Source: a bacterium (lineage in GTDB: Bacteria > Bacteroidota > Rhodothermia > Balneolales > M1805). Taken from it: a stretch of DNA of 33,006 bases. A program made the position numbers and the translations under genes. The stretch covers positions 1 through 33,006 of the forward strand of contig SBGQ01000138.1 of NCBI GenBank assembly GCA_006226965.1. Direction: 5' to 3'. The notes beneath the pieces are model-generated. The model saw only the letters and a program-made list of their open reading frames with translations. It searched no databases and had not been told where the DNA came from. Of this stretch, positions 1-33,006 are shown in pieces. The stretch's first letter is position 1; every line of letters begins with the position of its first letter.

Positions 1-95
1 ATCCGACATCCGACATCCGACATCCGACATCCGACATCCGACATCCGACATCCGACATCCGACATCCGACATCCGACATCCGACATCCGACATCC
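1..95. repeat. 7-mer tandem array (ATCCGAC)n
   Basis: Thirteen perfect copies of ATCCGAC followed by a partial ATCC. The array is cut by the window start, so its full length is unknown. It ends exactly where the TAA stop of the minus-strand VOC gene begins (complement of 96-98). It shares the ATCCG core with the array at 3536-3615. Heptamer tandem arrays are known in cyanobacteria (STRR sequences); I also associate them with Bacteroidota, from memory only. Confidence 0.95.
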
Positions 96-476
96 TTACG
101 CTTGCTCCCACAGTTCTACTTTATTTCCGTCAGGATCTAAAATCCAATTAAACTTTCCGACCCCTTCTTGAACAACGTTTTCAGGATTCAGAACTTCAAC
201 ACCTTCCTCACGCAATACAGGAATGAGAGCATCTAAATCTTCTACGCGAAAGTTTAGCATAAATGGTTTTGTCGATGGCTCCAGGTATGTAGTGTTTTCA
301 TCAAAAAAAGAAAAAACACTCATAGCATCTTCTTTAGGGTCGTTTTCTTTCCAGTTGAAAACCGTGTAAGTCTGTCCGCCAAAATCTATTCCTAAATGTT
401 TTTGATACCATTCTACCAATGCTTTAGGGTCTTTTGATGTGATAAAAACCCCGCCAATTCCTGTAACTCGTTTCAT
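96..476 (-). CDS. VOC family (glyoxalase/bleomycin-resistance-like) protein
   Basis: A 126-residue protein with the vicinal oxygen chelate layout: an N-terminal GIGGVFI strand, WYQKHLGI near residue 23, and a second half ending in ILDPDGNKVELWEQ, where the Glu is in the usual metal-ligand position. Single-domain VOC proteins of this size usually dimerise and act as dioxygenases, isomerases or resistance proteins; the substrate cannot be told from sequence. The start is supported by GGAGG (complement of 484-488) seven bases upstream. The gene stands alone, reads toward the window edge, and its stop codon touches the 7-mer array. I am confident of the family and have no specific function. Confidence 0.85.
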   Translation of the reverse strand: MKRVTGIGGVFITSKDPKALVEWYQKHLGIDFGGQTYTVFNWKENDPKEDAMSVFSFFDENTTYLEPSTKPFMLNFRVEDLDALIPVLREEGVEVLNPENVVQEGVGKFNWILDPDGNKVELWEQA

Positions 477-850
477 AACTCATCCTCCAAAATGTGATTA
501 AAGATTAGAATGCAATATCGGAAAAAAAAGGAATGTAAAGATGAAAAAGGTGTAGAGGTATAAAGGTTAATAGGTTTGGGGAGAATTGAGTAAGGAATTG
601 CGCTCTTTGCGGTTGATTCCAGCAGTCATGGTGCTTCTTGTGTTGCCATCTCCCAAACCCTCATCTGTTCGTGTTCAGTAAATTTCTCCAACTCAAAAAC
701 CTAAAAGAGATTTTTTTGCTCACAAATCATTTCATCGCTTCATTACTTCATCAATACATCAATTATTCATCAAAAAAACGCTTCCAGAGATAGCGCGAAA
801 ATGGGTATTTTTAGCCGAATTTTTTAAATACTCAAAAAGAGAAAAAAAGT
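477..850. other. Intergenic region with two decayed 8-mer repeats
   Basis: About 370 bases between the divergent VOC and acyl-CoA dehydrogenase genes, with no convincing ORF. It holds four consecutive 8-base units starting AGGT (548-579) and four consecutive units of the form TTCATCNN/TACATCAA (731-762). Both look like eroded tandem repeats. The A-rich stretch just before 851 (AAAAAGAGAAAAAAAGT) is the probable leader of the acyl-CoA dehydrogenase gene. I could not fix a promoter. Confidence 0.6.
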
Positions 851-2020
851 ATGTCAACAGATTTATTAAACACACTGCCTTCCTTAAATCAGCTTACAGA
901 AGACGAACAAATGTTGAAGGAAGCCGCAGCAGATTTCGCGAAATCGGTAATCGCGCCCAAGGTACATGAGATGGATCAAAAAGCTAAACTCGATCCTGAA
1001 ATCATAAAAGCATTTTTTGAGCAAGGTTTAATGGGAATCGAAATCCCTGCTGAATACGACGGTGGCGACGGTACCTTTATGATGGCAATTTTAGCAATCG
1101 AGCAAATCTCAAAAGTTGATGCTTCTGCCGGAGTTTTTATGGATGTGCAAAACACGCTCGTAAACAATGCATTTGTAAACTACGCGAACGAAGATTTAAA
1201 ACGTCGATATTTACCGCAATTAGCTAACTCAAAAGTAGGCGCGTATTGTCTTTCTGAGCCATCTTCCGGTTCCGATGCCTTCGCTTTAAAAACCAAAGCC
1301 GTTGATAAAGGCGACCATTATGTACTCAACGGAACCAAATTGTGGATTACCAACGGTAACGAAGCGGAAATCTTCATCATCTTAGCAAACATTAATCCGG
1401 AGGCAGGCTACAAAGGAATCACCGCTTTTGTGGTAGAAAAAAACTTTCCGGGCTTTTCAGTCGGTAAAAAAGAAGACAAATTGGGAATTCGTGCTTCATC
1501 AACCACAGAAATTATTCTCGAAGACTGTATCGTACCGAAAGAAAACGTGTTAGGTGAAGTCGGAAAAGGGTATAAAGTGGCCATCGAAACCTTGAATGAA
1601 GGTCGAATTGGAATCGGTGCACAAATGTTGGGAATTGCTCAGGCAGCACTCGAACACGCCATCGCTTACACCAAAGAACGCAAACAATTTGGTCAGGCCA
1701 TTGCCGATTTCCAAGGCGTACAATTCCAATTAGCAGAAATGGCGATTGATGTAGAAACCGCTCGTTTATTGGTGTACAATGCCGCTCGAATGAAAATGGC
1801 CGGTTTACCTTTCTTGAAAGAAGCGGCTATGGCGAAAATTCGTGCTTCAGAAGTGGCAGAAAAAGTAGCTTCTATGGCTATCGACCTCTATGGCGGTTAC
1901 GGTTACGTGAAAGAATACCCGGTAGAAAAATTCTGGCGCGATGCAAAAATCGGTAAGATTTACGAAGGCACTTCCAACATGCAGTTGCAAACCATCGCAA
2001 AACTGATTTTAAAAGACTAA
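851..2020 (+). CDS. Acyl-CoA dehydrogenase, short/branched-chain type
   Basis: A 389-residue FAD enzyme that would catalyse alpha,beta-dehydrogenation of acyl-CoA in fatty acid or branched-chain amino acid breakdown, passing electrons to ETF. Family signature 1 is GAYCLSEPSSGSD (residues 130-142) and signature 2 lies around LYGGYGY (346-352). The FAD/dimer-contact segment RKQFGQAIADFQ starts at 277. The catalytic base is Glu372 in KIYEGTSNMQ, the position used by short- and medium-chain enzymes. Length is normal for the family. It is monocistronic with a terminator 30 bases downstream. The leader is purine-rich without a clear Shine-Dalgarno. The exact acyl chain preference cannot be assigned. 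Confidence 0.93.
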   Translation: MSTDLLNTLPSLNQLTEDEQMLKEAAADFAKSVIAPKVHEMDQKAKLDPEIIKAFFEQGLMGIEIPAEYDGGDGTFMMAILAIEQISKVDASAGVFMDVQNTLVNNAFVNYANEDLKRRYLPQLANSKVGAYCLSEPSSGSDAFALKTKAVDKGDHYVLNGTKLWITNGNEAEIFIILANINPEAGYKGITAFVVEKNFPGFSVGKKEDKLGIRASSTTEIILEDCIVPKENVLGEVGKGYKVAIETLNEGRIGIGAQMLGIAQAALEHAIAYTKERKQFGQAIADFQGVQFQLAEMAIDVETARLLVYNAARMKMAGLPFLKEAAMAKIRASEVAEKVASMAIDLYGGYGYVKEYPVEKFWRDAKIGKIYEGTSNMQLQTIAKLILKD

Positions 2021-2049
2021 ACCCCTTTTTAAGCAGAACACAACAGATT

Positions 2050-2079
2050 AAAAGCAGTTCCATCCGGACTGCTTTTTTT
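2050..2079 (+). terminator. Rho-independent terminator after acyl-CoA dehydrogenase
   Basis: Perfect 9-bp stem AAAAGCAGT (2050-2058) / ACTGCTTTT (2068-2076) with a 9-base loop, followed by more T residues. It lies 30 bases after the stop codon. Confidence 0.85.
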
Positions 2080-2083
2080 ATGT

Positions 2084-2213
2084 GGGCATAACCGCTCACT
2101 CCGTTCGCGGTCGGGCTATCCGCTGTATCTTTTTTTCGGAACGAACACGTGAGAGCTCAAAACAAACAAAAAACAGTTCCTCAAAAAAGGATGCCGCTCC
2201 TATCCCTTATGCA
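2084..2213. repeat. Putative interspersed imperfect inverted-repeat element
   Basis: A GC-richer block between two genes. It starts with a small hairpin (ACCGC 2091-2095 / GCGGT 2107-2111). Two outer arms then oppose each other: GGGCTATCCGCTGTATC plus a T-run (about 2113-2136) and an A-run plus GGATGCCGCTCCTATCCC (about 2184-2205), an imperfect inverted repeat with a variable centre. From memory, blocks with these arm sequences occur between genes in many Bacteroidota genomes; that needs a genome search. The open frame across it (2082-2285) shows no protein-like features. Confidence 0.5.
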
Positions 2214-2296
2214 AAAGACCCGATTACATTCTCAATGCAAGGTTACATGGCCTCATTTTTTAAAACATTTATCCAGAAAGTTTAGCATCTTAGATA

Positions 2297-3451
2297 ATGA
2301 TTTATAAATTACTGTATGTAAGTTTGTTTCTACTCCTTTCCTCCTGTTCCCTATTCTCAGGCAACGACAAAAAGAAAGAGGATGCTTGTGATTGGCCGCC
2401 GGGAAATCGAAATTATTCGTGGCGCATTGATACTGTGGGCTATTGGCCATCTGAAATGGGTGGATTGTATGTGTTTAACGATACTACAGCATTCCTGACG
2501 GGGTACATTAATGCAAAAAATGGAGATAATTTAGCCGGACTTCGTTGGAATGGAACCGCTTGGATTCAAGACATTTACAGCCCTTTACCCGAGTTTCCCA
2601 TAGGCCATTATGGCCTTGATGCTGCCGGGGATGATTCCATCATGGTTTCGGTAGGATATTGGGGGCTGAACTTAGACCAAGCAGCCATTGGTGAGTTTAA
2701 TCTAAATACCAAAACCTGGACCAAATACCAATTTGAAACCGTAGGAAGGCTCAATTCGGTCTGGACCGATGGCAACGGATTCTATGTGGCTGTGGGTGAT
2801 AATGGAATCATTTACACAAAAGAATCACCAAATTCGGATTGGGTGTTTTCGCGCATGGAAGATGAGTTTAACTTATCCAAAGTGAGTGGAATCAGTAAGG
2901 ATGAATGGTATGTCTCTGGATATAAATACCCTACTCCTGGTTCTCAGAGCAATAACAAAATCTACAGGTATAAAAATGGGAGTTATTTAACACTCTATGA
3001 TACCTATAATCTAGAATCAAGTATTTTGCCTGTTTATGCATCATCACTTGTTACGAGATTAGATGCTAAACGATGTGAAACTACGGACTCATTATACTTA
3101 TTTGTTTCTGGTATTGAGCACGTAAAGTTAACTTCTTATTCGTCAGAATTGATGTTTAAACCAACTAGTTTGTCTAGATTAAGTTCAGGTGAAAATGAAA
3201 TCTCATCTACTAGTCCAAACATATTTGCGCTATCTCCAAATGATGTGTGGATTCCAACATTAAGCTTTGGGTTATACCATTACAATGGATTGGATGTAAA
3301 AAAAATCGAATCCATACCCAATCTAAATTATGGCGATATATCAAAGACAGGTTTGTTACGTCAGATAAAAAAATCTGCTTCCGGAAAAATCTGGATGCTC
3401 ATGGAAAGCAATTCTCAACAATATTTACTTATTCAAGGTACACCTCTTTAG
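2297..3451 (+). CDS. Exported lipoprotein, probable beta-propeller-like
   Basis: A 384-residue protein with a lipoprotein signal peptide: short charged start, hydrophobic LLYVSLFLLL, and lipobox LSSC with the acylated Cys at 17. The mature part is rich in W, Y, G and D and contains repeated strand-like stretches such as NSVWTDGNGFYVAVGDNGIIY, typical of propeller-type extracellular repeats. No catalytic motif is visible. It probably sits on a membrane facing the periplasm or outside. It lies between the interspersed repeat element and a hairpin terminator, convergent with the HMG-CoA reductase gene. The fold assignment is inference and the function is unknown. Confidence 0.7.
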   Translation: MIYKLLYVSLFLLLSSCSLFSGNDKKKEDACDWPPGNRNYSWRIDTVGYWPSEMGGLYVFNDTTAFLTGYINAKNGDNLAGLRWNGTAWIQDIYSPLPEFPIGHYGLDAAGDDSIMVSVGYWGLNLDQAAIGEFNLNTKTWTKYQFETVGRLNSVWTDGNGFYVAVGDNGIIYTKESPNSDWVFSRMEDEFNLSKVSGISKDEWYVSGYKYPTPGSQSNNKIYRYKNGSYLTLYDTYNLESSILPVYASSLVTRLDAKRCETTDSLYLFVSGIEHVKLTSYSSELMFKPTSLSRLSSGENEISSTSPNIFALSPNDVWIPTLSFGLYHYNGLDVKKIESIPNLNYGDISKTGLLRQIKKSASGKIWMLMESNSQQYLLIQGTPL

Positions 3452-3476
3452 GCAAAATAATTTCTATATAAAAAAA

Positions 3477-3503
3477 GCACGAGCGTTCGCCCGTGCCTTT
3501 AGT
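3477..3503 (+). terminator. Hairpin terminator after the lipoprotein gene
   Basis: Stem GCACG (3477-3481) / CGTGC (3492-3496) extended inward by GCG/CGC across one A-C mismatch, preceded by a run of A and followed by TTTAGTTTT. It lies 25 bases downstream of the stop codon. The A-run on one side would also let it work on the opposite strand, but the 7-mer array separates it from the convergent gene. Confidence 0.75.
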
Positions 3504-3535
3504 TTTATTTGCCTTCTATGCGATTATAAAATAAC

Positions 3536-3615
3536 ATCCGCAATCCGCAATCCGCAATCCGCAATCCGCAATCCGCAATCCGCAATCCGCAATCCGCAAT
3601 CCGCAATCCGCAATC
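3536..3615. repeat. 7-mer tandem array (ATCCGCA)n
   Basis: Eleven perfect copies of ATCCGCA followed by ATC, directly abutting the TAA stop of the minus-strand HMG-CoA reductase gene (complement of 3616-3618). The unit differs from the array at 1-95 only in its last two bases. The array reads open in several frames, giving an artefactual IADCGLR-type peptide. Confidence 0.95.
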
Positions 3616-5172
3616 TTACCTGTTTCTACCGTACTTCTCGTGACTGGAAACCCAATCCAAAGAAGAAATTGCAGAACCAAGAGAAACTTCACCGGCAAGC
3701 GCTACGCCGGCAATAATCTCAGCGAACTTTTTAGCTCGGTCGCGTCCGTAACAATCCATCACTTCCAAACACTCACGTTGCGTTGCCAAGCCTGTTCCGC
3801 CACCGTATGTTGCCACAATTAAAGACGGAATAGTAAGTGAAATGTATAAATCGCCGTCCGGTAATAATTCGGTATACAAAATTCCCGCAGATGATTCCGA
3901 AACGTTAGCAACGTCTTGGCCCGTTGCAATAAACATAGCCGTAATCGCATTCGGTGAATGGGCGCCGTTATTGTTGGCTCCGGAGAAAAACGCTCCGACA
4001 GTAGAAACTTTCCAATGGTAGTGCAGCGAGTGGGGATCTACGCGCATCACTTTTTCGAGCACATCTTTTTTGAGAACACATTCAGCGGTAACACGTTTTC
4101 CGCGGGTACGCATAATGTTTACCTGCGAGGCTTTTTTATCCGTAGCAAAGTTCGATTCCAAATAAAAACGCTGAATCGTTTTCTGCGGATAGTTATCCAA
4201 AATCCACGAACAGGCTGCAAAGGTTGCGCGCCCCACCATGTTTTGTCCGGCAGCATCTCCTGTGCTGTAATTAAAACGCAAATACACAAACTTGTTCGAG
4301 AAAAAGGGATCTATATACAAGAGTTTGGCAATAGAAGAGGTGCCTTCGGCTTCTTCTTTAATCTTTTGTTTTATTTCAGGCGATTCCATCCAATCAAAAA
4401 ACTCACGACCTTGACGTGCATTTTCAAAAATGAAAACAGGAGCGCGTTGCATACAATCATCAACTACGGTAGTTATACAGCCACCTGAAAGGTTAATCGC
4501 TTTAATTCCTCTGTTGTATGATGCTACTAAGGTTCCTTCAGTGGTTGCCAATGGAACCAAAAATTCACCTTGTGCATGTTCGCCTTTTATGTGAATCGGG
4601 CCGGCAAAACCAAGCGGAACCTGAGCTACTCCGGTAAAGTTCTCGATGTTTCCCGGAAGTGTTTTTGGGTCGATGGAGTATTTATCAATATGGTTAAATG
4701 TGGCGCCCGAATACTTCGAAATAAACTCCTGACGCTTTTTAATAATGGCCGGACTGTAATCGTCTTCTTTATCGTAAGGAATTCGAACTCTATCCGCTTG
4801 GTCTTCAGAAATGGAGTCTTCAATTTTAAGTGTGAATTTTCCGAACCCCTCGGTTACAAATGAAATTTCAATTTCGTGTTTTCCTTCATCCAAGTGCTGA
4901 ATGTGCATAAAAACGTCAACAACTTCACGAAGAGGAAAGTCGATAGCATTACTGGCATTAATTGCAGTCGGTTTTACATCTTTACCTTTAATGGTGAGGT
5001 GAACTTCATTAATCGGTACAGGTTTTTTATCAATCTTTAAATCGGAAACCCCGACTAATTTAGCATCACTCAAACGATTCTTTAAGCTGTAACGAACCCC
5101 TCCATTCGTGTTTTTTAAACTCCCGTACGTATAAAGTTGACGAAGAATAAGACTTGGAATTTTCATGAACAT
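3616..5172 (-). CDS. Hydroxymethylglutaryl-CoA reductase (class I type)
   Basis: Makes mevalonate from HMG-CoA, the committed step of the mevalonate route to isoprenoids. The catalytic set of class I enzymes is visible (numbered on the frame from 5265): Glu243 in TTEG, Lys377/378 in TDKK, Asp451 in GQD, and His542 in SSH near the C-terminus. The nucleotide-binding GDAAGQN is at 336-342. An extra domain of roughly 120 residues precedes the catalytic part. The open frame starts at 5265, but I prefer the ATG at 5172 (GAGG five bases upstream) or 5166, because the following KIPSLILRQLYTYGSL matches how I remember related proteins starting. It is divergent from the binding-protein gene. Confidence 0.92.
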   Translation of the reverse strand: MFMKIPSLILRQLYTYGSLKNTNGGVRYSLKNRLSDAKLVGVSDLKIDKKPVPINEVHLTIKGKDVKPTAINASNAIDFPLREVVDVFMHIQHLDEGKHEIEISFVTEGFGKFTLKIEDSISEDQADRVRIPYDKEDDYSPAIIKKRQEFISKYSGATFNHIDKYSIDPKTLPGNIENFTGVAQVPLGFAGPIHIKGEHAQGEFLVPLATTEGTLVASYNRGIKAINLSGGCITTVVDDCMQRAPVFIFENARQGREFFDWMESPEIKQKIKEEAEGTSSIAKLLYIDPFFSNKFVYLRFNYSTGDAAGQNMVGRATFAACSWILDNYPQKTIQRFYLESNFATDKKASQVNIMRTRGKRVTAECVLKKDVLEKVMRVDPHSLHYHWKVSTVGAFFSGANNNGAHSPNAITAMFIATGQDVANVSESSAGILYTELLPDGDLYISLTIPSLIVATYGGGTGLATQRECLEVMDCYGRDRAKKFAEIIAGVALAGEVSLGSAISSLDWVSSHEKYGRNR

Positions 5173-5366
5173 AGAAACCTCGGTGAATGTGTATTTAAAA
5201 GCGCTTTTTCGAAGCTGTAATCTATAATTTGAATTCATAGTGTGCAAAAAAACTTTTATACTCAAATAAATTTGTCTGAAATGTGATTTTTAATTTTGAA
5301 AAACAGTTTCTAATCATCATATTAGGCGATGTAAGCGGTTTCATTTTATTTATTCTAGGAGGCTAT

Positions 5367-6266
5367 ATGTCCTTTTATCAGTTGTTGAAGAGGTTGGGTT
5401 CAGCGGCTCTGATTCTATTTATGAGTGGTCAATTCTTCTCACTTTCTGCTCAGAATGCAGAGAAACTCACCGTTCGTTATTTGCCGCCCGAAGAGGGAAT
5501 GGGTTCCCGCAGTGAGTATTATCATCTTCTCTTAAAATTAGCCTTGGAAAAAACCGTTCCTACTTACGGTGAATACTCCTTGGTTCCTGCAGAGAAGGCG
5601 ATGATGCAACGCGATGCTTTAAAAGCAATGATGTCCGGCCATACCTTGGACGTAGTTCATACCATGACCGATAAAATCAGAGAAAGAGTATTGTTGCCCA
5701 TCCGAATTCCATTAGTAAAAGGTTTAATTGGTGTTCGTTTGGTTATGGTGAAGCAGGAAAATCAAAGTAAATATCTGAACGTTAAAACCGTAGATGACCT
5801 AAAAAAATACTCGTTTGGACAAGGTCATGATTGGCCGGATACCGAGATTTTACGCTACAATGATATTAAAGTGGTTACTTCTCCAGAATTCAGTCCGCTT
5901 TTCGGCATGTTAAAAAACGATGAGTTTGACGGATTCCCTCGCGCTGTTTTTGAAATCTGGGACGAAGTTCAGGATAACAAAGACAAAAACTTAGTAGTTG
6001 CCGATGGTTTTTATATCTACTACCCGACAGCCATGTATTTCTTTGTTCGTAAGGATAAACAAGGCGCTGCCATTGCAAAACGTATTGAAGCAGGATTGAG
6101 ATTGGCTATTAAAGACGGTTCGTTCGATAAATTATTCAACGCAACAATGAAACCGTATCTCGATAAAGCGAACCTGAAAGACAGAGTGGGTATTAAACTC
6201 AAAAACTCTTTATTGCCAGATGATACCCCATTAAATGATCCGTCATTGTGGTATATGAAATTTTAA
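5367..6266 (+). CDS. Exported periplasmic solute-binding-like protein
   Basis: About 299 residues starting at the ATG preceded by a perfect AGGAGG (5357-5362, four bases before the start); the frame opens at 5283, but the downstream start gives a clean signal peptide (KRLGSAALILFMSGQFFSLSAQ). The mature protein resembles the type-II periplasmic binding fold used by amino-acid ABC transporters: a LTVRYLPPEEG first strand, a ...DVVHTMTDK segment, then VDDLKKYSFG and a late FDKLFNATMKPYL helix. No permease or ATPase gene is adjacent, so it may be an orphan sensor or binding protein rather than a transporter part. The ligand is unknown. Confidence 0.7.
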   Translation: MSFYQLLKRLGSAALILFMSGQFFSLSAQNAEKLTVRYLPPEEGMGSRSEYYHLLLKLALEKTVPTYGEYSLVPAEKAMMQRDALKAMMSGHTLDVVHTMTDKIRERVLLPIRIPLVKGLIGVRLVMVKQENQSKYLNVKTVDDLKKYSFGQGHDWPDTEILRYNDIKVVTSPEFSPLFGMLKNDEFDGFPRAVFEIWDEVQDNKDKNLVVADGFYIYYPTAMYFFVRKDKQGAAIAKRIEAGLRLAIKDGSFDKLFNATMKPYLDKANLKDRVGIKLKNSLLPDDTPLNDPSLWYMKF

Positions 6267-6289
6267 TGTGAATTTCGTTTAGGTTGGAT

Positions 6290-6331
6290 ACAAAAGCCGG
6301 TTCAAGAATTTGAATCGGCTTTTGTTTTTTT
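6290..6331 (+). terminator. Strong terminator before priA
   Basis: Ten-bp stem ACAAAAGCCG (6290-6299) / CGGCTTTTGT (6316-6325), with an additional TTC/GAA pairing inside, followed by a run of T. It separates the binding-protein gene from priA. Confidence 0.85.
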
Positions 6332-6361
6332 ATGGGTTCATGTTTTAACTATTTTTGAGCC

Positions 6362-8770
6362 ATGATATACGCCGATATTGCTTTGCCGACACCCATTAGA
6401 GCTCCGTTTACTTATGAAATACCGGAGAGTTTAAAGGCAAGCGTACAAATCGGCGTTCGGGTTCATGTACCGTTCGGCCCTCGTTACGCCATCGGTTTAG
6501 TTGATAAGATTCACGATGTAAAACCGACATTCGACACCAAGCAGATTAAAGAGGTTTTAGATACACAGCCTTTGTTTTCTAAAGAGTTGCTCAAATTAGC
6601 GGAGTGGGTGAGTAACTATTATTTCTGTTCTAAAGGAGAAGTTTATCAGGCTATGTTGCCTGTCGGGTTGAATTACCAAAGCATTCGATTTATTCGGCTT
6701 CTTGATTCCCAAAGCAGTTTGGTTCATACACAGTTTTTAGCGCGTTTATCAGAAAAGGAAAAGTTTTTATTGAAGGATATTTTGGCGGAATTTCGTGATA
6801 TAAGTACTTCTGAATTGAACGAATTGTCAGAATCGGGTATTATCGAAATTTGGGATGAGCCGAAGATAAAAGCCACTCAGGTTAAGGAACGAGTTTGGAA
6901 TTGGGTGGAATCTTCATCAAATGAAAAAGCTAAAACATATTTGTCTGAGCAGAAAAAACTTGCCCAATGGCATGCTGCACTTCAGGAATTGCTGCTTTTA
7001 GATTTGCCTGCAACTACTTCTCAATTACAATCGGAGCTAATAAGTGCAGCGCATTTAAAACGCATCGAAAAACAAGGATTTATTAAGGTTGATGAACGCA
7101 TAAAAGAGTACAAAGATGAACACTATGCACATCAGCCGGAAAATATTCGTTCGTTAAATGCCGAGCAGTTTAAGGCTTACGAAACGATTAAAGAATCGGT
7201 AATTCATCAAAAATATGAGCCGTTTTTGTTAAAAGGTGTCACGGGTTCCGGAAAAACGGAAGTGTATATTCACGCTATAAAAACCAGTTTAGAATTAGGG
7301 AAAGGCGCCATTTTATTGGTTCCGGAAATTGCACTCACACCGCAAACCGTTCGACGTTTTTATGAGATTTTTGGGGATGAAATCGCGGTTTTACACAGTC
7401 GTTTATCAGATGCCGAACGTTTGTTTGCATGGAACGAATTAAAATCCGGGAACAAGCGAATTGTGATTGGTCCGCGCTCTGCGGTATTTGCTCCTGTCAG
7501 AAATCCGGGTATCATTATTGTTGATGAAGAGCACGACAATTCGTACAAACAGGAAGACCCTGCGCCTCGTTATCACGGAAGAGAAACGGCAATTACACGG
7601 GCTTTTTTGGAAAACTGTCCGGTGGTTTTAGGTTCTGCAACACCCGCGTTAACCACTTGGAATCAGGCAAAAGAAGGGAAAATACGTTTACTGGAGTTGA
7701 ACGAGCGTCATGCCGGAGCAACATTGCCGGAAGTTGAAATTCTGGACTTATCCAAGTATCGAAACGCCATGCGCGGCCCATTGGCAATTCCCGTTTTTCA
7801 GGCTATTGATGAGGCGCTCAAAAAAGATGAACAAGCCATTATTTTGCTGAATCGCAGAGGTTTTGCACCGCATTTGTTGTGTACGTCTTGCGGAAGTATT
7901 CAGGAGTGTCCGAACTGTTCGGTTTCTTTAACCTATCATAAACCGTCTCGGGCATTTCGTTGCCATTATTGCGGATACGGGCGTTTTGAAACCTCTGCGT
8001 GTTCATCATGCGGGAATCCCGAATTGGAAAAAGTGGGGTTTGGTACGCAACGAATAGAAGAGGAAATTGTAGCGCTTTTTCCTGATGTAAAAGTATTGCG
8101 TATGGATCAGGATACTACGCGAGGTAAGTATTCACATCGAGAGCTAACAGAAGCATTTCGGAAAAAAGAAGCCCATTTATTAATCGGTACTCAATTGGTT
8201 TCCAAAGGTTTGGATTTCCCTGATGTTACGGTTGTAGGGGTGATTAATACGGATACGGAATTGGCGTTCCCCTCCTATAAATCGCACGAACGAATGTTCC
8301 AGTTGTTGAGTCAGGTTGCGGGGCGTTCCGGACGCGGACAAAAAAAAGGAGTGGTGTATTTCCAAACATGGAAACCCGGAAAAATGGCACTTACAGCCGC
8401 CAAAGTACACGATTATGAATTGTTCGCAGAAACTGAGTTGTTGCATCGAAAAGAAGCTGAATATCCGCCGTACAGCAAATTGGTGAATATTACGTTTAAG
8501 GGTAAGAATAAAGATGAAGTCGGGAAAGCAGCCCAATTGTACCATCAGTGTGTGAGCGAATTGGCATCGAAATGGCCGGTTTTGGGTCCGGCGCCATCAA
8601 CAATAGAAAAAATAGACCGCGAGTTTTATTGGGAATTAACCTTAAAAATGCACCCGAATATCAAGACAAACGGAATTGCTCAATTATTGGAAGCTGTAAC
8701 GAATTTATATGATGAAAGACGCAGTTCCAATTACGGAGCCATTCGCGTTATCGTTCGTGTTGATGCTTAA
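6362..8770 (+). CDS. priA: Primosomal protein N' (replication restart helicase PriA)
   Basis: An 802-residue superfamily 2 helicase that reloads the replisome at stalled forks. The N-terminal DNA 3'-end-binding domain (ADIALPTPIRAPFTYEIP) is followed by the helicase core with Walker A GVTGSGKT (292-299, Lys298) and DEEH at 388-391. The zinc-binding insert has four CxxC pairs between Cys507 and Cys550. Motifs typical of PriA follow (VGFGTQRIEEE, LIGTQLVSKGLDFPDV, QVAGRSGRG). All parts are present and the length is slightly above the E. coli enzyme. It is monocistronic, with a hairpin terminator just upstream. Confidence 0.97.
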   Translation: MIYADIALPTPIRAPFTYEIPESLKASVQIGVRVHVPFGPRYAIGLVDKIHDVKPTFDTKQIKEVLDTQPLFSKELLKLAEWVSNYYFCSKGEVYQAMLPVGLNYQSIRFIRLLDSQSSLVHTQFLARLSEKEKFLLKDILAEFRDISTSELNELSESGIIEIWDEPKIKATQVKERVWNWVESSSNEKAKTYLSEQKKLAQWHAALQELLLLDLPATTSQLQSELISAAHLKRIEKQGFIKVDERIKEYKDEHYAHQPENIRSLNAEQFKAYETIKESVIHQKYEPFLLKGVTGSGKTEVYIHAIKTSLELGKGAILLVPEIALTPQTVRRFYEIFGDEIAVLHSRLSDAERLFAWNELKSGNKRIVIGPRSAVFAPVRNPGIIIVDEEHDNSYKQEDPAPRYHGRETAITRAFLENCPVVLGSATPALTTWNQAKEGKIRLLELNERHAGATLPEVEILDLSKYRNAMRGPLAIPVFQAIDEALKKDEQAIILLNRRGFAPHLLCTSCGSIQECPNCSVSLTYHKPSRAFRCHYCGYGRFETSACSSCGNPELEKVGFGTQRIEEEIVALFPDVKVLRMDQDTTRGKYSHRELTEAFRKKEAHLLIGTQLVSKGLDFPDVTVVGVINTDTELAFPSYKSHERMFQLLSQVAGRSGRGQKKGVVYFQTWKPGKMALTAAKVHDYELFAETELLHRKEAEYPPYSKLVNITFKGKNKDEVGKAAQLYHQCVSELASKWPVLGPAPSTIEKIDREFYWELTLKMHPNIKTNGIAQLLEAVTNLYDERRSSNYGAIRVIVRVDA

Positions 8771-8805
8771 AAAAGCGTGAACTACGTCTTGATTGGCAAC
8801 TATCG

Positions 8806-8837
8806 AGCAAAAAAAATGCTGACCGAAATCAGCATTT
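8806..8837 (-). terminator. Terminator for the DUF3127 gene
   Basis: Nine-bp stem AAATGCTGA (8814-8822) / TCAGCATTT (8829-8837). The T-run lies on the minus-strand side (an A-run at 8809-8816 on +), so it serves the minus-strand gene ending at 8842. It may also give partial termination for priA. Confidence 0.75.
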
Positions 8838-8841
8838 ACTT

Positions 8842-9240
8842 TTAAAACGGTAGGTCGTCGTCCTGTGAATCATCCACCCACATCATATCATTTTGTGACT
8901 TGATTTGAGTCGATTTTTGACTCCATTCCTGATCGTTATGATTGGAGCGTCCGCCTTGTGGCGCACCTTCAGAACCTGATTTTAAATCGTATGCTTTTAC
9001 ATCGGTGTACCAACGGCCGTTGTATTCACGAGATTCCACATCAATTAAAAAGGTCTGCTCTGAACCTATGTTGAGGCCAAATTGATCAATTTTATCGCCC
9101 CAAACAGAAACACATACTTTTTTGGGATAATTTCCGCCGGTTTCAACAATGATTTCTTGTTTGCGCCAAGTTCCGTTGCGTCCGTTTCCCTGAATTTCGG
9201 GGTTAATTTGAATTACTTTTGCTTTTAATTCGAGTGCCAT
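8842..9240 (-). CDS. DUF3127 protein with SSB-like C-terminal tip
   Basis: A 132-residue protein. The first ~85 residues read as a small OB-fold-like beta domain (ALELKAKVIQINPEI, TWRKQEIIVETGG, KKVCVSVWGDKI, FLIDVESREYNGRWYTDVKAY), matching the DUF3127 family found mainly in Bacteroidota. A hydrophilic linker follows, and the protein ends DSQDDDLPF, close to the acidic DDDIPF tip that bacterial SSB uses to recruit repair and replication proteins. Family assignment is from recognition. A role in single-stranded DNA metabolism is inference from the fold and tail. Confidence 0.85.
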   Translation of the reverse strand: MALELKAKVIQINPEIQGNGRNGTWRKQEIIVETGGNYPKKVCVSVWGDKIDQFGLNIGSEQTFLIDVESREYNGRWYTDVKAYDLKSGSEGAPQGGRSNHNDQEWSQKSTQIKSQNDMMWVDDSQDDDLPF

Positions 9241-9328
9241 AAATACGATGTATTAGATGATTTAATTTGGACGAAGATAATAAGGTCGGGAATGAGTTAC
9301 TTTAAAAAATGGAATAAAATCACATCAA

Positions 9329-9361
9329 TAAAAAAGCCAAGCTGATTTCTCAGATTGGCTT
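9329..9361 (-). terminator. Terminator after tRNA-Pro
   Basis: Reading on the minus strand, AAGCCAA and CTGA on one side pair with TCAG and TTGGCTT on the other around a GAAA loop (9334-9361), followed by six T. It lies just downstream of the tRNA. Confidence 0.85.
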
Positions 9362-9368
9362 AATTTTG

Positions 9369-9442
9369 TCGGGATGACAAGATTTGAACTTGCGACCCCT
9401 TGCACCCCATGCAAGTACGCTACCAGGCTGCGCTACATCCCG
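9369..9442 (-). tRNA. tRNA-Pro, anticodon GGG
   Basis: A 74-base cloverleaf with all four arms. The acceptor is CGGGATG / CATCCCG with discriminator A. The D arm contains AGCCTGGTA. The anticodon stem CTTGC/GCAAG encloses the loop ATGGGGT, giving anticodon GGG (proline, CCC/CCU). The T loop is TTCAAAT. CCA is not encoded; CAAAA follows the discriminator. A terminator follows. Confidence 0.97.
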
Positions 9443-9496
9443 AACAAGGCTTATAAGATACGGCTAAACGAAAGCCATATCAAGAAATCCGGGTTT

Positions 9497-10864
9497 TTAG
9501 AAAGTGAATTTCAAACTGAATGCTTGTACCGGAATAATTGATTTTGAATGATTTCCATTTAATTCTCCGGCTACTGCTAAAACCCCGGCGGGATTAATAT
9601 TCCACTCAATTCTAGCAGAGGAATCATCCGCTAAGACGGCATCCTCTTTCAAATAATTAAACATTATGTAATAACCGCCGATCGCTCCAATTGAACTTAG
9701 TACAGAATATGGTTTTAAAGTTGATTCGTTCAAATTTCCGAAAAAGGTATAAGCTGAGCCTAAACCGGTTGCCCAACCTGCAAAAGTTGACATCAATAAA
9801 TAAACACCTTGTGTTTGGCTGAAATCATATTCAGAAGCCATTTTTGCACCGTACCAAGAACCTAAAGCGCCACCTAATACAGCACCTGCTGCATTTGAGC
9901 GGGCATCATTGTTACTAAAAATATTAACGATTGAACCCATTCCGTAGGAACCAAGGAAAGACGTTGCCTGTGAGTGATACACATCACCCAGAGAATATTG
10001 TTCATTTTTAGTGCTCTTATACCCGATTGCTAAACCGGTTCCAAGGCCGATTAATGAAGTAAGCCCTGCTGTTTTGTCAATTTTGCCGGTAAACACAAAA
10101 GAGGTTAATGCGCCGGAAACGAATCCCAAATCTCCGAACATGCCAATTGCCTCAACACGCCCTTCGCTGATGACTTCTTTCTTAGCGAATTGATAAAAAG
10201 CTGACATTTCAGCGATGGACAAAAGGGCTGCGGTTGATAAAAAACCTTCATCGGTTCCGCTGTCTTCACTGACAAATAAACTGTAAAGAGAAATTCCGTG
10301 AAAAAATGAGCGGGTTGCTCCGTAACGTGTCGCTCTTGCCATAGACATGGATATTTCGCTGTCTTTGGTAAATGTAAACGGGATAAAAAAGCTGCTTCCG
10401 CCAACTAACATCCACGTTCCCACAGTCTGACGTGCGCCAAAATCAAATGAAAGAGGAATTGCCCAACCGTATAAGCCACCGCCCCAACCCGTTGTTGTTG
10501 ATAAAAAGTGTACACGTCCATCCTGACTTAATAAGCGTGTTTTATCCTGAAATAAGGCGCTATTTGCAAATTTTGAACGAAGCTCTTCAAAACCTTTCGC
10601 ATCTAAGGTTTTGCGATCTCGAAGCAGTTTTCCTTCTTTCATGTACATGATTTCCAATACAAAGGTATCGGTATCAATCTGGAATAATTTGGCTTCACGA
10701 AAATCAGGATAATCGGAAAACAGTTTTACGGTTTTTTCAATTTGAGGGGAAATGGTTAAATATTTACCCGCATCATCAAATGGAATTTGTGCTTCTTGTG
10801 CTTGTGCTGTTTGAATAAAAGATGCTCCAATAGTAATCCAAACAAGTACCCAAATTTTTTTCAT
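9497..10864 (-). CDS. Exported membrane-associated protein of unknown function
   Basis: A 455-residue protein with a signal peptide (KKIWVLVWITIGASFIQTAQAQ). After a hydrophilic part of about 100 residues, most of the rest alternates glycine- and alanine-rich hydrophobic stretches (for example GLTSLIGLGTGLAIGYK and AAGAVLGGALGSWYGAKMASEY). The protein ends in SLKFTF, an aromatic C-terminus like those of outer-membrane proteins. It could be an outer-membrane or envelope protein with hydrophobic glycine-zipper-like segments. No enzyme motif is seen. It stands alone between the tRNA and the glycosyltransferase gene. I do not recognise the family. Confidence 0.65.
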   Translation of the reverse strand: MKKIWVLVWITIGASFIQTAQAQEAQIPFDDAGKYLTISPQIEKTVKLFSDYPDFREAKLFQIDTDTFVLEIMYMKEGKLLRDRKTLDAKGFEELRSKFANSALFQDKTRLLSQDGRVHFLSTTTGWGGGLYGWAIPLSFDFGARQTVGTWMLVGGSSFFIPFTFTKDSEISMSMARATRYGATRSFFHGISLYSLFVSEDSGTDEGFLSTAALLSIAEMSAFYQFAKKEVISEGRVEAIGMFGDLGFVSGALTSFVFTGKIDKTAGLTSLIGLGTGLAIGYKSTKNEQYSLGDVYHSQATSFLGSYGMGSIVNIFSNNDARSNAAGAVLGGALGSWYGAKMASEYDFSQTQGVYLLMSTFAGWATGLGSAYTFFGNLNESTLKPYSVLSSIGAIGGYYIMFNYLKEDAVLADDSSARIEWNINPAGVLAVAGELNGNHSKSIIPVQAFSLKFTF

Positions 10865-10932
10865 GTCGTTTAATATCGTTGATAGATAGTTTTCGCGACA
10901 AAACTACGTAAAAAACACTTGTTAAAAAACCG

Positions 10933-11964
10933 TTACCATTTAATGGAATCCAATACGTTTTTCAAATGACTTGGCTGAATGTTCATATTTAAGGATGAAT
11001 CAGCTACTGGTGCTTCAATTGTAATTATACGTTCGGCGCCGTTTGCTAATGCTACATGTTTAAAGCATTCATTTTCAAAACCGGAAGGGCGAACTTCTAT
11101 GAGTTGCGGCTTCTTCATCCAAACTAAATTCGATAAACCGGCACCGTGCGGACCACATATAATTTCAGCCTGACTAAATACATCTATTTGTTCTTTTAGC
11201 GAATAGTTTTCCGCTTCGATTACTTCGAATCCAAAGGATTCTAACACAGGTAGAAGTTCGGCTTCATTTAGAATAGCACGTTTTTTTTCATTTTTTCGAG
11301 TGATGTAAATCCGCTTTGTACCTGCTTTTTCTTGTTGAAATGAATCTTTCAGGAACGTAAATCGCTCAGGAATAAAATTTAATCCCCAAGGAATATTCAA
11401 CCAAGTATCGGCTGTGTACGAAATGCCGTTTTGTATCGGAATGATGGAATTTCCCGAGAAACCCAATTGATGTAAGGCATCCAAAACAAACGAAGGAGAG
11501 TGCTCCGCAACAGCGAGTTTTACTTTTCCGACCAATGGTTTAATGAATTCCAAACGCGGCAGCAATTCGGTGATCACATGATAATAATTCGAGAAACCGA
11601 CATTTGAAAATGCAAATACGAGTCCGTTTAAGTGACGGGTAGGTTGATTTTCTTGCGGTAAATGTGCCTCAAATTCATGCGGGTAAGGAAACGAAAAGCT
11701 ATCTAAAGCCCAATATTCATTTCTAAAACGAAATTGTCCGTTAGGAGAAACCATTACCCAGTTTTTATCCAAAAAAAGAAAGGTTTCTGCCTGAATATCG
11801 AAACGGGATTTTTTGGTTTGTTGAGTTATTTCGCCGGACTCGTTTACATGAATATCATCAAACACAAAGGAATGGGTTTGCCGCGGACGCATTTCTTTGT
11901 GTTGGATAATGCCTTCTGATTGCAGAAAAGTTCGAAACGGTAAACCTAGTATAGTGCTTTGCAT
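10933..11964 (-). CDS. Glycosyltransferase family 61 (DUF563) protein
   Basis: A 343-residue protein with the GT61 hallmarks: SNYYHVITELLPRL (residues 125-137), the RIYITRK strand (218-224), and near the C-terminus GPHGAGLSN (271-279) followed by the conserved IEVRP. Bacterial members act in capsule or surface polysaccharide synthesis; plant relatives are xylosyl/arabinosyl transferases. No other polysaccharide gene is adjacent, so the target glycan is unknown. No signal peptide or membrane segment is visible, consistent with a cytoplasmic enzyme. Confidence 0.85.
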   Translation of the reverse strand: MQSTILGLPFRTFLQSEGIIQHKEMRPRQTHSFVFDDIHVNESGEITQQTKKSRFDIQAETFLFLDKNWVMVSPNGQFRFRNEYWALDSFSFPYPHEFEAHLPQENQPTRHLNGLVFAFSNVGFSNYYHVITELLPRLEFIKPLVGKVKLAVAEHSPSFVLDALHQLGFSGNSIIPIQNGISYTADTWLNIPWGLNFIPERFTFLKDSFQQEKAGTKRIYITRKNEKKRAILNEAELLPVLESFGFEVIEAENYSLKEQIDVFSQAEIICGPHGAGLSNLVWMKKPQLIEVRPSGFENECFKHVALANGAERIITIEAPVADSSLNMNIQPSHLKNVLDSIKW

Positions 11965-12044
11965 GAGTGATTGAAAGAAAATTACATCCCGTCAAAATGT
12001 ACTTAATATCGCACATCAGTTCGAGAGGTATTTTTTGAGCTTAC

Positions 12045-14438
12045 TCATTGCGATTCTTTTCTCCAATCATCTTTCAAAATCGTTTTACCGTCGCTTTTAT
12101 ACACGGCAGCGCCATCCAAGCTGGTAAAATGAATATTCTTTGTAAAGCCTAGCAATCGAGAAACGGAAACGGCATGCGGATGGCGATATTTGTTTTTCAT
12201 GGCAAGCGAAACCGATGCAAATTGAGGAGTTACATCATCCAAAAATGAGCCTGAGGAACTGCTTTTACTTCCATGATGACCCACTTTCAAATAATCGGTG
12301 TCTAAGATTTCGTTTCCTATTTGTGATAATAAATCCTCAGCATCGTGTTCAGCATCACCTGTGAATAAAAACGAAGTAGTTCCGTAATCTAACCGTAGAA
12401 TCGTTGAATATTCATTGGTATTGGTTGATGAATACGTTTTTAAAGGCCACAAAATACGCGTGTTTAATTGCGAACTCAGGTGTAAATAATCCCCTGCAAA
12501 TAATGATTTTACTGGAATGGATTTTTCTTGAGCTGATTTCAAAATAGCTTTAAAAATGCTGCTTTGTTCGGCAGAATCAGGAATAAAAGAGTATAAAGTA
12601 TCGATTACCAGCGTCTCTAAAAGTGGCAAGGTTCCGCCAATATGGTCAGCATGCGGATGTGTTAAAATGAGTGCATGTATCCGATTGATTCCTTTTGATT
12701 TAAGCAATGGTAAGATGGTACGCGAGCCGCTGTCAAAATTGGGAGACCAAATTCCGGTATCAATCAACAGAACACGATTATCGGGTGTTTCAATTAAGCT
12801 GGCATCTCCTTGGCCGACATCAACTATGGTGAGTTCCAAAGGTTTGGTTTGTATGGATTGATAGAGTTCATCACCGCGCCAGAAAACAAGGGAAATCAAA
12901 GAAAAAATGAACCACCCCCAACGAGTTTTGCCATGCGTCCATGAAGCAATTGCTGCCAAGAAACCCATCCAAAAAAGAAAGAAAAACAAGTTGGGTTCTG
13001 AAAAACGGGCATAACTAAAATCAGACGAACTAAAAAACGATGCGAAAAATTGCAGACTGCTAGCAAGCCAATTCAAGGGGATTGAAAAGTAGCTGGCGAA
13101 GCTTGGAAAGGGAATTCCGATTATAGTTACTACTAAACCTGATACTACTAATAGAGATGCCGGAATAGTTGCTGCCAAATTGCTGATAGGCGAAACAATA
13201 GAAATTTCCCCGAAATACAAAGCTAAAATCGGCGCTAATCCCACTTGAACCACAATTCCCACCAATAAAGCACTTATTATTTTCGAACTCCATGTTTGTT
13301 TTTGGCTGATACTTGAAAATGTGGGTAAAACCAACAGAATAATTGAAACGGCACCAAAAGAAAGCTGAAACCCGACATCAAATACATAAGCCGGATTAAT
13401 CATCAACAAAAAGAAAGCCGCAAAACCGACGATGTTCATGGGATAACGAACACGTTCAAATAATTTTGCATAAGAAAACAACAATGCCATGATGGATGCA
13501 CGAACCACAGACGCAGAAAACCCCGTTAACCAAGCGTAAAACAACAAACCTAGTCCGAGCAAGATTATGCCGACTATTCTACCGCTTCGTTTTGTCCAAA
13601 ACCAAGGTATCAAAAACCAAAACGGCGCCACTAAAAACCCAACATGGAGTCCGGAAACAGCCATCATGTGCGCTAAGCCGGAGCGAGTAAACGCTTGCCG
13701 TTGTTCGGGATTAATATCCGACTTATCGCCAATAATTAAGGCTTTTGCAATGGCACTGTTTGTTCCTTCGAATAATGACTCAATAGATTTTTCAAACAGA
13801 GGTTTTATAGATTGAAGACCTTCAGGTTCGGTAACGGAAACAACATGTAGAAGTTCGTATTGTGAAAGAATTTCACGCGAGTATAAAAATGCGGCATAAT
13901 CGAACTGATGAGGATTTCGCGGCTCTGGGACAGGCTTTAATTTTACCCAAATCTTGACTTTAGAGTTCTTTGAAAAGACTGTTTCTCTACTGACGTTTTC
14001 TCGATAAATGATGATACGACTTAAGAAAGAGTTTGAAAATCGGAATGTGTTTTGGCTGATTAAACTATCTGCCTGAACATCTAATGAAATAGAGCGTTCG
14101 CTAGGTTTTACGGATTGAATTTCACCGAAAAGCAGCAAAGAGTCGGCTGATAGATTAAACCGAGAAACTTCTCGATAGGTGTTTTCCAGTTGGCTTTTGT
14201 GCGAATCAGCACGTAGTAAACCAACCCCAAATAGTAGAGCAAATAACAAACTTTGATGTAAAACAACAGATGTGCTTTTTATGTGAGTGATACTGAGTGC
14301 AATAAGAATGGAAAGATTAATACAAAGTAGAAGTGGAATTGAAATGTGAATCCTTTCACTTAGAAGAATTCCCAAAACAAAAGCTATTAATGCTTTTATG
14401 ATGGGGTAAGCAACCCAAATAACCGTACTTTTTTTCAT
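12045..14438 (-). CDS. comEC: ComEC/Rec2-type DNA uptake channel
   Basis: A 797-residue polytopic protein that would move single-stranded DNA across the inner membrane during natural transformation. Layout: N-terminal membrane segments and a soluble region with an OB-like part (to about residue 230); a multi-span competence domain, beginning SGLAHMMAVSGLHVGFLVAP and including NPAYVFDVGFQLSFGAV; then a C-terminal metallo-beta-lactamase domain with HPHADHIGG (His594, His596, Asp598, His599), LLFTGDAEHDAE-like residues and VGHHGSKSS. All three domains are present and the length is typical. It is divergent from the asparaginase gene. No other competence gene is in the window. Confidence 0.95.
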   Translation of the reverse strand: MKKSTVIWVAYPIIKALIAFVLGILLSERIHISIPLLLCINLSILIALSITHIKSTSVVLHQSLLFALLFGVGLLRADSHKSQLENTYREVSRFNLSADSLLLFGEIQSVKPSERSISLDVQADSLISQNTFRFSNSFLSRIIIYRENVSRETVFSKNSKVKIWVKLKPVPEPRNPHQFDYAAFLYSREILSQYELLHVVSVTEPEGLQSIKPLFEKSIESLFEGTNSAIAKALIIGDKSDINPEQRQAFTRSGLAHMMAVSGLHVGFLVAPFWFLIPWFWTKRSGRIVGIILLGLGLLFYAWLTGFSASVVRASIMALLFSYAKLFERVRYPMNIVGFAAFFLLMINPAYVFDVGFQLSFGAVSIILLVLPTFSSISQKQTWSSKIISALLVGIVVQVGLAPILALYFGEISIVSPISNLAATIPASLLVVSGLVVTIIGIPFPSFASYFSIPLNWLASSLQFFASFFSSSDFSYARFSEPNLFFFLFWMGFLAAIASWTHGKTRWGWFIFSLISLVFWRGDELYQSIQTKPLELTIVDVGQGDASLIETPDNRVLLIDTGIWSPNFDSGSRTILPLLKSKGINRIHALILTHPHADHIGGTLPLLETLVIDTLYSFIPDSAEQSSIFKAILKSAQEKSIPVKSLFAGDYLHLSSQLNTRILWPLKTYSSTNTNEYSTILRLDYGTTSFLFTGDAEHDAEDLLSQIGNEILDTDYLKVGHHGSKSSSSGSFLDDVTPQFASVSLAMKNKYRHPHAVSVSRLLGFTKNIHFTSLDGAAVYKSDGKTILKDDWRKESQ

Positions 14439-14576
14439 ACAGATTCGCTCTCGTTAGTCTCTTCCGGAGAAATAAAGCAAATCATTAATTAAAGTCAATT
14501 TTGAAAAACTAAGTTTTGTTCAAGCACAACGAAAATGATTACATTCAAAAGAGTTGGTCATTTAAATATTGGTGTT

Positions 14577-15569
14577 ATGAAGCTTATAAAAATCTCCATT
14601 ACATTGGGTGTATTCATCTTTTTGTCCTTTTCATGTATGCAGTCAACCCGAGAAAATATGCCTAAAAAGCAATTCGCAATTGCGATTCATGGCGGTGCGG
14701 GAGTTATCTCAAAAAACCTGCCGGATTCAGTTAGAAAGAACTATGAAAAAGGTTTACAAGAAGCATTGGATTTAGGTAAAAATCTGTTGGAAAAAGGGAG
14801 TCCGGCGCTCGATGTGGTAGAACAGGTTATTCACGTTTTAGAAAACAATCCCTTATTCAATGCCGGAAAAGGCGCCGTATTTACTGCAAAAGGTGAACAC
14901 GAGTTGGATGCAGCTATTATGAATGGTAAAACATTGGCAACCGGTGCGGTTGCAGGTGTAAAAACGGTAAAAAACCCAATCTCATTAGCGAGAAAAGTAA
15001 TGACGGAAACTCCTCACGTGTTATTGATGGGCGCAGGAGCCGAAGAATTCGCCGATTCACAAGATATAACTCGTGTCCCCAACTCGTATTTTGATACAGA
15101 AAATCGTAGAAAGCAGTTAGAACGTGCTCAGCAAAAAAGTGCAGAAATCTTAAAATCGGATACCTATGGAACGGTTGGTTGTGTGGTTTTGGATAAAGAC
15201 GGAAATCTTGCTGCGGGAACATCAACAGGTGGAATGACTAACAAAAAATTTGGACGAGTGGGTGATGCGCCGATAATCGGAGCCGGAACGTACGCGAATA
15301 ACGAAACCTGTGCGATTTCAGCAACAGGAACGGGAGAAGAATTTATACGTCACACCGTAACAGCACGTATTTCAGCATTATTTGAGTACAAAAATTATTC
15401 AATCGAAAAAGCATCTGACTATGTGATTCACAAAGTCTTGCAACCCGGTGATGGAGGCGTTATTTGCGTTGATAAGTTTGGAAACATTGCCATGCCGTTT
15501 AACTCTGCGGGAATGTTCAGGGGTGCCGCAGATTCTGAAGGTTTGTTTGAAGTAAAGATTTGGGAGTAA
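14577..15569 (+). CDS. Isoaspartyl peptidase / L-asparaginase, lipoprotein form
   Basis: An N-terminal-nucleophile hydrolase of the plant-type asparaginase family, which cleaves isoaspartyl dipeptides and L-asparagine. The frame opens at 14535, but the ATG at 14577 starts a lipoprotein signal (KLIKISITLGVFIFLSFSC, lipobox Cys20), so I use that. The domain begins IAIHGGAGV. The autocleavage site is DTYG|TVGC, with the nucleophile Thr199 in this numbering. The substrate-binding GTSTGGMTNKKFGRVGDAP and TGTGEEF are present. Export as a lipoprotein suggests it works on peptides in the periplasm or at the cell surface. The gene probably has its own promoter in the ~140-base gap to divergent comEC. 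Confidence 0.93.
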   Translation: MKLIKISITLGVFIFLSFSCMQSTRENMPKKQFAIAIHGGAGVISKNLPDSVRKNYEKGLQEALDLGKNLLEKGSPALDVVEQVIHVLENNPLFNAGKGAVFTAKGEHELDAAIMNGKTLATGAVAGVKTVKNPISLARKVMTETPHVLLMGAGAEEFADSQDITRVPNSYFDTENRRKQLERAQQKSAEILKSDTYGTVGCVVLDKDGNLAAGTSTGGMTNKKFGRVGDAPIIGAGTYANNETCAISATGTGEEFIRHTVTARISALFEYKNYSIEKASDYVIHKVLQPGDGGVICVDKFGNIAMPFNSAGMFRGAADSEGLFEVKIWE

Positions 15570-15621
15570 TTCGATACCTTTAGCGAAATAAAAACGATTT
15601 ATTTGATAAACAAAATCAACA

Positions 15622-16194
15622 ATGATCTATCAATTTCTAAAAAAAATGCCCCAATTCGACGAGACTGTTTTTGTAGCTCCGTCGGCAGATATAATCGGTG
15701 ATGTTCAGTTGGGTTCTGATTCATCCGTTTGGTTTAACGTAACCATTCGCGGTGATGTGAATTGGATTCGTATCGGAGAGCGAACCAATATTCAGGATAA
15801 TTCCAGTGTGCATGTAATGAACCAAACCGGCCCGACCTGGATTGGTGATGATGTTACCATCGGGCACAATGCCATGATTCACGGTTGCCAGATTAAAGAC
15901 CGTGTTTTGGTCGGAATTCATGCAACTGTACTAGACAAAGCCGTTATTGAATCGGATGTAATTGTAGCAGCAAACAGTTTGGTTCCTCCGGGAAAACGCC
16001 TTGAATCCGGTTATTTGTATATGGGTTCACCCGTAAAACAAGTTCGAAAACTTACCGATGAAGAAATTGCCGGAATTAAAAAGTATTCGGAAAACTATGT
16101 TCGTTACAAACGCACCTACATGCAGATTGATAAATACGAAACCAATCCGTTTTACGATGAGAATAAGCGTCCGGAAGATTTTACGGGCTATTAA
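15622..16194 (+). CDS. Gamma-class carbonic anhydrase family protein
   Basis: A 190-residue left-handed beta-helix (hexapeptide) protein of the YrdA/PaaY/gamma-carbonic-anhydrase type. The repeats run from about residue 18 to 130 (ADIIGDVQLG, NVTIRGDV, TIGHNAMIHG). The three metal-ligand histidines of the family are His64 (SSVHV), His82 and His87 (GHNAMIHG). Such proteins form trimers with zinc between subunits. Whether this one hydrates CO2 cannot be told; many family members are inactive in standard assays. A strong terminator follows the gene. Confidence 0.92.
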   Translation: MIYQFLKKMPQFDETVFVAPSADIIGDVQLGSDSSVWFNVTIRGDVNWIRIGERTNIQDNSSVHVMNQTGPTWIGDDVTIGHNAMIHGCQIKDRVLVGIHATVLDKAVIESDVIVAANSLVPPGKRLESGYLYMGSPVKQVRKLTDEEIAGIKKYSENYVRYKRTYMQIDKYETNPFYDENKRPEDFTGY

Positions 16195-16224
16195 GGTGTA
16201 TTCAATCTTCGAATATATTGTCAA

Positions 16225-16260
16225 AAAGGTGCAATTTCCTAAATTAGCACCTTTCTTTTT
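16225..16260 (+). terminator. Terminator after the carbonic anhydrase gene
   Basis: Stem AAAGGTGC plus AATTT (16225-16237) pairs with AAATT, a bulged A, and GCACCTTT (16241-16254) around a 3-base loop, followed by CTTTTTAT. Confidence 0.85.
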
Positions 16261-16285
16261 ATATAGGGTTTAAATTAGAACAGTT

Positions 16286-16924
16286 ATGACGTTTACAACA
16301 GCATCGGACACCTACAGAATTTCGTTTTCGAAGAATTATCTATTAATGGGGGAAATTGTACTCTTTTTGGGAGTTTGGTTGAGCACCTATTTGGGAACAA
16401 ACGATTACAATAACTGGTGGCTTGAAAACACACTCGTATTTCTTTCCTTGGCATGGTTAATTCCAAGTTTTAAGAAATTTACAATGAGCGACCTGAGTTA
16501 TGTATTTATTACACTATTCATGTTGTTGCACGTGTATGGTTCAAAATACACCTATGCTGATAATCCGTTTGGTTTTTGGCTTAAAGACGTTTTGGAGCTG
16601 GAGCGAAATCACTACGATCGTATTGTGCATTTTAGTTTTGGCTTTTTATTAGCCTATCCGATGCGTGAGGCTTTCATAAGAATGTTCAAACTTTCAAATC
16701 GGTTATCATGGATTTTGCCGACTGAGGTAACGCTTTCGTTAAGCGGTTTATACGAAATTATTGAATGGGCCGTAGCTGATATCTTTTTTCAAGAGCAGGG
16801 AACGGCTTATTTAGGAACTCAAGGTGACCCTTGGGATGCTCAAAAAGATATGTTTTTAGCAACATTGGGTGCCCTTTTGGCTACGGTGATGATTTATGTT
16901 GTGAAAAGAGTGTTAAAAAAATAG
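16286..16924 (+). CDS. DUF2238 (YjdF-type) inner membrane protein
   Basis: A 212-residue polytopic membrane protein. Family marks are ERNHYDRIVHFSFG near residue 109, a membrane glutamate in YEIIEWAVAD, and GTQGDPWDAQKDM near residue 172. Roughly five to six hydrophobic segments are visible. The function of the family is unknown. The conserved Asp, His and Glu residues inside or near the membrane suggest metal binding or catalysis, but that is inference. It is followed one base later by the flavoprotein gene, so the two are very likely co-transcribed. Confidence 0.85.
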   Translation: MTFTTASDTYRISFSKNYLLMGEIVLFLGVWLSTYLGTNDYNNWWLENTLVFLSLAWLIPSFKKFTMSDLSYVFITLFMLLHVYGSKYTYADNPFGFWLKDVLELERNHYDRIVHFSFGFLLAYPMREAFIRMFKLSNRLSWILPTEVTLSLSGLYEIIEWAVADIFFQEQGTAYLGTQGDPWDAQKDMFLATLGALLATVMIYVVKRVLKK

Positions 16925-16925
16925 C

Positions 16926-18128
16926 ATGACCAAAACCCTCATCATCGGTGCCGGTGCTGCCGGACTCACAGCCGCCTATTTTGCTGCAAAAGCGGGTCAA
17001 TCCGTACTAATTCTTGAAAAAACCGACAAAGCCGGAAAAAAAATCTTGATGTCGGGCGGTACTCGTTGTAATGTGCTTCCGGTAGTGATGAATCTCGATG
17101 ATTACTTCACGAATGCATCACCCAATGTGCTCAAAAAAGTGTTCAAGTCGTGGAGTTTGAATGCCTGTAAAAATTGGCTTCAGGATGAAATTGGTATTCC
17201 GCTCGCCACCGAAACAGAGTCGAATAAGTGGTTTCCTGAAAGTAATTCCGCGAAAGAAGTTCGTGACAAATTGTTAGAAGCTTGTTTACAACTTGGAGTT
17301 GTAATCCGATACAATCAACAGGTAAAAGAACTGCAAAAAACGGATTTCGGTTGGGAGGTCATCACCGAAAACAAAATCTATAAAGCAGATAAAGTGGTGA
17401 TGAGCACGGGCGGAAAATCCATCCCGACAACAGGAACAGAGGGCGAAGGATATCGAATACTCCGGAATTTGGGACATCAACTCATAGAACCTTATGCAGC
17501 TTTAACTCCTTTAAAAGGTGCACACCCTTTCGAGCAAGGTTTGCAAGGCATTTCGTTGAATGTGGAATTAAATGTGAATTCGCTGGGAAATCAATCACAG
17601 TCTAACCGAAGCGGTTTTGTGTTTACACATGACGGGTTTTCGGGTCCGGCCGTTTTAGACCCATCACACTATGCTGTTTTACACCAACTCGGACGCATGG
17701 AAAAGCCGGATTATCGGGTGAATTGGGCATCAAAAAAACGAGAGGATTGGGACGCCTATTTGCAATCGGGGCGTGGTTTAGTGCTGAATCGGGTAAAAGA
17801 ATGGCTTCCGGCACGTTTGGCTGAGTCAATCTGTGCGGAATGTGGATTGATGGAACGATCCTGCGCCGAATTACGCCGTGAAGAGCGCTTGAATTTAGTA
17901 GATAAACTTACCGCATACCGATTAGAAATTTCCGGAAATGAAGGCTATCGAAAAGCTGAAGTTACGGGCGGTGGTGTTCCGCTAGATGAAATCAACACGG
18001 CAACAATGGAAAGTAAATTGCATTCAGGCTTGTTTATCTGTGGTGAATTGGTTGATGTTTTCGGTAGAATCGGGGGGTTTAATTTTTATTGGGCTTGGGT
18101 AAGCGGAAGGTTGGCAGGTAAGAGTTAA
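16926..18128 (+). CDS. HI0933-type NAD(P)/FAD-dependent oxidoreductase
   Basis: A 400-residue flavoprotein. The FAD-binding Rossmann motif is GAGAAG (8-13) with the Glu end at LILEKTDKAGKK. The family motif SGGTRCNV follows at about residue 43. VMSTGGKSIPTTGTEGEGY is in the middle, and the C-terminus has GLFICGELVDVFGRIGGFNFYWAWVSGRLAG, which closes the FAD site. The family (BaiN-related) includes reductases of uncertain physiological substrate. The start lies one base after the DUF2238 stop, a coupled pair. Electron transfer between the membrane protein and this flavoprotein is possible but unproven. Confidence 0.9.
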   Translation: MTKTLIIGAGAAGLTAAYFAAKAGQSVLILEKTDKAGKKILMSGGTRCNVLPVVMNLDDYFTNASPNVLKKVFKSWSLNACKNWLQDEIGIPLATETESNKWFPESNSAKEVRDKLLEACLQLGVVIRYNQQVKELQKTDFGWEVITENKIYKADKVVMSTGGKSIPTTGTEGEGYRILRNLGHQLIEPYAALTPLKGAHPFEQGLQGISLNVELNVNSLGNQSQSNRSGFVFTHDGFSGPAVLDPSHYAVLHQLGRMEKPDYRVNWASKKREDWDAYLQSGRGLVLNRVKEWLPARLAESICAECGLMERSCAELRREERLNLVDKLTAYRLEISGNEGYRKAEVTGGGVPLDEINTATMESKLHSGLFICGELVDVFGRIGGFNFYWAWVSGRLAGKS

Positions 18129-18241
18129 TTCAAATAGTGGCTGCGAGTAAAAAACTTTTTTCATTCCATCCCATTTTAATAGCATTTTAGTCCGAAAAAT
18201 TCGATGCTCGGTATTTCAAATTTCTAAAATCCAAAGCAAGC

Positions 18242-18691
18242 ATGAAAACCCACCATTATACCACTCAGATTACATGGACCGGTAATGCCGGAAAAGGAAC
18301 CACAAACTATAAATCATACGAGCGTTCACATGAGCTTTCATCAGCCCAAAAAGAAATCATTCAGCTCAGTTCAGACCCCGCTTTTCGTGGCGACCCAACA
18401 AAATATAATCCGGAAGAACTATTGGTTTCGGCTGTTTCAAGTTGCCATATGTTGTGGTTTTTGCATTTGTGCGCTGTTCAGGGTGTAGTAGTAACAGCTT
18501 ACGCGGACTCTCCCGAAGGGATTATGCTGGAAGAATTAGACGGAAGCGGATATTTCAGTGAGATTATCTTGAAGCCTAAAATCGAGATCGAAAATGAAGA
18601 GCACAGAGCTTTATTGCCGGCAATACATGAGTTAGCACACAGTAAATGTTTCATTGCCAACAGTTTAACTTGTAAGGTTTCTATTCTCTAA
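18242..18691 (+). CDS. OsmC/Ohr-family peroxidase
   Basis: A 149-residue thiol peroxidase for organic hydroperoxides. The two redox cysteines of the family are Cys68 (VSSCHMLWFL) and Cys136 (HSKCFIAN). The typical NPEELLVSAVSSC helix is intact. OsmC/Ohr proteins work as homodimers and are re-reduced by lipoylated proteins or thioredoxin. The subtype (OsmC versus Ohr versus YhfA-like) is not settled. The gene lies alone upstream of the chemosensory cluster. Confidence 0.9.
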   Translation: MKTHHYTTQITWTGNAGKGTTNYKSYERSHELSSAQKEIIQLSSDPAFRGDPTKYNPEELLVSAVSSCHMLWFLHLCAVQGVVVTAYADSPEGIMLEELDGSGYFSEIILKPKIEIENEEHRALLPAIHELAHSKCFIANSLTCKVSIL

Positions 18692-18843
18692 ATTCCTTTA
18701 ACCTTTAAAATGAACTATTCATCGATTAAAAAGTTTGCTTTGTCTAAAGCCTCAAAGTATTAATGCCCCTCTCGTTATCTTAATAAAAGAATAAACACTC
18801 TTTTATCTCTTGGTGGGGATAATCATTATATCTTGTGAGATTT

Positions 18844-19701
18844 ATGCAAACAACGGTGGCAAAATCAGGGAACTCTCTAACTATAAAGTTAACACAACAG
18901 GAATTTAGTCGTGTTGCGGCATTTATAGACCTTAAAACAGGTATTAAATTACCTGATCAAAAAAAGGTATTGGTCGAAAGTCGCCTTCAAAAAACATTAA
19001 GAAGAGAAGGATTTGAATCGTTTACGGAGTATTTGAATACGGTAATTGGTAATAAAGCAATTCCGACTAAAACAGCAGAGTTTATCGATTTAATTACCAC
19101 GAATAAAACTGATTTTTTTAGAGAAGCGGATCACTTTGAATCGCTAGTATCCATTATTGAGCAAAGAGCACAAATCGGCAAAAGTAACGGTGTTTTTAAG
19201 GTATGGTCTGCGGCCTGTTCTTCTGGTGAGGAGCCTTATACATTAGCTATGGTTTTGAATGAGCAAAAACTAAAAGGTTTAATTTCAGACTACGAAATCT
19301 ATGCTACTGATATCTCACAAAGCTCATTGCAAAAGGCGGTTCTGGCAGAGTATGAACATGCTAGAATTATCCCGATTCCTGATAATTATAAACGCAAATA
19401 TTTACTCAGACACAAAGATTCTAACGTGCATAAATTTAGAATAGTGAAAAGTTTGCGCGAAAAAATTGAATTCGACTTCTACAATTTAAAAGAAGACGAA
19501 CCCAACCCTGAGTTGTACGACGCCATTTTTTGCAGAAATGTATTTATCTATTTCGACAGAAAAACTCAGGAAATGATACTCCATAAGCTTTCAAAAAGCG
19601 TTAAATCGAACGGCTACATTTTTCTGGGACACTCTGAATCGATTAATGGTATCCAAATAAATTTACGCCAGATTAAACCGGCTGTATATCAACAGGGCTA
19701 G
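18844..19701 (+). CDS. cheR: Chemoreceptor methyltransferase CheR
   Basis: Methylates glutamates on chemoreceptors using S-adenosylmethionine. The N-terminal helical part contains TTNKTDFFRE, the CheR signature; the SAM-binding VWSAACSSGEEPYTLA follows, then YEIYATDIS and DAIFCRNVFIYFD. Length is normal. A GTG at 18835 is the alternative start; I chose the ATG at 18844 (GTGAG four bases upstream). It is the first gene of a tight operon: cheD starts within or just after its stop codon. A ~150-base gap upstream should contain the promoter, which I could not pin down. Confidence 0.95.
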   Translation: MQTTVAKSGNSLTIKLTQQEFSRVAAFIDLKTGIKLPDQKKVLVESRLQKTLRREGFESFTEYLNTVIGNKAIPTKTAEFIDLITTNKTDFFREADHFESLVSIIEQRAQIGKSNGVFKVWSAACSSGEEPYTLAMVLNEQKLKGLISDYEIYATDISQSSLQKAVLAEYEHARIIPIPDNYKRKYLLRHKDSNVHKFRIVKSLREKIEFDFYNLKEDEPNPELYDAIFCRNVFIYFDRKTQEMILHKLSKSVKSNGYIFLGHSESINGIQINLRQIKPAVYQQG

Positions 19702-19703
19702 TG

Positions 19704-20195
19704 ATGGAAAGTATGAGTACACATAGAAAGTTGATTTACTTGAATCCCGGTGATGTTTACGCGACATCGAAAGATTACATCATAAAAACAGTGTTAGGTT
19801 CTTGTATTGCCGTTGTAGTGTACGACCCCATTCTGAAAGTGGGAGGTATGAATCATATCGTGTTAAGTGAAAGCAAATTAGATACTCAGCATGATGCTAA
19901 ATATGCTTTATTCGCGATGGAGAAGCTTGAAATGAAAATGAAAAGTTTAAAATCGAGCTACAGAGATTGGGTGTGTTTTATTATAGGCGGAGCCAATCAG
20001 TTTGAAAATATGAAGAATACAATTGGTCTTTCCAACGCTGAAATAGCAAGAAACTGGCTTCAAAAAAAGCAAGCAAAAATTCGCTATCAAGATATTGGCG
20101 GCGCAAACGGAAGAGTGGTTTTGTTTGAAGCAATGAATGGGAAAATTGTGGTAAACCCCATCAGAAATCATCATAAAAAAAGTAACAATGAATAG
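19704..20195 (+). CDS. cheD: Chemoreceptor glutamine deamidase CheD
   Basis: Deamidates receptor glutamines to glutamate, making methylation sites. The catalytic Cys and His are visible: LGSC (Cys35 counted from the GTG at 19701) and GGMNHIVLSE (His52), with Thr30 nearby. The conserved FIIGGANQF follows. The start is either GTG 19701, sharing the G of the cheR stop, or ATG 19704; both give translational coupling. In species with CheC, CheD also binds and stimulates that phosphatase, but no cheC is seen here. Confidence 0.93.
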   Translation: MESMSTHRKLIYLNPGDVYATSKDYIIKTVLGSCIAVVVYDPILKVGGMNHIVLSESKLDTQHDAKYALFAMEKLEMKMKSLKSSYRDWVCFIIGGANQFENMKNTIGLSNAEIARNWLQKKQAKIRYQDIGGANGRVVLFEAMNGKIVVNPIRNHHKKSNNE

Positions 20196-20212
20196 AGAAT
20201 AAGGGAGAATGT

Positions 20213-20458
20213 ATGGAAACGGGCACAGCAACTTTAGATATACTCAATATTCAGGCGATGGAAACACTCCTGCCCCAAATGGAAGCCTCATTATCGGAAA
20301 ACGGTAAAATTGAGATTACATGTGAGTCGTTTGACGTGTATGGCTATCAATTACTTATATCGCTAAAAAAAGCAGCTCAGAATAACGGCGTTCACGTGAA
20401 GTTGAATACTTCCGGCCAGGTTAAAGAACAATTGAAATTTTTAGGAATCGAATTCTGA
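20213..20458 (+). CDS. Small STAS-domain protein
   Basis: An 81-residue single-domain protein with a STAS/anti-sigma-factor-antagonist-like layout: beta (IEITCESF), helix (YGYQLLISLKKAAQNNG), beta (VHVKLN), helix (SGQVKEQLKFLGI). A usual phosphorylated serine is not obvious in the segment after IEITCESFD. Small STAS proteins are sometimes encoded beside cheA and may be regulators or phospho-switches; the exact role is unknown. The gene has GGGAG a few bases before the ATG and lies 17 bases after cheD and 7 bases before cheA. Confidence 0.75.
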   Translation: METGTATLDILNIQAMETLLPQMEASLSENGKIEITCESFDVYGYQLLISLKKAAQNNGVHVKLNTSGQVKEQLKFLGIEF

Positions 20459-20465
20459 GGGAACT

Positions 20466-22535
20466 ATGAATCCGCTAAAAAACCAACTCCAAAATTTTTT
20501 AGAAGAAGCCTTAGAAATTGTAGAAGTCATTGAAAAGGAAATTCTTCAACTCGAAGTAAACAGTAACAACGAATCGGTGCTGCACAGTTTATTCAGAAAT
20601 ATGCATACGCTAAAAGGAAGTGGCGGAATGTTTGGTTTTACTTCTATTTCTGAATACGCTCACATGTTTGAAAACATCTACGACTCACTAAGAAATAAAC
20701 AGTTGGAATTGGATGAATCAATAATAGCAGTGAGTTTAGAATCGGTAGATCATTTCAGAGCCTTATTAAAAGACCCTCAACTCAAAAACAAGAAAACTCA
20801 AACCAAACACGATGGAATGAAATCCAAACTTTCAAGTTGGGTAGAGTTGCGTGAGACTTCAATTAAGCCGACGATTCAGCAGGTTGAAACTAAGCCTGTA
20901 CATACTTGGCATATTCATTTTAAACCGGTTCTGTCCCAATCCGGTATGGATTTAGACCCGATAAGTGTGCTTGAAGAATTAAAGAGTTTGGGAACGTGTG
21001 TAATTGTACCAAACTCAGCTTTAGTAGAACCTTATAATGAGTTCTTTCAGTATGAAAAACTAGACATAGCTTGGGATATCATCCTATCAACCCGTGCAAC
21101 TATGGATGAGCTGCAAAGTGTGTTTTTGTTTTTCGGAGAAGAGTCGCTGATAGAAATAAATGCTGTTGGTGACGGCGATTATCTGGCAGATGTGTATTTC
21201 AGCAAGTTTGTACAATCGAAAGCGGAATTATTAATGGGTGTTTCTGCTTATGAACTGATGGAAATGGCTAATTCTATTCAACTAAAAAAAGCAACTTCTA
21301 GAGCCGCCAAAACAGAAACAGAACGAAATAGGGAAGCGCCGGCTAAAACTATTGTCTCAAAAAGCGATGCTTCTAATTCAATTCGAGTAGAAACACAAAA
21401 AGTAGATTTATTACTCAGTTTAGTAAGCGAATTGGTTACCGCTCAGGCAAGACTTTCACTATATAGCGAAGTATTGGATAATCCTGAAATAGTAGAAGTA
21501 GCTGAGGACATCGAAAAAATTACACGAAGATTGAGAGAAAATGCTTTCTCAATAAGTATGGTGCCGATTTCAACGATGGAAACACGTTATAAACGATTAA
21601 TTCGAGATTTGGCAACAAAAGAAGAAAAGCTGATTTCTTTCCGCACCGAAGGCTTGGATACAGAAATTGACAAATCCTTAATTGAGCAGATAAGCCCGGC
21701 ATTATTGCACGTGTTCAGAAATTCGGTTGATCATGGAATTGAGACTCCGGAAAAGAGAAAAGAACAAGGAAAACCTGAATCCGGTGAGATTGTTTTTAGA
21801 GCATATTACTCCGGTTCGCATGTAGTAATGGAAATTAGTGATGACGGAAACGGCTTAAATCTGGAAAAAATAAAAGCAAAAGCGATTAAGAAGGGTTTGA
21901 TTAAAACAGAACAAAAAGTAAGTGAAGCCGAGTTAATGGATTTGCTTTTTCATCCCGGTTTTTCAACAGCAGATAAAGTGACGGACGTTTCCGGCAGAGG
22001 AGTCGGAATGGACGTAGTGCGCACCACGTTTAATAAGATTCGCGGTGAAGTTTTTATCGAATCCAAAAAAGGATTCGGCACCAAAATCATCATGCACTTG
22101 CCGCTTACCTTATCCATTTTGGACGGTTTATTAGTAAGTGTTGGCTCTCAGAAATTCATAATACCCTTGCAATTTCTTGACAAATGTTTTGAAGTAACCA
22201 ATTTCAAAAAGAAAGATGCCAACGACGATATTATTGTAATAGAGAATGAACAAATTCCTGTTATTGATTTACGCGAAATAGCAAGTATAGACGAAGAACG
22301 CCCGGTTATTTCTTCGTTGCCAATTGTAATGTACAACAATACTAAGGTTGGGTTTTTAGTAGATAAAATTATTGGTGAACACCAAGCCGTAATCAAATCC
22401 TTAGGTAAGATTTTTCAATCCGTTAAAGCCGTTTCAGGAGCATCCATTTTAGGTGATGGGGAAATAGCGTTGATTCTGGATGTGAACAAAATTATTAGTG
22501 ACTACACAGCTAACCAGCAAACCATGGAGGTTTAA
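20466..22535 (+). CDS. cheA: Chemotaxis histidine kinase CheA
   Basis: A 689-residue kinase with all working parts: the P1 phosphotransfer domain with His47 in MHTLKGSGG; a middle domain (HTWHIHFKPV to about residue 250) where CheY/CheB docking is expected; a P3 dimerisation helix pair (IRVETQKVDLLLSLVSELV); an ATP-binding domain with the N box HVFRNSVDHGIE (415-426), EISDDGNGLN, FHPGFSTAD and GRGVGMDVV (from 510); and a C-terminal CheW-like P5 domain. It is the hub of the chemosensory array, phosphorylating CheB and an unlinked CheY. It is fully co-transcribed with its neighbours. Confidence 0.97.
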   Translation: MNPLKNQLQNFLEEALEIVEVIEKEILQLEVNSNNESVLHSLFRNMHTLKGSGGMFGFTSISEYAHMFENIYDSLRNKQLELDESIIAVSLESVDHFRALLKDPQLKNKKTQTKHDGMKSKLSSWVELRETSIKPTIQQVETKPVHTWHIHFKPVLSQSGMDLDPISVLEELKSLGTCVIVPNSALVEPYNEFFQYEKLDIAWDIILSTRATMDELQSVFLFFGEESLIEINAVGDGDYLADVYFSKFVQSKAELLMGVSAYELMEMANSIQLKKATSRAAKTETERNREAPAKTIVSKSDASNSIRVETQKVDLLLSLVSELVTAQARLSLYSEVLDNPEIVEVAEDIEKITRRLRENAFSISMVPISTMETRYKRLIRDLATKEEKLISFRTEGLDTEIDKSLIEQISPALLHVFRNSVDHGIETPEKRKEQGKPESGEIVFRAYYSGSHVVMEISDDGNGLNLEKIKAKAIKKGLIKTEQKVSEAELMDLLFHPGFSTADKVTDVSGRGVGMDVVRTTFNKIRGEVFIESKKGFGTKIIMHLPLTLSILDGLLVSVGSQKFIIPLQFLDKCFEVTNFKKKDANDDIIVIENEQIPVIDLREIASIDEERPVISSLPIVMYNNTKVGFLVDKIIGEHQAVIKSLGKIFQSVKAVSGASILGDGEIALILDVNKIISDYTANQQTMEV

Positions 22536-22538
22536 CAC

Positions 22539-23060
22539 ATGAGTACCTCATCATTTAATGCCTATTTAACCTTTAAGCTGGATCGAGAGATTTTTGCCAT
22601 ACCGGTTGAGCAGGTAATTGAAATCATAGAAGTATCGCAAATCACAAAAATCCCCCAAACATCAGATTTTGTTTTAGGGATTACCAATTTGCGTGGCAAT
22701 GTTTTACCCGTAATTGATACTCGGGTGAAATTCGGTATGGAACAGGTTCCGCAAACCATTGATTCTTGCATTATAGTGATTGCCGTTCACAATCAAAACG
22801 AGGAATCACACTTGGGGATTTTGGTCGATTCGGTTATGGAAGTGTCGGAGTTTGAAGCAAAGCATATAAAAGCCAAACCAACCATCGGCAGAAAATTTAA
22901 CAATGAATACATCACAGGAATTGTTCAAAGCGAAGAGCAATTTGTGCTATTACTGAATGTGAATAAAGTTTTTGATAACGAGGAAATTATACAAATGAAT
23001 GAGTTATCAGATAATGAAGGCGAAGTAAACGAATTAACAGAAGAACTAATAGAAAAGTGA
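22539..23060 (+). CDS. cheW: Chemotaxis coupling protein CheW
   Basis: A 173-residue two-lobed SH3-like adaptor that joins CheA to the receptor. Typical segments are [41 protein letters not shown] and [13 protein letters not shown] highly acidic ~30-residue tail ([14 protein letters not shown]...) is longer than in minimal CheW proteins; its meaning is unknown. It starts three bases after the cheA stop. Confidence 0.95.
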
Positions 23061-23067
23061 GAACACA

Positions 23068-25167
23068 ATGAAATTCAAGAATTTAAAACTAGGCAGTAAA
23101 CTTGGAGTGGGATTCGGAACCATCATTTTATTAGCCGTTATACTTGGCTTAGTTGCCGTGTATAATCTCCAAGTAATCGGAACTGAAACAGAAGAATTAA
23201 CGGAAGAGTTTTTACCTCAGATTGAAGTTACATCCAAAATTGAACGAAGTGTAAAAGATATCATGTATGATATGCGCGGGTATGCTTACTCAGAAAACAA
23301 AGATATGTATGATGAGGTAACCAATCAGTTTAGTGTGTTGGAATCTACCGTTGAGGATGCTGAAATTTTGGCAAAAAACAGTCCCAATTTAATTGCACTA
23401 AAAGAAAAGCTGACACAAACCAAAGAAAATATTCGCGAATACCAAAAGTTTGCACGACAAACAGAAAAAGTAGTAACACAAATTATCGTCCACAGAAAAG
23501 AATTGGATGAGAACGGAACTGCTTTCGTAAATAATATTGTGAAATACACCGACTCTCAGGATAAAGTTTTAACAGCCGAATTAAATAAAGCTGTTATTGA
23601 TAAAGGTGCTGTAAAAAACATTCTTGGTGTTTTGGAATTGGTAGAGGAAATAAACAGAATGGCTACAAGTGCTCGAATCAATGCAAACAAAGCTAATATT
23701 CAAAAAGATGCAAAATTGCTTGAATCGGTTGCCGCAACTATTAATGATATGTTTCCCATTGTACGCGAATTGACTAAAATGACCAATTCCGATTCACAAT
23801 TGGAACTGTTAAATAAGGTTTCTGAATCAACAAAAAACTATTTAAGCGCTGTTGAAACATTGAAAGATCAGTTTAACGAGTTGGAAACCCTTAAGACTGA
23901 GCGCGAAGACCACGGAAATATTGTTTTGGCGGATGCCGAGTCAATTAATCTGAGAGGTATTACAGAAACTATTAAAATCGGAAACGACAATTTAGCATCT
24001 GTCAACTTCTCAACAACCATTATGCTGGTAGGGTTGGTTTTTGTTCTTTTGTTAGGAATCATGTTTGGTGTAATTATTACCAAAGCGATTACCGGCCCAA
24101 TCTTAAAAGGTGTTGATTTCGCAAAAACTATCTCAAATGGTGATTTAACAGCTAATGTTGATATTGAACAAGATGACGAAATCGGTTTATTAGCCGATGC
24201 ATTAAGAACAATGAAAGACCGTTTAACGGACATTATCAGCAATATAAAGAGTGGATCAAACGGAATTGCATCTGCTTCACAACAGCTTTCTTCATCTGCA
24301 CAACAGATGTCTCAGGGTTCAACCGAACAGGCAGCATCTGCCGAAGAGGTATCTTCTGCAATGGAAGAAATGGTGGCTAACATTCAACAAAACACCGATA
24401 ATGCTCAACAAACTGAAAAAATCGCTCTCAAGGCAAGTGAAGATGTATTGAGCGGAAGCAAAGCAGTTGATGAAACCGTTCGTTCCATGAAATCAATTGC
24501 AGAAAAAGTTAGTGTAATTGGTGAAATCGCACGCCAAACCAACCTCTTGGCTCTTAACGCAGCCGTTGAAGCAGCCAGAGCCGGTGAACACGGAAAAGGA
24601 TTTGCCGTGGTTGCTGCTGAGGTAAGAAAATTGGCTGAAAGAAGTCAATCTGCTGCAACAGAAATTAACGAACTATCAAAACGCAGTGTTGATGTTGCCG
24701 ACCAAAGCGGTAAAATTCTTATCAATATTGTTCCTGATATTCAAAAAACATCAGACCTTGTACAAGAAATCAGCGCTTCTAGTATAGAACAAAATACTGG
24801 TGCAGATCAGGTAAATACCGCTATTCAACAACTGAATTCGGTAATTCAACAGAATGCATCAGTAAGTGAAGAAATCGCGTCCAGCGCTGAAGAGTTGTCT
24901 TCACAAGCAGATCAATTACGCGATATCATCAGTTTCTTCCGAGTTGACGGTAAGCACGCCGGTTTCAATGGCAATCTTGCCAACGGTAATGGAAGCGGTA
25001 AACATATTGACCAATCCCATAAAATCGTAACGAAAAAAGTGGCTCATATTGCCAGTAAATCAGCTGGTTTACACGGCGGAAAAAAAGGTAAAGCAACCGA
25101 AAACGGATACGTATTGGACTTAAGTTCGAACGATTCGATTGACGCTGAATACGAAAAATACTCCTGA
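23068..25167 (+). CDS. Transmembrane methyl-accepting chemotaxis protein
   Basis: A 699-residue receptor: TM1 about 12-32, a helical periplasmic sensor of about 280 residues rich in coiled-coil character (like helical-bundle sensors), TM2 about 316-338, HAMP ([20 protein letters not shown]), methylation helices, and the signalling hairpin [21 protein letters not shown] from about 486. A flexible tail rich in G, N, K and H follows and ends EYEKYS. EYEKY fits the aromatic-x-x-aromatic CheR/CheB tether seen as NWETF in enteric receptors. The ligand is unknown; the all-helical periplasmic domain gives no specific clue. Confidence 0.95.
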
Positions 25168-25234
25168 TAACCTGAACACCAAAAGGAGACTTTTTATGAC
25201 CCCACCACACAAGTAAAAAAGTCTCTGATAAAAT

Positions 25235-25270
25235 CCAGCCTCATTCTAGGGTGAGGCTGGTTCTTTTTCA
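25235..25270 (+). terminator. Terminator after the chemoreceptor gene
   Basis: Perfect 9-bp stem CCAGCCTCA (25235-25243) / TGAGGCTGG (25252-25260) with an 8-base loop, followed by TTCTTTTTC. It marks the end of the cheR-to-receptor transcript unless read through. Confidence 0.85.
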
Positions 25271-25380
25271 GAGATAAGAAGTATGACTGAAATGTCAGGT
25301 GAATGAATGTTTATAGATTCAAATTTGATTGTATAAACAGGTTATAAAAACGAAAAAACGTTATAAATAAAAGGAAACAA

Positions 25381-25468
25381 GCTGGTCTGGTAAACCGGCG
25401 GAACCCTTTAAACCCGCAATGTTTGTGGAATAAATGAAAGATGCTATGTAAAAGGTGGGTTTAGCATC
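25381..25468 (+). promoter_or_regulatory. Structured 5' leader of unknown class, possible pseudoknot
   Basis: Hairpin GCTGGT (25381-25386) / ACCGGC (25394-25399). TAAACCC (25409-25415) is complementary to GGGTTTA (25457-25463). That second strand sits in the loop of another hairpin, GATGCT (25440-25445) / AGCATC (25463-25468), giving a pseudoknot-like layout with one shared base. It ends 28 bases before the barrel gene start. I cannot match it to a known riboswitch. Confidence 0.4.
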
Positions 25469-25496
25469 AGGTTTATCCATAAAAGAGAGGTTGGTT

Positions 25497-26219
25497 ATGA
25501 AAAAAATCATCATGCTCTTTGTTTTCATCTTGGCTAGCGGTTATTCAACCGGATTAGCTCAAGTAATGACAGAACCTGCATCAGGCATTGAAAGAAATGG
25601 ACTTCAAGTCGATGTCGGAACATTTAGACAGAATATTGAAAACAGTGAAAATCACTATCAATATGCAGGCTATTTGTTCATGTATGGTTTAACTGATAAC
25701 GTAGAATTACGGCTCGAAGGCGATTTGAATTCTGAAGGTAATTACAATCAGTCGAGTAATGTTCAATTAAGTCCGCTGCAATTCGGAATACGCTATAAAC
25801 TATTAGATGATAATAGCCACGGAATTCAAGTATCGGCTATTTCACATGTATATAGTACTCGATTTTCGAACAGTTCGATGGAAAATAAAATGGGAACGGT
25901 TACACGTATCTCCACTTTTATTCCGATAACATCCAAATTGGGATTAGGAAATAACGTTGGATTTGAAGCAGAAGAGCAAGGCGAAACCATGTGGTTTTAT
26001 ACCGGTGCTTTACTCTACAACCAAAGTGAAAAACTCAGTTATTATGTTGAAGTCTATGGCAACGATATTTTATGTATTGATAATTGCCACAGTTTAGATG
26101 TAGGAGTTGCATACGCGTTAACGGATGCTCTTTCTATTGATACATCTTTCGGTTTTGATTTCATTTACCAAAACCGTTCGTCATTATTCTCCGTGGTATT
26201 TTCTTATGCGATTCAATAA
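25497..26219 (+). CDS. Outer-membrane beta-barrel-like protein
   Basis: About 240 residues from the ATG at 25497 (AGAGAGG six bases upstream; the frame itself opens at 25455). A signal peptide KKIIMLFVFILASGYSTGLAQ is followed by alternating beta strands (VELRLEGDLN, LQFGIRYKLL, ISTFIPIT, KLSYYVEVYGND, SLDVGVAYALTDALSID) and a short aromatic-containing end, SVVFSYAIQ. It resembles the transporter/phenol-degradation MetA-like barrel family; that match is approximate. It sits between the receptor and cheB, behind its own structured leader, so it may be separately regulated. A role in ligand access to the chemoreceptor is speculative. Confidence 0.7.
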   Translation: MKKIIMLFVFILASGYSTGLAQVMTEPASGIERNGLQVDVGTFRQNIENSENHYQYAGYLFMYGLTDNVELRLEGDLNSEGNYNQSSNVQLSPLQFGIRYKLLDDNSHGIQVSAISHVYSTRFSNSSMENKMGTVTRISTFIPITSKLGLGNNVGFEAEEQGETMWFYTGALLYNQSEKLSYYVEVYGNDILCIDNCHSLDVGVAYALTDALSIDTSFGFDFIYQNRSSLFSVVFSYAIQ

Positions 26220-26258
26220 ATACAGGGGAATAAATCATACATAAAATCCGATTAGAAT

Positions 26259-26355
26259 CCGGCAGAATCAGAATCAAACAGACAAAAGACAACATTTGAG
26301 AATGGCTCTGCCGGTATCTGTTAGATAAATAAACAACACTTTTGAAAGGGTGTTG
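26259..26355 (+). promoter_or_regulatory. Two hairpins in the cheB leader
   Basis: CCGGCAGA (26259-26266) is perfectly complementary to TCTGCCGG (26307-26314) across a 40-base loop. About 20 bases later CAACACTTT (from about 26335) pairs with GGGTGTTG (ending near 26355), including two G-T pairs. Neither is followed by a T-run, so they look like leader structures rather than terminators. Confidence 0.4.
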
Positions 26356-26394
26356 AAACACAAACAAAAAGAAAGCTTGGTTTGCGGGTTAGTT

Positions 26395-27480
26395 ATGAAA
26401 ATATTGAATAAAGTTAAGGTTCTGATTGTTGATGATTCCGCGGTTGTGCGCCAGGTTATGACCAATGTGTTAAATGCAGATCCGGAAATAGAAGTAATGG
26501 CAACAGCATCAGACCCCTATATTGCCGCAAGTAAGATAGCCGTTGAAATACCGGATGTTATTCTGCTCGATATCGAAATGCCAAGAATGGATGGTTTGTC
26601 TTTTCTGCAAAAGTTAATGACACAAAAACCAATTCCGGTTATCGTTTTTTCCTCACTTTCTGAAAAAGGTTCACAGATTGCCATACGTGCATTGGAGCTG
26701 GGAGCCGTTGATGTTATTTTAAAACCGGGCTCCGGAAACCGTTCCTTAATGAACCCTGACGTGGTAAAAGCCATTCAGGAAGGTGTAAAAATTGCTGCAA
26801 AAGTGTTTGTGAAAAAGCGTTCAGGAAAAATACAGGCGCATACAAACGGGCGCGTTGCTCCGAAACTCAGTGCCGATGCTGTTTTGGGACAGGTTTCGAA
26901 TAAGAGCATGATAAAAACCACAGAAAAAGTAATTGCAATCGGAGCTTCAACAGGCGGAACAGAGGCCATTCGCCAAGTTTTAGAACCATTAAGCCATGAC
27001 GTTTCCGGTATTGTAATTGTGCAGCACATGCCGGAGTTGTTCACCAAATCATTCGCCGATCGCCTAAATGAAATTTGTTCTATTACAGTGCAGGAAGCCA
27101 AAGACGGTGATTCGGTGATTAGGGGTAGAGCATTAATAGCACCGGGAAACAAACACATGATTTTAAAACGAACCGGTGCCCGTTATTACGTTGAAGTTAG
27201 AGACGGTGATTTAGTAAATCGGCACAGACCGGCAGTTGATGTTTTATTCCGTTCGGTTGCCATGTATGCCGGATCCAATGCAGTCGGAATTTTAATGACA
27301 GGAATGGGTGATGACGGAGCAAAAGGTTTGCTCGAAATGAGGCAAGCAGGTGCTTTAACTATTGCTCAAGATGAAAAAACATCCGTTGTTTTTGGGATGC
27401 CTAATGAAGCCATAAAAATAGGAGCGGCAATTCAGGTGCAGCCTCTTTATGCATTAAGCAAAATTATCGCATCAAACTAA
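26395..27480 (+). CDS. cheB: Chemotaxis methylesterase/response regulator CheB
   Basis: Removes receptor methyl groups and deamidates glutamines when phosphorylated by CheA. The start at 26395 gives [15 protein letters not shown] at the N-terminus; the frame opens earlier at 26350. The receiver domain has Asp13/Asp14 and phospho-acceptor Asp59 ([11 protein letters not shown]). The methylesterase catalytic triad is Ser185 (GASTGG), His211 (VQHMP) and Asp307 (GMGDDGA). All key residues are intact. It is separated from the other che genes by the barrel gene and a ~175-base leader, an unusual position. Confidence 0.96.
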
Positions 27481-27593
27481 AGTGGAGGTTATAAACTAAA
27501 TCTAAATAATAGTTTGTAAGGAACAATCGTTGCTATTGTGTATTTATTAAGATAAAATACGATTTAATCGGTAAAAGTGAGAGGTTCCAAAAT

Positions 27594-28418
27594 ATGAGGT
27601 TTGTATATATAGGTATCTGGGTGCTTCTGGCTCTGATACCAACAATCTGGATGAGTGATTATATCCTCACCCCGATTATGGATAGACCTTATCACCCCGA
27701 TTATGAATGGTTTAAACCATCGGGATTGATTGGGCATGGATTGGGGATTATCGGGAGTTTGAACATGATTTTCGGGGTTTCAATCTATTACTTAAGAAAA
27801 AGATTAAAACTATTGCAACATGTAGGAAGACTAAGCACATGGCTTAGAATTCACATTTTTTTATGTACGCTTGGTCCGTTTTATGTATTGCTACACACAA
27901 CATTAATCGTAAATGGAATAGTCTCAATTTCATTTTGGAGCATGGTAATTGTGGTATTGAGCGGATTTTTCGGGCGTTTTTTATACAACCGCATACCCAA
28001 ATCAGATAACGGAATTTTTCTTTCTACCTCAACTATTCAACAAAAAATTTCCCAGCTGGAAACAAAAATTATCGGGCATACAAACGAATCTGTATTGAAG
28101 GAAATTAAGTTACCGCAGTTTGAATTGTTACTTGAAGCACTATTGTTTTCTTTGCGAATTAAGACAGTAAAAAAGCAAATCATCGCAAATGTTTGTCAGG
28201 CTTGCGGCGATGAAATTCTTCAGAACAAAGAAATCAATCTTAGGGGTTTGATTGATGATTTTTTGCAAGCTCAATTTACGTTGAGTGTTAGAAAACCATT
28301 TCAAAGCTACTTCAATTACTGGCATGTCTTTCATTTGCCCTTAGCGGGACTCATGTTTCTGATTATGTTCGTACATATCGTAATTGCCGTTTTGTTTGGT
28401 TACACCTGGATTTTATAA
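27594..28418 (+). CDS. Putative di-heme b-type membrane cytochrome
   Basis: A 274-residue inner membrane protein with about five membrane segments (roughly 1-22, 44-66, 84-106, 111-132, 245-270) and a ~110-residue hydrophilic insert before the last one. TM3 carries His87 and His101; the last helix carries His247 and His261. Both pairs are 14 residues apart, as in membrane cytochromes holding two bis-histidine b hemes (ferric-reductase or cytochrome-b type). The insert has CQACG (201-205) but no CxxCH. It is the first gene of the multiheme cytochrome operon, with GAGAGG before the start. I infer a quinol dehydrogenase feeding the periplasmic cytochromes; I recognise no named family. Confidence 0.65.
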   Translation: MRFVYIGIWVLLALIPTIWMSDYILTPIMDRPYHPDYEWFKPSGLIGHGLGIIGSLNMIFGVSIYYLRKRLKLLQHVGRLSTWLRIHIFLCTLGPFYVLLHTTLIVNGIVSISFWSMVIVVLSGFFGRFLYNRIPKSDNGIFLSTSTIQQKISQLETKIIGHTNESVLKEIKLPQFELLLEALLFSLRIKTVKKQIIANVCQACGDEILQNKEINLRGLIDDFLQAQFTLSVRKPFQSYFNYWHVFHLPLAGLMFLIMFVHIVIAVLFGYTWIL

Positions 28419-28429
28419 AGGAAGTTTCT

Positions 28430-29017
28430 ATGTTTACCCGCACTGTAAAACTCGCCATCGCTTCAGTCACTATTCTGATAGTTGTTGTTCTGATTAAAAT
28501 GTATTCAGAAGCAAAAGAAGAACCTCGAAATGTAGGTATTTCACCTAAAAAAGAAGTGGCATCTCCCGCCCAATTACCCAATGCCGGAAATGTTAGCGGA
28601 AGTTTTCAAAAACAGGTCTTGGATTTAGAAACCTATTTGGCTGAGCATCCTCAGGACACGACACACTTAGTTTTATTAGCACATTTATATCAAGATGCAC
28701 ATCAACCGCAAAAAGCTTCTCCATTTTATAAACGATTATTGGCTATTCAAAAAAAGAATACCCAACACTGGCTCGATTACATTACAGTTTTAGGTGAAGA
28801 GCAGAAGTGGAACGAAGCTGAATCCGTTTGTCTGGAAATGTTAGGTTTATTTGATGATGAATCGGCTAAATACAACTTGGGCGCTATTTACGCGAATCAA
28901 GGTCGCTTTGCTGATGCCAAAAAAACATGGGAAGAGATACTAATAAGCGGAAAAGCAGATTCCCATGTAACTCACTTGGTAAGCGATGGTTTAAAACAAT
29001 TGGCGCAAATGAAATGA
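28430..29017 (+). CDS. Membrane-anchored TPR protein
   Basis: A 195-residue protein with one N-terminal membrane segment (LAIASVTILIVVVLI) and a periplasmic tetratricopeptide domain from about residue 60 (LETYLAEHPQDTTHLVLLAHLY, ASPFYKRLLAIQKKN, YNLGAIYANQGRFADAKKTWEEIL). The layout resembles NrfG/CcmI-type helpers that present apocytochromes to heme lyase. Given that the next two genes encode 20- and 19-heme cytochromes, an assembly role is a reasonable inference. Its stop codon overlaps the next start (ATGA). Confidence 0.8.
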   Translation: MFTRTVKLAIASVTILIVVVLIKMYSEAKEEPRNVGISPKKEVASPAQLPNAGNVSGSFQKQVLDLETYLAEHPQDTTHLVLLAHLYQDAHQPQKASPFYKRLLAIQKKNTQHWLDYITVLGEEQKWNEAESVCLEMLGLFDDESAKYNLGAIYANQGRFADAKKTWEEILISGKADSHVTHLVSDGLKQLAQMK

Positions 29018-30717
29018 GACGTTTAATTGGTGTAATCGTACTTTTTTGTTGGGCTGGAATTGCACATGCTCAACTGATTTCACCCGGAAAACTGATTAAA
29101 GGACATCAGTTTCTGGAAGGGGTTACGAATTGTACGAATTGTCATCAATTGGGAAAAAAGGGGATTTCGAATTCAAAATGTTTGGATTGCCACACTCCGG
29201 TTAAAGAAACGAATGAACTCAAACGAGGCTATCACGCACAAAAAGATGTACTCGATAAAAATTGTGCGAGCTGCCATAAAGAGCATTTTGGAGTAGATTT
29301 TGATATGATTCGATTTGATTCAACCGCTTTCGATCATAAAAAAACGGCTTTTGAATTAATTGGGAAACACTCTGATGTGTTTTGTGCGAGTTGCCACACG
29401 GGCAAATTACAGGAGAACAAAACCTTGGCTGTTTTTGGTGAGAAGTTTAATGTAAAGCATAGCGGTTATATGGGGTTGGGTTTGAATTGTGAATCGTGCC
29501 ATACACCGGATAATCCCCACGAAAAACAGTTCGAAGAAGTACAATGTAAGAGTTGCCATACACCACTTGATTGGAAAAATCTGGACGCATTCAATCATCA
29601 GAAAACAAATTTTCCTTTATTGGGTGAGCACGTAAACGTGAAATGTGAGTCCTGCCATAAACCAATAGAATCCAATCCGAAAGTGATTCAATATAAAGGC
29701 TTGGCGTTTGAAAGTTGTGTTTCTTGCCATGAAGATGTACATAAAAAACGATTGGGTAATGATTGTCAATCTTGCCATAATGAAAAATCGTTTCACAATT
29801 TTATCAACTTTCCAGAGAAAACCTTTCCGCATGAAGAAACCGGATTCAAATTGCTCGGAAGCCATTCTAAAGCGGAATGTTCATCATGCCATAAAACTGA
29901 CGTGAAAAGAGACAGGGTTTTGTATTCACTTTCTTATGTGGATTCAACTCGTAAGTACACGTATCCGCATCCTGCATCGGTTAACTGCACAAGTTGCCAT
30001 CTTGATATACATAAAGGTCGCTTTAATTCAGAAACACAAACCTTGGCTTGTACAGAATGCCACACGGAAGAAGTTTGGAAACCGAGTTTGTTTGATGTGG
30101 ATAATCACAACAAAAAAAGCGTGTTTAAGCTTACGGGCGCACATATTGCAACGCCATGTTTTCAGTGCCATTCAACGGGTTCAAATCTTCATGATTTCCC
30201 GAATTTTTCGATGAAGGATAAGTCGTGCTTTTCTTGCCATGAGAAAGTGAATCCGCATGGAAAAGAGTTTGAAGATGAAAACGGAAATATACTTTGTGAG
30301 ACCTGCCATGGAACACAAAGCTGGAAACTGGCCGATTTTAATCATGATAAAACGGAATTTCCATTAACCGGAAAGCACGCTATAACTACATGTGAAAATT
30401 GCCATATACAAGACGTAAATGGTGAAAAGAGATTTTCAATAAAGGAATTTGAATGTGTTTCTTGTCACCAAAAAGACGACCCTCACGAAGGGCAGTTTAA
30501 ACAGTCGAACATTGGAAAATCATGCGATGTTTGCCACGATAATCAACAATTTACAATTGCACTTTTTAACCATGATAAAACTAGATTTTCGTTGAAAGGG
30601 GCACATGAATCAGTTGCTTGTGCATCTTGCCACAAACAAGAGTTGAACATAAAAAGTGAGCCATTTACCCGTTTTGTTCCGGTTTCAATAGAATGTAAGG
30701 ATTGCCATGGTGAATAA
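29014..30717 (+). CDS. Secreted multiheme c-type cytochrome, 20 CxxCH
   Basis: A 567-residue protein from the ATG at 29014, which overlaps the TPR stop codon (ATGA); the open frame extends back to 28927, but the downstream start gives a signal peptide (RRLIGVIVLFCWAGIAHA|Q). I count 20 CxxCH heme c motifs. About six copies of a module of the form FNH-x2-T-x-F-x-L-x-G-x-H followed by CxxCH recur, where the extra histidines could be distal heme ligands. No enzyme motif other than hemes is visible, so it is probably an electron-transfer wire in the periplasm. It overlaps the following gene by 11 bases. Confidence 0.92.
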   Translation: MRRLIGVIVLFCWAGIAHAQLISPGKLIKGHQFLEGVTNCTNCHQLGKKGISNSKCLDCHTPVKETNELKRGYHAQKDVLDKNCASCHKEHFGVDFDMIRFDSTAFDHKKTAFELIGKHSDVFCASCHTGKLQENKTLAVFGEKFNVKHSGYMGLGLNCESCHTPDNPHEKQFEEVQCKSCHTPLDWKNLDAFNHQKTNFPLLGEHVNVKCESCHKPIESNPKVIQYKGLAFESCVSCHEDVHKKRLGNDCQSCHNEKSFHNFINFPEKTFPHEETGFKLLGSHSKAECSSCHKTDVKRDRVLYSLSYVDSTRKYTYPHPASVNCTSCHLDIHKGRFNSETQTLACTECHTEEVWKPSLFDVDNHNKKSVFKLTGAHIATPCFQCHSTGSNLHDFPNFSMKDKSCFSCHEKVNPHGKEFEDENGNILCETCHGTQSWKLADFNHDKTEFPLTGKHAITTCENCHIQDVNGEKRFSIKEFECVSCHQKDDPHEGQFKQSNIGKSCDVCHDNQQFTIALFNHDKTRFSLKGAHESVACASCHKQELNIKSEPFTRFVPVSIECKDCHGE

Positions 30718-32233
30718 ACGAGCTTTTATTGGGTTCATTTTTTGTCTGACTTGGGTTCTTTCGCTCCAAGCACAAACGGGGAAAACGTTTCAAAATCCGC
30801 ATGGAAATCTTATTAAGGGTTTGGATTGTTCTGATTGTCACACGCAGCAAAGTTGGAAACCCATTAAAGACAGTTTAGCGTTTAACCATACTAAACAAAC
30901 GTCATTTTCACTCATTGGTCGACATCAAAATACAAGTTGTACAAGTTGCCATGTAAGTTTACGTTTTGATGAACCCAAAATTAATAACGAAGATTGTGCA
31001 GCTTGCCACACCGATGTACATCATGGGAAATTGGGTGAGAATTGTGAGCAGTGCCATAATCAACATTCGTTTAATGATATTCAAGGTATTAAAATTCACG
31101 CTCGCACGAACTTTCCATTAACGGGTTCCCATGCTCAGATTCAATGTGTGAATTGCCATCAAAATCAAAAAATGGGCGCCTTTACAACTCTTGAGACAGA
31201 TTGTTATTCCTGTCACAAAAAAGACTATGAACGAACAAGAACTAAAGCGCTGGACCATGTGAGTTTAGGGTATCCCACAGAATGTAAACAGTGCCATAAT
31301 TCAATGGGTTGGGCGGGTGCAAAATTCGACCATGTAAGCACTTCCGGTTACCCTTTAATCGGTGCGCACGTTTCAATTCGTTGCCAGGATTGCCATGAAA
31401 TTCCAAGTATGAATTTACATCATACACCAATTGGACCCAATGATTGTTACAGTTGCCATGCACAGGATTATCAGCACGAACACGGTGGAAGTAATTATCC
31501 GACTACCTGCTTGAGCTGCCATAATCAAACATCGTGGGATGGAGCTTCTTTTAACCATACAAGCGCCTCAGGCGGGTTTGAATTAATTGGCGCACATAAA
31601 TCAATAGATTGTTCGAGCTGCCATGTAATTCCTAGTTATCAGCCAAAATTTGCAGCGTCATCAAATAATGATTGTATTTCTTGCCACAATGCTGAATTCC
31701 AACGAGAACACGGTGGAAATTACCCTACTACTTGTTCTACTTGTCATAAACAAACAACTTGGGAGGGAGCAACGGTAAATCATACCGAGATTTCAGGAGG
31801 TTTTGAACTGGTAGGGGCTCACACTTCTTTAGATTGTTCGAGCTGCCATGTAGTGCCGGGTTACCAAAACAAATTTACTGCAACTACTCAAACAGACTGT
31901 ATCTCTTGCCATAATGCTGACTATCAGAGAGAGCACACTTCAACAGGGTTTTCAACCACATGTACCGATTGCCATAAGGTTGATACATGGTCTGGAGCAA
32001 AGTTTACGGCGCATGACTCCAAACACTTCCCGATTTATTCAGGTAAACACAGGAATGTTTGGGGTACGAATTGCCAGACTTGCCACACCAATACATCAGA
32101 TTACTCCATTTTCTTTTGCACAAATTGCCATGAGCACAATAAATCATCGATGGATAGCGAACACCGAGGAATTCGCAATTACCAATATTTGAGCTCGGCT
32201 TGTTATTCTTGCCACCCGAGAGGTACAGATTGA
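30707..32233 (+). CDS. Secreted multiheme c-type cytochrome, 19 CxxCH
   Basis: A 508-residue protein with a signal peptide (FIGFIFCLTWVLSLQAQ) and 19 CxxCH motifs. Residues 188-475 form four tandem units of about 74 residues with three hemes each; units 2 and 3 (263-336 and 337-411) are near-identical in layout (YPTTCxxCH, SGGFELxGAH, DCSSCH, DCISCHNA). It shares the FNH...L.GxH...CxxCH module with the preceding cytochrome. The ATG lies inside the last CxxCH of the upstream gene (the CAT of His provides the A and T), an 11-base overlap. Its own stop overlaps the next start (TTGA). Confidence 0.92.
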   Translation: MVNKRAFIGFIFCLTWVLSLQAQTGKTFQNPHGNLIKGLDCSDCHTQQSWKPIKDSLAFNHTKQTSFSLIGRHQNTSCTSCHVSLRFDEPKINNEDCAACHTDVHHGKLGENCEQCHNQHSFNDIQGIKIHARTNFPLTGSHAQIQCVNCHQNQKMGAFTTLETDCYSCHKKDYERTRTKALDHVSLGYPTECKQCHNSMGWAGAKFDHVSTSGYPLIGAHVSIRCQDCHEIPSMNLHHTPIGPNDCYSCHAQDYQHEHGGSNYPTTCLSCHNQTSWDGASFNHTSASGGFELIGAHKSIDCSSCHVIPSYQPKFAASSNNDCISCHNAEFQREHGGNYPTTCSTCHKQTTWEGATVNHTEISGGFELVGAHTSLDCSSCHVVPGYQNKFTATTQTDCISCHNADYQREHTSTGFSTTCTDCHKVDTWSGAKFTAHDSKHFPIYSGKHRNVWGTNCQTCHTNTSDYSIFFCTNCHEHNKSSMDSEHRGIRNYQYLSSACYSCHPRGTD

Positions 32234-33006
32234 AAAAGCAATGGTTTTACATACTCATTGTTTTTTCGTTTATGTGTGTGATGACTACTCAGGCACAAGA
32301 AACGTCCGTAGTGGCTGTAGACCCCGTGCAATTACATGCGAAAGTTATTTATTTGAGTAAAAATCAATTGTATATAAATATCGGTTTTGAGTTGGGTATT
32401 CAAACCCAAGATACAGTTTGGATTAGTACACAAACTCAAGAGCAAGTTCCTTACAAGGTGGTACAGTCTTCAAGCAACAGCAGTTTGGTGCAACCATTGG
32501 ATAAGCTGTTACTTGTAACCATTGGAAATGAATTGATAATTACCTTTTCACCAAATCAAAAAGAAGAAAAACAAATTGCTGAAACGGTAAATCGGGAGTC
32601 CATTTTAGGGATTTCAGAAGGCAGAAAAACGGCAAGTCGTGAAGCTGTAATTAGCGGTAGATATGTGTTTGGATTAAACACAGTCGCTAGCCGAACGCTT
32701 TGGAATGAACACATTAAAGAAGCGTTTTACCGGGTCTCCGTTGAGCCGCAAGTCGGCTATTCCTTACGAGCAACAAACTTAGCCGGCGGATTTGACTTCA
32801 ATCTAAATACACGAATGGATTATCGATATTACTCGAAAAACACCATTGAGCTGCCTTTGCAATTACGTGTGTATGATTTCTCCATTCAAAAGAAGTTCAA
32901 AAAGCTTCCTGTGCAAATAGAAGCCGGACGTTTTTCTAATGATTTTAACATATTTGGTGGTTATTGGGACGGTTTGTTAATCAATATTGGAAACCAACAT
33001 GTTGGT
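32230..33006 (+). CDS. Exported protein, putative outer-membrane barrel partner (3' partial)
   Basis: Starts with TTG whose last two bases are the first two of the upstream TGA stop (TTGA), and stays open to the window end (259 codons), so it is cut off. A signal peptide is clear (KKQWFYILIVFSFMCVMTTQAQ). The first ~150 residues form a beta-rich periplasmic domain (LHAKVIYLSKNQLYINIGFELG, VTIGNELIITFS). From about residue 160, alternating strand-like segments appear (EAFYRVSVEPQVGYSLRA, GGFDFNLNTRMDYRYYS, LPLQLRVYDFSIQKKF, VQIEAGRF), suggesting a barrel. Co-translation with cytochromes suggests a porin partner; the rest of the gene is needed to confirm. Confidence 0.7.
   Translation, partial: MKKQWFYILIVFSFMCVMTTQAQETSVVAVDPVQLHAKVIYLSKNQLYINIGFELGIQTQDTVWISTQTQEQVPYKVVQSSSNSSLVQPLDKLLLVTIGNELIITFSPNQKEEKQIAETVNRESILGISEGRKTASREAVISGRYVFGLNTVASRTLWNEHIKEAFYRVSVEPQVGYSLRATNLAGGFDFNLNTRMDYRYYSKNTIELPLQLRVYDFSIQKKFKKLPVQIEAGRFSNDFNIFGGYWDGLLINIGNQHVG

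Follow-up and report, generated by a model that had tools for sequence, protein, structure and literature searches.

By its features, the gene cassette analyzed here appears closest to PCC3, a putative and little-studied conduit of Proteobacteria described from genomes (He et al., 2017; PMC5566968). The inner-membrane protein of PCC3, of about 300 aa and with five TM segments, carries an SGXXG motif on TM4 and WX3HX13H motifs on TM3 and TM5 (PMC5566968); the inner cytochrome has about 20 hemes (median 21; 21-27 in Gallionellaceae; PMC5566968, PMC10734462), and the outer cytochrome 10-35 in Gallionellaceae (PMC10734462) and up to 85 according to He et al. (PMC5566968). A flavoprotein is no part of PCC3 as described, which He et al. 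suggest to be linked to quinone (PMC5566968). PCC4 has a b protein with the same motifs, and in some members an Fe-S gene adjoins it, the two being once annotated as a single gene (He et al., 2017). In MtrCAB/MtoAB/PioAB, a barrel is combined with an inner multiheme cytochrome and, in the case of MtrC, an outer one, there of 10 hemes each, and the Ext and Pcc (OmbB-OmaB-OmcB) systems of Geobacter are also porin-cytochrome gene clusters, the Pcc cytochromes having 8 and 12 hemes (PMC4245776).

The window, i.e. the whole stretch of DNA that was analyzed (33,006 nucleotides), is the whole of contig C56, from a member of the Bacteroidota. All five open frames reported in the initial annotation were present in it, on the + strand, and the features of the region are the following:

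27594..28418, + strand: di-heme b inner-membrane protein, 274 aa, with PCC3-type signature motifs
28430..29017, + strand: membrane-anchored TPR protein, 195 aa, with Pfam TPR matches
29014..30717, + strand: exported 20-heme cytochrome with c3/c7-type repeats (20 CxxCH; Pfam c3/c7)
30707..32233, + strand: exported 19-heme cytochrome of three-heme units (19 CxxCH; 11-base overlap with the 20-heme gene)
32230..33006, + strand: predicted outer-membrane barrel, N-terminal half, continuing on contig C115 (locus L021), positions 1-821
32993..33006, no strand: 14-bp palindrome ACCAACATGTTGGT, common to the end of C56 and the start of C115, assembly break point

The gap of 11 bases between the b protein and TPR genes (28418 vs 28430) was as first described, and so were the overlaps among the last four genes, which consist of ATGA (TPR/20-heme), 11 bases (20-/19-heme) and TTGA (19-heme/barrel). 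For the 20-heme cytochrome the most likely start is the ATG at 29014, within the overlap with the TPR stop, 28927 being merely the start of the longest frame, and the barrel most likely starts at the TTG at 32230 and not at 32200. Scans for promoters and terminators yielded no excess of matches over shuffles, and a megablast search against plasmids gave no match. The claim of a five-gene set on one strand held, and the set goes beyond chance because dozens of genomes carry these genes together.

The end of the contig truncates the barrel gene. C115 opens with the same 14 bases with which C56 ends and the reading frame carries on, and we strongly infer that the two contigs are adjacent, with the barrel gene split between them. 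After this join, the last gene, which had been taken for the beginning of an outer-membrane barrel, would encode a full-length barrel-like protein of 527-537 aa (527-605 aa in homologs), with the C-terminus ...WVSFWRSF. Directly after the barrel end, a sixth gene encoding a flavoprotein was found at positions 822-2129 of C115. Provided that the contigs are joined in this way, there is a strong indication that the operon comprises six genes, encoding the di-heme b protein, the TPR protein, the 20-heme and 19-heme cytochromes, the barrel and the flavoprotein.

The b protein matches the published PCC3/PCC4 signature exactly, with W83-x3-H87-x13-H101, SGFFG at 123-127 and W243-x3-H247-x13-H261. 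The two histidine pairs noticed in the initial annotation correspond to the invariant HX13H pairs H87/H101 and H247/H261, and both WX3HX13H motifs are present in 28/35 Bacteroidota homologs and in all eight myxococcal homologs (8/8). The AF2 model is all-helical (pLDDT 86.6), and five TM helices are compatible with hydropathy and with the AF2 helices. The protein belongs to no Pfam family and gave no FRD profile match, a PDB profile search returned no relevant match, and a Foldseek search of the model against PDB gave only spurious helical matches (best E 0.47).

Both cytochromes resemble those of PCC3 in their dimensions, with about 26-28 residues per heme. The two window cytochromes contain exactly 20 and 19 CxxCH motifs, and neither has a CxxxCH or CxxxxCH motif. 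The 19-heme protein, with 26.7 residues per heme overall, includes five three-heme units, each of about 76 aa, and the cytochrome repeats are visible in protein only, with no tandem array at the DNA level. The first (inner) cytochrome has 20 hemes in 32 of the 38 relatives counted and ranges from 20 to 23, near the number in PCC3, while the second (outer) one has between 9 and 64 among relatives, a high variability also shared with PCC3, the number being equal to 1 mod 3 (3n+4) in 35 of 40. We propose that the 20-heme cytochrome is a periplasmic wire and the 19-heme cytochrome an outer-surface wire.

An outer-membrane barrel is also present in PCC3 clusters, the likeness of barrel and cytochromes to those of PCC3 being one of features, and the barrel here has about 530-600 aa and roughly 20-22 predicted strands, whereas that of PCC3 has up to 42 transmembrane regions. 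Its model, of low confidence (pLDDT 56), has about 20 long strands, and its Foldseek matches were solely outer-membrane barrels. Neither the complete barrels of relatives nor, at a meaningful level, the two halves here matched any Pfam or NCBIfam family, and no myxococcal barrel homologous to that of the window was found at E<=1.

Unlike PCC3, the operon here includes a Fe-S flavoprotein of NAD(P)H type and, in many loci, the TPR protein. The flavoprotein combines Pyr_redox_3 and Fer4 domains and two ferredoxin-like Fe-S motifs, at least one of which is CxxHxxCxxxCP, of the [3Fe-4S] type; its nearest solved relatives are YpdA, thioredoxin reductase and ferredoxin-NADP reductase, and an N-terminal hydrophobic anchor is present in 31/36. 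From these features it would be a membrane-anchored, NAD(P)H-type protein, with NADH, NADPH and ferredoxin as putative alternatives for its partner.

Conservation was evaluated in a sample of 395 genomes of Bacteroidota, 38 of which, other than the host, had a strong match to the b protein; 36 neighborhoods with a strong match were read. Both cytochromes and the flavoprotein were present in 34/36, the two exceptions lacking all three, which bears out the recurrence of the gene set in other Bacteroidota. A barrel match, strong or weak, was found in 31/36, and a homolog of the TPR protein, probably an assembly helper, in 17/36. The position of the flavoprotein gene in the operon varies between loci. 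A single-sequence search of 59 genomes of the same order gave no match. Loci L088-L091 appear PCC4-like and form a separate group.

With respect to the other described systems, PCC4, whose cytochromes have 4, 5 and 10 hemes and include no outer cytochrome, was ruled out by the 20- and 19-heme cytochromes found here. Membership of MtrCAB/MtoAB/PioAB was also discarded, the barrels having no MtrB/PioB family match, and the cytochromes match a DmsE-type decaheme model only far below the cut-off. Membership of Geobacter Pcc seems unlikely; the heme counts differ and the parts here gave no family match, although the libraries may lack OmbB- or Ext-family porins. The initial annotation did not recognize the individual parts as those of the MtrCAB and Pcc families; they are not of an unknown kind, however, since by their features they agree with the putative PCC3. 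A respiratory operon for nitrite, tetrathionate or sulfite, which the initial annotation had named as a refuting condition, was rejected because the six genes encode no catalytic reductase subunit.

On balance we favor, as a reading that is somewhat more than an even guess, a PCC3-like trans-envelope conduit fed from the cytoplasm by NAD(P)H, with a putative function, direction and outside partner. Electrons would pass from NAD(P)H to the FAD of the membrane-anchored flavoprotein and from there to its two Fe-S clusters, would next be carried across the inner membrane by the b protein via its two hemes, and could be transferred to the 20-heme cytochrome and through the periplasm to the outer-membrane barrel, to be delivered to the 19-heme cytochrome outside, the cytochromes presumably being seated in the barrel. 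The near-fixed length of the 20-heme arm might perhaps be due to the fixed distance spanned, while the outer arm would be free to vary. Under this explanation the system would resemble NADPH oxidase/FRD in its cytoplasmic NAD(P)H-FAD donor, two HX13H pairs and outward delivery, but it differs from FRD/NOX in having a flavoprotein of thioredoxin-reductase type that carries Fe-S motifs, and the b protein shares only the HX13H spacing. From this set of features we infer an extracellular electron transfer role.

The initial annotation had proposed a quinol-to-surface conduit. The full-length barrel, the conserved gene set and the absence of a reductase uphold the conduit logic; the quinol donor, in contrast, is unsupported, given the linkage of the flavoprotein in 34/36 loci and the partners of distant b homologs. 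A distant myxococcal b domain is fused to a 4Fe-4S protein, and distant gammaproteobacterial b proteins, in clusters with no evident barrel, adjoin a protein with FAD_binding_6, NAD_binding_1 and Fer2 domains. This pairing of the b domain, in two other phyla, with modules of Fe-S or NAD(P)H type argues against a plain quinol oxidase and, together with the conserved flavoprotein, makes a cytoplasmic NAD(P)H-type donor the better guess. A PCC3 in which the b protein oxidizes menaquinol and reduces the 20-heme cytochrome, the flavoprotein having a side role or feeding the quinone pool, is therefore rather unlikely, even if He et al. proposed such a link for PCC3 and PCC4 from cytochrome b likeness, with no flavoprotein described (PMC5566968): the flavoprotein is conserved as much as the cytochromes despite its shifting place in the operon, and two hemes near opposite membrane faces would suit a cytoplasmic donor.

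The same parts could work in either direction, and PCC3, originally discovered in Fe(II) oxidizers, was drawn as inward flow (PMC5566968), yet we regard as improbable an inflow, via the outer cytochrome, of electrons taken from Fe(II), minerals or another cell. Reduction of NAD(P)+ by such electrons is uphill by established thermodynamics, and PCC3 is present in only few known Fe(II) oxidizers according to its authors (PMC5566968). In addition, the host genome has three COX1 matches, which fit a heterotroph, although lithotrophy is also compatible with them, and the presence of cytochrome oxidases would seem to make outward flow likelier. That the cytochromes instead serve as periplasmic electron stores or supply a soluble reductase whose gene lies elsewhere, the barrel being an ordinary porin, is more improbable still, for although surface exposure and complex formation are deduced, a lipobox is not evident in either window cytochrome and the barrel model is weak, a barrel homolog adjoins the cytochromes in 31/36 loci, the cassette has no catalytic reductase subunit and the PCC3 pattern fits.

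If the NAD(P)H-fed conduit is correct, PCC3-type conduits would extend to Bacteroidota, a large phylum unmentioned as host in the PCC3 papers found, and the flavoprotein would be a candidate for the input subunit of a conduit class known from genomes, suggesting that conduits of this type can tap NAD(P)H directly and not the quinone pool. More tentatively, and falling short of what we would call probable, the cassette could represent a widespread NOX-like NAD(P)H-to-surface wire bypassing quinone, with a TrxR-type flavoprotein carrying [3Fe-4S]-type clusters that drives the di-heme b protein, and an outer arm, of up to 64 hemes, that gains or loses three-heme modules, in aerobically respiring Bacteroidota and on at least one plasmid. 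The near-fixed 20-heme arm and the 3n+4-heme arm offer a natural series to relate wire length to electron transfer. The cassette is borne by a plasmid, pEMTOL02 (EMTOL_RS21085 to EMTOL_RS22055), in the cultured Emticicia oligotrophica DSM 17448, which makes the system testable.

The window is the entire contig C56 of its genome (33,006 bases), and the cassette at its end is real and conserved, a variant of a conduit kind previously described from genomes. The five tightly packed genes proposed in the initial annotation were all found as open frames, packed as it described, and its counts of 20 and 19 CxxCH motifs in the two cytochromes were exact; with 25 and 26 further histidines, respectively, both have enough for bis-histidine ligation to be possible. 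The two histidine pairs claimed for the di-heme b protein (274 aa) are present, with HX13H spacing, and invariant among relatives. A chemotaxis cluster (20466-27480) lies just upstream:

20466-22535, + strand, CheA
22539-23060, + strand, CheW
23068-25167, + strand, MCP
25455-26219, small exported barrel-like protein, within the chemotaxis cluster region
26350-27480, + strand, CheB
27594-28418, + strand, b protein
28430-29017, + strand, TPR protein
29014-30717, + strand, 20-heme (inner) cytochrome
30707-32233, + strand, 19-heme (second) cytochrome
32230-33006, + strand, barrel protein, cut by the contig end

Because the clusters of relatives include a flavoprotein gene, the genome was searched for one, and it was found on contig C115 (822-2129). 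This contig begins with ACCAACATGTTGGT, the 14-base sequence with which C56 ends, and the first frame of C115 stays open up to 821. The shared 14-mer (window 32993-33006, positions 1-14 of the C115 locus L021) is a perfect palindrome inside the barrel gene, a plausible place for an assembly break. The joined protein would have 537 aa from the TTG at 32200 or 527 aa from that at 32230, the likelier start; its homologs have 527-605 aa. The joint region is colinear, free of gaps, with L005, the locus of a same-order relative (DGLLINIGNQHVGFGTAIGTEPDRSSEWLSVNYPK vs DGAMAHLQMGNWGGGLTGGFQPVRTTEGLSFSYPK), where the same flavoprotein gene directly follows the barrel gene. We strongly infer, short of proof, that C56 adjoins C115; read past 33006 through this join, as had been advised, the last gene continues to a full-length barrel-like protein. 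In an AF2 model of the L005 homolog, built from four sequences only (pLDDT 56), a signal peptide and a small N-terminal beta domain are followed, after a linker, by about 20 long strands. The Foldseek matches listed for it are outer-membrane barrels (FimD, OmpM1, MOMP, AlgE, OmpF), with TM-scores of about 0.2, and MtrB is absent from the 50 listed. From this model the product is taken as a barrel, of uncertain size.

The b-protein profile gave strong matches (E below 1e-70) in this and 38 other genomes, 395 having been sampled from the phylum. Both cytochromes and the flavoprotein were present in 34 of the 36 neighbourhoods read at such loci, the other two, L054 and L082, having none of the three. 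The flavoprotein gene lies either between the b and 20-heme genes or after the barrel, and since its place differs its retention is not just positional. Distribution is patchy, as a first search of 59 same-order genomes gave no matches and the wider profile search matched just one of that order, G408, which carries L005. Homologs of the b protein also occur in MAGs of Rhodothermales and Ignavibacteriales, and on plasmid pEMTOL02 of Emticicia oligotrophica DSM 17448, where ccsA (cytochrome maturation) precedes the cassette. On this 100 kb plasmid, L094 (884-18462) holds the full cassette, ccsA and a GW-dipeptide protein gene, adjoined by sigma factor, Rieske, YceI and c-type cytochrome genes.

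Heme number varies little in the inner cytochrome: of 38 counted, 32 have 20 CxxCH, three have 23, two have 19 and one has 17. In the second it ranges from 9 to 64, and 35 of 40 raw counts, kinship ignored, are 1 mod 3. These proteins contain three-heme units of about 72-76 aa, repeated 2 to 20 times, so that most counts equal 3n+4; the 64-heme protein has a recurring 34-22-21 spacing. Another multiheme protein of the same genome (L098, 745-2376, contig C74) has 543 aa and 8 CxxCH.

The cassette is PCC3-like, as regards the barrel and cytochromes by features alone. The PCC3 conduit, known from Alpha-, Beta- and Gammaproteobacteria, comprises a porin, an outer cytochrome (median 34 hemes), an inner one (median 21) and an inner-membrane protein (PMC5566968) whose motifs are those of the b protein; Gallionellaceae versions have 21-27 and 10-35 hemes (PMC10734462). 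Bacteroidota go unmentioned in the PCC3 literature found, which is weak evidence, as most subscription papers lay outside the search. Outer-surface cytochromes have been reported in bog lake Bacteroidetes (PMC6344600), and a Bacteroidetes anode MAG has a seven-gene cluster of a barrel and six multiheme cytochromes (PMC8258643), by that paper's text a different gene set. Four Bacteroidota loci (L088, L089, L090, L091) resemble PCC4 and could belong to another kind of conduit within the phylum: they pair a distant b protein with a 10-heme cytochrome and flavin-type proteins, and often encode a protein of 3 to 7 hemes as well.

The conduit proposed in the initial annotation holds up as an idea; its quinol input is probably wrong. 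The flavoprotein (435 aa), product of the sixth gene of the set, combines a membrane anchor at its N-terminus with two ferredoxin-like motifs and a pyridine-nucleotide flavin domain. Its closest solved structures are YpdA/Bdr, thioredoxin reductase and thioredoxin-reductase-type ferredoxin-NADP reductase, and it scores 172 bits with the NCBIfam YpdA model, far under the 340-bit cut-off. The second Fe-S motif is CxxHxxCxxxCP in all 36 homologs; the second position of the first is Ser in 20 and Cys in 14. In ferredoxins that have been studied, replacements of this kind, including by His, go with [3Fe-4S] clusters (PMC6237146), so one or more clusters of [3Fe-4S] type are predicted here by analogy. 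Charge counts suggest that the 110-residue TM4-TM5 loop of the b protein is cytoplasmic, with H87/H247 close to the cytoplasmic face and H101/H261 close to the periplasmic one, a layout that suits a cytoplasmic donor. Myxococcota carry the b domain as a fusion with a 4Fe-4S protein, and distant homologs on Methylophaga and Salinimonas plasmids adjoin a FAD_binding_6/NAD_binding_1/Fer2 protein. Given this layout, and such donors being kept by b homologs in other phyla, NAD(P)H is favoured over quinol as the likely source of electrons. Passing these outward would not in itself conserve energy and would suit electron disposal under oxygen shortage. The host probably respires oxygen, given three COX1 matches in its genome.

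In the Myxococcota loci (L009-L016) a 24-28-heme cytochrome comes after the fusion; several then have an ORF of 600-700 aa, a possible barrel, which the Bacteroidota barrel profile does not match. In three gammaproteobacterial plasmid loci (L095, L096, L097) a short b protein is found with a ferredoxin-type flavoprotein and a cytochrome, in the vicinity of copper or hydrogenase genes; this set may be a minimal relative of the conduit's input half.
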